DNA of 64,000 nucleotides from Burkholderiales bacterium. GTDB taxonomy: Bacteria > Pseudomonadota > Gammaproteobacteria > Burkholderiales > Burkholderiaceae_C. The translations under genes were made by a program, and so were the position numbers. Location: positions 1 to 64,000 of the forward strand of contig JAUVWL010000006.1 of the NCBI GenBank assembly GCA_030604135.1, read 5' to 3'. A model generated the notes under the pieces. It had not been told where the DNA came from and did not search any database. It saw only the letters and a list, made by a program, of their open reading frames with translations. This document shows positions 1 through 64,000 of this stretch, one piece after another (the first letter of the stretch is position 1; each line of letters starts with the position of its first letter).

Positions 1-812
1 GCTTTGGCCAGGTGTTCGGCGCGGTAGCCCAGCAGCATGGTCTTGCCCGAACCGGCCACGCCGTGGATGACGCGGTGCCCGTCGCCCAGGCTGCGGGCCA
101 GCTGCTCCTGCTGCAGGTCCATCACCCGCATGATGCTGGGCAGCTCGGCGGCTTCGTCGGCATCGTCGAACAGCTCGCCGGTCACCTGCACGCGCACCTC
201 GGGGAACATGATCCAGCGCACCCGGTCCATCTGCGGCAGCGACATGACGCCCCACATGCCATGGGGGAACATGTCCCACAGCCGGCTTTGCAGCGCTTCG
301 GGCTCCACCTGTTCGCCCATCTCGTCCTGGCAGATGACGCGGTGCGGCTCGATGGCGCGGCCAAGTTCGGCCTTGTCAAACTGCGCGCGGGTGATGTTGG
401 GCAGCACCACGCCGTAGCTCCACGGAAAGGCCAGCTTGCCCTGGTGCCGGCCTTCGGGCTGCACCAGCTGCGGGTCGCGCTCCAGCGCGTTGACCACCTG
501 GTGCGCGTACTGCCGGGCCTGCTCCAGCGGGTTGGGAATGGTCTTGGGGCCGAGCTCGCCATGGATGTCCCAGGTCTGCTTGTTGGCCTGGATGAGGGTG
601 GAGAGCCGGAAGTCCTTGACCTCCAGGATCAGGATGCCCCGGCGTGGGTGCATGACGACAAAGTCCGGGTGCTGGTGCCGGGGCCCGACGGCCACGTCAT
701 ACCAGAGCAGGTAGTCGGCGTCGAGCTTCTGTTCCAGCCGCTCGGCCACCCGCCGTTCACCACTGGTCATGCGGGCCACACAACTGCCCAAGGCCGGTAT
801 CAGCACCGCCAT
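1..812 (-). CDS. NERD-domain / superfamily I DNA helicase (partial)
   Basis: The gene runs off the left edge, so only the N-terminal 270 codons are present. Residues about 15-130 look like a NERD nuclease-related domain: a D50 followed by the E-x-K pair E64/K66 in ILEVKDF matches the restriction-endonuclease-like core. The visible part ends in a Walker A motif, GVAGSGKT, at about residues 251-258, which is typical of UvrD/Rep-like helicases that follow a NERD domain in this architecture. The likely role is DNA unwinding or processing in repair or defence. The start ATG at 812 is the first in frame after the upstream gap. The N-terminal layout is well supported, but the rest of the helicase lies outside the window. 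Confidence 0.85.
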   Translation of the reverse strand, partial: MAVLIPALGSCVARMTSGERRVAERLEQKLDADYLLWYDVAVGPRHQHPDFVVMHPRRGILILEVKDFRLSTLIQANKQTWDIHGELGPKTIPNPLEQARQYAHQVVNALERDPQLVQPEGRHQGKLAFPWSYGVVLPNITRAQFDKAELGRAIEPHRVICQDEMGEQVEPEALQSRLWDMFPHGMWGVMSLPQMDRVRWIMFPEVRVQVTGELFDDADEAAELPSIMRVMDLQQEQLARSLGDGHRVIHGVAGSGKTMLLGYRAEHLAK

Positions 813-977
813 CGTCTGTCATCCCCTGTCTGGTTGGTTTTGTTGGCACATCATGCCAAAGATGGGGGACGGTGGGCGCCAGGGGCCGTTACTTTCTGCA
901 ATAAATGGGGGATGGAATGGCGGCACCCGGCAGATCGGCCGGTTTACCTGCGCCTGCCTGGCCCATAAACTACCGGT

Positions 978-1268
978 ATGCGCCCCTCCCAAGCCCTGAA
1001 CCTGCACCGCGAACGAATCCGCGAGATTGCCCTGCGCCACCGCGTGGCAGGGGTCAGTGTGTTCGGCTCCGCCATTCACGGGGATGACGACGAAGGCAGC
1101 GACCTGGACCTGCTGGTCGCTCCGCTGCCCGGTACCACGCAGTTTGACCTGGGCGGCCTGCAGGAAGAGCTGGAAGAGCTGATGGGCCTGCGTGTCGACG
1201 TGCGAACGCCCAAAGACTTGCCACCCACCTTCCGGGCACAGGTGCTGGCCGAAGCCCGTCCGGTATGA
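978..1268 (+). CDS. MntA-like nucleotidyltransferase (type VII antitoxin family)
   Basis: This 96-residue protein has the minimal nucleotidyltransferase signature: GS at 30-31 and D42-x-D44 (GSAIHGDDDEGSDLDL). Members of the MNT family AMPylate a neighbouring HepT toxin and so neutralise it. The stop codon overlaps an ATG (1265-1267), where a hepT gene would be expected, but that frame closes after 14 codons, so the antitoxin appears orphaned. The fold assignment is firm. The role as an antitoxin is inferred from family context and from the HepT remnant downstream. Confidence 0.85.
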   Translation: MRPSQALNLHRERIREIALRHRVAGVSVFGSAIHGDDDEGSDLDLLVAPLPGTTQFDLGGLQEELEELMGLRVDVRTPKDLPPTFRAQVLAEARPV

Positions 1269-1309
1269 GAGAGAACCGGCTGCCGGACTATCTGCAGCAC
1301 ATGCGGTAA
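1265..1309 (+). pseudogene. Remnant of a HepT (DUF86) toxin gene
   Basis: A 14-codon frame starts by ATGA overlap with the stop of the nucleotidyltransferase, the usual coupling of mntA and hepT genes. Its peptide, MRENRLPDYLQHMR, resembles the conserved HepT N-terminus, where an R-L-x-D-Y-L-x-H-M helix begins the protein. A TAA stop follows and no frame downstream continues with HepT-like sequence. I read this as the stub of a deleted HepT gene. The peptide is too short for certainty. Confidence 0.5.
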
Positions 1310-1369
1310 TTCCCCCGAAACGCATCGGGCTGAGATGTAGATTCAGGCGGTCATGGCCAACTGCTGCGG

Positions 1370-1395
1370 TTGACTTTTCGTACCGATAAACGTAC
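1370..1395 (+). promoter_or_regulatory. Candidate promoter/operator of the YefM-YoeB-like module
   Basis: A TTGACT -35-like hexamer (1370-1375) is followed by two CGTAC-containing repeats whose GTAC cores are centred at 1381.5 and 1393.5, exactly 12 bp apart. From family knowledge, YefM/YoeB operators carry paired repeats with a TGTAC-type core at one-turn spacing, so this fits autorepression by the antitoxin-toxin complex. The -10 element is not clear. Confidence 0.5.
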
Positions 1396-1420
1396 GCCTC
1401 TTCAACCTCTGGAGCGCCCC

Positions 1421-1669
1421 ATGACTGCCACGACCCTCACCGCCAGCGAAGCCCGCGCCAATCTCTACCGGCTGATGGACCAGACGGCCGAGTCGCACCA
1501 GCCTGTGACCATTGTGGGCAAGCGCCACGACGCGGTGCTGGTGTCTGCCGAGGACTGGCAGGCCATTCAGGAAACGCTGTACCTGCTATCGGTGCCGGGC
1601 ATGCGCGAGTCGATCAAGGCAGGCATGGCCAAGCCAGTGGACGGTTGCGCCACGGAGCCCGGCTGGTGA
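1421..1669 (+). CDS. YefM/Phd-family antitoxin
   Basis: This 82-residue protein starts with the Phd/YefM DNA-binding pattern, T-x-S-E-A-R-A-N-L-Y-x-L-M-D. It continues through the V-T-I-x-G-K-x-x-D-A-V-L-V-S-x-E-D-W segment and ends in a short toxin-binding tail. It should bind both the operator upstream and the toxin encoded next. The start at 1421 is chosen over an in-frame upstream codon because the protein then begins with the family's usual N-terminus. The stop overlaps the toxin start (GTGA at 1666-1669), so the two are translationally coupled. Confidence 0.93.
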   Translation: MTATTLTASEARANLYRLMDQTAESHQPVTIVGKRHDAVLVSAEDWQAIQETLYLLSVPGMRESIKAGMAKPVDGCATEPGW

Positions 1670-1929
1670 GCAAGGTCGTTGTGTTTGCAAAGGACGCACA
1701 AAAGAACGCCCAAAAGTTCGCCGCCAGGGGTTTGAAAGCGAAGGCGCAGGAACTGCTGGCCGTGATCCGGGAGAACCCGTTTCAGAACCTGCCACCCGAC
1801 GAGAAGCTGGTGGGCGACCTGACGGGGGCGTGTTCCCGCCGCATCAACATCCAGCACCGGCTGGTGTATCTGGTGCTGGACGCGGAACACACGGTGAAGG
1901 TGTTGCGCATGTGGTCGCACTACGAGTAG
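1666..1929 (+). CDS. YoeB/Txe-family mRNA-cleaving toxin
   Basis: This 87-residue protein is of the RelE/YoeB size and pattern. It has a basic N-terminal half, a K-L-x-G-D-L-x-G-x-x-S-R-R-I segment, then R-L-V-Y-L-V and a C-terminus ending S-H-Y-E. YoeB toxins use Glu, Arg, His and a terminal Tyr to cleave ribosome-bound mRNA, and matching residues are visible. The start is the GTG at 1666 overlapping the antitoxin stop. Upstream in-frame codons would give an atypical N-terminal extension. It pairs with the antitoxin at 1421-1669. Confidence 0.93.
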   Translation: MSKVVVFAKDAQKNAQKFAARGLKAKAQELLAVIRENPFQNLPPDEKLVGDLTGACSRRINIQHRLVYLVLDAEHTVKVLRMWSHYE

Positions 1930-2130
1930 CGAGCGAGCCGCAACCAACGAAGGCTTGGCTCTTGACTGCTGTGCTGGCTGGCTACTTGCGGCCCTGCCTT
2001 GTTACCCACCCGAACCCAACCGACACCCGGGTCGGATAAGCTACGGCCCAGTTTGTCAGCCCCACTCCATCGCCATCGACTGGCGGTCCTACCGGGGTTT
2101 CATCTGCATTCCAGAAAAGGGGGCCAACGC

Positions 2131-3180
2131 ATGGGTTCGAGGGTGTTTTCGGTGGTGTCGCGTCGCGGCTGGCTGACTTGCCTGGCTGGGGCGCTGGCGC
2201 TGGGTGTGTCGGTGCAGGCACAGGCCATGGGGCCGGACGTCAGTGGTGGCAAGGACCACCCGCTGGTCTCGCGTTTCGCGGGCTCGCAGATGGTGGGCTA
2301 CCAGCAGCTGGAGTTCGACACCGGCCACTTCTTTCTGCCCAACCGGGCCTCCGGCTTCGACCCGGCCAAAGAGGTCGACCTGGAAAAGCCGGTCGTCACC
2401 GAAGGCAAGGTCACCCGCCTCGTTTACGTGGCCCCCGCAGGCAAGACCTCAGTGGAGGTGCACCGCAATTTCGAGCAGGCGCTGCGGGCGGCCGGCCTGA
2501 AGGTGCTCACCTCGGTGGACGGGCGCAATGCCTGGTGGAACCCGGGCCAGCACTGGCGGGCCAATTTCTCCAACGCGGGCTTTCTGGCCCCGTTTGCCTC
2601 GGACATTTCGCCGTTTGACCGCGAGGGCCTGTATGTCTACGGCACCCTGTCTCGGGGTGGTGTGGATGTGTCGGTGTCGGTGCTGACCGGCCCGGTCAAC
2701 CAGTTCGCGCGCGATCACTACAAGACGACAGAGAAAACCGCTCAGGCGGCGGTGGCCATCCAGATCGTCGAGCCACAGGCCATGGCCACAGGCCAGGTCA
2801 CCGTGTCGGCCGATGCCATTGGCAAGGGCCTGGATGCCGAAGGGCGCATCGCGATCTACGGCATCCACTTCGACACCGGCAAGTCCGATATCAAGCCCGA
2901 GTCCAAGGCGCAGCTGGACGAGATGGCGGCCATTCTGAAAGCCAGGCCCGCGCTACGCGTGCACATCGTGGGGCACACCGACAACGTGGGTAACCTGGAT
3001 GCCAACCTGGCGCTGTCGCTCAAGCGGGCGCAAGCGGTGGCGGCGGCCCTGGTGAACACCCACCGGATCGATGCCAAACGCCTCAGCGCCCGCGGCGTGG
3101 CCAGCCTGTCGCCGGTGGCCGGCAACCGCACCGAAGCCGGCCGCGCACTCAACCGGCGGGTGGAGATGGTGGAGCAGTAG
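2131..3180 (+). CDS. OmpA-family outer-membrane/cell-wall protein
   Basis: This is a 349-residue exported protein. The N-terminus has a basic region, a hydrophobic core and an A-Q-A cleavage site (signal peptide of about 33 residues). The C-terminal 110 residues are an OmpA/MotB peptidoglycan-binding domain, with I-H-F-D-T-G-K-S-D-I-K at its start, then V-G-H-T-D-N-V-G and a final N-R-R-V-E-M. The central region resembles the DUF4892-like proteins that precede OmpA domains in proteobacteria, but I am not certain of that. The start at 2131 is chosen for the signal peptide and the AAAAGGGGG stretch upstream. It is probably an envelope-anchoring protein. Confidence 0.85.
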   Translation: MGSRVFSVVSRRGWLTCLAGALALGVSVQAQAMGPDVSGGKDHPLVSRFAGSQMVGYQQLEFDTGHFFLPNRASGFDPAKEVDLEKPVVTEGKVTRLVYVAPAGKTSVEVHRNFEQALRAAGLKVLTSVDGRNAWWNPGQHWRANFSNAGFLAPFASDISPFDREGLYVYGTLSRGGVDVSVSVLTGPVNQFARDHYKTTEKTAQAAVAIQIVEPQAMATGQVTVSADAIGKGLDAEGRIAIYGIHFDTGKSDIKPESKAQLDEMAAILKARPALRVHIVGHTDNVGNLDANLALSLKRAQAVAAALVNTHRIDAKRLSARGVASLSPVAGNRTEAGRALNRRVEMVEQ

Positions 3181-3200
3181 GCGGGCTGGCCTCGGTCGGC

Positions 3201-3704
3201 TTACAGCCCCTCCTCCGCCGCCACCCCCTTGTGGTACGTGGTGTACACGATCACCGGGATGTTCAGGTCACCCAGGTACTGACTGATCAGCGGCTTGACG
3301 TCGTCCCAGTTCAGGCCGCCCACACCGGTGGCCAGGCGCGGCAGGGCCACGCTGGTGATCTTCTCCTGGCCGATGAATTTGGCCAGGCTGTGCAGGGCCG
3401 CGCGCACGTTCTCGATGCTGGCCTTGCCCGCCTTCGCGGTGGGGCCCTGGCCCAGGGTGTCCTGGGTCACCAGGTTGGCGATGCGCCGTGTGCCGCCGCC
3501 CTCCTGCACCCCCACCCAGGCCCACAGTTCGCCGGCCTTGATGCCGCGCGAGTGGGTGTCATGGCGGTAATCCTTGACCAGGGCCGGCCAGCGCTCGCGC
3601 AGGGCCAGCGCCAGCCCGCTGTCGAAGTGATCGTGGGCCGAAATGCCGTGTGCCAGCAGGTCGGCCTTGCTGAGGAGGATGTCGCCGGAGACTTCTTTGA
3701 TCAT
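3201..3704 (-). CDS. Macro-domain protein (ADP-ribose binding)
   Basis: This 167-residue protein begins I-K-E-V-S-G-D-I-L-L-S-K-A-D-L-L-A-H-G-I-S and contains S-V-A-L-P-R-L-A-T-G-V-G-G-L near residue 130. Both are the nucleotide-binding elements of macro domains (the Appr-1''-p processing family). Members bind or hydrolyse ADP-ribose derivatives. The gene is monocistronic and divergent from the lipoprotein gene at 3893. A TTGAC-N4-GTCAA palindrome lies 91 bases upstream of the start, in a position that fits an FNR-type activated promoter. Confidence 0.85.
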   Translation of the reverse strand: MIKEVSGDILLSKADLLAHGISAHDHFDSGLALALRERWPALVKDYRHDTHSRGIKAGELWAWVGVQEGGGTRRIANLVTQDTLGQGPTAKAGKASIENVRAALHSLAKFIGQEKITSVALPRLATGVGGLNWDDVKPLISQYLGDLNIPVIVYTTYHKGVAAEEGL

Positions 3705-3760
3705 GCGTTGTTCCTTTCTGATGGAAGGCGGGCAGTGGTGTCTGCATTGGCCTTGAATCA

Positions 3761-3802
3761 ACGATAGATCTGTGGGGGCCTGAGCGCCTTGACGCGGGTC
3801 AA
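3761..3802 (-). promoter_or_regulatory. FNR/ANR-like box and -10 element upstream of the macro-domain gene
   Basis: TTGACGCGGGTCAA at 3789-3802 has perfect 5-bp arms (TTGAC/GTCAA) around four bases, the form of FNR-family sites. Reading on the minus strand, a TATCGT hexamer occupies 3766-3761. That is exactly where -12 to -7 would fall if the box were centred at -41.5 (start site about 3754). This is the class II geometry. Regulation of the divergent lipoprotein gene is also possible. Confidence 0.5.
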
Positions 3803-3892
3803 GAGAGACGCCGCCATTGAGGGGCCAGATCGTTGGGCAATCTGGACCATGTCAACATTTCGCCCTGCGTTCAAGACTTCAAGGAGGACACC

Positions 3893-4738
3893 ATGTTCAG
3901 CATTCGTATCGCCGTCGCAGGCTTCGCGCTGGCCTTTCTCGGCGCCTGCGCTCTGTCTCCAAGCGTTCAGTACAGAAGCGGTACCGGTCCATTCACCGCA
4001 TCGGTGTCTGATGACGGCCTGTCCGCCTGGACAGACATTCCTGCCGACGAGATACGCCTGACAGATTCCAATGTGTTTGTCGGTGGTGCGCCCCTGCGCT
4101 TCTCCATGATAGGCGGCGTGCTCGTTGACAACACCAGCGTGGGCAATGCGAGGCTGGCCAAGCTGCTGCCGCAAGGCTTTGGAGTGAAGTTGTCGCCATT
4201 CGTCGAGGCAGGCATGCAAGCGAGCGCCAAAAGCACATCTGCACGCCCTTTGGTGCTGAGCGCAGAACATGCTGACTCTCATGACATGCATTTGGTGCCG
4301 CTGGTTCGCCTCAGTCACGTCGGCGACGGATTGTTCGCATTGGCACCCCAGGTCAAGGTCGGTTTCGTCGACACCGAAGGCAAACGGCAGACACGAACCT
4401 ACATCTACCACTCGCCGCTGAGGCTACCCGTGACCGACACACCCGGGTCATGGTCGGCGGATGGTTTGCGGATCTACAAGCGCCAGCTTTCGCTTGCCTA
4501 CGAAACGCTGGCCAGGGTGATCCTTCTGGACCAACAAGGCAGGTTTATGCCGGCTTTCACAGCGCAGACGCCCAACGTGATCCGAGAAGAGAAAGTGGGA
4601 ATCATCACCGCCAAGACCGTGCTGATCGAGGATTTGGATGACGTGCGCGTCACGCATGGCATGGTGGGATCGACAAGAGGAACCCAACACATCGTTGTCG
4701 AAGACAAGCGCAGCCCTGAAGAGTTGGTCAAGCTCTGA
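3893..4738 (+). CDS. Lipoprotein of unknown function
   Basis: This 281-residue protein starts after a strong ribosome binding site (AAGGAGG, 8 bases upstream). The N-terminus is a lipoprotein signal peptide with lipobox L-G-A-C at about residues 18-21. The rest is a soluble, beta-rich domain with no motif I recognise. A basic, mixed C-terminus ends E-E-L-V-K-L. It stands alone between the divergent macro-domain gene and the MreB-like gene. The local base composition is slightly less GC-rich than that of its neighbours, which may hint at recent acquisition. Confidence 0.8.
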   Translation: MFSIRIAVAGFALAFLGACALSPSVQYRSGTGPFTASVSDDGLSAWTDIPADEIRLTDSNVFVGGAPLRFSMIGGVLVDNTSVGNARLAKLLPQGFGVKLSPFVEAGMQASAKSTSARPLVLSAEHADSHDMHLVPLVRLSHVGDGLFALAPQVKVGFVDTEGKRQTRTYIYHSPLRLPVTDTPGSWSADGLRIYKRQLSLAYETLARVILLDQQGRFMPAFTAQTPNVIREEKVGIITAKTVLIEDLDDVRVTHGMVGSTRGTQHIVVEDKRSPEELVKL

Positions 4739-4770
4739 CTCTTTAGCCCGTCGCTCAGCCCGCTCTGTTC

Positions 4771-5268
4771 ATGTTCGCCTTCCTGCAGCCGCTTCTGTGC
4801 ATTCAAGTCACCCCGACACAGGTCACCATTCGGCACCTTGGCGCCAACACCTCCCTCACCGAGCCTGCCGAACTGGCCGTGGATCTTCAAGGCAAGACGC
4901 CTCGCGTATTGGGCGTCGCGGCACAGGCAAGGGCAGCTGCTGCCGCTGTGCCGGGCGCCAGGCTGCTCACGCCCTTTGCCCATCCGCGCTCGCTGGTGTC
5001 CGATTTTTTGTCGGCGGAGTCGCTGCTGCGGACCTTGGTTCGTCAGTCGCTGGGCAAGCGCCTGCTGCCCGTGGCACCCCGGGTGGTCATGCACCCCATG
5101 AGTTCACCGGAGGGTGATTTCACGGCCGTGGAGCTGCGCGCCTTTCGCGAGCTGGGTCTGGGCATCGGCGCCTCACACGTTCAGGTGTGGACCGGGCGCC
5201 CGCTGACCGATGAAGAACTGCGCTCGCGCCGTTTTCCGACCCAGGGCGGGCAATTGAGGGACGCCTGA
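4771..5268 (+). CDS. MreB N-lobe-like protein (half actin fold)
   Basis: This 165-residue protein is collinear with the first part of MreB. A short beta start and E-P-A-E-L-A-V-D-L match the N-E-P-S-V-V-A region. V-L-G-V-A-A-Q-A-R matches V-L-A-V-G-x-E-A-K. P-R-S-L-V-S-D-F-L-S-A-E-S-L-L-R matches the G-V-I-A-D-F-x-V-T-E-x-M-L segment. V-E-L-R-A-F-R-E-L-G-L-G-I-G-A-S matches the Q-V-E-R-R-A-I-R-E-S-A-x-G-A-G-A helix. It stops where MreB would continue to the second half of the ATPase, so it cannot form a complete nucleotide site. It could cap or modulate filaments, or be a relic. No clear ribosome binding site is seen. Confidence 0.65.
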   Translation: MFAFLQPLLCIQVTPTQVTIRHLGANTSLTEPAELAVDLQGKTPRVLGVAAQARAAAAAVPGARLLTPFAHPRSLVSDFLSAESLLRTLVRQSLGKRLLPVAPRVVMHPMSSPEGDFTAVELRAFRELGLGIGASHVQVWTGRPLTDEELRSRRFPTQGGQLRDA

Positions 5269-5323
5269 TCTGAACAGCGCGTGTGTGCGCGGATGCTCAG
5301 AGACTGAGAACAGATCGTCCGTG

Positions 5324-5461
5324 TCATCCCGCGTAGCGGGGCAGAATGTCCTGCAGGGGGTAGTTCCAGGCCACGATGGCCCAGCCAGCCAGCCCAATGA
5401 CATACCAGTTGTCCAGCAGTGGCCACACTTTTCGGAGCAGGAAGTCCCGAGTCTGTTTCAT
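5324..5461 (-). CDS. Small single-span membrane protein of the acyltransferase operon
   Basis: This 45-residue frame starts 4 bases after the MBOAT stop codon. Its peptide begins M-K-Q-T-R-D-F-L-L-R-K, followed by one hydrophobic helix (W-Y-V-I-G-L-A-G-W-A-I-V-A-W) and a short polar tail ending R-Y-A-G. Position, coupling and topology recall DltX, a small single-span partner of the DltB/DltD acyl-transfer machinery, but the sequence does not show the DltX C-terminal motif. I infer a small subunit of the MBOAT complex. Confidence 0.6.
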   Translation of the reverse strand: MKQTRDFLLRKVWPLLDNWYVIGLAGWAIVAWNYPLQDILPRYAG

Positions 5462-5465
5462 TCGA

Positions 5466-6593
5466 TCACCCCATATGCAACCAGCGCGTCGCCACATAGG
5501 ACAGCGCAGCCACCCACGTCATGGTCAGGAACCACGACACCACCTGCCCTGCCGCCGCTGGAATGGCGGCCATCAGGCGCAACCAGAACCTCGGAGGACT
5601 CATGGCCATGCTCAGTGCCCAGCCATGGCCGATTCCCCAGAGCAGATACCCTGGCGAAAGCTCATGCCACAAGCCGGCACAGACGAAGGCCAGGAAGATG
5701 CCCTTGCGGGCCGAGCCAGTCGAGCGGACAAAGGGTTTGAACAGGTAGGTTCCGATGAACCAGCTCAGTGACATGTGCCACCGCTGCCAGAACTCCCTGA
5801 TGGACGTGGCCAGGTAGGGCCGGTTGAAGTTCTCGGGCAGGACCGCACCCACCATGGCACCACATGCAATGGCCAGCAGTGTGTAACCTGAAAAGTCGAA
5901 GTAGAGCGCGGCGAAGCTGAGGTACATGTCGCCAATGACGCCCACATGTTCCACCGTGCCGACCTCTTTGCCCAGCCCCCGCAGCCAGGGTGCCAGGACA
6001 AAGAGGGCCGCCGCGCCCCAGCCGATTTTCAGAAAGATCTCGACCGCCTTTCGCCACGACATCACCGGTGCCGATACAGCATTTTTCCAGGGCTGCATGC
6101 CATGAATGGGACCTGCGCTGAAGGCTGGCAGAAATGTGAGGGTCGCCAGGGCGTAGAGGGTGTCGAAACGCCGCTGTGCCAATGATTCCTTGAGGATGAC
6201 GTAGGACTTGACGACAAAGAACGAGGCACCCAGGCTCCAGAAGACGTTCTCCACACCCAGCCGCCCCACCACCCCGAACAGGGAGGGGATGTCCAGGTGT
6301 TGCCCGGCCCACAGCTGGATGTTCATGGGTACCAGACCCACAAACACCAGCCAGGGCCAATGACCGACGGACGACGCGACTCGACCCCGCAGCCAGAGGT
6401 ACAGCACAACCATCAGCATCACCTGCGCAAACAGGTAGATGAACAGGACGGGGTTGGCCACGTACAACAAGACTATGTTGCAAGCCACCAGCGTGCGCAG
6501 TGCCCCCAGGGTCGCGCCCGTCGCGCGGATCAACCAGTAAAGCGAGGCGATGAACAGGTAGAGAAAGAGTGTGACCTCAAGGCCCAGGATCAT
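5466..6593 (-). CDS. MBOAT-family membrane O-acyltransferase (DltB/AlgI-like)
   Basis: This 375-residue polytopic membrane protein has hydrophobic segments along its whole length. The MBOAT signature lies in the region R-E-F-W-Q-R-W-H-M-S-L-S-W-F and in C-A-G-L-W-H-E-L-S-P-G-Y, which carries the expected catalytic His at about 310 and a second His at about 323. Such proteins pass an acyl group from the cytoplasm to an acceptor outside. The start at 6593 overlaps the stop of the upstream SGNH gene (ATGA), so the two are co-translated. With the dedicated acyl carrier protein and KASIII upstream, the donor is probably acyl-ACP, as in the Dlt pathway (inference). Confidence 0.9.
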   Translation of the reverse strand: MILGLEVTLFLYLFIASLYWLIRATGATLGALRTLVACNIVLLYVANPVLFIYLFAQVMLMVVLYLWLRGRVASSVGHWPWLVFVGLVPMNIQLWAGQHLDIPSLFGVVGRLGVENVFWSLGASFFVVKSYVILKESLAQRRFDTLYALATLTFLPAFSAGPIHGMQPWKNAVSAPVMSWRKAVEIFLKIGWGAAALFVLAPWLRGLGKEVGTVEHVGVIGDMYLSFAALYFDFSGYTLLAIACGAMVGAVLPENFNRPYLATSIREFWQRWHMSLSWFIGTYLFKPFVRSTGSARKGIFLAFVCAGLWHELSPGYLLWGIGHGWALSMAMSPPRFWLRLMAAIPAAAGQVVSWFLTMTWVAALSYVATRWLHMG

Positions 6594-7636
6594 GATTCGG
6601 GTCCAGTCTCGCCCAGGGCGGCTTCGCCATTTCGGGCGGCGATGTCGGTCAGGACCGAGCCCAACCATTCGCTGTATAGCCGTCTGGCAGGGGCATCCAT
6701 GTGCCCCTTGTCAACAAAACCTGCCCAGCTGCTGCGCACGACCTCCGCAGGCGGATAGACAAACTCGGGTATTCGCGACCGAATCTCGTCGATGGCCCGT
6801 GGCGACAAGGGAGGCTGAAACGCGCGCCAGTGCACGCCGACCAACACGGTCATGCCGTGCTTCGCTGCCAAGGCGCGCATGCGCTGCAGAAAGTAGAGTT
6901 CCACCTCAGTGCGGGCCGACGCCCGCCAGCGGAACGTGTCATCGAAGGCGGTGCCCAGATCGCCAAAACGCTGCTGGTAGATTCTTTTCTGATGCGCAAT
7001 GGCGCGCTCGTGGTCCGGCGCGGTCAAGAAAGAAGCATCGCCCAGGCAGACCTTGTCCGCCGCCTGTGGTGCGCTGCCAAAGACGTGTTTCCAGGCTTGC
7101 GCCGAGAGCGCGTGCTTGACTGACGAGTCCAGTTTGCGCAACTGGTTGAGAACAACGAAGTGCAGGCGCTCCAGCAAGGGCATGCTCGGCACGGCTTGCA
7201 GGTACATCCAGGCATCGCTGTAGCGCATGAAACCCGCACTTCGCAGCACTGGCAACCGGCCTTGCGCACGACCGGAAAGGCGGTCCTGGCTCAGCTCCAC
7301 CAGGACGAACTGCGGTCTGATGCCGGCATCCACCACGTCGCGAAGGATCCGGTACGAGCGCTCGACACTTCTGCGCACACGCCCCAGGTTGTAGGCATGG
7401 TGGACAAGCCCACCCGATGCCTGCTCAAGTGCCTCGGGGTCGAAACCCATCAAGACGCGCGAACTGCCCAGGGCCACAAAGTCGGTTGACTCTGGCAGGT
7501 GGGCCAGTTGATGCACCGAGCACGTCTGCAATTCGGCAACGAAGGCATGTCGGAACCGAGGCTGATCCGACCACCAGATAAACGCTGACAACGCCAGCAG
7601 GACCAGGCCTGGTGGTATCCAGCGTGCAACACGCAT
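6590..7636 (-). CDS. DltD/SGNH-like membrane-anchored acyl-transfer protein
   Basis: This 348-residue protein has an N-terminal transmembrane anchor (residues about 6-23) and a large extracytoplasmic part. A-L-G-S-S-R at about 55-60 supplies the nucleophile Ser block of SGNH-like enzymes. V-D-K-G-H-M-D near residue 315 supplies the Asp/His pair. Proteins of this shape sit next to MBOAT genes (DltD, AlgJ/AlgX, PatB) and complete acyl transfer in the periplasm. It starts 2 bases after the acyl carrier protein stop and ends inside the MBOAT start codon. The acceptor cannot be told from sequence. Confidence 0.8.
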   Translation of the reverse strand: MRVARWIPPGLVLLALSAFIWWSDQPRFRHAFVAELQTCSVHQLAHLPESTDFVALGSSRVLMGFDPEALEQASGGLVHHAYNLGRVRRSVERSYRILRDVVDAGIRPQFVLVELSQDRLSGRAQGRLPVLRSAGFMRYSDAWMYLQAVPSMPLLERLHFVVLNQLRKLDSSVKHALSAQAWKHVFGSAPQAADKVCLGDASFLTAPDHERAIAHQKRIYQQRFGDLGTAFDDTFRWRASARTEVELYFLQRMRALAAKHGMTVLVGVHWRAFQPPLSPRAIDEIRSRIPEFVYPPAEVVRSSWAGFVDKGHMDAPARRLYSEWLGSVLTDIAARNGEAALGETGPES

Positions 7637-7638
7637 CC

Positions 7639-7884
7639 TCAGGCCGTCTGCAGGATTTCGATCAGACGCACCACCCTGAAGTCGTCGAAGGTCTCATCGA
7701 TGGCGTCCAGAGACCCACCGTGCAGCTGCTCCAGCTCGAACAGGAAGTTCATGGAGTCCAGCGAGTCAATCACCTTGTCCTTGATGAGGTGAACCTCAGG
7801 GGTCACTTTGCCGGACAGCCCGGGCGTGGTCTTTTCGAGCGCGGCCTTGATCATGGCCAGCGCTTGTTCTTCGGTCATTTTCAT
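7639..7884 (-). CDS. Dedicated acyl carrier protein
   Basis: This 81-residue acidic protein has the phosphopantetheine attachment motif D40-S41-L42 in V-I-D-S-L-D-S-M, followed by the F-x-x-E-L-E helix. It is not the housekeeping AcpP, whose motif context is L-G-A-D-S-L-D-T-V-E. Its place between a KASIII-type enzyme and an SGNH/MBOAT pair indicates that it carries a specific acyl group for export. It starts 20 bases after the KASIII gene ends. Confidence 0.92.
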   Translation of the reverse strand: MKMTEEQALAMIKAALEKTTPGLSGKVTPEVHLIKDKVIDSLDSMNFLFELEQLHGGSLDAIDETFDDFRVVRLIEILQTA

Positions 7885-7904
7885 GTCATTACCCAGTAGA
7901 AAGG

Positions 7905-8906
7905 TCAGGGGCGAAAGCGGACCACAGCCGAAGCCCAGGACAGTCCGACACCAAAGCCGGACAGCAAAAGTGTACGGCCCGCCAACTCGCCGCGTTCGTC
8001 GAGCTCGGCGAGCAGCAACGGAATGGTCGAGGAAACCGTGTTGCCGTACCGGTCCATGTTCTTGAGCAACTTGTCGGAGGGAATATCGGCCCTACGCGCC
8101 AGGGCGTCGAGCATGTAGATGGACCCCTGATGCAGTGCAAACCAGTCGATGTCGGCCAGCTGACAGCCGGCCTTGCGCAAACAGGCATCGATGCTGGTCG
8201 GCACGCGCGACATCACGAAGTTGAACACGGCGCGCCCCCGCATGTGCAGCCGAAGCGACTCGCGGTCATGGCTCGCCACCTGGCTGTCTTCAAGCAGGCT
8301 GACCAACGGGCGGGCTGCTCCAGATGCTGGCACCTCTATGGCGTCGCCGCCACTGCCATCCGTTCCGAAGTCCGTGGCGAGCGTCTCGCTGCGGCCCGGT
8401 TCTGCCTTGATCCAGGTGGCAGTGGCTGCATCGCCAAAGATGCAGTTCGTGTCCTTGTCTTCCTTTGCCATGATGCGCGAGTAGGGGTCGCAAGTCACCA
8501 GAATGCCGTGCTTGAGGCCCGCTCTCTCAAGAAACCCCTGGACGATTTCAAGCCCATAGACGTAGCCCGAACAACCCAGGCTGATGTCGAACGACGCCAC
8601 GGATGCCGGCAGTCCCAGTTCGTGGGCTATGCCGGGGGCGTTGTGGGGAATGCGCCGGTCCGGGTTCTGGGTCACACACACCAGCAGGTCCACGTCATTC
8701 GGCTGCAAGTCCGGGTTGGCCTGCATCAGGCGTCGACAGGCATCCACCGCCAGCGAGATGCCGGTCTGACCAGCAGCCAGGATGTGTCGGCTGCGCAGGC
8801 CGACCTTCTCCGCAACGAAACCGGGGTCCGCGCCTGTCGCAGCCGCAATGTCATCGGCGGACTGGGTCAGAGCCGGCACCGAGTAGGCAATGGCTTCAAT
8901 GGACAT
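7905..8906 (-). CDS. 3-oxoacyl-ACP synthase III family protein (FabH-like)
   Basis: This 333-residue thiolase-fold protein carries the KASIII catalytic triad: Cys112 in S-L-G-C-S-G-Y, His259 in F-A-L-H-Q-G, and Asn289 in R-Y-G-N-T-V-S-S. KASIII enzymes condense an acyl-CoA with malonyl-ACP. Because the next gene is a dedicated ACP, I infer that it makes a special short acyl or oxoacyl group on that carrier rather than priming bulk fatty acid synthesis. Its start overlaps the end of the upstream gene by 11 bases. Confidence 0.92.
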   Translation of the reverse strand: MSIEAIAYSVPALTQSADDIAAATGADPGFVAEKVGLRSRHILAAGQTGISLAVDACRRLMQANPDLQPNDVDLLVCVTQNPDRRIPHNAPGIAHELGLPASVASFDISLGCSGYVYGLEIVQGFLERAGLKHGILVTCDPYSRIMAKEDKDTNCIFGDAATATWIKAEPGRSETLATDFGTDGSGGDAIEVPASGAARPLVSLLEDSQVASHDRESLRLHMRGRAVFNFVMSRVPTSIDACLRKAGCQLADIDWFALHQGSIYMLDALARRADIPSDKLLKNMDRYGNTVSSTIPLLLAELDERGELAGRTLLLSGFGVGLSWASAVVRFRP

Positions 8907-9570
8907 TCAACTCCTTGGGTGACTTGAAGGCAAACGTGACGAAACCCCGGCACACCTCGGCACAGGCGTCATCTTCAATCACGGCCTCCACCAGCGACTG
9001 GTATTGCTGGCCCGAGCGCCCGACGCGCCGGCACATGATCCGAACCCTGCCCGCGAGCAGAGACGGCCAACCGCCCTGCGGCAATGGAAACCGGCGAATA
9101 CCGGTGAACCAGACATCGTGGACCTCGGGGGCCAGTTCCTCGTGCAAGGACTTGATGGCCTGCACCAGCACATTGAGCACAGACTCGAAGTCCCCATTCT
9201 CGGTATGGAACTGGTAGATCGCGTTGAGCGGCGACTCAAGCGCGACCAGAGCTACGCCCATGCGCATGGGTGCATCTGCCCTGGGCGCCGGATCCGGCAG
9301 TTCGACAATGTCCCAAGCTTGTGCCGCCGCCCCGCCGAACTCCACGCGCCCCACCACGGCATCGTCAGCGGCGTCCGCTACCGATGTCCGCAACGCAAGG
9401 CGGTTGCAACTGATGCGACGAAAGCTTGCCGAAACCAGGTGGGCGTCTTGGCCCACCAATTGGTCGGCCGCACGCGCCATCATTTGGGTACCTTGTACAT
9501 ACGTCCGTGCGCCGCGGAGGAAGACTTCAATTTCGGTCAAGATGCACTGTCGTTGGGGGACTCTTGCCAT
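8896..9570 (-). CDS. Unrecognised protein, first gene of the acyl-export operon
   Basis: The 224-residue frame opens the operon. I do not recognise the family. It has no signal peptide or membrane segment. A central hydrophobic strand (M-G-V-A-L-V-A-L) and a C-terminal segment V-E-A-V-I-E-D-D-A-C-A-E-V-C-R-G-F-V-T-F-A-F would suit a hotdog-fold thioesterase or dehydratase, which is only a guess. The stated ATG at 9570 lacks a ribosome binding site and is overlapped by a promoter-like element. The TTG at 9540 (codon 11) is an alternative start. It overlaps the KASIII gene by 11 bases, so it is part of the same operon. Confidence 0.7.
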   Translation of the reverse strand: MARVPQRQCILTEIEVFLRGARTYVQGTQMMARAADQLVGQDAHLVSASFRRISCNRLALRTSVADAADDAVVGRVEFGGAAAQAWDIVELPDPAPRADAPMRMGVALVALESPLNAIYQFHTENGDFESVLNVLVQAIKSLHEELAPEVHDVWFTGIRRFPLPQGGWPSLLAGRVRIMCRRVGRSGQQYQSLVEAVIEDDACAEVCRGFVTFAFKSPKELNVH

Positions 9571-9571
9571 G

Positions 9572-9600
9572 AGTATAAGTAGCGAAAAAATCCGTGTCCT
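9572..9600 (-). promoter_or_regulatory. Candidate promoter of the acyl-export operon
   Basis: On the minus strand AGGACA (9600-9595) and TATACT (9577-9572) are separated by 17 bases, giving 4/6 and 5/6 matches to sigma-70 hexamers. Transcription would start near 9565, inside the annotated first codons. That argues for a downstream start such as TTG at 9540. Confidence 0.35.
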
Positions 9601-9649
9601 TTTGACTTATGCTTCCCGGCCACCGCTTGCCTGAAGAAGAGACGCCCGA

Positions 9650-9976
9650 GTGGTGACACGAAAAAGCCATCATGTCTACGTCGTCGAGCTGCACCCCGAG
9701 GTGCTGCAGGAGCCGCGCTTTCGGCGCTGCAACCCGCACTACGTCGAGGGCAGGCCCTGTGTCTATGTGGGCATGACCGGACTGGACCCAGACCTGCGTT
9801 TTGACCGGCACAAGGCCGGCATCCAGGCCAACGCCTTCGTGACGAAGTACGGCCTGCGTCTGTTGCCCGACCTGTACGAGGGCTTCAACCCCATGGGTTA
9901 CGACGAGGCCGCCGAGCGGGAAGTGGAGATTGGCATCGACCTGCGCTCGGCCGGGTTTGGGGTGTGGCAGGCGTGA
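9650..9976 (+). CDS. GIY-YIG-like small protein
   Basis: This 108-residue protein contains H-H-V-Y-V-V-E-L near the N-terminus and C-V-Y-V-G-M-T-G at about 36-43, then R-F-D-R-H-K-A-G and a Glu in A-E-R-E-V-E-I-G. These are in the order of the GIY, YIG, Arg and Glu elements of GIY-YIG nucleases, though the first two motifs are further apart than usual. A conserved C-terminus, V-W-Q-A, is seen. The GTG at 9650 is the first plausible start. It is divergent from the acyl-export operon. Nuclease activity is uncertain. Confidence 0.65.
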   Translation: MVTRKSHHVYVVELHPEVLQEPRFRRCNPHYVEGRPCVYVGMTGLDPDLRFDRHKAGIQANAFVTKYGLRLLPDLYEGFNPMGYDEAAEREVEIGIDLRSAGFGVWQA

Positions 9977-10073
9977 CCTGTCGGATGGCGTCAATCCGGG
10001 TCAGCAAGATTGGGGAGTCCCACTTATACTCCCAGGTGTATAAACCATCCCGGCGTCCGTCTGCCTTCCCGCC

Positions 10074-10430
10074 ATGAGCGCATCTGCATTTCTTGAACAG
10101 TACTGGCCCATTCTGCTGGTCGCCCTCTGGTTCGGCTACAAATGGTGGAACGCCCGCCGCGTGGTGGCCATGCTGCCGCAGCTCAAGGCCAGCGGCGCCA
10201 CGCTGGTGGACGTGCGCACACCCGATGAGTTTGCCGCCGGTAACGCCCCGGGCTCGGTCAACATTCCCCTGCACGAACTGGGCGCTCGCCTGAGCGAAAT
10301 TCCCGCCTCGGCGCCGGTGGTGGTCTGCTGCGCCAGCGGCACGCGCAGCGGCATGGCCCGGCTGAAGCTGAAGAAGAACGGCTACGCCCAGGTGTTCAAC
10401 ATCGGCAAGTGGACGAACCTGCTGCGATAG
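10074..10430 (+). CDS. Membrane-anchored rhodanese-like protein
   Basis: This 118-residue protein has one N-terminal transmembrane helix (Y-W-P-I-L-L-V-A-L-W-F) and a rhodanese domain from about residue 35: L-V-D-V-R-T-P-D-E-F, then P-G-S-V-N-I-P-L, and an active loop C-C-A-S-G-T-R-S with the catalytic Cys. Rhodaneses carry persulfide sulfur. The C-terminus, V-F-N-I-G-K-W, is typical of the family. It is monocistronic and converges on the GST gene downstream. Confidence 0.93.
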   Translation: MSASAFLEQYWPILLVALWFGYKWWNARRVVAMLPQLKASGATLVDVRTPDEFAAGNAPGSVNIPLHELGARLSEIPASAPVVVCCASGTRSGMARLKLKKNGYAQVFNIGKWTNLLR

Positions 10431-10440
10431 CCCTGTCGCC

Positions 10441-11265
10441 TCAGTGCCGCTCAGGCACCTGCCCGGCTTCGTCGCCCCAGACCCGGTTGATGCGGCGCCC
10501 GCGCTGCACCGCCGGGCGCTCGCCGATGGATGCGGCCCAGCGCTGCACATGGGTGTATTCGTGCACCGACAGGAAGGTGCCGGCCTCGTAGATCTTGCCT
10601 TCGACCAGCGCGCCATACCAGGGGTAGATGGCGATGTCGGCGATGCTGTACTCGTCGCCGGCCATGTAGGGGCGCTCGGCCAGGTTGCGGTTGAGGACGT
10701 CGAGCTGGCGCTTGACCTCCATGGCAAAACGGTTGATGGGGTACTCGAACTTCTCGGGTGCGTAGGCGTAGAAGTGGCCAAAGCCGCCGCCCAGGTAAGG
10801 CGCCGAGCCCATCTGCCAGAACAGCCAGTTGAGGGCCTCGGTGCGCGGGCCATGCGCCTTGGGCAGCAAGGTGCCGAACTTCTCGGCCAGGTACAGCAGG
10901 ATGGAACCCGACTCGAACACACGGGTCGGTGTTTCGGTGCTGCGGTCCAGCAGGGCCGGGATCTTGGAGTTGGGGTTGACTTCGACGAAGCCGCTGGAGA
11001 ACTGGTCGCCATCGCTGATCTTGATCAGCCAGGCGTCGTACTCGGCCCCGCTGTGGCCCAGGGCCAGCAGCTCTTCCAGCATGATGGTGACCTTCACGCC
11101 ATTGGGCGTGGCCAGCGAATACAGCTGCAGAGGGTGCTTGCCCACCGGCAACGCTTTCTCGTGCGTGGGGCCGGCAATGGGGCGGTTGATGCTGGCGAAT
11201 TTGCCGCCGCTGGGTTGCTCCCAGGTCCAGACGGCGGGTGGGGTGTAGGTGGTTTTGTCGCTCAT
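10441..11265 (-). CDS. yghU: YghU-type glutathione S-transferase / disulfide-bond oxidoreductase
   Basis: This 274-residue protein has the long N-terminal extension typical of YghU (W-T-W-E-Q-P-S-G-G-K-F-A-S-I-N-R-P), then a thioredoxin-like GST domain with the L-Y-S-L-A-T-P-N-G-V-K-V-T segment and N-P-N-S-K-I-P-A-L. An all-helical C-terminal domain containing A-G-D-E-Y-S-I-A-D-I-A-I-Y-P-W follows. YghU/YfcG enzymes reduce disulfides of small molecules with glutathione. The start is the ATG at 11265. A GTG 6 bases upstream is a less likely alternative. Confidence 0.93.
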   Translation of the reverse strand: MSDKTTYTPPAVWTWEQPSGGKFASINRPIAGPTHEKALPVGKHPLQLYSLATPNGVKVTIMLEELLALGHSGAEYDAWLIKISDGDQFSSGFVEVNPNSKIPALLDRSTETPTRVFESGSILLYLAEKFGTLLPKAHGPRTEALNWLFWQMGSAPYLGGGFGHFYAYAPEKFEYPINRFAMEVKRQLDVLNRNLAERPYMAGDEYSIADIAIYPWYGALVEGKIYEAGTFLSVHEYTHVQRWAASIGERPAVQRGRRINRVWGDEAGQVPERH

Positions 11266-11351
11266 GGACACATCGTAGTGCAGCTGGACGAAGCTTGCAC
11301 GGCGGCGGCCACCGGCGCGCGCCCGGACGCGTGCATGAGACGGCGCTGCCC

Positions 11352-12305
11352 TCAGTGCCTGATCACCTGCCGGATGGTGGTGGCCAGCTCGGATGCCACA
11401 AATTTGGCCACATAGGCATCGGCCCCGACTGAACTCACATGCGCCTCGTTGGCCGTGCCCGTCAGCGATGAGTGGATGACCACCGGAATCGAACTGAAGC
11501 GGGCGTCGCTCTTGATGTTGCGGGTCAGGGTGAAGCCATCCATCACCGGCATTTCCAGGTCGGTCAGCACCACCGCCACCTTGTCTTTTGCCGTCTTGCC
11601 TTCGGCATGCGCTTCTGCTTCGATGGCTTGCAGGCGCTCCCAGGCCTCCTGACCGGTCTTGGTCATGACGTAGGCGGCGCCCATTGCATTGAGCCCTTGC
11701 TCGATCATCATGCGGGCCACAGGAGAATCGTCAGCGGCCAGGATGATGCTGCCATTGGGCAGGTTCACCGCGGCACCCACCGATTGCGGGGTGATGTCTT
11801 CCGTGGCCGTGGGCATCACATTGCGCAGAATCTGCTCCACGTCGAGCACCTGCACCAGGCGCGACTGATCGCTGTGGCCATCCAGTTTGGCGATGCTGGT
11901 CACCAGATCACCGCCGTTGCCTTCGGCGGCCAGAACGTCGCTCCAGTTCAGGCGCACAATTTCGTCCACCTCCTCCAGGGCAAAGGCCTGCGTGGTGCGG
12001 GCGTATTCGGTCACCATCAGGATGGTCAAGCCACGCTTGGGGTTGCAGCCGACCACGGCCGGCAGATCAATGACAGGAATGATCTGGCCCCGGATATTGG
12101 CCACGCCCAGCACGTTGGGCGGTGCGTTGGCGATGGCGGTGATGGTCGGCATGACCATGATCTCGCGCACCTTGAACACGTTGATGCCGTAGAGCTCGCG
12201 GTGCTCGCTGCCCGGAGCCTCGCCCAGGCGAAACAGCATCAGCTCGAACTTGTTGTTGCCGGTGAGGTTGGTGCGCTCGGTGGCGTCGTGCAACGATGTG
12301 CTCAT
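11352..12305 (-). CDS. cheV: CheV chemotaxis coupling protein
   Basis: This 317-residue protein has an N-terminal CheW domain (residues about 15-170, E-L-Y-G-I-N-V-F-K-V-R-E-I-M and G-V-A-N-I-R-G-Q-I-I-P-V-I-D-L). It also has a C-terminal receiver domain with the phospho-acceptor Asp in V-L-T-D-L-E-M-P-V-M-D-G-F and a Lys near the end. CheV couples chemoreceptors to CheA and its receiver tunes adaptation. No other chemotaxis genes are adjacent, which is common for cheV. The start is the ATG at 12305. The frame extends further upstream without support. Confidence 0.95.
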   Translation of the reverse strand: MSTSLHDATERTNLTGNNKFELMLFRLGEAPGSEHRELYGINVFKVREIMVMPTITAIANAPPNVLGVANIRGQIIPVIDLPAVVGCNPKRGLTILMVTEYARTTQAFALEEVDEIVRLNWSDVLAAEGNGGDLVTSIAKLDGHSDQSRLVQVLDVEQILRNVMPTATEDITPQSVGAAVNLPNGSIILAADDSPVARMMIEQGLNAMGAAYVMTKTGQEAWERLQAIEAEAHAEGKTAKDKVAVVLTDLEMPVMDGFTLTRNIKSDARFSSIPVVIHSSLTGTANEAHVSSVGADAYVAKFVASELATTIRQVIRH

Positions 12306-12423
12306 GCGGGTGTGCTCCAGAATGGACTCAGGACAGGATACGGGCCCGGGACAGGCGCGCATTGGTCGATGAACCCTGGCAACACCCCGCATTTCCAGGC
12401 TTTGTCCGGGCCGGGTGCTGGGT

Positions 12424-13635
12424 TCAGCCGCCCGTCTTGCGGGCCGCCTCGTCATCCACTGTCTGCTGCACCACACGGTAGAACGCATCCCTTGCCGCCC
12501 GGGTCTCGGGGTGGCTGGCACCCCCTGCCCAGTTGGAGTTGGAGGCGATCACCAGCTTGCGCTGGGGGTCGATGAAGATGCCCTGACCGAAGATGCCGCG
12601 GGCAGCGAAGCTGCCGTCGTCGTAGGTCCACCACTGGTAGCCATAGCCGCTGCCCGGCACGCCGATGCCGGTGCGGGTGGTGGTGGCCTCGTGCAACCAG
12701 CCCTCGGGCACGATGCTCTGGCCGTTGGCCTGGGCTCCGCCGAGGATGAACTGTCCGAAACGGGCGTAGTCGCGCGTGGCGGCCTGGATGCAGCAACCGC
12801 TGATCTCCTGACCGGTCTTGCTCAGGATCCAGGTGGCCTTCTGCTCCATGCCGGCGGGAATCCAGACTTTTTCGGACAGGTAGTCGGCCAGGTGCCTGCC
12901 GGTGGCGCGCATCACCAGCACACCCACCAGGTTGGTCTCGCCCGTGCTGTAGAGCCAGCGCGTGCCGGCAGGTTCGGCGCGCGGCAGCTTGCGCAGGAAG
13001 CTCACCAGGGCATCGACGCCGGGCTCGGGCTGGTGGTTGTTGAATCGGGCCACATCGGAGTTGGGGTCGCCGTAGTCCTCGTTCCAGTCGATGCCCGAGG
13101 TCATGGTCAGCAACTGCCGGACGCTCACGTCGTCGTAGGCCGAACCTTTCATTTCCTCGATGTAGTCACTGACCCTGTCGTCCATGCTCCGGATGTGGCC
13201 GTCCTTCACCGCTGCGCCGACCAGGGTGGAGGTGATGGACTTGGCCACCGAGAAACTGGTCCAGCGGCCGTTGGCGTCGAAATCCAGTCCGTAGCGCTCC
13301 AGCCGCACCCGACCGTCGTGAACGATGACGAGGGCGGCACTGCGCTGCGACTGCATGTAGGCATCGATATCGATGGGCAGCGCCAGCGGCGGGCCGGGTG
13401 GCAGGGGCGACGGCGTGTCGCCAGCCTCGATGACGCGGTGTTTGGCCAGAAAGGGCAAGCGGTCCAGCGCGCGGAAGGCGGCGTCGCGCTGCGACTGGTT
13501 CCAGAACAGCACGTCGCGGTCGGTGGGGAAATGGGCCAGGAAGCCGCGGGTTTCCTTGTCCAGGCTCAGCCAGATGGCGGTGCCAGCGGCCACTGCGACG
13601 ATCAGGCCACCGAGGGCCAAGGTCTTGAGTTTCAA
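12424..13635 (-). CDS. Serine hydrolase of the class C beta-lactamase family
   Basis: This 403-residue protein has an N-terminal membrane anchor or signal (L-A-L-G-G-L-I-V-A-V-A-A-G). The nucleophile motif S-x-x-K is S-V-A-K in W-T-S-F-S-V-A-K-S near residue 132. L-Y-S-T-G-E-T-N at about 230 fits the Y-x-N-like second motif. Members include esterases, D-peptidases and 6-aminohexanoate-dimer hydrolases, to which the L-T-M-T-S-G-I-D-W-N-E-D-Y context is close. The natural substrate cannot be given. It ends 118 bases before the CheV start, on the same strand. Confidence 0.9.
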   Translation of the reverse strand: MKLKTLALGGLIVAVAAGTAIWLSLDKETRGFLAHFPTDRDVLFWNQSQRDAAFRALDRLPFLAKHRVIEAGDTPSPLPPGPPLALPIDIDAYMQSQRSAALVIVHDGRVRLERYGLDFDANGRWTSFSVAKSITSTLVGAAVKDGHIRSMDDRVSDYIEEMKGSAYDDVSVRQLLTMTSGIDWNEDYGDPNSDVARFNNHQPEPGVDALVSFLRKLPRAEPAGTRWLYSTGETNLVGVLVMRATGRHLADYLSEKVWIPAGMEQKATWILSKTGQEISGCCIQAATRDYARFGQFILGGAQANGQSIVPEGWLHEATTTRTGIGVPGSGYGYQWWTYDDGSFAARGIFGQGIFIDPQRKLVIASNSNWAGGASHPETRAARDAFYRVVQQTVDDEAARKTGG

Positions 13636-13720
13636 GCGAAGACTCCCGCGATCAGGACGTGAAGGAACGGGTCGGAAGGGCCCGACGGGTCCCCTATTGT
13701 CGTCGCGCTTGCTTCGCGGG

Positions 13721-14141
13721 TCAGAGCCTGCGCAGTCTTTCCAGCCGCACGGCGTTGGATTCGTCGGTCACAACGACCATCAGGCTGCCAGGGTCGGAGG
13801 GCAACAAGAGCGCCGTGAAGCCCGGTGCCAGAGGGCGCCGGGGGTCATCACCCTCGGGCAGGACAACCCGGTAATTGTTGAACACGGTACCCGACTCTCC
13901 CTCGAACAAGGCCAGCGGGCAACCATATCGGGTGTCACCGGGTCCAGCAGGGACAGGAGGTTGGGTTCGTCCAAGCCCATGCCGAGGCGGGCCAGTGGGC
14001 CGAAGCCGGATTCATCTTGAGCATGCGCCCGTCGGGTCGCATGCGCACCAGACCGACCGGCGCCAGGTGCAGGAACTCAAGCAGCGCAGCACCGTTCATG
14101 GGCAGGTTGTGCACCGTGTCCGACCCAGGGGCTGTGGTCAC
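13721..14141 (-). pseudogene. PAS-domain protein broken by two -1 frameshifts
   Basis: Three overlapping frames together encode one PAS-like domain of about 140 residues. The first (from GTG 14141) gives L-L-E-F-L-H-L-A-P-V-G-L-V-R-M-R-P-D-G. The second gives L-G-M-G-L-D-E-P-N-L-L-S-L-L-D-P-V. The third, from about 13915, gives G-T-V-F-N-N-Y-R-V-V-L-P-E-G and ends S-L-M-V-V-V-T-D-E-S-N-A-V. Restoring one base near 14010 and one near 13925 rejoins them. This is either a recent pseudogene or a sequence error. The start overlaps the stop of the PYP-like ORF (GTGA), so it belongs to the photosensory operon. Confidence 0.65.
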
Positions 14142-14458
14142 CCGGTTGCTCCACGGCGCTGGGCGAGCACATAGGGCAGCACCTCGCCCAGCGAAGTGCC
14201 TGCGAGCTGGGCGACATCAAAACGCCCGCCGACCCGGTGGTTGTTCATGCACGGCGTCAGCTCGATGAACAGGTGCTGTCCGATCACCTTTTGCGCCGGG
14301 AAGGCAGCGGCATCGGCCTCGGTGCGGTTGTAACGCCGCGCGCGGGCTTCCTGGTCGAATGCGATGACACCGTAAGGCAGCGCATCCAGTTGCTCGTCGG
14401 CCAGGGAGTCCAGTGTGGCCAGCAGGCCGGCGTCATCAAACGAGAGCTGTTGTGTCAT
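14138..14458 (-). CDS. Photoactive-yellow-protein-like photosensor, C-terminally short
   Basis: This 106-residue protein aligns by eye with the first 95 residues of photoactive yellow protein. L-S-F-D-D matches V-A-F-G-S-E-D. D-E-Q-L-D-A-L-P-Y-G-V-I matches D-G-Q-L-D-G-L-A-F-G-A-I. R-Y43-N-R-T-E47 matches the Tyr42/Glu46 pair that hydrogen-bonds the chromophore. V-I-G-Q-H-L-F-I-E-L-T-P-C70 matches the chromophore-binding Cys69. The usual last two beta strands (about 25 residues) are missing. The gene starts 9 bases after the LOV kinase stop and so is likely co-transcribed. If functional, it would bind p-coumaric acid and sense blue light. Confidence 0.75.
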   Translation of the reverse strand: MTQQLSFDDAGLLATLDSLADEQLDALPYGVIAFDQEARARRYNRTEADAAAFPAQKVIGQHLFIELTPCMNNHRVGGRFDVAQLAGTSLGEVLPYVLAQRRGATG

Positions 14459-14467
14459 GGTGACAGT

Positions 14468-15937
14468 TCATGATGGGTGCTGGCCGGTGGGGCGAACCAG
14501 ATGCAAGGTGAAGGTGCTGCCCTGTCCGGGCGTGCTGTTGACATCGACACGGCCGTTCATGCGCTCGACCATCTCCTTGACCAGTGAGAGTCCAAGACCG
14601 GTACCCGGGATGGGGCCACCGGGGTTGGCGCGGAAAAACCGGGTGAACAGGCGTCCGATCTCCTCGTCGGACAGCCCGATACCCTGGTCACTGACCTCCA
14701 GGGTGCATTCGCCCTCGGCCGAAGAGGCTGCCACCCTGCAACACACCCGACCACCGTTGGGCGAATACTTGACCGCGTTGGACATCAGGTTGATGACCAC
14801 CTGTTCCAGCCGCGCCGCATGCCCGAGCACCCACTGGGGCGAATCGGGCAGTTCGAGAACCAGTTGGTGCCGGTTTTCCGGCATCTCGATCACTTCGCTG
14901 GCCTGGCGAACCACGTGACACAGGTCGACCGGCTCCAGCGCGAAGGCCTCCCGGCCCCGCTCATCGAGCTGGGCCAAGTCCAGCAGATCGTCCAGCAGGC
15001 CACCCAGGCGCACCGCCTGTTTGAGCACCGTCTCCAGAAGTGGACGTGCCTGTTCGGGGTTGTAGTTGCGCATCAGCATGAGCTCGGTGAATCCCCGGAT
15101 GCTGCCCAGCGGGGTGCGCAACTCGTGGGCCGCCGTGGCCAGAAAGTGGTCGCGACTGGCCTGCTGCTGCCGCTGCTGGGTGACATCGCGCAGCACCGCC
15201 ATTTGTTCGCCGGTCAGCGAACCGACCGATGAGGCCGACACCTCGATCACCCGTTGCTGTGGACGACGCAACTCCCACAGGCAGGACTGGCCTGGTTCGG
15301 GCCAGGGCAGTTGTTCGGAGTCGACGTCCGCCAGCGTGGCCACGCGCTTCAGCAGTTGAGACAGTGAGAGCCCGAGTACCTGCCCATCGCCCAGGCCAAG
15401 CAGCGCCACACCGGCCGGACTGCACAGGGTCACGCGCCCATCGGCCGCCAGGGTCACCATGCCCATGGGATGCGAGCCAATCGCTCGCTCCAGTTCCAGC
15501 GACCGAACCTGGGACATCTCCTCGCGCTCGCGCTCGAGGGTCACATCGGTCTGGACGGCAAAAAAGTGGGTGATACGGCCGGTGGTGGCCTCACGCACAG
15601 GGCTCATCTCGACCCGGTTCCAGAACAGGCTGCCATCGCGGCGGTAGTTGCGCAGCACCACTGTGACGTCCTCACCGCGGGCAATGGCCTCGCGCAGGCG
15701 GTGCACGCCGGGCTGATCGCGGTCGCCCAGCTGCAGAAAGCCACAATTGCGCCCCAGGACTTCCTGCGCGGGATAGCCCGTCATCCGGGTGAAGCCGGTG
15801 TTGACGTAGACCAAGGGGTTGTTCGGCTGGGTCGCGTCAGACACCACCACGCCGTTGACCGTCTGTTCCATGGCACGCCAGACGATCGGGCGCACATCGG
15901 GTGGCAGGCTGAGGGCAGAAGCGGCAGGGTAGGACAT
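14468..15937 (-). CDS. LOV-domain (blue-light) sensor histidine kinase
   Basis: This is a 489-residue protein. Residues about 20-135 form a LOV domain: Cys65 in G-R-N-C-G-F-L-Q, Asn97 and Asn107 in the R-N-Y-R-R-D-G-S-L-F-W-N strand, and Gln129 in A-V-Q-T-D-V-T. These are the flavin-contacting residues. The usual Arg after the Cys-containing N-C is a Gly here. A second PAS domain covers about 145-255. HisKA has His271 in H-E-L-R-T-P. HATPase_c has the N, D-x-G-I-G-L and G-T-G-L-G-L boxes. There is no transmembrane segment, so it is cytoplasmic. No response regulator is adjacent. Confidence 0.93.
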   Translation of the reverse strand: MSYPAASALSLPPDVRPIVWRAMEQTVNGVVVSDATQPNNPLVYVNTGFTRMTGYPAQEVLGRNCGFLQLGDRDQPGVHRLREAIARGEDVTVVLRNYRRDGSLFWNRVEMSPVREATTGRITHFFAVQTDVTLEREREEMSQVRSLELERAIGSHPMGMVTLAADGRVTLCSPAGVALLGLGDGQVLGLSLSQLLKRVATLADVDSEQLPWPEPGQSCLWELRRPQQRVIEVSASSVGSLTGEQMAVLRDVTQQRQQQASRDHFLATAAHELRTPLGSIRGFTELMLMRNYNPEQARPLLETVLKQAVRLGGLLDDLLDLAQLDERGREAFALEPVDLCHVVRQASEVIEMPENRHQLVLELPDSPQWVLGHAARLEQVVINLMSNAVKYSPNGGRVCCRVAASSAEGECTLEVSDQGIGLSDEEIGRLFTRFFRANPGGPIPGTGLGLSLVKEMVERMNGRVDVNSTPGQGSTFTLHLVRPTGQHPS

Positions 15938-16130
15938 GGGAAATCAGGACACAAGGCTGGCTGTTCCTCTCTCGGCGCTTTTCAGGTCAACTTGAGGGGT
16001 GGTCCGGAAACGGGACGGACGGCCGACAGCCCACCTCTGTTCAGCGTGGCGGATTCGAAGCGAGCCCCATGCCGGGCAGGGTAATCCCTGACCCTTTTCT
16101 GAGAACCATACCCAACCGCCACGGACCCGA

Positions 16131-16168
16131 TTGACTATGATCGCCGGCACGAAATCGAACGCCCGTTC
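16131..16168 (+). promoter_or_regulatory. Candidate promoter/operator of fadD
   Basis: A TTGACT hexamer (16131-16136) lies upstream of a perfect inverted repeat GAACG-CC-CGTTC (16157-16168), 27 bases before the FadD start. A TetR-family or similar acyl-CoA-responsive repressor could bind such a site. No convincing -10 is present other than sequence overlapping the repeat. Confidence 0.35.
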
Positions 16169-16194
16169 TTTTTTAAATCCATCTCCAGACACAC

Positions 16195-17943
16195 ATGACC
16201 GCTTCAACGGCACGCCCCTGGCACCCCACCTACGGGCAAGTGGGAATCGCTCCCGAGCTTGAATCCCTCCCTTACCGCAACCTGGCCGAACTGGTCCACG
16301 AAAGCTGCAAGAAATGGCAGACCGAGAGCCAGGTCAAGGCCGCGTTCAGCTGCGTGGTGCCCAACGGCATGAACGGGCGCCTGAGCTTTGCGCAGGTGGA
16401 CGAACTCTCGGACGCGTTTGCAGGCTACTTGCGCGCGGTGGTGGGCCTGAAGGCGGGCGACCGCGTGGCCGTGCAACTGCCCAACAGCCTGGGCTATCCG
16501 GTGGCGGCGCTGGGGGTGTTCAAGGCCGGCTGCGTGCTGGTCAACACCAACCCGCTCTACACCGAATCCGAAATGATCCACCAGTTCAACAACGCTGGCG
16601 CCCAGGTGCTGGTGATGGTGGACATGTTTGCCGACAAGCTGCCGGCGGTGCTGGCCAAGACCGGCATCAAGCAGGTGGTGCTGGCGGCGGTGTCGGAGTT
16701 CTTCCCGACCATTCCGGGCGCCATCGTGCGCGGCGTGCAGCGCTACTGGAACCGTGTGCTGCCGCCAGTGACGGCGCCGCACATCCGCCTGAAGGACGCG
16801 CTGGCCCAGGGTCGGGCCACTTTGGGCAAGACGCCGGCCCGGACCTACTGGGAAGGCGTGGGGCGCCAGGACCTGGCCTTGCTGCAGTACACCGGCGGCA
16901 CCACCGGTGTGAGCAAGGGCGCCATGCTGACGCACGACAACCTGCTGAACAACATCCAGCAGACCCGGGCCATGGGCCAGAGCCACATGGCGCTGGGCCA
17001 GGAATGTGTGCTCACAGCCTTGCCTCTCTACCACATCTTCGCCTTCACAGCCAACCTGCTGGGCTTCCTGGCCATCGGCGGGCACAACGTGCTGATACCG
17101 AACCCGCGCCCAGTGCAGAGCCTGCAGCGGGCGATGGAGAATTTCCCCATCACCTGGATGACGGGCGTGAACACGCTGTTCAACGGCCTGCTCAACGAAG
17201 AGTGGTTCGTGGCCTACCCGCCCAAGACGCTCAAGGCCTCCATTTCGGGCGGTACCGCGCTGCACAGTGCTGTGGCCCAGCGCTGGCGCGAACTGACCAA
17301 GACGCCGATTGCCGAGGGTTACGGCCTGACCGAGACCTCTCCCGTGGTGAGTTTCAACCCGCTGACCGGCACACCGCGCGACGGCAGCATCGGCATTCCG
17401 GCGCCGGGCACCGATGTGCGTCTGGTCGGCGACGACGGGCTGGATGTGGCGCCTGGCGCCCCGGGCGAGATCTGGGTGCGGGGGCCACAGGTGATGCAGG
17501 GCTACTGGAACGCCGGGGAGGAAACCGCCAAGGTCATGAACGACGGCTGGTTTGCCACTGGTGACGTGGCGGTGATGGACGAGGCGGGCTTCCTGCGCAT
17601 CGTCGACCGGAAGAAGGACATGGTCCTGGTCTCGGGCTTCAACGTCTACCCCAACGAGGTCGAGGACGTCATCGCCGACATGGATCATGTGCTGGAAGTG
17701 GCTGTCATCGGGGTGCCGGACGACAAGACCGGCGAGGCGGTTCGCGCCTATGTGGTACAGAACCCCGACCACAGCAAGGAAGTCATGCCGGCCGACGTGA
17801 TCGCGCATTGCAAGCAGCACCTGGCGGCCTACAAGGTGCCCAAGCTGGTGGTGGTGCGCGACGAACTGCCCAAGAGCCCGATCGGCAAGGTGCTGCGCAA
17901 AGACTTGCGCAAGGCCGTGGCCGAAGAGATGAACCGGGGCTGA
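16195..17943 (+). CDS. fadD: Long-chain fatty-acid--CoA ligase
   Basis: This 582-residue AMP-forming synthetase has the P-loop-like motif Y-T-G-G-T-T-G-V-S-K-G-A near residue 228. It also has the E-G-Y-G-L-T-E-T-S-P-V motif and the hinge/C-terminal block D-R-K-K-D-M-V-L-V-S-G-F-N-V-Y-P-N-E-V-E-D. The last Lys-containing segment, P-K-S-P-I-G-K-V-L-R-K, is intact. Length and N-terminal pattern match FadD, which activates fatty acids to acyl-CoA for beta-oxidation. It is divergent from the LOV kinase and is followed after 32 bases by a symporter gene. Confidence 0.95.
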   Translation: MTASTARPWHPTYGQVGIAPELESLPYRNLAELVHESCKKWQTESQVKAAFSCVVPNGMNGRLSFAQVDELSDAFAGYLRAVVGLKAGDRVAVQLPNSLGYPVAALGVFKAGCVLVNTNPLYTESEMIHQFNNAGAQVLVMVDMFADKLPAVLAKTGIKQVVLAAVSEFFPTIPGAIVRGVQRYWNRVLPPVTAPHIRLKDALAQGRATLGKTPARTYWEGVGRQDLALLQYTGGTTGVSKGAMLTHDNLLNNIQQTRAMGQSHMALGQECVLTALPLYHIFAFTANLLGFLAIGGHNVLIPNPRPVQSLQRAMENFPITWMTGVNTLFNGLLNEEWFVAYPPKTLKASISGGTALHSAVAQRWRELTKTPIAEGYGLTETSPVVSFNPLTGTPRDGSIGIPAPGTDVRLVGDDGLDVAPGAPGEIWVRGPQVMQGYWNAGEETAKVMNDGWFATGDVAVMDEAGFLRIVDRKKDMVLVSGFNVYPNEVEDVIADMDHVLEVAVIGVPDDKTGEAVRAYVVQNPDHSKEVMPADVIAHCKQHLAAYKVPKLVVVRDELPKSPIGKVLRKDLRKAVAEEMNRG

Positions 17944-17975
17944 ACGCCCTGCCCTGAACAAAAAGAAAGCCGCAG

Positions 17976-18887
17976 ATGCTGTCCGAATTCGAAACCACGC
18001 TGCTGGGCATCATGATGATCGTCATCATGTTCGGCATGGGCGCGTCCCTGACCTGGCGCGATTTCCTGATCGCCTTCCGCAAGCCCAAGGGCGTGCTGGT
18101 GGGCCTGTTGTGTCAGTACGGGATCATGCCACTGCTGGGGTTCCTGATGGCCCAGGCGCTGGGCCTGTCGCCGGCCCTGACCGTCGGCCTGATCCTGATG
18201 GCCTGCATGCCCGGCGGCACCACCTCCAACATCTTCACCTATTTCAGCAAGGCGGTGCTGGCGCTGTCCATCATGATGACCTCGGTGTCCTCGCTGGTGG
18301 CGCTGGGCATGGTGCCGACCCTGCTGGAGTTCTACTCGCAACTGTCCGGCCTGGACGGCGAGTTCAAGATCCCGGCGGGCAATGTGGCCCAGGTGCTGTT
18401 CGTGCTGCTGATCCCCACGGTGATCGGCATGACGATCCGCAAGCTCAACCCCAACATCGGCGCCACAGTGGAGCTGCTGGGTGGCTTCCTGGGGGTGGTG
18501 GTGATCCTGTTCCTGCTGGTGACCTGGGTACCGCGCAACCACATGCTGCTGGCCTCAACCCCCTGGTATGTGTTTTTTGCCGCCATCGGTCTGGGCATCT
18601 TCGGCATCGGCCTGGGGTACCTGCTCTCGCGCCTGCTCAAGCAGGACCCCAACCGCAGCCGCACCATTGCGCTCGAAACCGGCATCCAGAATGGTCCGCT
18701 GGCGGTACTCATTGTCACGCTGACCTTCACCGGACCTCTGCAGCAGGAGGTGCTGCTGATTCCGGTGCTTTACTCGCTGTTCATCGTGATCACGTCCAGC
18801 ATCGTGACGGTGTTCTTCCGCCGCAAGAGCGAGGCAGAGGCGCTGGCGCGTGACCGGGCCAAGAATGGCACGGTGCTGGCCAACTGA
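17976..18887 (+). CDS. Bile acid:Na+ symporter (BASS) family transporter
   Basis: This 303-residue protein has about nine to ten hydrophobic helices. Signatures include C-M-P-G-G-T-T-S-N-I-F-T-Y near residue 75 and E-T-G-I-Q-N-G-P-L-A-V near 230. These are the paired crossing-helix motifs of the SLC10/BASS fold that bind Na+ and an organic anion. The substrate is unknown. Position 32 bases downstream of fadD suggests co-transcription and perhaps uptake of a carboxylic acid that FadD activates (inference). Confidence 0.92.
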   Translation: MLSEFETTLLGIMMIVIMFGMGASLTWRDFLIAFRKPKGVLVGLLCQYGIMPLLGFLMAQALGLSPALTVGLILMACMPGGTTSNIFTYFSKAVLALSIMMTSVSSLVALGMVPTLLEFYSQLSGLDGEFKIPAGNVAQVLFVLLIPTVIGMTIRKLNPNIGATVELLGGFLGVVVILFLLVTWVPRNHMLLASTPWYVFFAAIGLGIFGIGLGYLLSRLLKQDPNRSRTIALETGIQNGPLAVLIVTLTFTGPLQQEVLLIPVLYSLFIVITSSIVTVFFRRKSEAEALARDRAKNGTVLAN

Positions 18888-19123
18888 GACCGGCCAAAAG
18901 GCAAGGGATGGAACGAATCTGAGGGGACCTCTTGATGGCGGGTCATGCGCGGATGGCACAGAAGCCCATAAACAAACTTAAGTACTGTTTTTTTCGTCGC
19001 TTAGCGAACCATTTGTCGGGCCAATTTTTGGGAACTTTCGGGTGAGCCTGAGTCTCCTTGGAGATCGATCGGTCGTGCAAAAAACGGCCGGACGAACCAC
19101 CGTTGACACAGGAGGTCCGCAAC

Positions 19124-19819
19124 ATGACTGCCCGACTGCCAGACATCGCTTCCGCCGAGTTTTCCACCCAGGCCACCAGCCGGTGGCACGGTCCCCTGTC
19201 GAGGGGCATGCTCGCTCAAGCCCGGTCCAGCGGTGTTCCCTTGGCCTACGACCCCGCGCAGAACGGCTGGGTGGCAGCGGGTGCGGCCGACCTCGACGAC
19301 GACCCCGACATGCCGATCTGGGCAGGCCTGTCCAGGTTTGTGCTGCGACCTTGGAACGAAAGTGATCTGGATCACTTTTATGCACTGCTGAATGATGTAG
19401 AACTTTGGCGTTACATGGTCGAGGACATGCCGACGCCTTTCACCCTGGCGGTGGCCGCGGATCTGATCGCCATCTCCAACGCGGGACAGCACCACGAGGT
19501 GCGGGCGATACAGACCTCTCAAGGGCCGGTGGGGCAGGTTCGGCTGCTGTGGACAGGACCTGAATTGGGCTCCGACGAAGCCGAAGTCAGCTACTGGTTG
19601 GGGCGCCAACACCGGGGACAAGGTTGGGCTTCACAAGCGGTCAGGCAATGCGCTCGGTCTGCGCTTTGGTCTCGGCCCGGCTTGAAGCGCGTGCTGGCCT
19701 ACGTGCACCCTGACAATGCGGCATCCGTTCGGGTGCTGGCGCGCGCCGGCTTTGTGTCCGCCGAGGCCCGAGCCTCAGACGGCTGGCTGGGTTTCGCGTT
19801 CACCCTGCCGGTGAGCTGA
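19124..19819 (+). CDS. GNAT-family N-acetyltransferase (RimJ/RimL-like)
   Basis: This 231-residue protein has an unassigned N-terminal region (1-75) and then a GNAT domain: L-R-P-W-N-E-S-D-L-D-H-F-Y-A-L-L at 82-97, the acetyl-CoA loop W-L-G-R-Q-H-R-G-Q-G-W-A-S-Q-A at about 165-179, and H-P-D-N-A-A-S-V-R-V-L-A-R-A-G-F at about 200. The start at 19124 has AGGAGG 8 bases upstream, so longer upstream reading is not used. A 20-bp palindrome lies in the coding sequence at 19359-19378. The target is unknown. Confidence 0.88.
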   Translation: MTARLPDIASAEFSTQATSRWHGPLSRGMLAQARSSGVPLAYDPAQNGWVAAGAADLDDDPDMPIWAGLSRFVLRPWNESDLDHFYALLNDVELWRYMVEDMPTPFTLAVAADLIAISNAGQHHEVRAIQTSQGPVGQVRLLWTGPELGSDEAEVSYWLGRQHRGQGWASQAVRQCARSALWSRPGLKRVLAYVHPDNAASVRVLARAGFVSAEARASDGWLGFAFTLPVS

Positions 19820-19835
19820 AGCCAATCTGGTTCAA

Positions 19836-20507
19836 TCAATGGCTGCTGCCGGCGCCTGCGGCGATGTCCCGAGCGCAGGACAGGGCCGTGTGCACCAGCA
19901 CGTGCAGCGCTTGCGACGTGTGCTCCAGTGACAGAAAAGGCTCGCCCTGACCCGGCATCCATGGAACATGCACGAAGCCACCCCGGGTGTGCCGCAAGCC
20001 GGGGTGTGTGGAGAGTCGGTGCATCAGGCCGAAAAAGACATGGTTACAGACGAAGGTACCCGCGGTCTGTGACACCTCGGCTGGCAGATTCCGGGCCAGC
20101 AGATTCGCCCGCATGTGCTTGATGGGCAAGGTGCTGAAGTACGCGGCAGGGGCGCCAGGCACCACCGGCTGGTCAATGGGTTGAGCACCGGCGTTGTCGC
20201 GCAGCGGGGCGTCGTCAACATTGATGGCCACGCGCTCGATCGAGATGGCCGATCGACCGCCCGCCTGCCCGACACAGATCACCAGTTCAGGCCGCAGCTG
20301 ATCCAGCCAGGTGTCGAGCACACGCAGTGCCTCGCCAAACACGGTGGGCAGTTGAACGCCAACCACCTGTCGGTCCTGTATCTGCCGACCGTGCAGTGAC
20401 CGCACGGCCTGCCAGCTGGGGTTGACACTCGCCCCGCCAAATGGATCAAAACCGGTGAGCAGCACCACGGGCCGCACGGCAGGTTTTACGTTGGCATGGT
20501 CGGTCAT
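19836..20507 (-). CDS. pcp: Pyroglutamyl-peptidase I
   Basis: This 223-residue protein begins with the family motif L-L-T-G-F-D-P-F-G-G. It carries the Cys-peptidase triad of family C15: Glu91 in S-I-E-R-V-A-I-N, Cys154 in G-T-F-V-C-N-H-V-F, and His180 in G-F-V-H-V-P-W. It removes N-terminal pyroglutamate from peptides in the cytoplasm. The start at 20507 gives the usual length. The frame is open far upstream but without recognisable sequence. It converges on the GNAT gene with a 16-base gap. Confidence 0.96.
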   Translation of the reverse strand: MTDHANVKPAVRPVVLLTGFDPFGGASVNPSWQAVRSLHGRQIQDRQVVGVQLPTVFGEALRVLDTWLDQLRPELVICVGQAGGRSAISIERVAINVDDAPLRDNAGAQPIDQPVVPGAPAAYFSTLPIKHMRANLLARNLPAEVSQTAGTFVCNHVFFGLMHRLSTHPGLRHTRGGFVHVPWMPGQGEPFLSLEHTSQALHVLVHTALSCARDIAAGAGSSH

Positions 20508-20568
20508 GGGCGCACTGTATCGCACGAAACATGCGCACCTGCGTGCGACCAGGGCGTCGAACAGAATC

Positions 20569-21468
20569 TCAGGGCCGCGCCACGCGAGTGCGCAAATCGG
20601 CCAGCACGGTCTGCAGGCGGCGCTGCTGATCGGGCCCGGTTCGAAGCAGCATCTTTTGCCCCGCCGACAGGCGCGCCAGCGCCGGATCAGCAAACTCGTA
20701 TCGCACCCAGGGTCGCGTCGAGGGCACGGGGCCCTTGACCTCGACCAGCACCACCGCTGGCAACGCGGCCGGCACCGGTGTGGCAATCAGGTGATCAAGC
20801 ACCGCCACCAGGCGGTCGTTGAAATAACGGCCAGGGTAGCCCAGCTCTTCGTAGGCCTTCTGAAACTGCGGATAGAGCCTGCGATAGGCCGCCACCAGCT
20901 GGTCAAGGTCGACGGATGTGGCCAATTTCACCGCTGGCGCGTAGCGGGCCGCGTTGTCGGGGTGGATGCGCTCGCTGTCCCCCGTGCCCACCTGGGTGCT
21001 GAAGCGACCCGGCGTCGGGTGCACAGGCCACAGGACCGGAGCGGCATGGCCGCTGTCAAGGTTGTCCACCGTGGCAACGATGCGCCGGATCAGTTCGTCG
21101 GTCTGTACCCAGGCTGTGACCTGCTCACGCCCCAGCAGGGCCATCAGCCGCTGAACCAGCCATGGCACAGCACCTTCAGGTTCGGGCGGCCCATCCGGCG
21201 TGGCTTCGGCGGCCTCGATGGGATGGCGGGGAACGGTCGGCTCGTCTGATGCATGGGCATCAACATCGGCCACCGGCGGAGAAACGGGCGCAACAGCCGA
21301 CGGCTCGTTTGTCGTGGCCGCAGCAGGTGCGTCTTCGGAACTGCCGAAATGGCGCCAGCCGAACACCGCGGCCAGCACCATCACCACCAGAACCACGAGC
21401 ACCACGCCACTGCGCTCGGCGGGGGGCTGCGGGGGACGGGAATCGGGGTCGGGCGTCAGGTTGTTCAT
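20569..21468 (-). CDS. DUF3014-like membrane-anchored protein
   Basis: This 299-residue protein has a proline-rich cytoplasmic N-terminus, one transmembrane helix (residues about 21-40, V-V-L-V-V-L-V-V-M-V-L-A-A-V), an Ala/Pro-rich linker to about 100, and a periplasmic domain. That domain includes E-L-I-R-R-I-V-A-T-V-D-N-L, L-W-P-V-H-P-T-P-G-R-F and A-Y-R-R-L-Y-P-Q-F-Q-K-A-Y-E-E-L-G-Y, all features of DUF3014. The function is unknown. It lies upstream of pcp on the same strand with a 61-base gap. Confidence 0.85.
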   Translation of the reverse strand: MNNLTPDPDSRPPQPPAERSGVVLVVLVVMVLAAVFGWRHFGSSEDAPAAATTNEPSAVAPVSPPVADVDAHASDEPTVPRHPIEAAEATPDGPPEPEGAVPWLVQRLMALLGREQVTAWVQTDELIRRIVATVDNLDSGHAAPVLWPVHPTPGRFSTQVGTGDSERIHPDNAARYAPAVKLATSVDLDQLVAAYRRLYPQFQKAYEELGYPGRYFNDRLVAVLDHLIATPVPAALPAVVLVEVKGPVPSTRPWVRYEFADPALARLSAGQKMLLRTGPDQQRRLQTVLADLRTRVARP

Positions 21469-21734
21469 CGGCTGGCACAGATCCACTGAGAGGCAGGGAG
21501 GCGTTCGAACCATCCTACACGCCGTCGGCAGGTCGGTCCACCCTCAAAACGTGTGCTCAGGGTCAGCGAAACCGCCTGCACAAGCCAACGTGCGCGGAAC
21601 GCAGGCTCGTGCAGGCCACGGCTCGCCAGAGAAAGCCTCATCTGGTGACCAAGGCGGAGACACGCTCGCACGGCTTCATGCACCGCTCAAACTCGGATGG
21701 TTCTCAATGGCCGGGGACCACAGTAACATGCGCC

Positions 21735-22256
21735 ATGGCCGGCTCTCGCCTCTCACGACTCTCGATTCTGCAGTGGATCGGATCGTTGGTGATTCTTGCG
21801 CTTTCCTCCTTTCTGCTTGCGATTGCCTGGTCCATGGTGGAGGAAGAGCTGCGCTTTCTGGCCGGCAGCCGTATCGTGACCGGCGAGGTGGTGGACCACG
21901 TGCTTGTGCGCTCCCAATCGCGCGGCGATGCACAAAACCGGGCGCCTCCTGCCCACTACCCGATCGTGCGCTACAGCACAGAGACAGGCAAAGTCTTTCA
22001 AGTCCAGGCCCGCGAGGGCTACGCCTCGGCTCGATCACGGTCAGCGGAGGGTGGGGTGCAGTCAGGCCAGGATGCCCGACCCGTGGGTACGCCCATTCGT
22101 GTGGCCTACCGGCCCGAGAACCCGGAAGATGCGCGCACCCTGGGCTTCATGCAGCAATACTTCACCGCGATCATTCTGGCAATCACCGGCCTGGTTTTTC
22201 TGCTGGGCGTGGTGGCGGGTCTGTGGACCACCGCACGCAAGAGCCCATCTGCCTGA
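21735..22256 (+). CDS. DUF3592-like membrane protein
   Basis: This 173-residue protein has one N-terminal hydrophobic helix (residues about 14-33) and one C-terminal helix (about 144-165). Between them is a soluble domain with R-I-V-T-G-E-V-V-D-H, Y-P-I-V-R-Y-S-T-E-T-G and I-R-V-A-Y-R-P-E-N-P-E-D-A-R, the pattern of DUF3592 proteins. The function is unknown. The ATG at 21735 is chosen. An in-frame ATG at 21678 would add 19 polar residues. Confidence 0.8.
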   Translation: MAGSRLSRLSILQWIGSLVILALSSFLLAIAWSMVEEELRFLAGSRIVTGEVVDHVLVRSQSRGDAQNRAPPAHYPIVRYSTETGKVFQVQAREGYASARSRSAEGGVQSGQDARPVGTPIRVAYRPENPEDARTLGFMQQYFTAIILAITGLVFLLGVVAGLWTTARKSPSA

Positions 22257-22284
22257 TCGCCCTCTCCCGCCACAGGTGCCGGAT

Positions 22285-23223
22285 TCAGACCTGTTTCAGC
22301 ACGAAGTCGATGGCCGCGCATACCGCCGCCGCCTGCGCAAGATTGCACTGCTCGGGTGTCACCTTCGGACTGTCGGGGTAGACCTCGGTGGTGGTGGTGT
22401 AGCGTGCACCGGTCACGCCCGCACACAGCCCAAGTTCGCGCAAGGGATAGCGAATCACGCCCCGATCCACCGCAGGTGACCCGATGATCTCGCCGCGCCC
22501 GTCGGTGGGTGCAATGTGCGTCAAGCGCTCGACGGCATCAATGATGGCGCGCTGAAAGGCCGGCTGCGGGTTGTCGGTGTCGTCGACCAGGTAGAACCCA
22601 TCGGGGATCGTGCCCGGCTCAAACAGCTCGCCATCACGCGCCGCCTTGGCCGGACGGTATTCGCTTTCGTCGGTATCGGTGGTTTCGTGCAGGTCGATGT
22701 GGGCCACGAACTGCCCGGCCAGGGGCGCCACCAGTTCCATCAACGCAGAGGCCTCGATCGCGGGACTCGGGTGGCGGAACGCGCGGTTCGGGTCAACCGC
22801 ATGGTAGTTCCAGCGGTGGATGCGCTCGTAGGCCCAGGGGCTGACACAGGGCACCACCAGCAAGCGCACGCGCTCGGCACTGGCCTGCGCATGGTGTTCG
22901 AGAAAGTGCAAGGCACCGTGCACGCCACTGGTCTCGTAACCGTGCACGCCACCGGTCACCAGCACGGCCGGCCGGTCCGACCGCCAGTCTCCCACGCGCA
23001 CGGCCTGCAACGGGTAGCGCTCGGCGCCGTAGACCACTTCACCGTAGCTCAGCACCTCGTGGTGCTGGCGCAAACGATCGACCGAACGCAGCACCTCGTC
23101 CGCATAACTGCGCTGGCGCTGCTGTCTCGCGCGCCACTGGGCCACTTCGGCAGGCCCCCAGGGCTGACCCGGCGTACCGATGGGATAGAAGGCTTTGGGG
23201 GTCGATGCAGAGGGTGTCGTCAT
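22285..23223 (-). CDS. M14-family metallopeptidase
   Basis: This 312-residue protein has the zinc-binding pair H-x-x-E in T-G-G-V-H-G-Y-E-T-S-G near residue 92 and a third His in H-I-D-L-H-E-T-T-D near 180, as in carboxypeptidase A-like M14 enzymes. R-I-H-R-W-N-Y-H-A-V-D-P-N-R-A-F fits the substrate-binding N-R segment. The C-terminal E-V-Y-P-D-S may hold the catalytic Glu (T-T-T-E-V-Y). There is no signal peptide, so it is cytoplasmic. It is divergent from the hydrolase gene at 23278, with starts 54 bases apart. Confidence 0.85.
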   Translation of the reverse strand: MTTPSASTPKAFYPIGTPGQPWGPAEVAQWRARQQRQRSYADEVLRSVDRLRQHHEVLSYGEVVYGAERYPLQAVRVGDWRSDRPAVLVTGGVHGYETSGVHGALHFLEHHAQASAERVRLLVVPCVSPWAYERIHRWNYHAVDPNRAFRHPSPAIEASALMELVAPLAGQFVAHIDLHETTDTDESEYRPAKAARDGELFEPGTIPDGFYLVDDTDNPQPAFQRAIIDAVERLTHIAPTDGRGEIIGSPAVDRGVIRYPLRELGLCAGVTGARYTTTTEVYPDSPKVTPEQCNLAQAAAVCAAIDFVLKQV

Positions 23224-23277
23224 ATGCGGGTAGATTATGGAGCTGGCCCCAGTGCGGGGTCTCCTTGCCCATCGTCC

Positions 23278-24249
23278 ATGCGTGTGCTGCTTCTGGTCCT
23301 GCTGATGGCCGTGCTGGCCGCGGTCTGGGTGCGTTCGCGCTTCGAGCGCGACCTGGCTCAGGCCACGGCACGCGCGGCCGAAGGCAGCGAAGTGCTGGCG
23401 ACCGCCTGTGGTGCCATCGAGGTCCAGGTGGCCGGAGAAGGCGTGCCCCTGCTGATCGTTCACGGCAGCGGAGGCGGTCACGACCAGGGCATGGCCTGGG
23501 CCCGACCGCTGACCCGCCAGGGCGTGCAGGTGATTGCCATGTCGCGCTTTGGCTACCTGCGCACACCCCGCCCGGCCGACGCCTCACCCGAAGCGCAGGC
23601 CGACGCCCATGTCTGCCTGATGGACGCGCTGGGCATCGAACGCGCGGCCATCATGGGTGTCTCGGCGGGTGGGCCGTCGGCGCTGCAGACCGCCATCCGC
23701 CACCCGCAGCGGGTCAGCGCGCTGGTCCTGGTGGTGCCCATCGCCTACTTGCCACCCACCGTACCCGGATCGGCCCCGCCCGTTTCGGACGACAAGGACG
23801 AATGGCTGCTGCGCCTGCTGGGGTCGGACTTCCTGTTCTGGACCGCCCAGAAGCTGACGCTCGGCCCCTTGATACGCCATGTGCTGGCCACGCCCCCGGA
23901 GCACCTGGACTCGGCCAGTGCCAGCGAGAAGGCCCGCGTGGATGAGCTGATCGGGCGCATCCTGCCCGTCTCATCCCGTGCCGCGGGCCTGATCGACGAC
24001 ACCCGCCTTGGCAAGCGTCTGGGACCCTACCCGCTGGAACGCGTCAGCTCCCCTGCCCTGCTGATCAGTGCACGCGACGACGGCTTCGGCACCTACGCCG
24101 CCGCAGAGTACACGGCCAGCCTGATCCCCGGTGCGCAGTTCCTGGGCTTTGACCAGGGTGGACACCTGCTGGTCGGGCATGATGCTGCAGTACAGGCTGC
24201 GGTGCTGGCACTGCTGGCCAGATCCTCACCCGGCCAGGTCGCGCCTTGA
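23278..24249 (+). CDS. Alpha/beta hydrolase with N-terminal membrane anchor
   Basis: This 323-residue protein has a hydrophobic N-terminus (L-L-L-V-L-L-M-A-V-L-A-A-V-W) followed by an alpha/beta-hydrolase fold. It has the oxyanion strand L-L-I-V-H-G-S-G-G-G, the nucleophile elbow G-V-S-A-G-G near residue 130, an acid in I-S-A-R-D-D-G and the His in D-Q-G-G-H-L-L. It is probably an extracytoplasmic esterase or lipase-like enzyme of unknown substrate. The next gene starts 20 bases downstream. Confidence 0.88.
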   Translation: MRVLLLVLLMAVLAAVWVRSRFERDLAQATARAAEGSEVLATACGAIEVQVAGEGVPLLIVHGSGGGHDQGMAWARPLTRQGVQVIAMSRFGYLRTPRPADASPEAQADAHVCLMDALGIERAAIMGVSAGGPSALQTAIRHPQRVSALVLVVPIAYLPPTVPGSAPPVSDDKDEWLLRLLGSDFLFWTAQKLTLGPLIRHVLATPPEHLDSASASEKARVDELIGRILPVSSRAAGLIDDTRLGKRLGPYPLERVSSPALLISARDDGFGTYAAAEYTASLIPGAQFLGFDQGGHLLVGHDAAVQAAVLALLARSSPGQVAP

Positions 24250-24269
24250 AGACTGTCTCAGGAGATGTC

Positions 24270-24893
24270 ATGAGCACAAAAGCCAAGCCTTCCAACAGAA
24301 CGCCAAAAGATGATGAACAGGTGTCGGCATTCGCCCGCGCCATCCTGCCCCTGTTCGGCAAAGTCCCAACCTCCAAGCTGCGCAAGAGCAGGAAGCCGCA
24401 GGAAGACGCCCGCCACCAGGCCAACTCGACAGCAGCGAAAGCGGCCCTGGCCGCTGGTGCCCTGGCGCTGCCGCCGGGCGCGCTGGGCTGGCTGACCATC
24501 CTGCCCGAGATGGTCGGTGTCTGGCAGATGCAGCGCCAGCTGGTGGCGGACATCGCGGCGCTGTATGGCAAGCGGGCGCAGCTGACGCCCGAGCAGGTTG
24601 TGTACTGCCTGTTCCAGCACTCGGCCGGACAGGGCGTGCGCGACCTGGTGGTGCGGGTGGGCCAGCGCACGCTGGTCAGGCGTGCCTCACCCCGGCTGGT
24701 CGGCATGATCACGCGCCGCATCGGCGCCACCCTGGCACGCAGGGCCTTCGGCCGGGGTGCAGCGCGCTGGCTGCCCGTGGTGGGTGCCGTGGGCGTGGGC
24801 GCCTATGCCTACTACGACACGGCGCGGGTGGCGGCCACCGCGATCGACCTGTTCGAAGGTGTGATCGAAATTGACGCCGACGAGGTCGACTGA
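24270..24893 (+). CDS. EcsC-like conserved protein of unknown function
   Basis: This 207-residue protein has a basic, polar N-terminus, an Ala-rich amphipathic stretch (T-A-A-K-A-A-L-A-A-G-A-L-A-L-P-P-G), then G-W-L-T-I-L-P-E-M-V-G-V-W and L-V-A-D-I-A-A-L-Y-G. These resemble the helical repeats of EcsC proteins. A C-terminal hydrophobic glycine-rich helix (V-V-G-A-V-G-V-G-A-Y-A-Y-Y) could associate with membranes. GGAG 8 bases before the ATG supports the start. The function is unknown. Confidence 0.7.
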   Translation: MSTKAKPSNRTPKDDEQVSAFARAILPLFGKVPTSKLRKSRKPQEDARHQANSTAAKAALAAGALALPPGALGWLTILPEMVGVWQMQRQLVADIAALYGKRAQLTPEQVVYCLFQHSAGQGVRDLVVRVGQRTLVRRASPRLVGMITRRIGATLARRAFGRGAARWLPVVGAVGVGAYAYYDTARVAATAIDLFEGVIEIDADEVD

Positions 24894-24905
24894 CGCTTTG
24901 CCCGG

Positions 24906-26459
24906 CTACCACTGGCCATAGAACACCCCGGCGCGCTTGTGCGCGGCGGTGCCGCGTTCGACTTGTGCCTCCGTGACGGTGGTGCGGTGGCGGCGACGGG
25001 CGAGGAAGTCCAGCAGGCGGTCCCTCATGGCGGCCCGCACCGACGCGGTGGCGGCCTCGGCACCCAGGTCGTTGAACTGGTCGGGGTCGGATGGCAGGTG
25101 CCAGAGCTGCTCGCGCTCGCCCAGCCACCAGACATAACGCCACTCGTCGGTGCGCAAGCTGAACGCACGGCACTCATGGATACCCTTACCCAGCGTGATG
25201 CGGGCCTGACGCCAGCTGTAGTCCAGTTCGCTGTAGCTGAACGAGCGCCAGTCCGGCGTGCTGTCACCGTGCAGCAAGGGCAGCAGGCTTTGCCCCTCCA
25301 GCCGGTGGCTGGGTGGCTCGATACCCAGCGCATCCAGCACCGTGGGCACCACATCGACCGCCTCCACCATCCGAGTGTCCACTGTGCCCCGGGTGACATC
25401 GGCCTGTGGGCGCGGATCAACGACGATGAAAGGCACCTTCTGGACGGTGTCGTAAAAGAGCTCCTTCTCGCCAAGCCAGTGATCGCCCAGAAAATCGCCG
25501 TGGTCGGCGGTGAAGATGACCAGGGTGTCGTCCAGCACACCCGCCTTGGCCAGGCTATCGAACAGGCGACCGAGGTGGTGGTCGAGCTGGCTGATCAGCC
25601 CCTGGTAGGCCGGCCGCACGGTGCGAATGCACTCGTCGCGCTGGAAGCTCAGGCTCTCTTCCTGCTGGCGGTAGGCCGCCGTCACCGGGTGCTCATTGAT
25701 GCGTTCGGCATCCGATCGCACGACAGGCAGGCACTGGTCTGCGCCGTACATGGCGTGGTAGGGTGCCGGCGCCATGTAGGGCCAGTGGGGCTTGACGTAG
25801 CTCAGGTGCAGCATCCAGGGGCGCTGGCCCTGTTCGCGCACAAACCGGATCGCCTGATCGGTCATGTAGGCGGTCTCGGAATGGGCCTCCTGCACGCGCG
25901 CGGGCAGATGCACATTGCGCATGTGCCAGCCACTGTGCACCTGCCCGTCCGGGCCGAGCCCCGCGATCACATAGTCCGTCCAGGGGTCGTCGCTCTGGTA
26001 GCCCTGATCGCGCAGAAAGGCCGGGTAGCCCGATTCGTGACCTGGCGCATGGTGCCCGTCGTAGCGGTCGATCTCGGTGAACCCGCCGCGCTCGAGCAAG
26101 GTGGCCAGCTCGCTGCCACCTTCGAGCTGCAGGCGTGCGAGCCCGCCCACATCGGGCATGACGTGGGTCTTGCCCGCCAGGGCCAGCGTGTGCCCGGCGC
26201 CCTTGAGCATCTCTCCCAGGGTCACCTCGCCCACCGACAGCGGCACTCGGTTCCAGGTGGCGCCGTGGCTGATCGGGTAGCGGCCGGTGTAATAGCTCAT
26301 GCGGCTGGGGCCGCAGACGCCGCTGGAGACAAAAGCCCTGTCAAAACGCACGCCGCGCGCGGCCAGCGCGTCGATGGCCGGCGTCTTCAGGTACGGATGG
26401 CCGGCGCAACCCAGGTGGTCCCAGCGCAGCTGATCGGCCATGATGAAAAGAATGTTCAT
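24906..26459 (-). CDS. Cytoplasmic sulfatase / phosphonate monoester hydrolase family
   Basis: This 517-residue alkaline-phosphatase-superfamily enzyme has the N-terminal metal site M-A-D-Q-L-R-W-D and the formylglycine motif Cys49-G-Pro51-Ser52-Arg53 in S-G-V-C-G-P-S-R. It also has F-T-A-D-H-G-D-F-L-G-D-H near residue 320. No signal peptide is present, so the substrate must be imported. It lies 36 bases downstream of a Bug-type binding protein gene. The pair suggests uptake and cleavage of a sulfate or phosphonate ester (inference). Confidence 0.93.
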   Translation of the reverse strand: MNILFIMADQLRWDHLGCAGHPYLKTPAIDALAARGVRFDRAFVSSGVCGPSRMSYYTGRYPISHGATWNRVPLSVGEVTLGEMLKGAGHTLALAGKTHVMPDVGGLARLQLEGGSELATLLERGGFTEIDRYDGHHAPGHESGYPAFLRDQGYQSDDPWTDYVIAGLGPDGQVHSGWHMRNVHLPARVQEAHSETAYMTDQAIRFVREQGQRPWMLHLSYVKPHWPYMAPAPYHAMYGADQCLPVVRSDAERINEHPVTAAYRQQEESLSFQRDECIRTVRPAYQGLISQLDHHLGRLFDSLAKAGVLDDTLVIFTADHGDFLGDHWLGEKELFYDTVQKVPFIVVDPRPQADVTRGTVDTRMVEAVDVVPTVLDALGIEPPSHRLEGQSLLPLLHGDSTPDWRSFSYSELDYSWRQARITLGKGIHECRAFSLRTDEWRYVWWLGEREQLWHLPSDPDQFNDLGAEAATASVRAAMRDRLLDFLARRRHRTTVTEAQVERGTAAHKRAGVFYGQW

Positions 26460-26495
26460 CGCTCGAAATCGGTAGGCTGTCCAAGGCGCTGGCGT

Positions 26496-27473
26496 TCACT
26501 GGCCCGGCTTGAAGCCGGACTCACGGATCGGCTCGCCCCAGCGCTCGTAATCGGCCTTCATGATGGCTGCCAGGCGATCGGGACCATATCCGGTCGGCTC
26601 CAGTCCCATGTCCAGCAGGCGTTGCTTCACCGCCGGGTCATTGACCGAATCAATCGCCGCCTTCGACAGCCGCTGCAGCACGTCTGGCGGTGTGCCGGCC
26701 GGTGCGAACAGCGCGTACCAGGGAGTGGCCACGAGATCGAAGCCCTTCTCGCGAAAGGTCGGCACATCGGGGAAGGCCGGACTGCGCTGTTCGCCACCCA
26801 CCGCCAGCAGGCGTGCGCGTCCGCCCTGCACGAGCGAACGGATGTCCGCGGCGACGGTGGACAGCGCCGCAATCTCTCCACCGGCCAGAGCGGCCAGAGC
26901 CGGTGCCGTGCCACGGTAGGGCACATGTGTCAGCTGCAAGCCGGCGGCCTTGCCGAACATGACACCGAAGAAGTGCGGCAGGCTGCCCGGCGCCGCCGAT
27001 CCATAAAAGCCGTTCTTCTGCGGGTCGGCCTTCACCCACTTCACATAGTCTTCAAGGGTCTGTGCCGGCACATTCGCGGCCACACCCAGACCGATCTGGA
27101 AATCGCTCAGGTGGGCCACCGGTGCAAAGTCCTTGAACGGGTCGTACTTGAGCTGCCCGGCGTACGAGTGCGGGAAGATGGACATGGTGGCCACCGGCGT
27201 CATCATCAGCGTCAGACCATCGGGCGCGGCGGCCTTGACCGCCTGGTTGGCCAGCTGGCCGCCTGCACCGGCCCGGTTCTCGACGATCACAGGCTGGTTC
27301 AACCGCTGAGACATGGCCTCTGCCACCACCCGGGTGAGAAGGTCGGACGTGGCACCGGCCGGGTAGCCGACCACGATGCGGATCACGTTGCCCTGGGCCT
27401 GCGCACCGCAGGCCAGTGCGGACAGGCAAGTGGCCAGCACAAGCCGACGGCGAACGGAGTTGACTAAACGCAT
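26496..27473 (-). CDS. Bug-family (TctC-like) periplasmic solute-binding protein
   Basis: This 325-residue exported protein has a signal peptide ending A-C-G-A-Q-A-Q. The Bug-fold signature includes I-R-I-V-V-G-Y-P-A-G-A-T-S-D, V-I-V-E-N-R-A-G-A-G-G-Q, and H-V-P-Y-R-G-T-A-P-A-L-A-A-L-A-G-G near residue 180. These proteins bind carboxylated ligands. No TctAB membrane subunits are nearby, as is usual for orphan Bug genes in Burkholderiales. It is the first gene of the Bug-sulfatase pair, divergent from a MarR regulator. Confidence 0.93.
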   Translation of the reverse strand: MRLVNSVRRRLVLATCLSALACGAQAQGNVIRIVVGYPAGATSDLLTRVVAEAMSQRLNQPVIVENRAGAGGQLANQAVKAAAPDGLTLMMTPVATMSIFPHSYAGQLKYDPFKDFAPVAHLSDFQIGLGVAANVPAQTLEDYVKWVKADPQKNGFYGSAAPGSLPHFFGVMFGKAAGLQLTHVPYRGTAPALAALAGGEIAALSTVAADIRSLVQGGRARLLAVGGEQRSPAFPDVPTFREKGFDLVATPWYALFAPAGTPPDVLQRLSKAAIDSVNDPAVKQRLLDMGLEPTGYGPDRLAAIMKADYERWGEPIRESGFKPGQ

Positions 27474-27506
27474 GGCTGTCTCCTAGTGGGTGTTGTAGGG
27501 AATGCC

Positions 27507-27534
27507 TTGCAAGCTTAGGCTGCAGGGCTATAGT
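27507..27534 (+). promoter_or_regulatory. Candidate sigma-70 promoter for the MarR-family gene
   Basis: TTGCAA (27507-27512) and TATAGT (27529-27534) are spaced 16 bases apart, with 4/6 and 5/6 matches. The MarR start codon is 48 bases beyond the -10. The same 109-bp gap must hold the divergent Bug-sulfatase promoter. Confidence 0.45.
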
Positions 27535-27582
27535 TGCTCAAATCAATCATCGCTGGGAGAAACCCGCAGCCTCGGGACAACC

Positions 27583-28119
27583 ATGCATCCTCTTCGAGAG
27601 CCCCGGCGCCTGGGCGACCTGATCAATTTCCGCCTGCAGCGCTGCTTTTCGTTCAGCGGTGCGCCAGTGATTCGCCTGCTCGAGGGACGTTACGGCATCA
27701 CCCGCCGGGAGTGGCGCCTGCTGGCCACACTGGCCGAACACGGCCCGCTGTCACCCTCGGAACTGGCCGACCTGGCCCAGCTGGACCGGGCACGCACGTC
27801 CAGGGCCATCGGCGTCCTGGTCGAAAAGGGCCTGCTGCGACGGCAGGTACACGCCGCCGACTCACGGCGCGCCCAGCTGAACCTCACCAGCGAGGGATTG
27901 GAATTGCACGCCGAGGTCTTTCCCAGGGTGGCGGAAATCAATTCGCGCCTGCTTGAAAAGTTGGACGAACCCACCCTGGAGGCACTGGCCGCCGTCATCG
28001 ACACCCTCACCGCCAGGGCAGAGCAGCTCAACCAGGAACTGGTGCGCGACGTCAAGGCAGAGCGCCAGAGCGGCGGCTCGCGACGCGTTCGAGGTGCGCG
28101 ACCGGGTGGGTCAGGCTGA
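27583..28119 (+). CDS. MarR-family transcriptional regulator
   Basis: This 178-residue protein has a winged-helix core: R-R-E-W-R-L-L-A-T-L-A-E-H-G-P-L-S-P-S-E-L-A at about 43-64, recognition helix D-R-A-R-T-S-R-A-I-G-V-L-V-E-K-G-L, and wing D-S-R-R-A-Q-L-N-L-T-S-E-G near 100. An arginine- and glycine-rich tail of about 30 residues follows and looks disordered. It is divergent from the Bug-sulfatase pair and probably controls it in response to an aromatic or anionic ligand (inference). It converges on the LysR gene. Confidence 0.92.
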   Translation: MHPLREPRRLGDLINFRLQRCFSFSGAPVIRLLEGRYGITRREWRLLATLAEHGPLSPSELADLAQLDRARTSRAIGVLVEKGLLRRQVHAADSRRAQLNLTSEGLELHAEVFPRVAEINSRLLEKLDEPTLEALAAVIDTLTARAEQLNQELVRDVKAERQSGGSRRVRGARPGGSG

Positions 28120-28137
28120 GCAAGCGCGAACAGCCGC

Positions 28138-29028
28138 TCATGGCCGATGTGTCATCAGCAGCTCGTACAGGCCCTGGGCGGCCGATGACAAGGGTCGGTC
28201 GGACCGGCGCACCAGGTAGATGCGGCGCCTGAGTCCTTTGGCCTGGATCGGGCGCGAACACAGGGCACGCTCGTCAAAATGGAACAGGGTCAGTGCCGGC
28301 ACGATGGACACGCCCAGGCCCTCACGCACCATGGCCACGACCGTGCTCAGTTGTTCCAGTTCGAGCACGCTGTGCATGGGCTTGGGGTGCGCCGCCATCT
28401 CCACGTGCTGACGAACGCTGCTGGATCGGGCCAGTTGCACGATCGGGTGGCGTGTGACTTCGCTCAGCCGCACCCGACCCTGGGCCTGACCCAGCGGATG
28501 GTCACGACGAAACACCACATGGAAGTCGTCGGAGCAGAAAAGCTCGGCACGCAGCTCCGGGGCATCGACGCGCGAGGACGCAATGGCAAAGTCGGACTCG
28601 CCCGAACGCACCCGGGCAATGCATCGGTCCGACAGCGCATCGGCCACTTCCAGCTCGATACCCGGGTGGGCCTGGTGAAAGCGGGCCAGCAAGGGCGGTA
28701 GCCAGCCGGCGGCCAGCGATGGCAGCACAGCCAGTGATACCCGGCCCCGACGCCGCGCAACATGGTCGCGCACATCCGAGACCGCGGCCTCGGTGTCCTG
28801 CAGCAAGCGTTCTGCAGCGGACAGAAAGGCCTGCCCTTCGGCGGTCAGCTCGACCTGGCGGGTGGTGCGATCGAACAGCCGGCCGCCCACCTGCTCTTCG
28901 ATGCCGCGGATCAGCGCCGAGAAGGCGGGCTGCGACAGGTGACACAGGGCCGCCGCCCGCGTGAAGTTGCGCTGCTGCGCCAGATGAACAAAGGCCCGCA
29001 GGTCGCGGGTCGACAAATTGATCTGCAT
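28138..29028 (-). CDS. LysR-family transcriptional regulator
   Basis: This 296-residue protein has an N-terminal winged helix-turn-helix with F-V-H-L-A-Q-Q-R-N-F-T-R-A-A-A-L-C-H-L-S-Q-P-A-F-S-A-L-I. A linker helix and a periplasmic-binding-protein-like effector domain from about 90 follow. It is divergent from the DUF1446/AtuA-like/Bug operon, with 63 bases between the starts, and presumably controls it. An ATTGATC-N9-GATCAAT repeat overlaps its own start codon, which fits autoregulation. Confidence 0.95.
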   Translation of the reverse strand: MQINLSTRDLRAFVHLAQQRNFTRAAALCHLSQPAFSALIRGIEEQVGGRLFDRTTRQVELTAEGQAFLSAAERLLQDTEAAVSDVRDHVARRRGRVSLAVLPSLAAGWLPPLLARFHQAHPGIELEVADALSDRCIARVRSGESDFAIASSRVDAPELRAELFCSDDFHVVFRRDHPLGQAQGRVRLSEVTRHPIVQLARSSSVRQHVEMAAHPKPMHSVLELEQLSTVVAMVREGLGVSIVPALTLFHFDERALCSRPIQAKGLRRRIYLVRRSDRPLSSAAQGLYELLMTHRP

Positions 29029-29065
29029 GATGGATCAATGTATCTGATTTTTGAGTTTCACAGAT
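29017..29065. promoter_or_regulatory. LysR-type operator candidates
   Basis: ATTGATC (29017-29023) and GATCAAT (29033-29039) form a perfect 7-bp inverted repeat with a 9-base spacer, containing the LysR-type ATC-N9-GAT core. A second repeat, ATCTG-N14-CAGAT, spans 29042-29065. The first overlaps the lysR start codon, so binding there would also repress the regulator. The second lies just before the DUF1446 gene. Confidence 0.5.
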
Positions 29066-29091
29066 GAATTGTGCCCGTCTACAGTGCCGCC

Positions 29092-30456
29092 ATGACCACC
29101 GCTCCCCCATTGCACATCGGCTCAGCGGCCGGCTTCTCGGGTGACCGCCCGGACGCCGCCGGACCGGTGGTTGACGAGCTCATCCGGCTTGGTGGACCTG
29201 CTGTGCTGGTGTTCGAGACACTGGCCGAACGCACCCTGGCCCTGGCCCAGCTGGCCCGTCGCAACGACCCATCAGCGGGCTATGAACCGCTGCTGCCGGA
29301 CATGCTGGCACCGGTGCTGGCGCGCTGCCTGGCGCATGGCATCCGCATCGTTGGCAACTTTGGCGCGGCCAACCCGACCGGCGCGGCGAACCACATTGCC
29401 CGGCTGGCCCGCGAACTCGGTCTGCGCCAGCCACGCATGGCGGTCATCTCAGGCGACGACCTGAGCGGCCCCGAACACCGGGAGCTGTTGCAACAGACCT
29501 TTGGCCACCAGCTGGACGGACTTCGCATCGTCAGCGCCAACGCCTACATCGGCGCCGAATCCATTGCGCAGGCCCTGCGAGCGGGGGCAGACATTGTGGT
29601 GGCAGGCCGCATCGCCGACCCGTCCCTGGCCCTGGGCCCGGCACTGGCCCACTTCGGCTGGCGCATGGACGACTGGGACCGGCTGGCCGGCGCCACCATG
29701 GCGGGGCACCTGCTCGAATGCGGCGCCCAGGTCACCGGCGGCTACTACGCGGACCCGGGCATCAAGGCCGTGCCCGGGCTGGCCCGGCTCGGCTACCCGG
29801 TGGCCCGACTCGAGGCCGACGGCAGCTGCGTGATCAGCAAGCCTGAGGGCACGGGCGGCCTGATCGACCGGCATGTGGTGACCGAACAGCTGCTCTACGA
29901 AGTGCACGACCCCGCGGCCTACCTCACACCCGACGTGGTGGCCGACATCAGCCAGGCCCGACTGGACGAGATCGGCCCCGACCAGGTGCGCCTGAGCGGG
30001 GTGCTGGGCCATCCATGCACGCCCACGCTCAAGGTCAACGTGTGCCATGAGAACGGCTGGCTGGCCGAAGGGGAGATTTCCTACGCCGGCCCGCGTGCCG
30101 AAGCGCGTGCCCGCCTGGCGGCGGAGGTGGTGCGTGAGCGCATGGGCGTCAACGTGGCCATCCGCGCCGACCTGATTGGCGTGCTCAGCGTACTGGGTGA
30201 CGATCGAGGAACGGCGTTGGCCGCGCAACCGGCATCAGCGGCGCAGGATGTGCGCCTGCGCCTGGCGCTGCGGCAAAGCGACAAAGCCGTCGCCCAACGC
30301 TTGCTGCACGAGGTGACCGCGCTGTACACCTGCGGCCCGGCTGGCGGTGGCGGGGTGCGCACCCATCTGCGCCCTACCCTGGGAACGGTTTCGGGACTGG
30401 TGCCCAGGGATCGTGTGAACACGCGGTTCCGCATGCTGGAGAACGACCATGCCTGA
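29092..30456 (+). CDS. DUF1446 / AtuA-family acyclic-terpene-utilisation-like protein
   Basis: This 454-residue protein has the DUF1446 pattern: I-G-S-A-A-G-F-S-G-D-R at the start, Y-E-P-L-L-P-D-M-L-A-P-V-L, V-G-N-F-G-A-A-N-P-T-G-A near residue 90, G-R-I-A-D-P-S-L-A-L-G-P near 180, and C-T-P-T-L-K-V-N-V-C near 305. AtuA is required for citronellol and geranyl-CoA metabolism, but its reaction is not established, and related genes occur in many CoA-dependent catabolic operons. The gene after it overlaps by 8 bases. ATG 29092 is chosen because the GTG at 29071 adds only 7 residues. Confidence 0.9.
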   Translation: MTTAPPLHIGSAAGFSGDRPDAAGPVVDELIRLGGPAVLVFETLAERTLALAQLARRNDPSAGYEPLLPDMLAPVLARCLAHGIRIVGNFGAANPTGAANHIARLARELGLRQPRMAVISGDDLSGPEHRELLQQTFGHQLDGLRIVSANAYIGAESIAQALRAGADIVVAGRIADPSLALGPALAHFGWRMDDWDRLAGATMAGHLLECGAQVTGGYYADPGIKAVPGLARLGYPVARLEADGSCVISKPEGTGGLIDRHVVTEQLLYEVHDPAAYLTPDVVADISQARLDEIGPDQVRLSGVLGHPCTPTLKVNVCHENGWLAEGEISYAGPRAEARARLAAEVVRERMGVNVAIRADLIGVLSVLGDDRGTALAAQPASAAQDVRLRLALRQSDKAVAQRLLHEVTALYTCGPAGGGGVRTHLRPTLGTVSGLVPRDRVNTRFRMLENDHA

Positions 30457-30808
30457 GCTGCAAGTCCCACTGTGGCGCGTGGCGCACGGTCGCACCGGCG
30501 ACAAAGGCAACCGGTCGAACATCAGCCTGATTGCCTGGAACCCGGCGTTCTATCCGCTGCTGGAACACCAGGTCAGCGCCGACCGGGTGCACGAACACTT
30601 CGCCACCCGCCAGCCCATCCACGTGGAGCGATACGCTCTGCCCCACCTGCAGGCATTCAACTATGTGCTCGACGACGTGTTGGACGGCGGCGTGAACGAC
30701 TCACTCAACCTGGACAGCCATGGCAAGGCCCTGTCCTTCCACCTGCTGGCCATGACTGTCCGCATTCCCGAGGACCTGCGACACCTGCTGCGTGGCCAGG
30801 CCGACTGA
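30449..30808 (+). CDS. AtuA-like ferredoxin-fold partner protein
   Basis: This 119-residue protein begins V-P-L-W-R-V-A-H-G-R-T-G-D-K-G-N-R-S-N-I-S-L-I-A, the signature of the small domain found fused C-terminally to, or encoded just after, DUF1446 proteins. L-D-S-H-G-K-A-L-S-F-H-L-L follows near residue 90. It probably forms a complex with the DUF1446 protein. The 8-base overlap indicates translational coupling. No enzymatic reaction can be assigned. Confidence 0.88.
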   Translation: MPELQVPLWRVAHGRTGDKGNRSNISLIAWNPAFYPLLEHQVSADRVHEHFATRQPIHVERYALPHLQAFNYVLDDVLDGGVNDSLNLDSHGKALSFHLLAMTVRIPEDLRHLLRGQAD

Positions 30809-30840
30809 TTTTTCACCACCACCAACCCCTGGAGACAGAC

Positions 30841-31821
30841 ATGAACACCACCCCCACCACCCGTCGCCACGCACTGGCCTGCGCTGCAGCCCTGTTGCTG
30901 GCACCAAGCGCCTGGGCCCAGACGGCGAGCTTCCCCACCAAGCCGATCACCTTCGTGGTGCCGTTCGCAGCCGGAAGCGCCACCGACACCCTGGCACGCG
31001 CCCTGGCCAACTCGGTTTCCGAGCAGACCGGTCAGCCGGTGGTCGTCGACAACAAGGCCGGTGCCAGCGGCATGATCGCGGCCCAGCACGTGGCCCGGGC
31101 GCCGGCCGACGGCTACACGGTGATCATCAGCACCAACACCACCCACGCGGCTAACGAACACCTGTTCAAGCGCATTGCCTACGACCCGGTGAAGGACTTT
31201 GCGCCCATCACCGGCCTGGGCAAGGGCGGCATGGTCATGGTGGTGCGCACCGATTCGCCCTACCAGAACGTGGGCGACGTGCTGGCTGCTGCAAAGAAGG
31301 AGCCGGGCAAACTGAGTTTTGCCAGCGGCAGCGCTTCCAGCCGCGTGGCCGGTGAACTGTTCCAGCAGATGGCCAATGTGAAACTGCTGCATGTGCCCTA
31401 CCGCAGCAACCCGCTGGGTGTCACCGACCTGCTGGGTGGCCAGGTGACGATGATGTTCACCGACACCTCGACCGGAGTGCCCCAGGTCACGGCCGGCAAG
31501 CTGCGTCCACTGGGTGTGACCACCAGCCAGCGCAAAGCGGTGCTGCCCGATGTACCGACGATTGCTGAGGCCGGCGTCCCGGGCTACGACATGGGCTACT
31601 GGTTCGCGGCTTATGCCACCGGCGGCACACCCGCTCCGGTGGTGGCGCGCCTGAACAAGTTGCTGCATGAGGCCATGAAGAGCCCGGGTGTGCAGCAGTT
31701 TTACACCGCCAGCAGCGGTCAGGCCTTCCCGACCACCCCCGAGGAGCTGGCCCGCTTCCAGGCGTCGGAAACCGAAAAATGGGGCCGCGTGATCAAGGCC
31801 GCCGGCATCGAGCCGGAGTGA
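30841..31821 (+). CDS. Bug-family (TctC-like) periplasmic solute-binding protein
   Basis: This 326-residue protein has a signal peptide ending A-W-A-Q. It shows the Bug signatures I-T-F-V-V-P-F-A-A-G-S-A-T-D-T-L-A-R, V-V-D-N-K-A-G-A-S-G and H-V-P-Y-R-S-N-P-L-G-V-T-D-L-L-G-G. It is the third gene of the LysR-controlled set, 32 bases after the AtuA-like partner, so it probably captures the substrate that the DUF1446 pair processes. It is not closely similar to the Bug protein at 26496-27473 and is therefore unlikely to be a recent duplicate. Confidence 0.93.
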   Translation: MNTTPTTRRHALACAAALLLAPSAWAQTASFPTKPITFVVPFAAGSATDTLARALANSVSEQTGQPVVVDNKAGASGMIAAQHVARAPADGYTVIISTNTTHAANEHLFKRIAYDPVKDFAPITGLGKGGMVMVVRTDSPYQNVGDVLAAAKKEPGKLSFASGSASSRVAGELFQQMANVKLLHVPYRSNPLGVTDLLGGQVTMMFTDTSTGVPQVTAGKLRPLGVTTSQRKAVLPDVPTIAEAGVPGYDMGYWFAAYATGGTPAPVVARLNKLLHEAMKSPGVQQFYTASSGQAFPTTPEELARFQASETEKWGRVIKAAGIEPE

Positions 31822-31874
31822 TCGCTGCCCAGGTGACCTGACACGTCGGGGCCCGTTGTGCGAACATCTCGCCC

Positions 31875-32255
31875 ATGAGCCCCGACGCAACACCTGTCAC
31901 CGACATCCGCATCGCCGGTTACCACGCCCACGTCTATTTCGATGCCTCCACGCTGGGCCAGGCGCGTGCCTTGTGCGAGGCCGCTGCAGCGCGCTTTCCG
32001 CTCAAAATGGGTCGTGTGCACGAAAAGCCCGTCGGGCCGCACCCCGACTGGAGCTGCCAGCTGGCCTTCAAGGCCTCGCTGTTTGCCGATGTCGTGCCCT
32101 GGCTGGCCCTGAATCGGGGCAGCCTGGTGGTGTTCATCCACCCCATCACCGGCCAGGACCTGATCGACCACCGCGACCGCGCCATTTGGATGGGCGCGGT
32201 TCGACCGCTGGACCTGGGTGTGCTGCCCGAACAGTCGGTCGACTACGATCTGTGA
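31875..32255 (+). CDS. DOPA 4,5-dioxygenase family protein
   Basis: This 126-residue protein has the small cupin-like pattern of bacterial DOPA 4,5-dioxygenase homologues: Y-H-A-H-V-Y-F near residue 16, G-R-V-H-E-K-P-V-G-P-H-P at about 46-57, and V-V-F-I-H-P near 92 with further His residues. Members bind iron and cleave catechols, though many have unknown substrates. The C-terminus, E-Q-S-V-D-Y-D-L, is typical. It starts 53 bases after the Bug gene and may be read through. Confidence 0.85.
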   Translation: MSPDATPVTDIRIAGYHAHVYFDASTLGQARALCEAAAARFPLKMGRVHEKPVGPHPDWSCQLAFKASLFADVVPWLALNRGSLVVFIHPITGQDLIDHRDRAIWMGAVRPLDLGVLPEQSVDYDL

Positions 32256-32299
32256 TTTGCGCAGCGCCGCACCGGCCTGCGCCATCCCACATCCACAAC

Positions 32300-32623
32300 A
32301 TGAACTTCGCTGAACGCCTGCGCCAGTTGCCCTCGGTGGCCCACCTCGCTGCCCTTGAGCTGACCGACGCCAACGGATGGGTGGTCGCCACCATCGAAAA
32401 CCGACCCGGCCAGGCAGGCTCGCTGGCGGTCTACCACGCCCTGGCCGCCCAACACGGTGGTGTCATTTCGCCCGAAGCCGCCGCGCTGGGCCTGGACTGG
32501 TACGCCGAACACACGTCCGACGCCCTGGCCCATCCGGGCAAACACCCCAACATCGACCGGCTGCTGGCCTGGTCACGCGGGCAGATCAGCCACTTCGCTC
32601 GACCCATTCCGGCACCCGACTGA
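32300..32623 (+). CDS. DUF2322-like small protein
   Basis: This 107-residue soluble protein begins N-F-A-E-R-L-R-Q-L-P-S-V-A-H-L-A-A-L-E-L and contains I-E-N-R-P-G-Q-A-G-S-L-A-V-Y and G-L-D-W-Y-A-E-H-T-x-D-A. It ends with H-P-N-I-D-R-L-L. This matches the DUF2322 family, whose function is unknown. It converges on the beta-helix protease gene with an 18-base gap. Confidence 0.8.
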   Translation: MNFAERLRQLPSVAHLAALELTDANGWVVATIENRPGQAGSLAVYHALAAQHGGVISPEAAALGLDWYAEHTSDALAHPGKHPNIDRLLAWSRGQISHFARPIPAPD

Positions 32624-32641
32624 CTTCGCCGACGTGCTGCA

Positions 32642-34558
32642 TCACCGGATCTCCAGCCAGACAGGGTTGCTGGCCTGCCCGCGTGCGTGCACCACCAGCC
32701 ATCCGGAGCGTGCCCCCTCGGGCACCCGCCATTTGAGGTAGCGGGACGGCCGCCCCTGAAAAGAATTGCTTGGCTCACCCCTCGCACAGGGCCTGTCAGC
32801 CGGTGCATCTTCGCAGCGCTGTCGTTCAAGGTCGACGGTCATGAACCTGCCAGACAGACTCACCTGCGGCGGTGCATGGTCCGGTGGCCGAAGTGTGGTG
32901 GCGACTTCGGTCATCCAGCGCAGCGTCAACCGCGACCCTTCCAGCAGCAGGTAGTCGCCAGGGCGGGCCCATGCGTCTGCACCAGTCCCGGATTCCGTGC
33001 CCTGGCTGCTTGCACCCATCCAACGCCCCGAGGAAGTGTCCCAGCGCAGCACTTGATCGATGCGCGGAAAAGGATGCAGGACATCTGCGGTCAACTCCCC
33101 CAGGTCAAGCAAACCCCCGAGGTGCATGCCGGTCGGATGGCGGTACAGCAGATCGAAGGCCTCGCGCTCGACCGCCTTGAACCCGGGCACCAGCGAGGAG
33201 GGTTGACCCATGATGAGGTCGCCACGGTAGGCGTGCAACAAGCCCAGCACATGTCCCAGCTCGTGCTCCAGCGTGGCCACCCATGCGGGCTCATAGGCAA
33301 GGCCCTGCTGCCAGCTGCCCAGATCCAGCTCTCCACCGGTGATTTCGGCACCTGCGCGAACCGACACCCCGTTGGTGTCCAGGCATCCGCCCCTGGCGTC
33401 CAGTCGGTAGGGCATCCCACGCGGCGGCCGATCGAAGCGCACCTTAACCACCAGACAGCCCAGCACCGGGGGTGTTTCGCTGTTGTGCAGCCGCGCCCTG
33501 TACCGGCCCGCCGTGAGCACCGGCACGGCACGGCTGATGGCCAACCAGGCATCGTGGGCACCCTGGGTGTTTCTGCCGCTTGAATCGAACCAGAACAGCA
33601 GGTCGCGCTGCAGTCGACTGGTTCCGTTCAAACGCGGCCCTTCCCTCGTGTCAACGGCGCCGAGCAACGACTCGACGAAGTACGCCTGCGCAGGCAATCC
33701 GACCCGGTAGCCACCATCGCCGTCAAAGGCACCCATGTCGCTGCGACTGCCATCGCGGTCGTTGAACTCCCATCGCGGATCTCCGGCGTGCCGAGCCGGT
33801 GAGTTTGCGTTTAGCCGCCAGTCGTCTGATGCCTCATCTCTGAACACGGGGTTGGCCACCAGTGAGCCCTCACCCATCAGCAGGCCTCCGCCCAGGTGCT
33901 GCCGGTTGTTCCAGTACAGGTTGTGCCTTTCAACCGGTCGGGCCCGGTACACCTGTATGCCGACATCGTTGCCCGTGACGATGTTGTTGCGCAGAGTCGG
34001 CGCCGAGTCCTCCACGTAGATGCCACGGGATACACCATGCGGCATGCTGCCCAGGTTCCCCAGTACGGTGTTGTTGAGCACGTGTGCCGCGCAGCCGGCC
34101 AACAAGGACAAGCCGGCATCGCCGTGGTTGCCTCTGACAATGTTGCGCTCGATCACCGGTGCCCCACCCTCGCACAACACACCGTTGAATCCACCGGTGA
34201 CGGTGAATCCGGACAGTCGGGCACCGTCGGCCATCGTGACAGCGGGCAGGCCGCCCTCGCGCTCGGCACCACCGTGCAGAATGGCGGCCCCGGTGCGAAG
34301 CGACACCAGCGCCACACCGGGTTTGAGCCTCAGGTTCTCCCGGTAAAGACCTGGCTCGACATAGATGACATCGCCAGCGCACGCACGGGCCATGGCTGCA
34401 CCAATGGTTCTGAATGGGCGTTCAGACGTGCCCAGCAGCAGGCCACTGGCGCGGCCATCCACATGCCATTGGTCTTGCTCGCAGCCCACCAGCAGGGCCA
34501 GGCACACCAATCCGGTCAGAAGAAAGGCTGTCCTTGAGCGTCGATGCATTCCCACCAT
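32642..34558 (-). CDS. Beta-helix / metzincin-protease lipoprotein
   Basis: This is a 638-residue lipoprotein (lipobox L-L-V-G-C at about 24-28). Residues about 45-290 form a right-handed beta-helix of the NosD/pectate-lyase-like kind, with repeats such as G-V-L-C-E-G-G-A-P-V-I-E-R-N-I-V-R-G-N and L-R-N-N-I-V-T-G-N-D-V-G-I. About residue 460 there is a complete metzincin zinc motif, H-E-L-G-H-V-L-G-L-L-H. A beta-rich C-terminal domain follows. I know of no named family with this order. Length and lipobox support the start at 34558 or the ATG at 34549. Confidence 0.8.
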   Translation of the reverse strand: MVGMHRRSRTAFLLTGLVCLALLVGCEQDQWHVDGRASGLLLGTSERPFRTIGAAMARACAGDVIYVEPGLYRENLRLKPGVALVSLRTGAAILHGGAEREGGLPAVTMADGARLSGFTVTGGFNGVLCEGGAPVIERNIVRGNHGDAGLSLLAGCAAHVLNNTVLGNLGSMPHGVSRGIYVEDSAPTLRNNIVTGNDVGIQVYRARPVERHNLYWNNRQHLGGGLLMGEGSLVANPVFRDEASDDWRLNANSPARHAGDPRWEFNDRDGSRSDMGAFDGDGGYRVGLPAQAYFVESLLGAVDTREGPRLNGTSRLQRDLLFWFDSSGRNTQGAHDAWLAISRAVPVLTAGRYRARLHNSETPPVLGCLVVKVRFDRPPRGMPYRLDARGGCLDTNGVSVRAGAEITGGELDLGSWQQGLAYEPAWVATLEHELGHVLGLLHAYRGDLIMGQPSSLVPGFKAVEREAFDLLYRHPTGMHLGGLLDLGELTADVLHPFPRIDQVLRWDTSSGRWMGASSQGTESGTGADAWARPGDYLLLEGSRLTLRWMTEVATTLRPPDHAPPQVSLSGRFMTVDLERQRCEDAPADRPCARGEPSNSFQGRPSRYLKWRVPEGARSGWLVVHARGQASNPVWLEIR

Positions 34559-34678
34559 GTCCAGGCCCGATCCGTTCACGCCCTGACAGCATAGGTGCTC
34601 AGGCACCCAAGCGCCATGGGCCGAATGGTGGGTACGCCTGTTCACCACACATCGGCAAGCGGGGTCGGCAGGCCGACG

Positions 34679-34715
34679 GAAACGTCGACGTTTCGTCCAA
34701 CAATCGTACGGTTGT
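34679..34715. promoter_or_regulatory. Tandem palindromes in a divergent intergenic region
   Basis: A perfect 16-bp palindrome GAAACGTC-GACGTTTC (34679-34694) and a near-perfect one ACAATCGT-ACGGTTGT (34700-34715, one mismatched pair) have centres 21 bp apart, two helical turns. They lie between the divergent beta-helix protease and phosphodiesterase genes. This looks like a pair of dimeric repressor sites. The regulator is not apparent in the window. Confidence 0.45.
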
Positions 34716-34849
34716 CGCCACAAACAAGGCCACTCGCACCCGATTGGCACTTGCCCGAGATTCCAAAAAATGAGAATGTTGACTCCATAACGACAGTGCC
34801 GCCGAAGCCGCATCGCGCCGCTCCGAGAGTGCACCTGAACCTGAGCACC

Positions 34850-35674
34850 ATGCCCGCGCCAGCCGCCCACCACCAGCTTGTCCAGCTGTCCGACACGCAC
34901 ATCCTCCCGCCCGGCCGCTTGCTCGACAACCGGATCGACACCGCTGCGGCATTGCGTTCGGCCGTTCAACGCACCAATGCCTTACAGCCTGCGCCAGAGG
35001 GTGTGCTGATCAGTGGTGACCTGGTCGATGCGGGCTCACCCGCCGCCTACGCCCACCTTCGAGAATTGCTCGATCCGCTGGCACTGCCCGTCTGGCTGAT
35101 GCCCGGAAACCATGACGAGCGGGGAGCTCTGCGCCAAGCGTTTCCAGAGCACACCTACCTGCACAACCCGGACGCGCAGGGCTTCATTCAGTACACGGTC
35201 GACCTGCCCGCCCTGCGCGTGGTGGCGCTGGACACGGTCGTGGCCGGCGCCGGCCATGGCGCCCTGTGCCCGACCCGACTTGCCTGGCTGGACCAGACGT
35301 TGGGCACAGCGGTACACACACCGACGCTCGTGGCCATGCACCATCCGCCGTTCCCGACCCACATCGGTCACATGGATGCCATGGGGGTGCTCGAAGGATG
35401 CCAGGCATTCACCGACATCGTGGCGCGTCACCCGCAGGTCGAGCGCATCGTGTGCGGGCACATCCACCGCAGCATCCAGAGCCGCCTGGCCCACACGGTG
35501 GCCGTGACGGTGCCTTCCACCGCCCACCAGATTTCACTTGTCATCGGTGACGACAGGGGCAGCTACACACTCGAACCCCCCGGGCTGGGCCTGCACGTGT
35601 GGCGCAGTGGGCGGGACCTGGCCACCCACCTGCTGCCCATCGGCGATTTCCCCGGGCCGTTTGCGTTTGACTGA
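34850..35674 (+). CDS. Metallophosphoesterase, CpdA-like (3',5'-cAMP phosphodiesterase family)
   Basis: This 274-residue protein carries the metallophosphoesterase motifs in order: Q-L-S-D-T-H-I near residue 11, I-S-G-D-L-V-D-A, P-G-N-H-D-E near 85, M-H-H-P-P-F near 164, and C-G-H-I-H-R near 202. The set and length match CpdA/ICC phosphodiesterases, which hydrolyse cAMP in the cytoplasm. Related enzymes act on glycerophosphodiesters, so the substrate is not certain. The ATG at 34850 places the L-S-D-T-H motif at the usual position. Confidence 0.9.
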   Translation: MPAPAAHHQLVQLSDTHILPPGRLLDNRIDTAAALRSAVQRTNALQPAPEGVLISGDLVDAGSPAAYAHLRELLDPLALPVWLMPGNHDERGALRQAFPEHTYLHNPDAQGFIQYTVDLPALRVVALDTVVAGAGHGALCPTRLAWLDQTLGTAVHTPTLVAMHHPPFPTHIGHMDAMGVLEGCQAFTDIVARHPQVERIVCGHIHRSIQSRLAHTVAVTVPSTAHQISLVIGDDRGSYTLEPPGLGLHVWRSGRDLATHLLPIGDFPGPFAFD

Positions 35675-35817
35675 GCGCCACGTAAGCAATCGCAAATGAC
35701 CGTACGCAGACTGTTGGGGCAGATAAACTTGACCTTTGACCGCTGACGAAAGCCTGGGGAACCTTCAGCAGAGCGAAGACCCCAATCTTGTCCACCAACC
35801 TGCTTCTCACCAACACC

Positions 35818-36366
35818 ATGAAAGCCTTCCACCTCAAGTCCCTTCTGGCAGTCGCTTGCACGCTGGGCGCCACCGGCGCCGCGCAGGCCCAGCTGGTCTA
35901 TGGCGAACTCGGCTATTCGGCCATGACCACCAGCCTGTCGGTGCCCCTGCTCGGCCTCTCGGCCAAAGCCAACCCCGCCATGGGCAGGGCCATCATCGGT
36001 GTGTCGCCCCTGCTGGGCCTGACATTCGAAGGACTCGCCGCCGGTCACATCAACGACGACCGATTCAACAGCAGCGGAAGCCAGTTGCTCAATGGCCGGG
36101 CCAAAGTCAGCCAGATTCTCGGTGTCTATGTGGGTGGCCGCCTTCCCCTCGGTCCTGTGGAGCTGTTCGGCCGCGTGGGCGCCGCCCAGAGCGAGCTGGA
36201 CTTTCGTGGTCTGGGCAAGGCCGATGACACCGACATCTCCTACGGTGGCGGCATCCGTTTCATTCCCGGCAAGAACTGGACCTTCAGCGCCGACTACATG
36301 AACTACTACAACAAGGGCGGCGCCAAAATCGAAGGCTATACCCTGAGCATCGGCTACCGCTTCTGA
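35818..36366 (+). CDS. Outer-membrane beta-barrel protein (OmpW/YfaZ-like size)
   Basis: This 182-residue protein has a signal peptide ending A-Q-A-Q and then alternating amphipathic beta strands. It ends in the outer-membrane insertion signature with terminal Phe (L-S-I-G-Y-R-F). Strands such as Y-V-G-G-R-L-P-L-G-P-V-E-L-F-G-R-V-G and T-F-S-A-D-Y-M-N-Y-Y are typical of eight-strand barrels. The ligand is unknown. A strong bidirectional terminator follows. Confidence 0.85.
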   Translation: MKAFHLKSLLAVACTLGATGAAQAQLVYGELGYSAMTTSLSVPLLGLSAKANPAMGRAIIGVSPLLGLTFEGLAAGHINDDRFNSSGSQLLNGRAKVSQILGVYVGGRLPLGPVELFGRVGAAQSELDFRGLGKADDTDISYGGGIRFIPGKNWTFSADYMNYYNKGGAKIEGYTLSIGYRF

Positions 36367-36382
36367 GGCAGAGAGCCTCCAG

Positions 36383-36412
36383 AAAAAAGCGCGGACTTCC
36401 GCGCTTTTTTCT
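36383..36412. terminator. Bidirectional rho-independent terminator
   Basis: A GCGCGG/CCGCGC stem (36389-36394 and 36399-36404) with an ACTT loop is flanked by A6 and T6 runs, so it works on either strand. It separates the convergent outer-membrane protein gene and the lipase gene. Confidence 0.9.
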
Positions 36413-36428
36413 TTGGCCAGAACCCCGA

Positions 36429-38573
36429 TCAGGGCAGGAAATTCAGGCTTTCCGGCAGAAGACCACCAATCGGCACCTCAAAGACAGGACCTGCACCATC
36501 CGGGTCGATCACCAGGGCACCGTCGGTCTGGAAGAAAACGGCCATCTGGGTCTGGGCCCCGACCGCGAACGGTGCGGCCTGCGGTGCAGCAATATTGGTC
36601 AGGAAGGTGTGCGGGTTGCGCGGCAGACTTGGGTCGAACCCATAGGCCAGGTCGTGCCGGTAATAGGTGGTGCGGTCCTTGAAGTCACCGGCTCGAATGA
36701 TGGCGCTGCTGGTCGGGTTCGGCACGGTGGTGTCGCCCTTGGCCACCTGGAAGATGACCGGCTTGCGTGCGTGCCCTGCGGGCGGCTGGTGGCGGATCAG
36801 CGGCGCGTAGGACACCGGATTGCCCGATTGCTGCACCCACTCGGTGCGGTCCAGCACCTCGGCAATGGCCAGCGCGCCCGGCACATCGTTGACCACCGGC
36901 GGCAGATCACGCAGCGGCAGGTTCTCGTGGAAGTTCAAAGGGAACGGCACAGTGGCCGAAGGCGGCAGGTTCAGCAAGGGCGGCTGGCGCATTGCCAGCG
37001 ACAGTCCGGTCAGTGCCCTGAAGCCCCCCAGACGGGCAACTTCGGTGATCGAGCCACCGGGCACGTTGGGCACACCTGCGCGAATGGTGGGCTCCACGCC
37101 CAGCAAGATGGTGCCGTAGATACCGCCGAAGGACTGTCCCGCGTAGTAGATGCGCCGGGGATCCAGGTCGGCCAAACCGTCGCCGTTGACATCCATGCCC
37201 ACCTCGATCTGACGCACCAGCTGCATCAGGTCGATCACCGTCTGGCGCAGTCCGTCCCGGCTGCCGACGATGGTGCGTGGCGGCGCGGCGTTCACACCCT
37301 CGGTGTTGTCGATGGCGCCATTACCATCCTGATCGAAGCCGCGACCGCCTGCCGGAACGACCACGGTGGGTTGTCCGGCCTGAAACACGTCGAGCGTGCC
37401 GGCCGCCCCTCCGCCGTGACCCACGACATTGATGGACAAAGTGGCCAGCCCCCGCGACGCCATGACCGAGGCCAGTGTCCAGGGTGCGCCATACATGCTG
37501 TCGGTGAAGCCATGTCCAAAGATCACCACAGGCCAGCCTCCGGCCGGGCGCTCGCCCGCCGGCACGAAAAGCTGGAACACCAGTTCGTGGCTGCCAACAG
37601 GTTGCGGGCGCCCGGTCAGCGTGGGCGTGGCGGGGATGGTCCGGTCCGCGCCCTGGTAGTTGGGTGAGCGGTAGCGACCGTAAGCAACCTGGCCAATGCT
37701 GCCGGGTACGAGCTGCAGGGCCGGTGTCGGCAGGAACGAGGCCGTGAAAGTCGGCGCCGTGCCAGTCTGCCGGTTGAACTGGATGCCCGCCAGTGTGGCC
37801 GCATTGAAAACGGCGCGCACGGTTCCCGTTTCCGACGAGCCAATCTCGAAGTCGGCCGGTGCGGGCTGGCCGGACTTGATCTGGCGCATGATTTTGAGCA
37901 GATCGCCGGTGCTGCTCTGCGTGGTGAACAGCGATGCCGCCACCACATTCTGGCCACGCAAACGGCTGCGCACGGAGCTCACTGCAGCGCGCAGGTCACG
38001 CGGGTACTCCTGGAGTCCGTAAGGCGCGCCCTTCTTCGGCCCTTTCGACTCAAGGAAGTCGGCCACCTGCAGCTTCTTGCCCCGGCTGTCGCGCACGCCA
38101 TCGGTCACGATGAGCACATAGCGCGAACGCTCTGCCAGCAGTTCGTCGGACTGGAAGGCCAGGGTGCGGGTGGCCGGGTCCCAGACGATCTGGTTGATGC
38201 CCACCCGCTGCCCAAAACCCTGCAGCGTCAGTGTGTCGCCCAGGTTGAACAGGAACACGGTCTGGCTGTTGACCGAGCCGGGGTCGATGTCACCTGTGAA
38301 GGGCACCGTGATGCGGGGCTGTGTGGAAAAACCGTCCAGCTGGTTGATGACGGCGATGTCCTGGCAGTCGCTGACCTGCACGCTGCAGTCCGGCAGGGGG
38401 AGATTCACCCTTCGCAGGGTGGCCTGCGAGAAGTCGGGCACCGTCAGCCGGTTCGTCGGAAAGGGCCGCGCCTGATCGTCATAGCGCACGGAGACGCGGT
38501 CGGCCAGGGCGGCAACGGGCAGAAGAGCCACGGCCAGAACGACCGCAGCAGGACTCTGAAAATGCAAGGGCAT
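36429..38573 (-). CDS. VolA-like exported lipase/esterase
   Basis: This 714-residue protein has a Sec signal peptide ending A-L-A. An N-terminal region of about 60-165 resembles the bacterial Ig-like block of lipase N-terminal domains (I-T-V-P-F-T-G-D-I-D-P-G-S-V-N, L-A-F-Q-S-D-E-L-L). From about 350 an alpha/beta-hydrolase domain has W-P-V-V-I-F-G-H-G-F-T and the nucleophile motif G-Q-S-F-G-G near 480. Two EF-hand-like calcium loops (D-Q-D-G-N-G-A-I-D and D-V-N-G-D-G-L-A-D) lie between. The architecture resembles VolA-type surface lysophospholipases. Confidence 0.8.
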   Translation of the reverse strand: MPLHFQSPAAVVLAVALLPVAALADRVSVRYDDQARPFPTNRLTVPDFSQATLRRVNLPLPDCSVQVSDCQDIAVINQLDGFSTQPRITVPFTGDIDPGSVNSQTVFLFNLGDTLTLQGFGQRVGINQIVWDPATRTLAFQSDELLAERSRYVLIVTDGVRDSRGKKLQVADFLESKGPKKGAPYGLQEYPRDLRAAVSSVRSRLRGQNVVAASLFTTQSSTGDLLKIMRQIKSGQPAPADFEIGSSETGTVRAVFNAATLAGIQFNRQTGTAPTFTASFLPTPALQLVPGSIGQVAYGRYRSPNYQGADRTIPATPTLTGRPQPVGSHELVFQLFVPAGERPAGGWPVVIFGHGFTDSMYGAPWTLASVMASRGLATLSINVVGHGGGAAGTLDVFQAGQPTVVVPAGGRGFDQDGNGAIDNTEGVNAAPPRTIVGSRDGLRQTVIDLMQLVRQIEVGMDVNGDGLADLDPRRIYYAGQSFGGIYGTILLGVEPTIRAGVPNVPGGSITEVARLGGFRALTGLSLAMRQPPLLNLPPSATVPFPLNFHENLPLRDLPPVVNDVPGALAIAEVLDRTEWVQQSGNPVSYAPLIRHQPPAGHARKPVIFQVAKGDTTVPNPTSSAIIRAGDFKDRTTYYRHDLAYGFDPSLPRNPHTFLTNIAAPQAAPFAVGAQTQMAVFFQTDGALVIDPDGAGPVFEVPIGGLLPESLNFLP

Positions 38574-38756
38574 GGACTTGTCTCCGGTGGGTGACCACGC
38601 GAACGCCTCGCCGGGCGCTTATCGTGCGGGTGTGAAAGAAGGCACGGCGATTTATAGAACTTTGGGATTGGATGTGCCAGCCATTCCAAGTGGAAACCCT
38701 GAGGTTTCCAGCGCCCCGCCAGTCACCCCAGCGACAGCTGGCGCTACCATGTCCCC

Positions 38757-39662
38757 ATGTATCCGCCCCCTCTCCTTTGGCCAGCCCGGTCTGAGCGCGC
38801 CCTGTCCCGACGGCGGTGCCTGCAATGGCTGGGTGCGCTTTCGCTGGCTCCTGCAGCCGGGTTCACCAGCCCCTTGCCCGAAGAGGGGGGCTGGCCCAGG
38901 CCGCGTCCGGTACCGGGCGGCGTCGCCCGGGTGGCACTGGGTCCGGGCGACACACGCCCGCTGGCGTTTGACGGCACCACGCCCCTGCTGGTGCTGGGCC
39001 AGGCCGCCGGCTGGCATGCCTGGGTCGGTATCGCCCTGTCGGTCGAACCGGGCGAACACCGCGTCGAATGCCAGGTCCCGGGCGAAGCGCCACGCTGGGT
39101 GCCCTACACCGTCCTGCCCCACCGCTACCCGGAACAGCACCTGCGTGTGGAGCCGCGAACCGTCGAGCTTTCACCAGAAGACCTGGCAAGACACCAAAGA
39201 GAACGCGCACACCAGCAGCAGGTGACGCAGCGCTTTTCGGAGCCTCCAGCCGCCTGGCTGGACAAGCCCGATGCTTTGCGCATGTCGTCGCCCGTCCAGG
39301 GGCGCCTGTCGAGTCCGTTCGGCGCAAGACGGGTGTTCAACGGACAGGCCCGCCAGCCACACAGCGGTATCGATCTGGCAGCACCTCAGGGCACCCGGGT
39401 GGCGGCGCCGCTGGATGCCGAGGTGATTGACACCGGTGACTACTTCTTCAATGGCCTGACCGTGTGGCTGGACCATGGTGGCGGGCTGCTGAGCATGATG
39501 TGCCACCTCAGCCGTATCGAGGTGAAAACCGGCGACCGGCTGATGGCCGGGCAAACGGTGGGCGCGGTGGGTGCCACCGGACGGGCCACCGGCCCGCACC
39601 TGCACTGGAGTGTGATGCTCAACCGCCAGATGGTCGACCCCACCCTCTTCCTGCCCGCCTGA
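38757..39662 (+). CDS. M23-family peptidoglycan endopeptidase
   Basis: This 301-residue protein has an N-terminal twin-arginine-like or Sec signal (L-S-R-R-R-C-L-Q-W-L-G-A-L-S-L-A-P-A-A-G). A beta-rich N-domain is followed by an M23 LytM domain from about 180, with zinc ligands H-S-G-I-D-L near 202 and H-L-H-W near 284. It begins S-S-P-F-G-A-R-R-V-F-N-G as expected. It should cleave peptide cross-links in the periplasm. The next gene, 131 bases on, encodes a tail-sheath-like protein. Confidence 0.92.
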   Translation: MYPPPLLWPARSERALSRRRCLQWLGALSLAPAAGFTSPLPEEGGWPRPRPVPGGVARVALGPGDTRPLAFDGTTPLLVLGQAAGWHAWVGIALSVEPGEHRVECQVPGEAPRWVPYTVLPHRYPEQHLRVEPRTVELSPEDLARHQRERAHQQQVTQRFSEPPAAWLDKPDALRMSSPVQGRLSSPFGARRVFNGQARQPHSGIDLAAPQGTRVAAPLDAEVIDTGDYFFNGLTVWLDHGGGLLSMMCHLSRIEVKTGDRLMAGQTVGAVGATGRATGPHLHWSVMLNRQMVDPTLFLPA

Positions 39663-39793
39663 GCAAATCCCGGGCATCCTTCCCCAGCCTGAGGGATGCG
39701 CCTGGCCGCGAGCCTGTCCACAATCGCGCGCAAAGACCGTTGCAGACACGCCGACGAGCTTGCACCGGTTGAAGAACACCAGGGAACCACCAC

Positions 39794-41002
39794 ATGCGAC
39801 GCTTTGCTCTGTCCGGTCCTTACGTCACCGAGTTGCGACCGTCGTCAATGGCCATCGAGCCTCGACCCACCGGGGTCTGTGCTTTTGTGGGGCCCACCGC
39901 AAGGGGGCCGGCAGGCGCGCTGTCCCCGCCTTTGCGCAGCTTCGCCGAGTTCCAGGCCCTCTATGGCGGGCTGGAGCCTGTGGCCGCAGCGGGGGAACCG
40001 GCACAAGCGTGGCGCGTCCATTTCATGGGGCACGCCGCTCATGCCTTTTTTGTGCAAGGTGGTCAACGGCTTCACGTCGTGAGCACTGGCACGATCACCC
40101 ACCCGATGGACAACCCGCGCATGGCGCTGGATGCCACCGCTGCCGCACTGCAAAGACTGGACGACGAGCCGGATATCTCCCTGGTCGCCATGCCCGCCTG
40201 CATGGCGGAGCCCGGCACCGACGAAGACCCCACGGCGCGGCGCCCACAACAGCAGCTGCTGCTGGAGCACGTGGCGGACAGTCGGCGCCACCGCATGGCC
40301 ATCCTCGACGCACCGCCGCGTGTGGATGCCGGGTTGGTGCTGTCCTGGCGCGAGCCCATCGACAGCGCGCAGGCGGCGATGTACCACCCTTGGGTGGTCG
40401 TACCCGATCCGGCCGCACCCAATGAAACCCTGACGCTGCCCCCATCCGGCTTCATGTGTGGCATCTACGCGCGTTCTGACGCGCTGCGGGGCATCCACCG
40501 CGCACCCGCCAACGAGGTGCTGCACGGCGTGCTTCGGCTGGCCCGCCCCTTGTCCCACGACGAGCAGACACGGCTCAACACGCAGGGAGTCAACAGCCTG
40601 CGCACCCTGTCGGGACTGGGCACCCTGGTCTGGGGCGCACGCACCCTCTCCCGCGACCGCGAATGGCTCCATGTCAGCGTGCGCCGTCACTTCAACCACC
40701 TGAAGGCCTCCATCGAGAGAGGGCTTCAATGGGTGGTTTTCGAACCCAACAACGAGCGCTTGTGGGTGCAGGTGCACTCAATGGTCAGCAACTACCTCAT
40801 CGAGGAGTGGCGCATGGGTGGACTGGCCGGTCAAAGGCCCGAGCAGGCCTTCTTTGTGCGCTGCGACCGCAGCACCATGACGCCAGCCGACGAACAGGCC
40901 GGACGGCTGGTCTGCCTGATCGGAGTGGCACAGACCCGACCATCGGAATTTCGCGTGCTCAGGCTGCAGCTGACCACGGCGGGAGCGTCAGGTACCGCTT
41001 GA
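39794..41002 (+). CDS. Orphan contractile-tail sheath-like protein
   Basis: This 402-residue protein has the sheath N-terminal pattern P-R-P-T-G-V-C-A-F-V-G-P-T-A-R-G-P and a strong C-terminal sheath core: V-R-R-H-F-N-H-L-K-A-S-I-E-R-G-L-Q-W-V-V-F-E-P-N, then A-F-F-V-R-C-D and V-A-Q-T-R-P-S-E-F-R-V. Sheath proteins form the contractile tube of phage tails and extracellular injection systems. No tube, baseplate, ATPase or capsid gene is near, and its 3' end overlaps an unrelated ligase gene by 15 bases. It may be a relic, or a component of a split locus. Confidence 0.88.
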   Translation: MRRFALSGPYVTELRPSSMAIEPRPTGVCAFVGPTARGPAGALSPPLRSFAEFQALYGGLEPVAAAGEPAQAWRVHFMGHAAHAFFVQGGQRLHVVSTGTITHPMDNPRMALDATAAALQRLDDEPDISLVAMPACMAEPGTDEDPTARRPQQQLLLEHVADSRRHRMAILDAPPRVDAGLVLSWREPIDSAQAAMYHPWVVVPDPAAPNETLTLPPSGFMCGIYARSDALRGIHRAPANEVLHGVLRLARPLSHDEQTRLNTQGVNSLRTLSGLGTLVWGARTLSRDREWLHVSVRRHFNHLKASIERGLQWVVFEPNNERLWVQVHSMVSNYLIEEWRMGGLAGQRPEQAFFVRCDRSTMTPADEQAGRLVCLIGVAQTRPSEFRVLRLQLTTAGASGTA

Positions 41003-42502
41003 GGAACCTGACAACCCGCGTTGCAACTGGGCTTTCTGCACCTTGCCCAGCGCGCTCTTGGGCAGCGACTCGACAAACACCACGCGGCGCGGCAGCTTGA
41101 AACGCGCGATGCGCGACTGCAGGTGGTCCAGCACCACCTCGGCACTCAGGCCACTGCCGGGCTGGGCCACGATGGCGGCCACCGGTGTCTCGCCCCAACG
41201 CTCGTCGGGCACACCGACCACCGCGCATTCCAGCACCCCAGGCAGAGCCACGAGCAGGTTCTCGATTTCGGCCGGATAGATGTTCTCGCCGCCCGAGATG
41301 ATCATGTCCTTGGCCCGGCCAACGATGCGCAGACAGCCATCGGGCGCCTGGCAGCCCAGGTCACCGGTGTGGAACCAGCCCTCCCGCAAACCGTCGCCTG
41401 CGCGCCCCTCCCGGTTCCAGTAGCCCCGCATCAGGTTGTCGGCCTGCAGGCAGACCTCACCGGTCTCGCCAGGCGGCACCTCATGGCCTTCACCGTCGAG
41501 CAGGCGAACCTGAGCACCCGGATGCGGCCAGCCGGTCTCGCCTTCCCGGGCGATGGCGTCGTTCAACTTGAGCACCACGGACACCGGCCCGGTTTCGGTG
41601 CTGCCATAGACCTGCCCGACCGGAATGCCGCGGGCATGAAAGGCTTGCAGGTAGTGCAATGGTACGGTGCTGGAACCGGTCATGATGCCGCGCAACCGCC
41701 CCCGTGGCACAGTCGGCCAGGCCCGGTGTTCGATCACGGCGCGGATGGTGGCGGGCACCAGCAGGGACAGGGTGGGCGCGCCGCCGGCGACCTCGTCCAG
41801 CCAGGCCTGGGGCTCAAAGCGCGGGTGCAGGATGACCGGCACACCCGCCAGCAGCGCCGGCAGGGTCTGGATGCACAGGCCACCGACATGGAACAGGGGC
41901 AAGGTGGACAGCACCACGTCATCGGCGGTGAAGCCATGCGCCCACTCGCTGGCCCGGGCATTGGCCAGCAGCGCCGCCTGGGTGTGCAGGGCGCCACGGG
42001 GGCGCCCTGTGGTGCCCGAGGTGTAGACCAGCAGCACCGGTGTGTCGCCATCGGTGGGCGGGCAGACAAGCTCCTGTGCGCACGGAGACACCATCAGTTC
42101 GTCCTGGCTCAGCCGGTTCGGGCCGCGCAGCACCGCAGCGACCTCGGCATGACCAGCGTCGTGGACCAGCCAGGCGGGCGTGGCATCGTCCATCACCTGC
42201 TGCAGCTCGGCTGCTGCCAGACGGAAGTTCAGCGGCACAAAGATGGCGCCCAGTCGGGAACAGGCCATCAGGGCCGCCAGTTGCAGGGGGTGGTTCAAGC
42301 CCAGCCAGGCCAGGCGGTCCCCGGCGCGCAAGCCACGCTGTTGCAACTGGCGGGTCAGCTGCCCGACCCAGTCCCACAGCTGGCCACGGTCCAGTCGAAG
42401 GCTGCCGCCAGGCGCATGAAGCGACAAGGCCGGCCGACGGGCATCATCGGCCGCACGGCGAAGCAGGGCCTGCGCCAGTGGCGAGGGGCCGGCAGCATCC
42501 AT
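40988..42502 (-). CDS. AMP-forming acyl-CoA ligase of the NicX-like operon
   Basis: This 504-residue synthetase has the motifs V-Y-T-S-G-T-T-G-R-P-R-G near residue 155, V-Y-G-S-T-E-T-G-P, Y-W-N-R-E and the C-terminal R-A-K-D-M-I-I-S-G-G-E-N-I-Y-P-A-E-I-E. The terminal P-K-S-A-L-G-K-V-Q Lys is intact. It resembles 2-succinylbenzoate and other aryl/alkyl acid CoA ligases. The substrate is probably the acid product of the upstream ring-opening enzymes (inference). It starts 5 bases after the acyl-CoA dehydrogenase gene ends. Confidence 0.92.
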   Translation of the reverse strand: MDAAGPSPLAQALLRRAADDARRPALSLHAPGGSLRLDRGQLWDWVGQLTRQLQQRGLRAGDRLAWLGLNHPLQLAALMACSRLGAIFVPLNFRLAAAELQQVMDDATPAWLVHDAGHAEVAAVLRGPNRLSQDELMVSPCAQELVCPPTDGDTPVLLVYTSGTTGRPRGALHTQAALLANARASEWAHGFTADDVVLSTLPLFHVGGLCIQTLPALLAGVPVILHPRFEPQAWLDEVAGGAPTLSLLVPATIRAVIEHRAWPTVPRGRLRGIMTGSSTVPLHYLQAFHARGIPVGQVYGSTETGPVSVVLKLNDAIAREGETGWPHPGAQVRLLDGEGHEVPPGETGEVCLQADNLMRGYWNREGRAGDGLREGWFHTGDLGCQAPDGCLRIVGRAKDMIISGGENIYPAEIENLLVALPGVLECAVVGVPDERWGETPVAAIVAQPGSGLSAEVVLDHLQSRIARFKLPRRVVFVESLPKSALGKVQKAQLQRGLSGSSSGT

Positions 42503-42507
42503 ATGGG

Positions 42508-43764
42508 TCACGCGTCGGACTCGCCGGTTTCGTACAGGGCCTCGCGGCCAATGCGGTCCATGCACAGCTCGGCGGTCCAGGGCAGCATGAGCGAGCCGCA
42601 GCGCGCGTCACGGTAGAGGCGCTCCAGTGGCAGGCTCTTGAGCATGGACTGGCCGCCGCAGGTGCGGATGGCCAGGCGCGCCAGGTCCTGCGCGTTTTCC
42701 ATGATGGTGTACTGCGCCGCGTAGGCCCGCAGCCGAGCCGACTTGGGCGGGTCGACGCGCGCGTCGGTGATGGCGCGAAGGAACAGGTTGCGCGTCTGTT
42801 CGAGCTTGATGAACATCTCGGCCACCGCGATCTGCTTGGTGGCGAACTGGCGGCGCTTGATCGGACCGGTGCCGGGGATCTCGCCGCGCAGGTAGGCCAC
42901 GGTGAAGTCGTAGGCCGCCTGTGCAATGCCCATGTAGGTGGGCGACAGGGTCATGAACATGTGCGGCCAGCGGCTGGCCGCCTGGAAGTACACGCCCTGC
43001 GGCATGAGGGCCGCCTCGTCGGGCACGAACACGTCCTTGAAGATCAGGTTGCGCGAGACGGTGGCGCGCATCCCCAGGGGGTCCCAGTCGCCTTCGACGA
43101 CGACGCCCGGGGCGCTTCGGGGCACGGCCAGGTACAGGGTGTCGCGGCGCGAGAGGTCGGCCGAGCCTTTCTTTTCAGTGCACAGCACGCCGAAATAGTC
43201 GGCGGCGTCGGACAGCGAGGCGAAGATCTTCTTGCCGTTGATCTTCCAGCCGCCCTCGACCTTCTCGGCCGTGGTACCGAAGGCCTGGGCACCCGCAGCC
43301 GCCGCACCGCCCTCGGAGAAGGGCTGCGCATAGATGGCGCCGTCCTTGACCACACGCGCGAAATGCACCGCCTGGCGCTGGTGATGCAGCGCGCGGTCCT
43401 CGGGCGACATGTCCAGGTCTTCGGACAGCAGGCCGCTCCAGAGCATGGTGCACACATGCATGTTGAAGGTCAGCGCGGTGGCGCCGCACCAGCGGCCGAT
43501 CTCGGCCGACACCAGCGCGTAGGTGGCGTAGTCGGCGCCCTGTCCGCCATGGGCTTCGGGCACACACAGGGCCAGCAAGCCGGCCTCTCGCATGTCGTCG
43601 TAGTTGGCAAACGGAAACGTCGCGTCGCGGTCGAGTTCGGCCGCACGTGGCGCAAAGCGTTCACGCCCGAGCCGCTCGGCGCGCTTGAGCAGTTCGCGCT
43701 GGCGCTCGGTGAGCACAAAGTCGTCGCCGCAAATGGGCATGTGGCGCTCGGCGGTGGGAATCAT
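42508..43764 (-). CDS. Acyl-CoA dehydrogenase
   Basis: This 418-residue flavoprotein shows the acyl-CoA dehydrogenase order. There is an N-terminal helical domain with L-C-V-P-E-A-H-G-G-Q-G-A-D-Y-A. A beta domain follows with A-Q-P-F-S-E and W-K-I-N-G-K-K-I-F-A-S. The C-terminal helical domain has L-R-A-Y-A-A-Q-Y-T and R-T-C-G-G-Q-S-M-L-K-S-L-P-L-E-R-L-Y-R-D-A-R. It overlaps the upstream hydrolase gene by 4 bases. It should oxidise the acyl-CoA made by the ligase encoded next. It has no signal peptide. Confidence 0.94.
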   Translation of the reverse strand: MIPTAERHMPICGDDFVLTERQRELLKRAERLGRERFAPRAAELDRDATFPFANYDDMREAGLLALCVPEAHGGQGADYATYALVSAEIGRWCGATALTFNMHVCTMLWSGLLSEDLDMSPEDRALHHQRQAVHFARVVKDGAIYAQPFSEGGAAAAGAQAFGTTAEKVEGGWKINGKKIFASLSDAADYFGVLCTEKKGSADLSRRDTLYLAVPRSAPGVVVEGDWDPLGMRATVSRNLIFKDVFVPDEAALMPQGVYFQAASRWPHMFMTLSPTYMGIAQAAYDFTVAYLRGEIPGTGPIKRRQFATKQIAVAEMFIKLEQTRNLFLRAITDARVDPPKSARLRAYAAQYTIMENAQDLARLAIRTCGGQSMLKSLPLERLYRDARCGSLMLPWTAELCMDRIGREALYETGESDA

Positions 43765-44576
43765 GGCTGGGTCTCCGCGGAGAAATGGGCGTCGAGGAAG
43801 GAGGACAGCACGGCAGCAAAGGCCTCGGGCTTTTCAAAGTTCATCAGGTGCCCGGCGCCGGGCATCTCGGCATAAGCCGCGCCGGGTATCTTGTCGGCCA
43901 TGCGGCGCACCACCGCAGGGGCGGCGGTGCGGTCATGCTCGCCGGCCAGGCACAGCGTGGGCACGCGGATGGTGGGCAAGGCCGCGCGCTGCTCAAACTG
44001 CACCAGGGCCTGCAAGGCCGCGCGGTAGCCCGCTGGCGTGATGGAGGCCATGCAGGCCTGGGCCCGGGCCAATGCCTCGGGTGAAACACCAGGGCCGGCC
44101 ATGGCCGGAATCAGCCGGGCCGCGATGTCGGCCAGGGTCTGGCCAGCCTCCAGCGGTGCCAGCCGGTCGGCCAGGAAGCGGGTCTGGAAGTCCCCGCTGC
44201 CATGCCCGAAGGCCGGGCTGCTGCCGGCCAGCACCAGACCGGCCACGCGCTGCGGATGCCGCACCCAGGCCTGCAGCGCGACCATCCCACCCAGGCTGTG
44301 ACCGATCAGGACCGAGCGCGGCACTTGAGCGTGCGCCAGCAAGGCTTCCAGCGCGTCGGCCAGGTGGTCGAAGTCGAGGCCGTCGATGGCTGGGCTGTCG
44401 CCGTAGCCCGGCATGTCCCAGGCCAGGGCATGCCAGCCCTGGCCTGCAAAGTGTTCCAGTGCATCCTGCCAGCCCCAGGCGCGACCGCCGATGCCGTGCA
44501 GGAAGACCAGCGTCGGACGGTGGCCCCGAACGCCGGCTTCCACGCAGGTCGGCAGTGTCGAAGTGTCGACCACCAT
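43761..44576 (-). CDS. Alpha/beta hydrolase of the NicX-like operon
   Basis: This 271-residue protein has L-V-F-L-H-G-I-G-G, the elbow G-H-S-L-G-G near residue 97, and D and H in C-L-A-G-E-H-D-R and G-A-G-H-L-M-N-F. It belongs to the MhpC/enol-lactonase group. In nicotinate pathways the enzyme after NicX is also an alpha/beta hydrolase (N-formylmaleamate deformylase, NicD). Position directly after a NicX-like gene, with a 2-base gap, suggests it hydrolyses the ring-opened amide, though sequence alone does not decide. Confidence 0.88.
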   Translation of the reverse strand: MVVDTSTLPTCVEAGVRGHRPTLVFLHGIGGRAWGWQDALEHFAGQGWHALAWDMPGYGDSPAIDGLDFDHLADALEALLAHAQVPRSVLIGHSLGGMVALQAWVRHPQRVAGLVLAGSSPAFGHGSGDFQTRFLADRLAPLEAGQTLADIAARLIPAMAGPGVSPEALARAQACMASITPAGYRAALQALVQFEQRAALPTIRVPTLCLAGEHDRTAAPAVVRRMADKIPGAAYAEMPGAGHLMNFEKPEAFAAVLSSFLDAHFSAETQP

Positions 44577-44578
44577 GC

Positions 44579-45661
44579 TCAGCCCGCTATCTCAAAGGCG
44601 CCACCGACAATGCGGCCGGCCTCGATCACCGCGGCGTCGTCGAGGAACACGCTGCAGCCCCGCATCGGCAGGTCGAAATGACCCAGCGTGTGGCGACCGG
44701 CCACTTCATTGGCGCCGGTCGAGTACAGGAAGTTGCCTGCAAAGGCCCGCAGCTCGGTGCCGTTGCAATCCCGTTTGTCGTAGAAGGTCATGGCGTCCCA
44801 GCGCGCCGCGGCGTTCAGGCCAAAGCCCACGTGAGAGACAGCGTAGGCGGCGCGGTGTCCTTCGCTCTCGGCCCAGGTTTCCCAGTAGCCGCGCATCAGG
44901 TCGGCATCGACACCCTCCCCGTCGATGCGGGTGACGGTGTCGGCCTCGATCGTGAGGCGCACCGTGTCGCGCAGATAGCGCTTGAAGGTGAGGTTCACGT
45001 CGCCCGGGGCCAGCACCAGGGTGCCGTTGACGGTGCCCGCCGCCGGAAAGGCCAGCGCCAGGCCGCCGGGCCAGTGCGAGACCATGCCGGGTTTGGCGCA
45101 GAAGCCCCAGACACCGCCGACGGAGGCCCCCTGCAGCGACACGGTGAGGTCGGTGCCTGCGTCGGACCGCACCCGCATGGTCGAACTGCCGCGCAGACGC
45201 TTCATGGCACTGCGCACCAGGGGCTCGAGTTCGGGTGTGGGCAGCGTGCGCTCCAGGATCTCGGGGTGCTCGTTGCTGATCATGTACAGCCGCGGCCGCT
45301 TGCCGTCGGCCCCCGCCAGAATGGCCGGCAGCTCGGGCGCGTGCAGCAGGCCCTCCACCGTGCAATCGACCACCAGGTCGCTGCGGGCCAGCGCCGCCAG
45401 CACCGGGGCCAGCTGCTGCAAGCTGTCGCTGGCACCGGTCGAGCGCACAGGCGCGGGCGCGTTCAGGGGTGGCGTGGTCACCGTCAGGTCAAAGACGCGG
45501 GCGCCCAGGCTCTCCAGCGCCAGCCGGGCCAGTTCCACGTTGACCCGGCGTGACTGGGTTTCGCTCAACAGAGCGACCACCTGCCCGGGTTCCACCTTGC
45601 ACAGCGTAAAGGCGCGCACAAAGGCAGACAGCCACTTGTGCTCGATGCGTTCGACCAGCAT
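44579..45661 (-). CDS. NicX-like (2,5-dihydroxypyridine 5,6-dioxygenase family) iron enzyme
   Basis: This 360-residue protein matches NicX from memory over most of its length: V-R-S-D-A-G-T-D-L near 165, W-P-G-G-L-A-L-A-F near 198, and G-T-L-V-L-A-P-G-D-V near 213. The probable Fe ligands are His277 in S-H-V-G-F-G-L, and His328/Asp330 in G-H-F-D-L-P-M-R. NicX cleaves 2,5-dihydroxypyridine. Other family members are M29-like peptidases. The operon lacks the other nicotinate genes, so the true substrate may be another hydroxylated N-heterocycle (inference). The start is the ATG at 45661. Confidence 0.8.
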   Translation of the reverse strand: MLVERIEHKWLSAFVRAFTLCKVEPGQVVALLSETQSRRVNVELARLALESLGARVFDLTVTTPPLNAPAPVRSTGASDSLQQLAPVLAALARSDLVVDCTVEGLLHAPELPAILAGADGKRPRLYMISNEHPEILERTLPTPELEPLVRSAMKRLRGSSTMRVRSDAGTDLTVSLQGASVGGVWGFCAKPGMVSHWPGGLALAFPAAGTVNGTLVLAPGDVNLTFKRYLRDTVRLTIEADTVTRIDGEGVDADLMRGYWETWAESEGHRAAYAVSHVGFGLNAAARWDAMTFYDKRDCNGTELRAFAGNFLYSTGANEVAGRHTLGHFDLPMRGCSVFLDDAAVIEAGRIVGGAFEIAG

Positions 45662-45720
45662 CGGACTCTCCTCATCGGGCCGCGCTGGCAGCCTCAGGGT
45701 TATTGCTGAATCCAGTTTAT

Positions 45721-45732
45721 ATGAATTTTCAT
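45721..45732. promoter_or_regulatory. Candidate MarR operator between the divergent operons
   Basis: ATGAA-TT-TTCAT (45721-45732) is a perfect inverted repeat with a 2-base spacer in an AT-rich stretch of the 104-bp gap between the NicX-like and flavin reductase starts. It would suit the MarR-family regulator encoded downstream at 46328. Confidence 0.4.
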
Positions 45733-45765
45733 GCAATTCCACCGGGACAACCCTACAATGAAACC

Positions 45766-46344
45766 ATGCGACCCGCACGCCCCACCCCCCCCGCCCACGT
45801 GCGCGCCCAGGCGCCCGACTTCGACTCGGCGCATTTCCGGCGCTCGCTGGGTTGTTTTGCCACCGGTGTCACCGTGGTCACGACCCACGCGGCGCCCGGC
45901 AGCACGGAGTCCTCGCCTTTTGTGGGCATCACTGCCAGCTCCTTCAATTCGGTGTCACTGGCCCCGCCGCTGGTGCTCTGGAGTCTGGACCTGCAGGCCA
46001 ACTGCCTGCCGCTGTTCCACGGCGGCTCGCACTACGTGATCAATGTGCTGGCGGAGCACCAGCTGGACATCTGCGAGCGCTTTGCCTACGCCGAAGGCGA
46101 CCGCTTCGCCGCCACACCCTACCGCCTCAGCGCCTCCGGCGTGCCCATCATCGAAGGCGCGCTGGCCTGGTTCGAATGCCACAACCGCAGCCGCTACGAG
46201 GAAGGTGACCACGTCATTTTTGTCGGCGAGGTGGAGCGTTGTGGCTGGAGCGAAGGTGGTGCTCCCCTGATCTACCAGGGAGGTCGTTTCGGCACCATGG
46301 GCCCTTTGCCTGGCAAGGGAACGGGGCTTGGCCAGGACCGCTGA
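45766..46344 (+). CDS. Flavin reductase (HpaC-like) of a two-component monooxygenase
   Basis: This 192-residue protein has the flavin-reductase pattern: L-G-C-F-A-T-G-V-T-V-V-T-T near residue 29, G-I-T-A-S-S-F-N-S-V-S-L-A-P-P-L-V-L-W near 55, V-I-N-V-L-A-E-H-Q, then G-D-H-V-I-F-V-G-E-V-E. It supplies reduced flavin to a monooxygenase, which is not encoded in the window. Divergent from the NicX-like operon and next to its probable regulator, it may serve a hydroxylase acting before ring cleavage. ATG 45766 gives a normal N-terminus. The overlap with the MarR gene implies co-transcription. Confidence 0.92.
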   Translation: MRPARPTPPAHVRAQAPDFDSAHFRRSLGCFATGVTVVTTHAAPGSTESSPFVGITASSFNSVSLAPPLVLWSLDLQANCLPLFHGGSHYVINVLAEHQLDICERFAYAEGDRFAATPYRLSASGVPIIEGALAWFECHNRSRYEEGDHVIFVGEVERCGWSEGGAPLIYQGGRFGTMGPLPGKGTGLGQDR

Positions 46345-46795
46345 TTTCCGGCCTGAAGGCAGCGCGGCCGGTTTCGTCGAAGACTATCTGGCCTACCTGC
46401 TGGCGCGTGCCAGCCACCGCGTCTCGGCTGAGTTCCATGCCGAGGTGGCGGCCTGCGGCCTGAGCGTGCTCGAATGGCGTGTGCTGGCCAGCCTGTCCAG
46501 CGGCAACAGCCTGAGTGTCGGCGAACTGAGTGACACCGCGCTGGCCCAGCAACCCACGCTGACCAAACTGCTGGGACGGATGGAACAGCAGGGCCTGGTG
46601 CAGCGACGCACCGGCACCCGTGACCGCCGGCAGACCACGGTCACGCTCACCGCCCAGGGGCAACGTGTGGTCGTGCCACTGCTGGGGCGGGCCCGCGCCC
46701 ACGAAGCCCGCGTGCTGGCCGAGATTGGTGCTGCGCAAGGGCAGCAGCTCAAGCTGCTGCTGCGCCGGCTGGTGGATGCCGAAGCCGAGCCCTGA
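46328..46795 (+). CDS. MarR-family regulator of the NicX-like locus
   Basis: This 155-residue protein has the winged helix L-S-V-L-E-W-R-V-L-A-S-L-S-S-G-N-S-L-S-V-G-E-L, then Q-P-T-L-T-K-L-L-G-R-M-E-Q-Q-G-L-V and the wing D-R-R-Q-T-T-V-T-L-T-A-Q-G. Translation seems to begin at TTG 46328, inside the end of the flavin reductase gene. In the nicotinate system the regulator NicR is also of the MarR family, which supports this being the local regulator. Confidence 0.9.
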   Translation: MARTADFRPEGSAAGFVEDYLAYLLARASHRVSAEFHAEVAACGLSVLEWRVLASLSSGNSLSVGELSDTALAQQPTLTKLLGRMEQQGLVQRRTGTRDRRQTTVTLTAQGQRVVVPLLGRARAHEARVLAEIGAAQGQQLKLLLRRLVDAEAEP

Positions 46796-46800
46796 AGGTC

Positions 46801-47481
46801 TCAGAAACCAAACGTCTGCTGCGGCTCATGCCGTACTGGGGCAGGCTCGCCCAGCAGCATGGCCATTGGTGCCAACCGCAGGCTCGTCAGGGCCTGATCG
46901 GTGGTCGCATGCAGCCAGTGTGACCATTCGTGTGGCCTCAGCAGCACCAGCATGCGCTTCTCGTCCTCGGGGCGGTGCATGCGCCCCATGAGCGCATGGC
47001 CATCGGCATTCACCGTCAGCAGGGTGAAGCTGCGGCGAAGCTCGCCGGTCTGCGGGTCGATCCAGCGCTCGTGCAGACCCGCTGCGCCGAACAACGGCGC
47101 CTCGGCCAGCCGTATGCGCCAACGCACGGCACGGCCCGTTTCCCAGCACGGCTCGAAACAGTCGAGCATGGGGGCCACCGCCCAGCGCCGCTCGCGCCAG
47201 GGCTGCCGGTAGCTGGGCTTCTCGGCCACGGTCTCGCTGCGCGCGTTGTAGGTCTTGCGCGCAACCGTGCTTGCCTGGCGGATGTCCTTGCACCAGCGGG
47301 GAATCAGGCCATAGCTGCCCGTCTGCAAGCTCAGCCGCCCGTGTGGCCCGGGCAGCACGATGGGCGCCGCATACCCTGGAAAGGTCTCGGGCGGCCAGTC
47401 CGGCTGAGCGGGCCCTGCCCAGTCGATGCCGTCCAGCGCCAGCAAGTGGGTCGGCGTGGCCGGGGTGTAGTTGGTGCACAT
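46801..47481 (-). CDS. SOS-response-associated peptidase family (HMCES/YedK-like)
   Basis: This 226-residue protein starts with Met-Cys2 (M-C-T-N-Y), the catalytic cysteine that crosslinks to abasic sites in single-stranded DNA after Met removal. Y-G-L-I-P-R-W, Y-N-A-R-S-E-T, and the R-M-H-R-P-E-D-E-K-R-M segment are the conserved elements (Asn, Glu and His sites). It shields abasic sites during replication. It converges on the MarR gene and is followed on its own strand, in reverse order, by the LRR-kinase gene, whose stop lies 11 bases upstream. Confidence 0.94.
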   Translation of the reverse strand: MCTNYTPATPTHLLALDGIDWAGPAQPDWPPETFPGYAAPIVLPGPHGRLSLQTGSYGLIPRWCKDIRQASTVARKTYNARSETVAEKPSYRQPWRERRWAVAPMLDCFEPCWETGRAVRWRIRLAEAPLFGAAGLHERWIDPQTGELRRSFTLLTVNADGHALMGRMHRPEDEKRMLVLLRPHEWSHWLHATTDQALTSLRLAPMAMLLGEPAPVRHEPQQTFGF

Positions 47482-47492
47482 GCCTGCAAAGG

Positions 47493-48809
47493 TCAGAAAA
47501 AACCTGCCAGCTCTGCGGCGCTCGGCCGGCGTGACGGCACCGGCTGCAGGCAGTCCCGCACCAGGGCACGCAAGGCGTCCAGCCCGTCCACGCCGTCGGC
47601 CACGTCCGCCACCCGCTCCAGCAATTCGGCCACCAGCAGCCCCCAGGCACGGACATCGGTCGAGCACAGGTTCTGCTGCAGGACGGGCTGGTCGATGGGC
47701 AACAGGCTGCCGGCGCCGAAGTCGCTGAGGACAACGTCATGGGTGGTGGGGTTCCACAGCACGTTGTGGGCATAGAAATCGCCATGCAGCACGCCGCGCC
47801 GGTGCAACTGGGCCAGGGCGCTGGCCAGCGAAGCCGCCATGGTGGGAACCGCATGGGCAGGAAACACCCGTTCCGGCGCATAGACATCACGTGTGCAGGA
47901 ATCGAAACTCGGTGGTCCGGCCAGTGCCTGCAGTGCGGGAGGCAACAGGGGCAGCAACAGGCCTCTGGCCCCGTCAGGATGACCGGTCAATTCGGCGATC
48001 GGGCTGAGCAGGGCCGGGTGTTCTCCGGCGACCCGGTGGGCCCGCATCTCGTCGTCCGGCAGCCCGTCGCTGGTGATCTCACCCTTGAACAGCTTGAATG
48101 CCAGAGCCCGCTCGCCCGCGGCATCCGGCTCCACGCGGTAGATGCGGCCCGAGGCACCCTCGCCCAGGCAGGGGCCCAGCCGCAGGCTGGACCAGTGGCG
48201 AAACGGCAAGGATGGCGCATCCGCTGTGCGCCAGCCCAGCGGATTGCCGGCCAGGGCCAGCCAGGCCAGGTTCGGCAGCGCGGTCAGCCAGGATGGCAAG
48301 GCCTCGAAGCGGTTGGCCGACAGGCGCAGCAGCTCCAGTCGGTTCGCCCCGGCCAAGGCCTCGGGCAGCGACGCCAGCCGGTTGCCCGCCAGCATGAGTT
48401 TCTGCAGGTGCGGCCGCTCGCCCAGAGCCTGTGGCAAGCGGTCGATGCGGTTATCGGTCAGGATCAGCCAGCGCAAACGCGTCGGCAAGGCCTGGGCCGG
48501 CACGTCGGTGATCCGGCAAGCCTTGAAGCCCACCATTTCCAGAGCAGGACAGTCACCCAGGGACTCGGGCAGGCGCTCGAACGGGTTGTCGGAGCAGAAC
48601 ACGATGCGCAAACGGTACAGCCGTCCCAGGTCGTGCGGCAGCGTCCGCAAGGCATTGCCGTTGAGACTGAGCACCTCCAGCGTGTCGGCCAGTCCGAACA
48701 CCTCCGGCGGCAGCTGCTCCAGGCCGGAGGCGGTCAGGTCCAGACGCCGGGCACCGGCCAGCGCACCGCTGCGCAGCTCTTCCAGGGTCGATGGGCCAGG
48801 CTTGTTCAT
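47493..48809 (-). CDS. Leucine-rich-repeat protein kinase
   Basis: This is a 438-residue protein. Residues about 20-190 hold seven or so LRR units of the L-x-x-L-x-L-x-x-N-x-L-x-x-L-P type. A kinase domain follows with G-loop L-G-E-G-A-S-G-R-I-Y near 215-224, Lys239 in A-F-K, the catalytic loop H-G-D344-F-Y-A-H-N349, and D363-F-G. The missing R of H-R-D and the compact size are typical of bacterial Hanks-like kinases. It has no signal peptide. Such LRR-kinase fusions are rare in this order. Confidence 0.9.
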   Translation of the reverse strand: MNKPGPSTLEELRSGALAGARRLDLTASGLEQLPPEVFGLADTLEVLSLNGNALRTLPHDLGRLYRLRIVFCSDNPFERLPESLGDCPALEMVGFKACRITDVPAQALPTRLRWLILTDNRIDRLPQALGERPHLQKLMLAGNRLASLPEALAGANRLELLRLSANRFEALPSWLTALPNLAWLALAGNPLGWRTADAPSLPFRHWSSLRLGPCLGEGASGRIYRVEPDAAGERALAFKLFKGEITSDGLPDDEMRAHRVAGEHPALLSPIAELTGHPDGARGLLLPLLPPALQALAGPPSFDSCTRDVYAPERVFPAHAVPTMAASLASALAQLHRRGVLHGDFYAHNVLWNPTTHDVVLSDFGAGSLLPIDQPVLQQNLCSTDVRAWGLLVAELLERVADVADGVDGLDALRALVRDCLQPVPSRRPSAAELAGFF

Positions 48810-49020
48810 GGGATGTCCGGTGCGGCATTATGGCCAAGCCAAGGCGACGCTGAACAAGTCCCCGTGGATGCGATCGCCCGCTGTCGGGATGGGTTGCAAG
48901 GCGCAAAACGCAGACGGGCCGGACGGCCCGGCGAGGCTTTGCAACGCCGCAGACCTCCCGAGAGCGGGATGAGCGCGCCGCGAGGGACTTGATCAGCGTT
49001 GCCATAAGCTTGTGCCTCCC

Positions 49021-49809
49021 ATGAACGAGCCGCTCACCATTCTCTGGCGCGACGAACATCTGGTGGCCGTCCACAAGCCCGCCGGCTGGCTGGTGCACCG
49101 CACCGGTCTGGACGCCCACGCCACCCGCTTTGTGCTGCAGACCCTGCGCGACCAGCTCGGGCAGCCGGTCTGGCCGGTACACCGGCTCGACCGCGGAACC
49201 TGTGGCGTGCTGCTGATGGCCTTGCACAGCGAGGCTGCGCGGCGGCTGGGTCAGGCCTTTGCCGAAGGGGCGATGGACAAGACCTATCTGGCCATGACCC
49301 GTGGCTGGCTGACGCAGCCCTGCGTGGTCGACCACGCCCTGCGACCCGACGACGCCCCGGCCGACACACCGCCGCAGCTGGCCCGTACCACCATCACACC
49401 GCTGGCGCACCTGAGCCTGCCAGGCTCCGTCGACCCTCGCTTCGATTCCGTGCGGGCCTCGCTGATCGAGGCCCGACCGGTGACTGGCCGACGCCACCAG
49501 ATCCGTCGCCACCTCAAACACCTGGCCCACCCCATCATCGGCGACGCCACCCATGGCAAGGGGCCGCTGAACCGGTGGTGGGCCGGTGTGCTGGGTCAAC
49601 AGCGTTTGTGGCTGCACGCGCAGTCGCTGGCTTTCGAACACCCCATCACGGGCGAACGCGTACAAGTGCACAGCGGCCTGACTGCGCCCGGCCAGAACTC
49701 GCCCCCGGAGGCCCGCCACCAGAACCCTGAGGATCTGGCTCAATGGCTTGCGCTGTTCTCCCTGCCCTGGGCAGTGTTGCCGCCCGGGCCGGATAATGCG
49801 GGCCCATGA
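49021..49809 (+). CDS. truC: tRNA pseudouridine synthase C family
   Basis: This 262-residue protein of the RluA superfamily has the catalytic motif H-R-L-D-R-G-T-C-G near residue 60 with the nucleophile Asp. It also has W-L-V-H-R-T-G, the M-D-K-T-Y-L-A-M strand, and R-P-V-T-G-R-R-H-Q-I-R-R-H-L near 155, the TruC form with G-D-A-T-H-G. TruC makes pseudouridine 65 in tRNAs. ATG 49021 is used. The stop overlaps the next gene's start by 4 bases. Confidence 0.93.
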   Translation: MNEPLTILWRDEHLVAVHKPAGWLVHRTGLDAHATRFVLQTLRDQLGQPVWPVHRLDRGTCGVLLMALHSEAARRLGQAFAEGAMDKTYLAMTRGWLTQPCVVDHALRPDDAPADTPPQLARTTITPLAHLSLPGSVDPRFDSVRASLIEARPVTGRRHQIRRHLKHLAHPIIGDATHGKGPLNRWWAGVLGQQRLWLHAQSLAFEHPITGERVQVHSGLTAPGQNSPPEARHQNPEDLAQWLALFSLPWAVLPPGPDNAGP

Positions 49810-50276
49810 CCGAATCCCTGAACCTGTTTCCCCTGGGCTGGAGCCACTACCTGCTGGGTGGCCTGAGCATCGGCGCCGGTGTCGCCCTGCTGTTCGTGCT
49901 CACTGGCCTGATCGGCGGCATGAGCACCGTGTTCTCCAGCACCTGGTCTTTCGTGGTGAAACGCCCCTTCTTCCAGCAGGAACGCTTCACCTCCTCGCGC
50001 GACTGGCGCCTGGTGTACGCGGCCGGCCTGGTGCTGGGTGCGGCCCTCTGGTGGTGGCTCTTTGCCGACGGTCAGCCCCTGCGCACCGAGGTGCCGCGCT
50101 GGATGCTGCTGCTCGGTGGCGTGCTGGTGGGCTACGGCGCCCGTCTGGGCAATGGCTGCACCTCCGGCCACGGCATCTGCGGACTCGGGTCGATGCAATG
50201 GCCCTCGCTGGCCGCGGTGCTGACTTTCATGGGCACGGCCATCGTGACGGCGAACCTGGTGGGGTGGCTGTCATGA
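49806..50276 (+). CDS. YeeE/YedE family membrane protein, N-terminal half
   Basis: This 156-residue protein has four hydrophobic helices and the cysteine-bearing motif G-N-G-C-T-S-G-H-G-I-C-G-L, the hallmark of YeeE/YedE (TsuA-like) thiosulfate or sulfur transporters. In single-gene forms two such halves are fused. Here the second half is the next gene, which overlaps by 4 bases. They probably work together. Confidence 0.92.
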   Translation: MTESLNLFPLGWSHYLLGGLSIGAGVALLFVLTGLIGGMSTVFSSTWSFVVKRPFFQQERFTSSRDWRLVYAAGLVLGAALWWWLFADGQPLRTEVPRWMLLLGGVLVGYGARLGNGCTSGHGICGLGSMQWPSLAAVLTFMGTAIVTANLVGWLS

Positions 50277-50686
50277 CCGTACGACCCTTGACCGCCCTCG
50301 CCGTGCTGGCCAGCGGCGCGCTGTTCGGCTTCGGCCTGTCTCTCTCGACCATGGTGCAGCCCGAGGTGGTGCTCAGCTTCCTGCGGCTGCAGGACTTCGG
50401 CCTGATGCTGGTCATGGGTGGCGCGGTGGCGGTGACGCTCGTAGCCTATGCACTGGCACCACGGGTGCTGGGGCGGCCCCTGCTGGGCGAGCGCTTTCAC
50501 GCCCATGCCAGCCAATGGAACCGGGACACCCTGCTGGGCTCTGCGCTGTTCGGTATCGGCTGGGGCATTTCGGGCGTCTGCCCGGGCCCGGCCATTGCCG
50601 GCCTGGGCACTGGCAACACCGACCTGTTGTGGGCCCTGGGCGGCATCGCCCTGGGGGCCTTGCTGCAGGGCTGGCGGGCCCGCTGA
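50273..50686 (+). CDS. YeeE/YedE family membrane protein, C-terminal half (DUF6691-like)
   Basis: This 137-residue protein has four helices, with L-F-G-F-G-L-S-L-S-T-M-V-Q-P and G-W-G-I-S-G-V-C-P-G-P-A-I near residue 100. The latter carries the second conserved Cys of the YeeE pore. It overlaps the end of the first half by 4 bases (ATGA). Together they form a split sulfur-compound channel. Confidence 0.9.
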   Translation: MTVRPLTALAVLASGALFGFGLSLSTMVQPEVVLSFLRLQDFGLMLVMGGAVAVTLVAYALAPRVLGRPLLGERFHAHASQWNRDTLLGSALFGIGWGISGVCPGPAIAGLGTGNTDLLWALGGIALGALLQGWRAR

Positions 50687-50688
50687 AC

Positions 50689-51321
50689 ATGGTGGACCTG
50701 CCCTTCAGCCCCGCCGCCGAGCGCAACCGCCAGCCCATCCTGGATCAGCTGCTGGCCTTGCTGCCACCCCGAGGGAGGGCGCTGGAGATCGCCTCGGGCA
50801 GTGGCCAGCACGCCGAGGCCTTCGCCGCCGCCCTGCCCGGCTGGACCTGGCAACCCACCGATTTCGAAGCCGACCTGTGCCCCCTGATTGACGAGCGCAT
50901 GCGTCGCGCGGCTCTGGGCAATGTCCTACCCGCCCGGCAACTGGACGTGCTCAGCCCCCGTTGGCCCGCCGAGGGTGCTTCCTTTGACGAAGCCTTCGAC
51001 CTGATCTACTGCGCCAACCTGCTGCACATCGCTCCCTGGGCCTGCTGCGAAGCGCTCATGCAAGGCGCTGCGCGTCGGCTGTCCACCAACGGCTGCCTGA
51101 TCACCTACGGTCCCTACCTGGAGGACCATGTACACACCTCCGAAGGGAACCGCCAGTTCGACGCCAGCCTGAGGGCCAGCAACGGGGCCTGGGGCATTCG
51201 CCGACTGGAAGATGTGGCCCAGGCGGCGGCCGAGGTCGACCTGCAACTGACCCGGCGCCAATCGATGCCTGCCAACAACCTGCTGCTGGTGTGGCAACGG
51301 ATCCAAGGGTCTGGAACCTGA
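50689..51321 (+). CDS. DUF938 / SAM-dependent methyltransferase
   Basis: This 210-residue protein has the methyltransferase motif I as A-L-E-I-A-S-G-S-G-Q-H near residue 33. It also has P-T-D-F-E-A (motif II) and F-D-L-I-Y-C-A-N-L-L-H-I-A-P-W near 110. G-P-Y-L-E-D-H-V-H-T-S-E-G-N-R-Q-F-D-A-S-L is specific to DUF938. The ATG at 50689 is 2 bases after the upstream stop. The substrate is unknown. Confidence 0.9.
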   Translation: MVDLPFSPAAERNRQPILDQLLALLPPRGRALEIASGSGQHAEAFAAALPGWTWQPTDFEADLCPLIDERMRRAALGNVLPARQLDVLSPRWPAEGASFDEAFDLIYCANLLHIAPWACCEALMQGAARRLSTNGCLITYGPYLEDHVHTSEGNRQFDASLRASNGAWGIRRLEDVAQAAAEVDLQLTRRQSMPANNLLLVWQRIQGSGT

Positions 51322-51365
51322 ACCCGTCGAACGGGTCCATCAGATCCGAACCCTGCGAGAACCCC

Positions 51366-51845
51366 ATGCTCAGAACCCTCAAAGACCTGTTTGACCAGCT
51401 GGGTGCCAGCCTCGCGCCTGAGGCGCCCAGATCCGACCCCAAGACCGACGAACACCAGCTGCAGCTGGCCACCGCCGTGCTGCTGGTCGAGGTCATGCGG
51501 GCCGAGCCCACCTTCTCCGAGACCGAACAGGGTGCCGTGCTGCTGGCGCTGCGAAGCAAGTTTGATCTGACCGATGACGAGCTGGAGCGGCTGCTGGAGC
51601 TGGCCCATGACTCCTCTCGAGTGGCCTACGACTACCAGCGTTTCACGGCGCGACTCAATGAGCGATTCACACAGCCACAGAAGATCCGCGTGATCGAAGC
51701 CATGTGGCAGGTGGCCTACGCCGACGGACACCTGGACGTACACGAAAACCAGGTGATCAGCAAGGTTGCCGGTCTGCTGCACGTTACCCACGGTGAGTAC
51801 ATTGCGGCCAAGATGCGGGCGAAGGAAGACGCCGGTCTGCGATGA
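51366..51845 (+). CDS. TerB-like family protein
   Basis: This 159-residue, mainly helical protein has A-V-L-L-V-E-V-M-R-A-E-P-T-F-S-E-T-E near residue 45 and then V-A-Y-A-D-G-H-L-D-V-H-E-N near 125. These are two acidic, metal-binding-like helices in the TerB arrangement. Members occur in tellurite-resistance operons and elsewhere, and the exact role is unknown. Its stop overlaps the start of the next gene (ATGA). Confidence 0.88.
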   Translation: MLRTLKDLFDQLGASLAPEAPRSDPKTDEHQLQLATAVLLVEVMRAEPTFSETEQGAVLLALRSKFDLTDDELERLLELAHDSSRVAYDYQRFTARLNERFTQPQKIRVIEAMWQVAYADGHLDVHENQVISKVAGLLHVTHGEYIAAKMRAKEDAGLR

Positions 51846-52459
51846 TCGGGGTTGTCAGCAACCCCGTCCAGAGAACCATGCGCCACCCCATCAACCGCCG
51901 CCGCGCCCTGGGCCTGGTGGCCACGCTTGCCCTCACCGCCTGCTCTCCCGAGGCCCAACAGACCGACAGTCCAGGTGACATTGCACTGGCAGACGCCATG
52001 GACGCGCTGGCAGACATGGGCAAGGGCTTCACGGTGGGCACACCCATGAGCCGCCAGGTCGTCTATGTCCTGTTCGACCCCCAGTGCCCGCACTGTGGCC
52101 GGCTTTGGACCGCATCGCAACCGCTGCTGTCCCGAACCCGTTTCGTCTGGCTGCCGGTGGCCCTGCTCAACGCCAAGAGTCGGCCGCAGGGCGCCGCCCT
52201 GATGACGGCCACCGACCCGGTGGCCGCCATGAACGAGCACGAAAAACTGTTGTCGGCCGGCCAAGGCGGTCTGTCGGCATCGTCCAGCACAAGCCAGTCG
52301 GTCGAGGCGGCCATTGCACTGAACACCGAACTGCTCAAGCGCCTGGGGGCAGAAGGTGTCCCCTTCATTGTGGCGCGCCATGCGGGCAGTGGCCAGACGG
52401 TCAGCCATTCGGGCGCGCTGTCGACCGAGGCCCTGGCCAGCCTGATCGGCTTGCCCTGA
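51842..52459 (+). CDS. DsbC/DsbG-like thiol-disulfide lipoprotein
   Basis: This 205-residue protein has a lipobox near residue 32-35 (L-T-A-C). It then has a thioredoxin-fold domain with V-Y-V-L-F-D-P-Q-C-P-H-C at about 77-88, the active C-x-x-C being C-P-H-C. G-V-P-F-I-V near residue 170 provides the cis-Pro segment. It should isomerise or reduce disulfides at the envelope. The annotated start overlaps TerB. A second ATG at 51878 gives a more usual signal length. Confidence 0.88.
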   Translation: MIGVVSNPVQRTMRHPINRRRALGLVATLALTACSPEAQQTDSPGDIALADAMDALADMGKGFTVGTPMSRQVVYVLFDPQCPHCGRLWTASQPLLSRTRFVWLPVALLNAKSRPQGAALMTATDPVAAMNEHEKLLSAGQGGLSASSSTSQSVEAAIALNTELLKRLGAEGVPFIVARHAGSGQTVSHSGALSTEALASLIGLP

Positions 52460-52482
52460 CCGCTTGCCAGAAACCGTCAGGC

Positions 52483-53082
52483 TCAGCTTCCGTCGTTTCG
52501 TCCGAGTTTGCGCATCCTGGCCTGCCAGCTGGCCAGCGCCTTGGCATCGATCTGGTCGGTGCCGCCCACCAGGGTCTCATCGATAGGTGCAAAGCCGACG
52601 AACCCCAGCACATTGCGCTCCAGGGACTTGAGGCTGTGGGCCTGGAAATACCAGCGGTAGATCAGCGCTGGCATGCCCATGGTGACCACCAGGCGGGCCG
52701 ATCGACCCTTCAGAGCCTTCTGACCGATGGAGTTGGCCCCATCGGCCTCGACGGCGAAACCCGGTCTGAGCACCTGCTCCAGAAAACCCTTGACCAGCGC
52801 CGGCATCTCGCCCAGCCAGAGCGGGAAGAACAGCACCAGGTGTTCGCACCAGGCGATGTCGTCCTGCGCCGGCTTCAGCGAAGGCGGCAAGGCCAGCGGA
52901 TCCTGCCACTCTTTCTGGCTGCGCAACAAGGGAAAGTCCAGACCGGCGATGGAGATTCGGCGCACCTCATGGCCGGCCTCGGCTGCACCCTGGGCGTAGG
53001 CATCGGCCAGTTCGTGGTTCAGGTGACGGCTATCCGCATCCGGATGGCCCTCGATGATCAGGACACGACGCAAGACGGACAT
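52483..53082 (-). CDS. Flavodoxin-like NAD(P)H dehydrogenase (quinone)
   Basis: This 199-residue protein has the KefF/MdaB-type start R-V-L-I-I-E-G-H-P-D-A-D-S-R-H-L. It also has L-V-L-F-F-P-L-W-L-G-E-M-P-A near residue 82, the flavin-binding strand of NQO1-like reductases. It reduces quinones or similar compounds using FMN or FAD. It shares its strand with the AhpD-like and GTPase genes, starting 32 bases from the end of the AhpD-like gene. Confidence 0.9.
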   Translation of the reverse strand: MSVLRRVLIIEGHPDADSRHLNHELADAYAQGAAEAGHEVRRISIAGLDFPLLRSQKEWQDPLALPPSLKPAQDDIAWCEHLVLFFPLWLGEMPALVKGFLEQVLRPGFAVEADGANSIGQKALKGRSARLVVTMGMPALIYRWYFQAHSLKSLERNVLGFVGFAPIDETLVGGTDQIDAKALASWQARMRKLGRNDGS

Positions 53083-53114
53083 GGCGCTTCTCCTTTGCTC
53101 GGGATGTGTGGGCC

Positions 53115-53516
53115 TCAGCCCTGGTCAAAAACAGGATCCACCGGCACCTGCAAGGCCGTGGCCAGGTGGTTGGTGCGGGCAGCCAGACCCACAATAGACA
53201 TCAACTCGGCGTGTTGTTCGGGGCTCATGCCCTTGGCACGCGCCGCTGCGGTGTGCGAGTGCACGCAGTAGCCACAGCCATTGGCCACCGACACCGCGAT
53301 GTACAGCATCTCCTTGGTCAGCGGATCCAGCGCGGACGGTGTGGCCATGATGCGCTTGACATCGCGCCAGGTCTGTTCGAGCAGATCCGGGTCGAAGGCC
53401 AGGTAGCGCCACATGTTGTTGATGAAATCGGTCTGGCGTGTGGCCCGGATGTCGTCGAAAACCGCTTTCACGCGCGGGTCGCTTTCGGGGTCAACAGCAC
53501 GGGAGACAGTGGACAT
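53115..53516 (-). CDS. Carboxymuconolactone decarboxylase / AhpD-like protein
   Basis: This 133-residue helical protein has the redox motif A-N-G-C-G-Y-C-V-H-S-H near residue 80-90 (C-x-x-C followed by H-x-x-x-x-x-G). This is the AhpD-type active site shared with carboxymuconolactone decarboxylases. It likely handles peroxides or acts as a small thiol enzyme. ATG 53516 is chosen because the frame is open upstream without conserved sequence. The quinone reductase gene follows. Confidence 0.9.
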   Translation of the reverse strand: MSTVSRAVDPESDPRVKAVFDDIRATRQTDFINNMWRYLAFDPDLLEQTWRDVKRIMATPSALDPLTKEMLYIAVSVANGCGYCVHSHTAAARAKGMSPEQHAELMSIVGLAARTNHLATALQVPVDPVFDQG

Positions 53517-53543
53517 GACAACTCCTGGACAAGGGCTCGACAC

Positions 53544-54503
53544 TCATCGCGCGCGTGTACGGGCCCGGGTGGTGGCTCTCGGCGGCGCGGTGGCTCTGAC
53601 GGCTTTGCGCTCGGCACGCTCGGCATCGGCCCGACGGCCCTCGGCCAGCCAGACCGCAAATTCCTGGGGAGTCTCTAGCGTGATGCGACCCGTGTGCCCG
53701 GCGCGGAAGTCGGCGATGACCAGCTCGGCCGCCTTCTGCAGGTTCACCTGGCCACCGGCGGCCAGTGCACCCCGGCGACGTCCGATGGCCTCCAGCAGCT
53801 CCTCGGCCGGTGCCTGCTCCACGGACTCGACCGGCCCCTCCAGCCGGTAGCGTTCGTGCAGGCGATCCGGATAGGCCTGCCGGAGCGTGTCCAGCAGGGC
53901 CAGCGCCACCTCCTCATCGTCGTAGGCGTTGCGGCCGACGGCGCCACTGGCCGCGAGGTTCAGGCCGCTCTGTTCCACAATGATGCGGGGCCACAGCATG
54001 CCGGGTGTGTCGAACAGGTAGCAGTCGTCGGCCAGAGCAACGCGTTGCTCCATGCGCGTGACCCCGGCCTCATCACCCGTGCGCGCCGCCTTGCGACCCA
54101 TCAGGGTGTTGATCAGCGTGGACTTGCCCACATTGGGAATGCCACAGATCAGCACCCGCAAAGGTTTGACCATGCCACCACGCAGGGGCGCCAGTTCTCG
54201 ACATGCATCGACCAGCGCGCGCGCCGGCGCCGTGTGGCTGGCATCCAGGCCAATGGCACGCGTCAGCGTTTGGGCGTTGTAGTGGGCCAGCCACAGCGCC
54301 GTTCGAGCCGGGTCGGCCAGATCCTGCTTGTTCAGCACCTTGAGGCTGGGTTTGCGAGCGGTGAGTTCGTTCAGCAGCGGGTTGGCGCTGGAGCCGGGCA
54401 GGCGGGCATCGAGCATTTCGATCACCACATCGATCGTCTTGACGCGCTCGGCAATGGCCTTGCGCGTGAGGTGCATGTGCCCGGGAAACCACTGGATGCT
54501 CAT
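53544..54503 (-). CDS. RbgA/YlqF-family ribosome-assembly GTPase
   Basis: This 319-residue protein is circularly permuted, with N-K-Q-D (G4) before the Walker A motif G-I-P-N-V-G-K-S-T-L-I-N near residue 122 and D-T-P-G-M-L-W-P (G3). It starts Q-W-F-P-G-H-M, as YlqF does. It assists late large-subunit assembly. A basic Arg/Ala-rich tail (R-A-T-A-P-P-R-A-T-T-R-A-R) extends the C-terminus. It is divergent from the SRPBCC gene. Confidence 0.95.
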   Translation of the reverse strand: MSIQWFPGHMHLTRKAIAERVKTIDVVIEMLDARLPGSSANPLLNELTARKPSLKVLNKQDLADPARTALWLAHYNAQTLTRAIGLDASHTAPARALVDACRELAPLRGGMVKPLRVLICGIPNVGKSTLINTLMGRKAARTGDEAGVTRMEQRVALADDCYLFDTPGMLWPRIIVEQSGLNLAASGAVGRNAYDDEEVALALLDTLRQAYPDRLHERYRLEGPVESVEQAPAEELLEAIGRRRGALAAGGQVNLQKAAELVIADFRAGHTGRITLETPQEFAVWLAEGRRADAERAERKAVRATAPPRATTRARTRAR

Positions 54504-54635
54504 ACGCTTGGTGCAGGTGCAAACCCCCGATTGTGCCCGCGATGCAGGGGACAACCTGAGGTCGCAAGGCATGCCATCGTGCCACAATGTTTCACAACAA
54601 CCACCCGACCCCGGCTGCGCCGCAAGAGGAGACAC

Positions 54636-55106
54636 ATGAGCATCACCGTCAAGATCGATCTGGGCTACGAGTTCGATGTCAAGGCCAAGGCGGCCGAGGT
54701 GTTCGACCTGCTGTCCGACGTGCCCACGTCAGTCAGCCATTTTCCGAAGGTCGACCAGCTGGTCGACATGGGGGGCGGTGTCTACCGCTGGGAAATGGAA
54801 AAGGTCGGCACGGCACAGGTCAACATCCAGACAGTCTACGCCAGCAAGTACGTCAGCGACCGCGCCAAGGGCACCGTCAAGTGGACCCCGGTCAAGGGCG
54901 TGGGCAATGCCCAGGTCAGCGGCAGCTGGAAGATCGTGGACAACAAGAAGTCCACCAACGTCACCCTGGCCATTCAGGGCGAGGTCGAGGTGCCATTGCC
55001 TGGCCTGATGAAGATGGTCGTGGTGCCAGTGGTTCAGGGCGAGTTCGAGAAGCTGGTTGAAAAATACATCGACAACCTGATCAAGCGCTTTGGCGGCGAG
55101 GTCTGA
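54636..55106 (+). CDS. SRPBCC/START-fold protein
   Basis: This 156-residue protein resembles polyketide-cyclase/START proteins: V-F-D-L-L-S-D-V-P near residue 22, Y-R-W-E-M-E-K-V-G, and an amphipathic last helix V-Q-G-E-F-E-K-L-V-E-K-Y-I-D-N-L. Such proteins bind hydrophobic ligands. The ligand is unknown. GAGGAGA lies 4 to 10 bases upstream of the ATG, so the start is firm. The gene is alone. Confidence 0.85.
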   Translation: MSITVKIDLGYEFDVKAKAAEVFDLLSDVPTSVSHFPKVDQLVDMGGGVYRWEMEKVGTAQVNIQTVYASKYVSDRAKGTVKWTPVKGVGNAQVSGSWKIVDNKKSTNVTLAIQGEVEVPLPGLMKMVVVPVVQGEFEKLVEKYIDNLIKRFGGEV

Positions 55107-55285
55107 CAGGCCAGCACGCCGGGCATCGCGCACCGGGTTGTCCACCATCGCAGACTTGTCCCGAGAAAATCTGGACAAGCTTGTGAATAACCCGGGACAG
55201 GCCCTGTACGGCGCTTGCAAGCCCTTGATTTTCAAAGACCTTCTTCAGACTGCCTGTTAATTGGGCAGCTCGTCAAAAAGAATGT

Positions 55286-56833
55286 TCAGGCGGCCTGGGC
55301 GACCGGGCGACCCAGACGGGCGGCCGATACATACTCCTGTCGGTAGACCTCGAACGGCATGGTGTCGGCCGCCTCGATGGCGCGCTGGGACTCGAACGAC
55401 ATGCGCGCCATGTCGGCAAAGTGCGCCTGCTGAGCGTCACCCCAGGGCAGGTCCAGCAAGGCCTGGCGCGCGGCCATCGACTGCGCGCGGCCAAAGGCGA
55501 TAAAGCCGTTGTCGTGTGCAGCCGCCATGGTCTGCAGGACCCGCGCCGATGGCAGGGTGTCAGGGGCCAGCAGCCGTCCCCTGGCCTTGGTAACGGCTTG
55601 CACGTGCACGCGGACGCCGTGCAGTGCATCCAGCTGTTCTGCCAGGGGCAGGAGCTCGTCGATCAGCTCCAGGCCCCAGTCGCTCAGGGACACCGGCTGG
55701 CCGCCCCGCAGCAGCTTGAGGCCAGGCTCGCGCCCGCGGGCGGCCGTCAGGTGCTGGTTCTGCGCCAGATCGGCAATTTCCTGCGGGGTGTCCGGCGGGC
55801 TGTCACTGAGCAGGCAGTGCAGCAGGAACACATCCAGAAAATGCAGGGTCGAGGCGGCCACGCCGATGGTCTCGAAGGGGTCGAGGTCCAGCAGCCGGAC
55901 CTCGATGTATTCGACGCCCCGCTCGCGCAACGCATGCAGAGGCCGCTCACCCTGGAAGATGACCCGCTTGGGACGAATGGTGCCGTAGAACTCGTTCTCG
56001 ATCTGCAGCAGCGTGGTCGCCAGCTGGTTGTACTCGCCGCCGGGATTGCGGATGCCCACCGTTTCGTAGGCAGGCCAGGGACGCGTCAGTGCATCGTGCA
56101 GCGAAGCCGCGTAACCCTCCAGGCTGTTGTAGCTGACCTTCAGGGAAGCCTGTGCCTCGCTCTGGTAGCCCAGACGTCCCATGCGCAGTGTGGTGCCGTG
56201 AGGAAGGTAGAGCGAGCCCCGGTCTCCCAGAGGCAGCAGGTCGTGTGGACGCCCTTCGACAAAGCTCGAACACACCGCTGGCGAGGCGCCAAACAGGGTG
56301 AGCAGCAAAAAGGCGTGGCGACGGAAGTTGCGGATCAGCGCGAAATAGCCGGCATTGTCGACCCCCGGCAGCGACCAGTTGTAGTGCACACCCGAGATGG
56401 TCTGCATCCGCCGGCCATAGCGGTGGCCCAGGCCCATGCGATAGACACTCTTGGCACGCCCGACATTGCTGGAGCCATACCGACCGAGCGGAATGGTCTC
56501 GTCGGTGGGCAGGCCGCAGGGCATGCTGGATGCCCACATCATTTCGTCGCCGCTGGCAACGAGGGTCCGGGCGGTGTATTGGTGGATGCGCGTCAGCTCG
56601 GCCAGGCAGTCGTCGACGCTGCCGTGCACGCCCGTGATCAACTCCAGCTGTGATTCGCTGTAGTCGGTGGTGATGTGCGGGTGCGTCAGGGCGCTGCCCA
56701 GCGCCTGGGGGTGCGGCGTGAGCGCCAGCCGCCCGTCGGGCAGGGCACGCAGGCTCTCCTTCTCCAGGCCCCGGCGCATGCCGCGCAATCGGTCGGTGCC
56801 CAGCCCCTGCAGCCTTGCTTGCAATGCAGTCAT
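55286..56833 (-). CDS. gshA: Glutamate--cysteine ligase
   Basis: This 515-residue protein is of proteobacterial class 1. It has the start G-L-E-K-E-S-L-R, H-I-T-T-D-Y-S-E-S-Q-L-E-L-I-T, F-P (P-C-G-L-P), the Y-R-M-G-L-G-H-R-Y-G segment near 135 and Y-I-E-V-R-L-L-D-L-D-P near 335. It catalyses the first step of glutathione synthesis in the cytoplasm. ATG 56833 is confirmed by the N-terminal motif. The GST at 10441 is a possible user of the product. Confidence 0.96.
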   Translation of the reverse strand: MTALQARLQGLGTDRLRGMRRGLEKESLRALPDGRLALTPHPQALGSALTHPHITTDYSESQLELITGVHGSVDDCLAELTRIHQYTARTLVASGDEMMWASSMPCGLPTDETIPLGRYGSSNVGRAKSVYRMGLGHRYGRRMQTISGVHYNWSLPGVDNAGYFALIRNFRRHAFLLLTLFGASPAVCSSFVEGRPHDLLPLGDRGSLYLPHGTTLRMGRLGYQSEAQASLKVSYNSLEGYAASLHDALTRPWPAYETVGIRNPGGEYNQLATTLLQIENEFYGTIRPKRVIFQGERPLHALRERGVEYIEVRLLDLDPFETIGVAASTLHFLDVFLLHCLLSDSPPDTPQEIADLAQNQHLTAARGREPGLKLLRGGQPVSLSDWGLELIDELLPLAEQLDALHGVRVHVQAVTKARGRLLAPDTLPSARVLQTMAAAHDNGFIAFGRAQSMAARQALLDLPWGDAQQAHFADMARMSFESQRAIEAADTMPFEVYRQEYVSAARLGRPVAQAA

Positions 56834-56947
56834 AGTCGTTGGTCGTGAGGTCCGGGGGCCGAAGTTACCACGACCGGCCGGAACCTGCAGGCGGGCGCAC
56901 ACCGGCCCGCGGCAACGCCAGGGCCAGCCGCCCGGTCTCCGAGCCGC

Positions 56948-57991
56948 TCAGCAGATGACCGGTTCGACCTCGTCTGCGGCGCCGGCCGGCACCACGCCCA
57001 GGCATTGCGCATCCAGCCAGGCCCCAATCACCTCGGGGTCGTGGACCAGACGCAAGGTGTCGAAGGCCTGTCCGGCCTGGGGGTAGTGGCGCCTGAGGCT
57101 GCCCAGCCACTGTTTGAGCCGGCCGGCCCGGTGGCGGCGCTCCACCCGGGCAGAAACCTGGTCCCAGAAATCGCGCAGCCAGGGCACGATCTGCGCCCAG
57201 ACCACGTCGCCCTGGCTCCGGATGGCCAGTGCCAGTCCCGGGTGCGTCACCATGCCACGACCGATCATCAGGTCAGGACAACCCGAGACCGCCTGGCAGC
57301 GCCGGGCATCCTCGACGGTCCATATCTCGCCATTGGCGACCAGCCGCGGGGCAATCCGTCCGTACAAGCGCTCACGCAGATCGGCAATGCGCTCCCAATA
57401 GGCCGGAGGGCGGTAACCGTGTGCCTTGGTGCGCGCATGCACCACCAGCTCGCTGGCCCCTGCCTCGGCGATGGCCAGCGCACATTCCTCAGCGCGCAGG
57501 TCATCCTGGTATCCCAGGCGCATCTTGGCCGAAACCGGCACATGGGCAGGCACGGCACGACGCACCGCCGACACGATGCGTCCGACCAGCTCGGGCTCGT
57601 CCAGCAGGACCGCACCGCCACGACTCTGGTTGACGGTGCGCGCCGGGCAGCCGAAGTTCAGGTCGATGCCTTCCGGCGCCAGACCGGCAAGGCGGGCAGC
57701 GTTCTCGGCCAGGCACACCGGGTCGGACCCGAGCAGCTGCGGGCGTACCGGCACGCCCGCGCGGGTAAGGCTGCCGTTGAGCAGCTCGGGCACCACCCGC
57801 ACGAACGCGCGCTCTGGCAGCAAGGTGTCGGTGATGCGGATGAATTCGCTCACGCAGCGGTCGATGCCGCCGGCCCGGGTGAGCACGTCGCGCAGGGTGG
57901 CATCGAGCAGGCCCTCCATCGGGGCCAGCAGGATCAGGGGTTTCTCAGGGGAAGGGGCCAGATCGGGAGATCCGGCAATGGCGCTGAGCAT
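56948..57991 (-). CDS. dusC: tRNA-dihydrouridine synthase C
   Basis: This 347-residue FMN enzyme has A-P-M-E-G-L at the N-terminus, the R-G-x-x-like D-L-N-F-G-C-P-A near residue 108, and S-A-K-M-R-L-G near 155 with catalytic Lys and Cys. V-H-A-R-T-K-A-H-G-Y and G-E-I-W-T are DusC-type features. It reduces U16 of tRNA. It is divergent from the FecR-like gene. Confidence 0.93.
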   Translation of the reverse strand: MLSAIAGSPDLAPSPEKPLILLAPMEGLLDATLRDVLTRAGGIDRCVSEFIRITDTLLPERAFVRVVPELLNGSLTRAGVPVRPQLLGSDPVCLAENAARLAGLAPEGIDLNFGCPARTVNQSRGGAVLLDEPELVGRIVSAVRRAVPAHVPVSAKMRLGYQDDLRAEECALAIAEAGASELVVHARTKAHGYRPPAYWERIADLRERLYGRIAPRLVANGEIWTVEDARRCQAVSGCPDLMIGRGMVTHPGLALAIRSQGDVVWAQIVPWLRDFWDQVSARVERRHRAGRLKQWLGSLRRHYPQAGQAFDTLRLVHDPEVIGAWLDAQCLGVVPAGAADEVEPVIC

Positions 57992-58147
57992 GGTCTGTGG
58001 GTTGGCATCTGTCGCCTGAAAGGGACAGATGGCATACGGATTCGGCAGTCTTGCGCATTCTATCGATGGGGCTGCTTGGCCGAATGCCCATGCACGCGAG
58101 CCTGGGCTACCATCCCCTGTATTCCACCGATCTCACAGGAAACTTCC

Positions 58148-58684
58148 ATGCGTCCGCTCCTCCGCTTTGCACTGGCTCTGTCGTGGAGTCTGGCGACAGC
58201 GATCGCCATGGCCCAGCCGGTCACACCTGCAACACCCGGCCCGGTGGTGGATGTGGTGCGGGTCGGCACCATCAAACAGGTCGACGGCCAAGCCTGGTTG
58301 GTGCTGGGCGAACACCGTCGCGCCGCTGCGCCCGGGCTGGGTGTGCGCCTGGGCGAGAAACTGATCACAGGCGACGACGCGGCCGTCAGTGTGACGCTGC
58401 GCGACGGCACGGTACTCACCCTGGGGCCGACCACCGAAGCCGATCTGAGCGAATACGCCTTCAATGCCACCACCCAGGAAGGCAACATGCTGGTGAAGCT
58501 TTTGCAGGGTTCCATGCGCGTGGTCACCGGGCTGCTGGGCAAGGTGAACCCCGAGCTGTTCCGCATCTCCACGCCCACCTCGGTCGTGGGTGTGCGGGGC
58601 ACCGACTTCATTGTCGAGGTCCTGCCCGAACCGGTTCGATTCGATCCTGCGGCCGGGGAGTTCAACCACGGCGGCATCCTCTGA
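58148..58684 (+). CDS. FecR-domain exported protein
   Basis: This 178-residue protein has a signal peptide ending A-M-A-Q and a FecR domain with K-Q-V-D-G-Q-A-W-L, V-R-L-G-E-K-L-I-T-G-D-D and L-R-D-G-T-V-L-T-L-G-P. S-T-P-T-S-V-V-G-V-R-G-T-D-F is the hallmark FecR end. In many betaproteobacteria such genes precede a CHASE2 adenylate cyclase, but none is seen here. The OmpA-like lipoprotein follows after 61 bases. Confidence 0.9.
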   Translation: MRPLLRFALALSWSLATAIAMAQPVTPATPGPVVDVVRVGTIKQVDGQAWLVLGEHRRAAAPGLGVRLGEKLITGDDAAVSVTLRDGTVLTLGPTTEADLSEYAFNATTQEGNMLVKLLQGSMRVVTGLLGKVNPELFRISTPTSVVGVRGTDFIVEVLPEPVRFDPAAGEFNHGGIL

Positions 58685-58745
58685 CGGACTGATTCGACCA
58701 GAACTGTGAAATACTGCGCGACATTCCCACCTTGTTGGAGTTGTC

Positions 58746-59357
58746 GTGCATTCTCTGAATCTGCGCTGGTCTGCTGTTGGGCTGTGCACTCTCGCCTTGA
58801 ACCTGTCCGGTTGCACACCGGCCACCCTTGAGCGTGTCGTGTTGCTGCCCGAGGCTTCCGCCAGCCCCACGGCGGTGGAAGTCCGCTCAGGTGAGCAGTC
58901 GCTGTTGCTGGATCGGCCCTACCAGGTGGCCGAGTTGCGTGCCGACCAGCAACTGGTGGCCCAGACCACCACAGCCGATGCCGTCGCCGAAAGCTACCCC
59001 AGACTGATCGAGCGGCAGGCCATGGCCCCGGCGCGCTTTGTGCTGAACTTCCAGCCAGGCAGCTCACAGCTGACGCCCGAGTCGCAAGCCCAGCTGCCTG
59101 GCGTGATCCGGGAGGCGCGCCAGCGCAGTGGCGGTGAGATCATCGTGGTCGGGCACACCGACCGGCAAGGACCCGCCGATGCCAACGACCGCTTGTCCCT
59201 GGCGCGTGCCCAGGCCATCAAGGATTTGCTGGTACAGCAGGGCTTTGACCCGGAGCTCGTCGAGGCCGTGGGCAGAGGAGAACGCGAGCCGCTGGTTCCC
59301 ACCGAAGACGAGGTGGTCGAACCCCGCAACCGGCGCGCCGAGATCCTGGTACGCTGA
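58746..59357 (+). CDS. OmpA-family lipoprotein
   Basis: This 203-residue lipoprotein (lipobox L-S-G-C at about 19-22) begins at GTG with GGAG 7 bases upstream. The last 105 residues form an OmpA peptidoglycan-binding domain: F-Q-P-G-S-S-Q-L-T-P-E-S, I-I-V-V-G-H-T-D-R-Q-G and N-R-R-A-E-I. It is likely an envelope tether expressed with the FecR protein. Confidence 0.9.
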   Translation: MHSLNLRWSAVGLCTLALNLSGCTPATLERVVLLPEASASPTAVEVRSGEQSLLLDRPYQVAELRADQQLVAQTTTADAVAESYPRLIERQAMAPARFVLNFQPGSSQLTPESQAQLPGVIREARQRSGGEIIVVGHTDRQGPADANDRLSLARAQAIKDLLVQQGFDPELVEAVGRGEREPLVPTEDEVVEPRNRRAEILVR

Positions 59358-59368
59358 AACACCTCATC

Positions 59369-59872
59369 GTGCACAGCCTCACCCGCGCACTGGGCCGCCT
59401 GCTGTGCGAACAGCGCGTGGCCTCAATGGCCACGATGGACCCGGATGACCAGCCCCAGCTTTCGCTGGTGCCTTTCGCCATCGACGCCGAAGCCGGTACC
59501 CTGGTCATTCACGTCAGCGCCCTGGCGGCCCACACGGCGGCCCTGGCAAGACACCCTCGTGTGGCGCTCATGGTGCACGAACGCGCGCCTGAGGCGGGCC
59601 CCGTTCATGCCCTGCACCGGGTTGCACTGCAGGTCGAAGCCCGCATCCTGGCGCCAGGCGTGCCCGAAAGCGACGCCTTGCGCTCAATCTACCTGGCGCG
59701 TTTTCCAGAGGCCCAGCCCATGACCGAGCTGGGGGACTTCCGGTTTGTCCAGCTCAGACCACTGGGTGCCCGGCAAGTGGCCGGTTTCGGCGCCGCGCGT
59801 TCTCTCGGTCCGGAAGAGCTGACCCGGGCCATGCGCCTGGCCGAGCAGCCTCAAGCGCCCGATGTCCCCTGA
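59369..59872 (+). CDS. Pyridoxamine 5'-phosphate oxidase-like (HugZ-type) protein
   Basis: This 167-residue split-barrel protein has L-C-E-Q-R-V-A-S-M-A-T, then P-F-A-I-D-A-E-A-G-T-L-V-I-H-V-S-A-L-A-A-H-T near residue 40, and V-A-L-M-V-H-E-R. It resembles PNPOx-like heme-utilisation proteins that bind FMN. The GTG at 59369 is the start. It overlaps the RluA gene by 11 bases. The substrate is unknown. Confidence 0.85.
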   Translation: MHSLTRALGRLLCEQRVASMATMDPDDQPQLSLVPFAIDAEAGTLVIHVSALAAHTAALARHPRVALMVHERAPEAGPVHALHRVALQVEARILAPGVPESDALRSIYLARFPEAQPMTELGDFRFVQLRPLGARQVAGFGAARSLGPEELTRAMRLAEQPQAPDVP

Positions 59873-60539
59873 TCTGAGGGTGCTTCACGCCGACGAGCAC
59901 CTGCTGGTGCTGGACAAGCCGCCAGGCTTGCTGGCCGTGCCTGGCCGCGGCGAAGACAAGCAGGATTGCCTGAGCGCGCGGGTGCAGGCGCGCTGGCCCG
60001 ATGCGCTGATCGTGCACCGCCTGGACATGGCCACCTCGGGCCTGCTGGTCATGGCGCGGGGCATCGAGGCCCAGCGCACCCTCAGCCGCGCTTTCGAGCG
60101 CAGAATGGTCCACAAACGCTACCAGGCCCTGGTGCACGGACACCTGCCCGACCCGACATGCGACGACGGCTGGGCCACCATTGAGCTGCCTCTGGCGGTG
60201 GACTGGCTGAACCGCCCACGCAGTGTGGTGTGCTGGCAGACCGGCAAGCCCAGCCTGACACGCTGGCGCCGCCTGGGCGCATCCAGCCCGGCTGCAGAAA
60301 AACCCGGCAGTACACCGGACATCGTGACCCGGGTTGAAATGGAGCCCATGACCGGACGCACCCACCAGTTGCGCGTGCACATGCAGGCCATCGGCCACCC
60401 CATCGTCGGTGACCCGCTGTACGCACGGCCTGAGCAGCACGGGCTCTCCACCAGGCTGTGCCTGCACGCCACCGAGCTGAGCTTGCCTCACCCGGGCGAT
60501 GGCCGGACGGTGACCTTCCTGAGCGCCTGCCCCTTCTGA
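59862..60539 (+). CDS. RluA-family pseudouridine synthase
   Basis: This 225-residue protein has the catalytic motif V-H-R-L-D-M-A-T-S-G near residue 50 and R-Y-Q-A-L-V-H-G. It also has M-T-G-R-T-H-Q-L-R-V-H-M near 165 and G-D-P-L-Y. It lacks an S4 domain, so it fits RluA or a related small RNA pseudouridine synthase of 23S rRNA/tRNA. It overlaps the PNPOx gene. Confidence 0.92.
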   Translation: MSPDLRVLHADEHLLVLDKPPGLLAVPGRGEDKQDCLSARVQARWPDALIVHRLDMATSGLLVMARGIEAQRTLSRAFERRMVHKRYQALVHGHLPDPTCDDGWATIELPLAVDWLNRPRSVVCWQTGKPSLTRWRRLGASSPAAEKPGSTPDIVTRVEMEPMTGRTHQLRVHMQAIGHPIVGDPLYARPEQHGLSTRLCLHATELSLPHPGDGRTVTFLSACPF

Positions 60540-60559
60540 TCCCTTTTCCTCTGCGCCTC

Positions 60560-61330
60560 ATGCAACACCTCTACATCCTCACCGGCGCCTCCAGGGGCAT
60601 GGGTCTGGCCATGGCCCGCCGCTTGCTCTCCCCGGAACACCACCTGCTGTGCCTCTCTCGCCAGCGCAACGAGGCCCTGCAGACACAAGCCGATGCTGGC
60701 GCTTGTGCGCTCGAACAGTGGGCACAAGACCTGGCCGACACCGGCACCGCCGCAGACCGCTTGGGCCAGTGGCTGGACCGGTTGCCACCATCGAGCTTGT
60801 CCGGCGCCACATTGATCAACAACGCTGGCGTCATACCGAGCATTGGCCCGCTGGACCGTTGTCCGCCCGATGAGCTGTCGATGGCCCTGCGCGTGGGCCT
60901 GGAGGCACCCATGCAGCTGACCGCAGCCTTCCTGCGCGCCACCGGCCGATGGGTCGACCAGGGCTGGCAAGGCCCGCGCAAGGTGCTCAACATTTCCTCG
61001 GGTCTGGGACGCTATCCCATGGCGGCGCAGGCACCCTATTGCGCTGCCAAGGCCGGCCTGGACCATTTCACCCGCTGCAGCGCACTGGACGAAGCGCAAC
61101 GGCCACACGGGGCGCGGCTGGTCTCTCTGGCGCCTGGCGTCATCGACACCGACATGCAGGTCCAGCTGAGGGCCGGCGACCCGGCGCTGTTCCCGGACCG
61201 GCAACGATTCCTCGACCTCCAGTCCCAGGGCACGCTGCTCTCACCCGAAATGGCGGCCGAGAAGGTGCTGGCCTGGCTGAATCGCCCCGACTTTGGTGAC
61301 AACCCGGTGGCTGACGTGCGAGACGCCTGA
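60560..61330 (+). CDS. Short-chain dehydrogenase (sepiapterin-reductase-like)
   Basis: This 256-residue SDR has the cofactor motif T-G-A-S-R-G-M-G near residue 8, N-N-A-G-V near 90, the catalytic Ser in I-S-S-G-L-G and Y-x-x-x-K as Y-C-A-A-K near 155. It oxidises or reduces an unknown alcohol/ketone using NADP(H). Stop and start of the next gene overlap (TGATG). Confidence 0.9.
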   Translation: MQHLYILTGASRGMGLAMARRLLSPEHHLLCLSRQRNEALQTQADAGACALEQWAQDLADTGTAADRLGQWLDRLPPSSLSGATLINNAGVIPSIGPLDRCPPDELSMALRVGLEAPMQLTAAFLRATGRWVDQGWQGPRKVLNISSGLGRYPMAAQAPYCAAKAGLDHFTRCSALDEAQRPHGARLVSLAPGVIDTDMQVQLRAGDPALFPDRQRFLDLQSQGTLLSPEMAAEKVLAWLNRPDFGDNPVADVRDA

Positions 61331-61929
61331 TGCAGCCAGCGGCGAACCGCCTTTCGCTGAGCCGACGTGCCTGGCTGCGGGCCGCGTGCCTGGGGGCGAG
61401 CACCCTGGCCCACCCAGGCCTGCTGCAGGCAGCAGCCGAGGGTGAACGGTTCTGGACCTTGCTGCGCGAGGGTGGATGCATCGTGCTCATGCGCCACGCC
61501 CTGACCGTGCCTGGTGTGGGTGACCCGCCCGGTTTCCGCCTGGACGACTGCAGCACCCAGCGCAACCTGAGCGAGGAAGGGCGTGAGCAGTCACGGCGGG
61601 TGGGTCAAGCGTTTGCGGATGCGGGCATCCCCGTTGCAGACATACGCTCCAGCGCGTGGTGCCGCTGCACCGAAACCGCCGATCTGGCGTTCGGCCGTCA
61701 CCGCGTCTGGACACCGCTGAACTCGTTTTTCGCGCGCGAAGGCCGCGATCAGCAGACCCGCGACGTGCTGCAGGCCTTGCGCAATCACCGGGCACCAGAC
61801 AACCTGGTGCTGGTCACCCACCAGGTCAACATCACGGCGCTGACAGGCCAGTCACCGGCCATGGGTGAACTTTTCCTGACCCGGCCCGGATCACAAAGCC
61901 TGTCATTGCTGGCCAGACTGAGCGTCTGA
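61330..61929 (+). CDS. Histidine-phosphatase-family protein, exported
   Basis: This 199-residue protein has a twin-arginine-like signal (S-L-S-R-R-A-W-L-R-A-A) ending near residue 35. It also has L-M-R-H-A as the His-phosphatase motif, and the second His in L-V-T-H-Q-V-N near 165. It should hydrolyse a phospho-ester in the periplasm. It may be Tat-exported. Its 3' end overlaps a minus-strand small gene by 27 bases. Confidence 0.88.
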   Translation: MQPAANRLSLSRRAWLRAACLGASTLAHPGLLQAAAEGERFWTLLREGGCIVLMRHALTVPGVGDPPGFRLDDCSTQRNLSEEGREQSRRVGQAFADAGIPVADIRSSAWCRCTETADLAFGRHRVWTPLNSFFAREGRDQQTRDVLQALRNHRAPDNLVLVTHQVNITALTGQSPAMGELFLTRPGSQSLSLLARLSV

Positions 61930-62130
61930 AGCACCGGGCGGCGAGACCGTGCCCGACCTCGATTCGGGCGCACTCTGGAACAGGCCCAGCAGGGCCTGGC
62001 GCAAGGGATCAGCGCGGTCAGGGTCGCTGGGCCGTTGCGGCAGGGCAGCGCCTTTCGGTGCAGCTGCGGGATGGTTGACCAGATCGGCTGCTGAACCGGT
62101 TTGTCGACCGGATGGGGGGGCATGCGGCAT
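61903..62130 (-). CDS. Small hydrophilic protein of unknown function
   Basis: This 75-residue frame has a perfect ribosome binding site: AGGAGG five bases before the ATG at 62130. The protein is proline-, serine- and alanine-rich (M-P-H-A-P-P-S-G-R-Q-T-G-S), with a short L-R-Q-A-L-L-G-L-F-Q helix near residue 50 and no signal or membrane segment. No known family is recognised. It is divergent from bktB, with a TTGACCCGGGTCAA palindrome between the two genes. The RBS argues that it is real. Confidence 0.6.
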   Translation of the reverse strand: MPHAPPSGRQTGSAADLVNHPAAAPKGAALPQRPSDPDRADPLRQALLGLFQSAPESRSGTVSPPGASDAQSGQQ

Positions 62131-62193
62131 GAGTTCCTCCTGTTCTGGTTCGAAGCGGTGATCACAATTTGCGCCTGCCCCACTCTTCCCGCC

Positions 62194-62234
62194 TTGACCC
62201 GGGTCAAGTTTCGTGTCAGTTATGTCGGTACGAT
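62194..62234 (+). promoter_or_regulatory. FNR/ANR-like box and -10 element upstream of bktB
   Basis: TTGACCCGGGTCAA (62194-62207) has perfect TTGAC/GTCAA arms. TACGAT at 62229-62234 lies close to the -10 position that would follow if the box were centred near -41, the class II FNR arrangement. It may also control the divergent 75-residue gene. Confidence 0.5.
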
Positions 62235-62270
62235 GTGGGCATTGCCCGAAAACCACCCCAGGAGACATCC

Positions 62271-63455
62271 ATGAGCCGCGAAGTTGTTGTTGTCAGTGCA
62301 GTCCGTACCGCGATCGGAACCTTTGGCGGAAGCCTCAAGGACGTGCCCCCCACCGAACTCGGTGCCCTGGTCGTGCGGGAGGCACTGGCCCGGGCACAGA
62401 CCGAGGGCAAGGACGTCGGGCATGTGGTGTTCGGCCATGTGGTCAACACCGAACCGAAAGACATGTACCTCTCGCGCGTGGCCGCCATCAACGGCGGCTG
62501 CGCCGAAGCCACCCCCGCCTTCAACGTCAACCGCCTCTGCGGCTCTGGTCTGCAGGCCATCGTCTCGGCCAGCCAGTCCATTCTGCTGGGCGACTGCGAT
62601 GTCGCCATCGGCGGCGGTGCCGAAAACATGAGCCGCGCGCCCTATGCCAGCCTGACCAGCCGATGGGGCGCCCGCATGGGCGACACCAAGATGGTCGACA
62701 TGATGGTCGGTGCCCTGCACGACCCCTTCCACAACATCCACATGGGTGTGACTGCCGAGAATGTGGCCGCCAAATACGGCATCACCCGCGAGATGCAGGA
62801 CGCACTCGCCCTGGAAAGCCACAACCGCGCCGAGCGAGCCACCACCGAGGGGCGCTTCAAGGACCAGATCGTGCCCGTCATGCTCAAGAGCAAGAAGGGT
62901 GAAGTGGCCTACGCCACCGACGAGCACTTCCGCCCTGGCTGCAAGCTGGAAGACATGGCCAAGCTCAAACCGGTGTTCGTCAAGGAAAACGGCACCGTGA
63001 CCGCCGGCAACGCCTCGGGCATCAACGATGCCGCCGCCGCCGTGGTGCTGATGGATGCACAGGCCGCCCAGGCCCGCGGCGCCAAGCCGCTGGCCCGACT
63101 GGTGGGCTATGCCCATACCGGCCTCGACCCCAAGATCATGGGTGTGGGCCCGATCTCCGCCACGCAGGCTGTGCTGAAGAAGACCGGTCTGTCGGTCAAC
63201 GATCTGGACGTGATCGAAGCCAACGAAGCCTTCGCGGCCCAGGCCTGCGCCGTGACCCGGGAGCTGGGACTGGACCCGGCCAAGGTCAACCCCAATGGCT
63301 CTGGCATTTCGCTGGGCCACCCCATCGGTGCCACCGGCGCACTGATCACCGTCAAGGCGCTGTACGAGCTTCAACGTGTGCAAGGCCGCTACGCACTGGT
63401 CACGATGTGCATCGGCGGCGGTCAGGGCATCGCGGCCGTGTTCGAGAGGATGTGA
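62271..63455 (+). CDS. bktB: Beta-ketothiolase (acetyl-CoA acetyltransferase)
   Basis: This 394-residue thiolase has the nucleophile Cys90 in N-R-L-C-G-S-G, H-P-I-G-A-T-G near 350 and C in M-C-I-G-G-G-Q near 380. Length and the N-terminal V-R-T-A-I-G-T-F-G-G-S-L-K-D-V match BktB of Ralstonia/Cupriavidus very closely from memory. That enzyme accepts longer chains for 3-hydroxyvalerate-type PHA. AGGAGA 5 bases upstream of the ATG supports the start. The MoxR-like ATPase gene begins 5 bases downstream. Confidence 0.95.
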   Translation: MSREVVVVSAVRTAIGTFGGSLKDVPPTELGALVVREALARAQTEGKDVGHVVFGHVVNTEPKDMYLSRVAAINGGCAEATPAFNVNRLCGSGLQAIVSASQSILLGDCDVAIGGGAENMSRAPYASLTSRWGARMGDTKMVDMMVGALHDPFHNIHMGVTAENVAAKYGITREMQDALALESHNRAERATTEGRFKDQIVPVMLKSKKGEVAYATDEHFRPGCKLEDMAKLKPVFVKENGTVTAGNASGINDAAAAVVLMDAQAAQARGAKPLARLVGYAHTGLDPKIMGVGPISATQAVLKKTGLSVNDLDVIEANEAFAAQACAVTRELGLDPAKVNPNGSGISLGHPIGATGALITVKALYELQRVQGRYALVTMCIGGGQGIAAVFERM

Positions 63456-63460
63456 CCGCG

Positions 63461-64000
63461 ATGCGCTGGTCAGCAGCCCTCGATGAACTCGAACGCGGCC
63501 TGCTCCAGCGCGACGTGGCCGCCCGGGTGCTGCTGCTGGCTGCGCTGGCCGGTGAGCACGTACTGCTGCTCGGCCCACCGGGCACGGCCAAGAGCGAGCT
63601 GGCGCGCCGCCTGCAGCGGCTGCTGCCCGGCGCGCACTACTTCGAGCGCCTGCTGACCCGCTTCTCGGTACCCGAGGAGCTGTTCGGGCCCTTGTCCCTG
63701 AAGGCGCTGGAAGACGACCGCTATGAGCGCCTGACCGAAGGCTACCTGCCCAGTGCCGAGGTCGCCTTCCTCGACGAGGTGTTCAAGGCCAACTCGGCCA
63801 TTCTCAACACCTTGCTGGGCCTGCTGCACGAGCGCATGTTCGACAACGGCCACCAGCGCATGACCGCACCGCTGGTCTGCCTGGTCGGTGCCAGTAACGA
63901 GGTGCCCCAGGACGACAGCCTCCAGGCCTTCTACGACCGCTTTCTGTTGCGGGTACCGGTGCACCCCGTCGACGACGCCCACTTTGCCGCGCTGCTGCAG
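63461..64000 (+). CDS. MoxR/RavA-family AAA+ ATPase (partial)
   Basis: The gene runs off the right edge. 180 residues are visible: L-L-G-P-P-G-T-A-K-S-E-L-A (Walker A) near residue 38, R-F-S-V-P-E-E-L-F-G-P-L, and A-F-L-D-E-V-F-K-A-N (Walker B) near 105. L-L-H-E-R is the RavA-type sensor region. MoxR ATPases usually act with a VWA protein encoded downstream, here outside the window. ATG 63461 is used. A GTG 9 bases upstream is possible. Confidence 0.92.
   Translation, partial: MRWSAALDELERGLLQRDVAARVLLLAALAGEHVLLLGPPGTAKSELARRLQRLLPGAHYFERLLTRFSVPEELFGPLSLKALEDDRYERLTEGYLPSAEVAFLDEVFKANSAILNTLLGLLHERMFDNGHQRMTAPLVCLVGASNEVPQDDSLQAFYDRFLLRVPVHPVDDAHFAALLQ

Follow-up and report, generated by a model that had tools for sequence, protein, structure and literature searches.

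The locus studied here, located on the reverse strand of a 64,000-nt stretch (hereafter the window) of the Burkholderiales bacterium contig JAUVWL010000006.1, is very probably a decayed copy of a genuine two-chromophore blue-light operon, in which the histidine kinase gene is intact and still constrained. According to the available sections of the literature searched, it is a decayed member of a previously undescribed pyp operon variant that carries a LOV kinase. The intact operon encodes, in this order, a LOV-PAS-histidine kinase, PYP, a PAS protein that stands alone and the p-coumarate-CoA ligase that would load the PYP chromophore. In the window, a deletion of ~90-100 nt has removed the last ~21-27 residues of PYP, the PAS gene has changed frame at least twice, and no ligase gene is present; the resulting 106-aa product would neither fold nor bind the chromophore. 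Blue light forms a flavin-Cys adduct in LOV kinases and thereby alters their autophosphorylation, and the window kinase may now sense blue light alone, with a flavin-cysteinyl adduct in its LOV domain controlling autophosphorylation at His271. The decay remained hidden from the original prediction of a LOV kinase, PYP and PAS operon, since it is visible only against relatives.

The kinase is encoded by an intact ORF of 489 aa (14468..15937, minus strand), with a LOV-PAS-HisKA-HATPase_c architecture supported by Pfam, by five orthologues with 51-86% identity and by dN/dS analysis. Its LOV domain (aa 20-135; 15533..15880, minus strand) had PDB 9vf7 as the best solved-structure match (E 2.1e-32), and the predicted Cys65, Asn97, Asn107 and Gln129 were confirmed, being identical in the three orthologues aligned; by its sequence, the domain appears to contain the GxNC(R)FLQ motif with the photoactive Cys and the flavin-contacting Asn/Asn/Gln. 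It is followed by a second PAS-like linker region with approximate boundaries (~aa 141-262; 15152..15517, minus strand), recognized from two PAS stretches in the Pfam search and displaying 35% identity to relatives L039 and L040, and by the kinase core (14498..15154, minus strand), composed of HisKA (PF00512, aa 262-326, E 2.5e-18) and HATPase_c (PF02518, aa 373-480, E 1.4e-28). The predicted placement of a LOV domain in a histidine kinase was thus corroborated, and His271 sits in HELRTP, the HisKA His box. This protein resembles known LOV-histidine kinases in its N-terminal LOV domain, photoactive Cys and flavin-contacting residues, but differs in its HisKA-type core, second PAS region, linkage to PYP and the Gly after the Cys (Gly66), a position occupied by Arg in three solved LOV domains aligned, by Asn in L039 and L040, and by Gly in L103 and L106. 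The solved LOV kinases matched presumably correspond to YtvA and Brucella LOV-HK. Contig C3 of the window genome encodes a further LOV-kinase-like protein, which is less closely related (37% identity, E 2.5e-83). The genes recognized beside the kinase did not include a response regulator; a flanking gene encodes a serine hydrolase of beta-lactamase fold (PF00144; 12424..13635, minus strand), considered only as context, and a CheV-like gene (CheW + receiver) lies at 11352-12521.

The gene order that had been noticed in the window is conserved in homologous loci. A scan of GTDB contigs with the kinase alignment recovered 42 relatives, the top five being the close orthologues; the patterns used had Gly or Asn after the LOV Cys, so that orthologues can have been missed. 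In the isolate Aquabacterium lacunae KMB7 (L106), the kinase (5617-7461) is followed by PYP (7476-7862), PAS (7886-8344) and a coumarate ligase (8355-9650). The same four genes occur in series in a Rubrivivax sp. metagenome-assembled genome (MAG; L105, same contig as L039), with overlapping stop/start codons between the first three, and a MAG labelled Azohydromonas lata (L107, the same locus as L040) displays the kinase, PYP and PAS genes, also overlapping, up to the contig end, with a ligase piece on another contig. PYP is full-length in all three loci, and the ligase comes next in two. Conversely, two MAGs from the genus of the window genome have no PYP: G459 (L103, 99% complete), with an 86% identical kinase, and G422 (L104, 67% complete), whose kinase is 84% identical from residue 72, where the contig starts; in both, the kinase is directly followed by the same PF00144 hydrolase gene as in the window. 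The six orthologues therefore comprise three with PYP, one with its remains (the window) and two without. At E better than 1e-200, orthologues were found in 3 of 399 family genomes (window, G161 and G369) and in the window only among 399 order genomes, both searches scoring 3 candidates per genome and hence able to miss orthologues, as well as in 3 of 67 genus genomes (window, G459 and G422), 1 of 42 Aquabacterium-genus genomes and 2 of 5 genomes of genus g38; the plasmid collection gave no LOV-kinase match at E 1e-80.

To place these loci among other PYP genes, a wider set was surveyed. PYP matches at E 1e-4 were present in 37 of 399 family genomes, the window genome included. The survey set consisted of 47 loci, namely 40 of the 48 non-window places with flanks, 6 of 13 plasmid loci, and L106; from the 8 other places, 3 lay inside sampled stretches and 5 stayed outside the neighbour counts, as did plasmid locus L182. 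Among the 52 PYP ORFs in these loci, 45 best matched clade-C-like references, and the 7 that best matched classical PYP were left out. A neighbour was defined as a same-strand ORF starting (stop to stop) no more than 300 nt past the PYP end, and PAS relatedness as a phmmer match at E 1e-4 with either of two references, namely the stand-alone PAS protein and the PAS portion of the L034 cyclase. Under this definition, 42 of the 45 clade-C-like PYP loci had a PAS-bearing downstream neighbour, the exceptions being L033, L070 and L050, the latter at a contig end. These neighbours carried GGDEF and/or EAL domains in 33 cases, a kinase core in 3 and no recognized output in 6, although in L040 and L042 the contig ends within the gene; in the clear PAS-only cases (L039, L041 and L106) the coumarate ligase was next in 3/3. 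All 55 ORFs with a partner-PAS match lay within 3.5 kb of a PYP (49 loci, with two duplicates), and no such match was obtained among the 1981 ORFs of 37 other loci (L108-L144). The PAS domain adjoining clade-C-like PYP is thus a candidate PYP partner. These fractions do not hold for PYP as a whole, as the loci sampled are biased towards relatives of the window ORF. An annotation as 'phosphonate transporter' was observed on 5 of the 13 plasmid relatives.

An association of the LOV kinase and PYP by mere neighbourhood in all cases, with no functional link, is unlikely. The LOV kinase lies upstream in only 3 of the 45 clade-C-like loci (L039, L040 and L106), GGDEF or EAL proteins make up most of the PYP neighbours, and the more distant LOV kinases of the family (33 loci, L082-L098 and L165-L180) had no PYP or partner PAS within ~1.5 kb. 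Against this, 3 of the 6 orthologues have a full-length PYP directly downstream and 1 a remnant, the stop and start codons overlap in two loci, and the same order recurs in Aquabacterium and in the Rubrivivax/Azohydromonas MAGs. Chance as the source of the window observation itself is excluded by the E-values together with the gene order conserved in relatives.

Regarding the second gene, the predicted spacing was found as described, with 9 bases (14459-14467) between the kinase end and the next ATG. The ORF that starts there (14138..14458, minus strand; 106 aa) is a PYP homologue: it matched TIGR02373 (E 7.6e-15, residues 8-88, 55.1 bits) and PDB entries 1mzu (Ppr-PYP of R. centenum, E 1e-10) and 2i9v (E 4.8e-9), and its Tyr43, Glu47 and Cys70 align with positions Tyr42, Glu46 and Cys69 of PYP. 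It is also the single PYP match in the window genome, both by the family model and by protein search at E < 0.01. An ordinary PAS domain mistaken for PYP was rejected, as 33/34 and 33/33 PDB matches corresponded to PYP, Ppr or PYP-derived FAST; the ORF thus aligned best to PYP, with the Cys and Glu conserved. Its Pfam match, to PAS_4, was weak (E 4.5e-5). The ORF scores below the TIGR02373 cut-off of 143 bits, which is weak evidence, since intact relatives also fall below it (63.5 and 78.9 bits) and the model covers only 20% of homologues according to the available part of Xing, Gumerov and Zhulin (2022; PMC9664959). A pattern scan of the genome collection with the 106-aa ORF matched 252 stretches, none confirmed as a relative; the six-frame genome search did recover relatives.

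The ORF is, however, incomplete, so that the original assignment stands for the homology and the chromophore-site residues but not for an entire PYP. An alignment with 11 relatives, and a second with the 52 PYP ORFs from 47 loci, revealed that beta4 and beta5 are present in 52/52 relatives, at consensus stretches near KVRLRLL and YVLVxR, whereas the window ORF alone ends before both strands; the relatives keep the Cys in 52/52, the Glu in 52/52 and the Tyr in 51/52. Moreover, the window protein has Arg102 where relatives have Met, the equivalent of Met100 in H. halophila PYP. The complete PAS fold, of ~125 residues and five strands, was found in L106 and is missing from the window ORF. Using the same alignment of 19 relatives, AlphaFold gave the full-length Aquabacterium PYP five strands (pLDDT 89.1, pTM 0.83), and Foldseek returned PYP as the best matches of this model (TM-score 0.84-0.85; TM 0.85 to 2phy), whereas the window ORF was modelled without beta4/beta5 (pLDDT 69.9, pTM 0.58) and weakly around Cys70, with blocks 61-70 and 71-80 at pLDDT 61 and 53. 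The 106 codons contain no stop and their GC3 (0.76) is close to that of the kinase (0.80), which suggests that the decay is recent or that some constraint remains.

The missing strands coincide with a deletion junction between the PYP 'PYVL' and PAS 'FLHLAP' motifs (14075..14176, minus strand), delimited by DNA alignment with three relatives and by direct spacing in four. The distance between both motifs is 101 nt in the window vs 191, 191, 198 and 200 nt in L039, L040, L041 and L106, respectively, hence 90-99 nt are missing, a loss that covers the 3' end of pyp together with the beginning of the PAS gene; beyond the match, 21 PYP residues are left in L106 and 27 in L039. The stand-alone PAS gene (13721..14141, minus strand) is broken. 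Here the original prediction of a PAS gene joined by a GTGA overlap was partly right: the overlap and the PAS homology exist, but the frame from its GTG stops after 68 codons, and the homology runs on in two other frames. Accordingly, the Aquabacterium PAS protein matched the window in three pieces, in frames -3, -2 and -1 (14087-13986, 13986-13924 and 13909-13748; E 4.9e-15). The frame changes could be assembly errors; the loss of ~90 nt is harder to explain in this manner.

Chromophore supply was assessed in the whole window genome (99.97% complete, 3.28% contamination). The absence of a visible tyrosine ammonia-lyase, already pointed out for this stretch, extends to the entire genome, where no PF00221 match was found at E 1e-10. 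Similarly, no p-coumarate-CoA ligase scoring like the PYP-linked ones was found in this genome: its best TIGR02372 match reached 95.9 bits, whereas three PYP-linked ligases of complete length scored 281.6, 275.3 and 265.9 bits and a partial one 177. As all 7 genomes, even those with intact operons, remained below the curated cut-off of this model (334.7 bits), and 11 of 14 control genomes also gave weak matches, the ligase absence rests on score differences and another CoA ligase could serve. Within the window, weak matches alone were detected, at 17.5-17.9 kb (a fatty-acid-type CoA ligase) and 41-42 kb. Two candidates were rejected as coumarate ligase: the divergent gene at 16195-17943, which matches long-chain fatty-acid CoA ligases, and, elsewhere in the genome, the 95.9-bit locus (L188), discarded from its gene surroundings, as it precedes dehydratase-like and acyltransferase-like genes that we take to be an aryl-polyene-type cluster. 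The genome thus offers neither a ligase with a score like those of the PYP-linked ones nor an evident p-coumarate source, with uptake or another ligase possible, and a light-active PYP is unlikely in this organism. None of the three genomes with a LOV-PYP operon (one isolate, and MAGs 83% and 90% complete) had a PF00221 match either, so that p-coumarate may come from outside in the bearers of this operon. Genome G349, with PYP, PAS and ligase genes and no LOV, has a PF00221 lyase ~17 kb away.

These results bear on whether the locus could be intact in the living organism, the truncation and frame changes being assembly or sequencing errors in a working LOV-PYP-PAS operon with its ligase perhaps elsewhere. 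We consider this very improbable: although a single assembly is the basis, the ORF ahead of the junction is clean and relatives have intact operons, errors would have to account together for a 90-99 nt deletion, two frame changes and a missing ligase gene, in a 99.97% complete genome with neither a ligase that scores like those linked to PYP nor a PF00221 match. Least probable is that the cell still produces the truncated PYP and that this protein has acquired a new chromophore-free role, for instance by assisting the LOV kinase as a small PAS-like protein. The frame of 106 codons that remains open 9 bases after the kinase gene, the retained Tyr, Glu and Cys and the still high GC3 would speak for this. 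Against it, the lost strands belong to the predicted five-strand sheet of the intact relative, the model of the window ORF has low confidence around Cys70, and two same-genus genomes have the kinase but no PYP (one of them, G422, is 67% complete, but has the hydrolase gene directly after the kinase).

In agreement with decay of the PYP arm and conservation of the kinase, dN/dS for the kinase was 0.135 vs L103 and 0.162 vs L104, and 0.044 vs L103 for the first 140 codons (LOV part), which indicates purifying selection between species, although a comparison of species is silent on whether the window kinase works today. In the window and its same-genus relatives, selection has maintained the kinase despite a PYP arm that is damaged or missing, and we argue that it does not need PYP. 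The history of the locus is probably more complex than one loss event on the lineage of the window. In the comparison with L103, dS is higher for the kinase (0.75) than for the next gene, the hydrolase (0.23); furthermore, the window kinase is more distant from those of L103 and L104 than these two are from one another (dS 0.43). In the hydrolase, by contrast, the smallest dS is the one that separates the window from L103 (0.23 vs 0.50 and 0.54 for the other pairs). Judging from these differing groupings, the locus was probably exchanged between lineages.

The view that this arrangement had not been described was borne out within the available sections of the literature searched, where no pyp operon with LOV was found and those described have kinases, GGDEF or BLUF (PMC12826048, PMC9664959, PMC6848086). 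Dohmen et al. (2025; PMC12826048) compiled 113 pyp operons, including HisKA proteins in 8 (upstream of pyp), coumarate ligase in 42, mostly downstream, and BLUF in 2, the two flavin-plus-PYP cases, both from Caballeronia sp. SBC2. In the available part of that work, LOV is mentioned six times, never about an operon, and a LOV kinase could be among its HisKA cases. Like those operons, the loci studied here place a single-domain PYP alongside signalling genes; they differ in that the kinase has a LOV domain, and the window copy is broken and has no chromophore gene. In the window and relatives, these genes lie on the same strand and are tightly spaced, so that they may form one transcription unit. 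Thus, the predicted coexistence of two blue-light chemistries beside a kinase holds for the relatives (three loci) but not for the window, with its truncated PYP, frameshifted PAS gene and, in the genome, no PF00221 lyase or ligase with a score like those of the PYP-linked ones. As far as the available part of PMC9664959 extends, clade C PYPs, defined there, come from Burkholderiales, are often found beside GGDEF proteins, are often misannotated as 'phosphonate transporter' and have a conserved Met100. The PYPs of this study, whose clade C membership is deduced from similarity, share the Burkholderiales origin and, in intact relatives, Met100; they differ in their partners, which in these loci are a LOV kinase and a PAS protein encoded by its own gene, and the window protein ends short of the C-terminus, with Arg in the place of Met100. 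Ppr/Ppd hybrids, as presented in the available sections, fuse PYP to a bacteriophytochrome and a kinase or GGDEF/EAL (PMC12826048, PMC9664959) and likewise join two chromophores to one signalling output, although by fusion and with red light there, vs separate genes and flavin here.

PYP is a model photoreceptor. The available part of PMC12826048 describes the PYP signal transduction chain as an open gap and suggests p-coumarate uptake for some bacteria. In the intact operons, the PAS protein could possibly relay the action of PYP to the LOV kinase, which is the least certain step of our proposal and is put forward tentatively. This proposal follows from the position of the PAS domain, which comes after PYP in 42 of 45 loci and is generally fused to an output domain, but stands alone where a LOV kinase is present; in LOV operons, the output-less PAS would have its kinase supplied by the upstream gene. 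More speculative, and rather doubtful, is that the intact operon constitutes a two-chromophore device in which PYP tunes the LOV kinase in trans via PAS and which, with p-coumarate from outside, would behave as a light-plus-phenolic coincidence detector, the window having lost the PYP arm and kept the LOV arm. If true, PYP would be loaded only with external p-coumarate, a plant- or algae-derived phenolic. The intact relatives are of greater interest than the window copy. Since an isolate carries PYP and a LOV kinase in series, it offers a natural case in which two blue-light chemistries may share one output, and the PAS domain next to PYP, whatever its output domain, provides a concrete candidate for the PYP partner.

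For the LOV-histidine kinase gene (14468-15937, minus strand), dS was 0.75 between the window and L103, 0.73 between the window and L104, and 0.43 between L103 and L104, two loci from MAGs of the same genus in which the kinase is followed by the hydrolase gene with no PYP; for the neighbouring serine-hydrolase gene (12424-13635), the corresponding values were 0.23, 0.50 and 0.54. Because the closest pair conflicts between the kinase and the adjoining gene (12424-15937 in the window), these values suggest that the kinase locus was exchanged.

Residue 66, which follows the photoactive Cys, is Gly in the LOV domains of the window, L103 and the Aquabacterium lacunae operon (L106), and Asn in the LOV-PYP operons L039 (Rubrivivax MAG) and L040 (MAG labelled Azohydromonas lata). 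All three solved LOV domains shown aligned carry Arg at this position, a residue that contacts the flavin phosphate.

Of 45 loci with a clade-C-like PYP (among L033-L078 and L106), 42 encode a related PAS domain in the gene next downstream, and the output domain of that gene differs by locus, being GGDEF/EAL, kinase or none. Clade-C-like and classical PYPs are both carried by L036, L037, L045 and L055, and in L033 one PYP has an annotated BLUF gene ~4.3 kb away.

The window's genome carries two photosynthetic reaction-centre genes (PF00124; contig C35, 129023-130702). PF00124 matches were also found in G422 (the genome of L104), G161 (L040) and G369 (L039), and none in G459 (L103), G349 (PYP-PAS-ligase, no LOV) or A. 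lacunae. In both L039 and L040, a presumably pucC-like gene is located upstream of the kinase with the LOV domain. Elsewhere in the window's genome, locus L188 (contig C31) comprises consecutive CoA-ligase, dehydratase-like and acyltransferase-like genes, a row that we take to be reminiscent of an aryl polyene cluster.

Finally, since a coumarate ligase is present and no PF00221 ammonia-lyase match was obtained in the three LOV-PYP operon genomes searched (G461, carrying L106; G369; G161), there is a hint that their p-coumarate may be of external origin.
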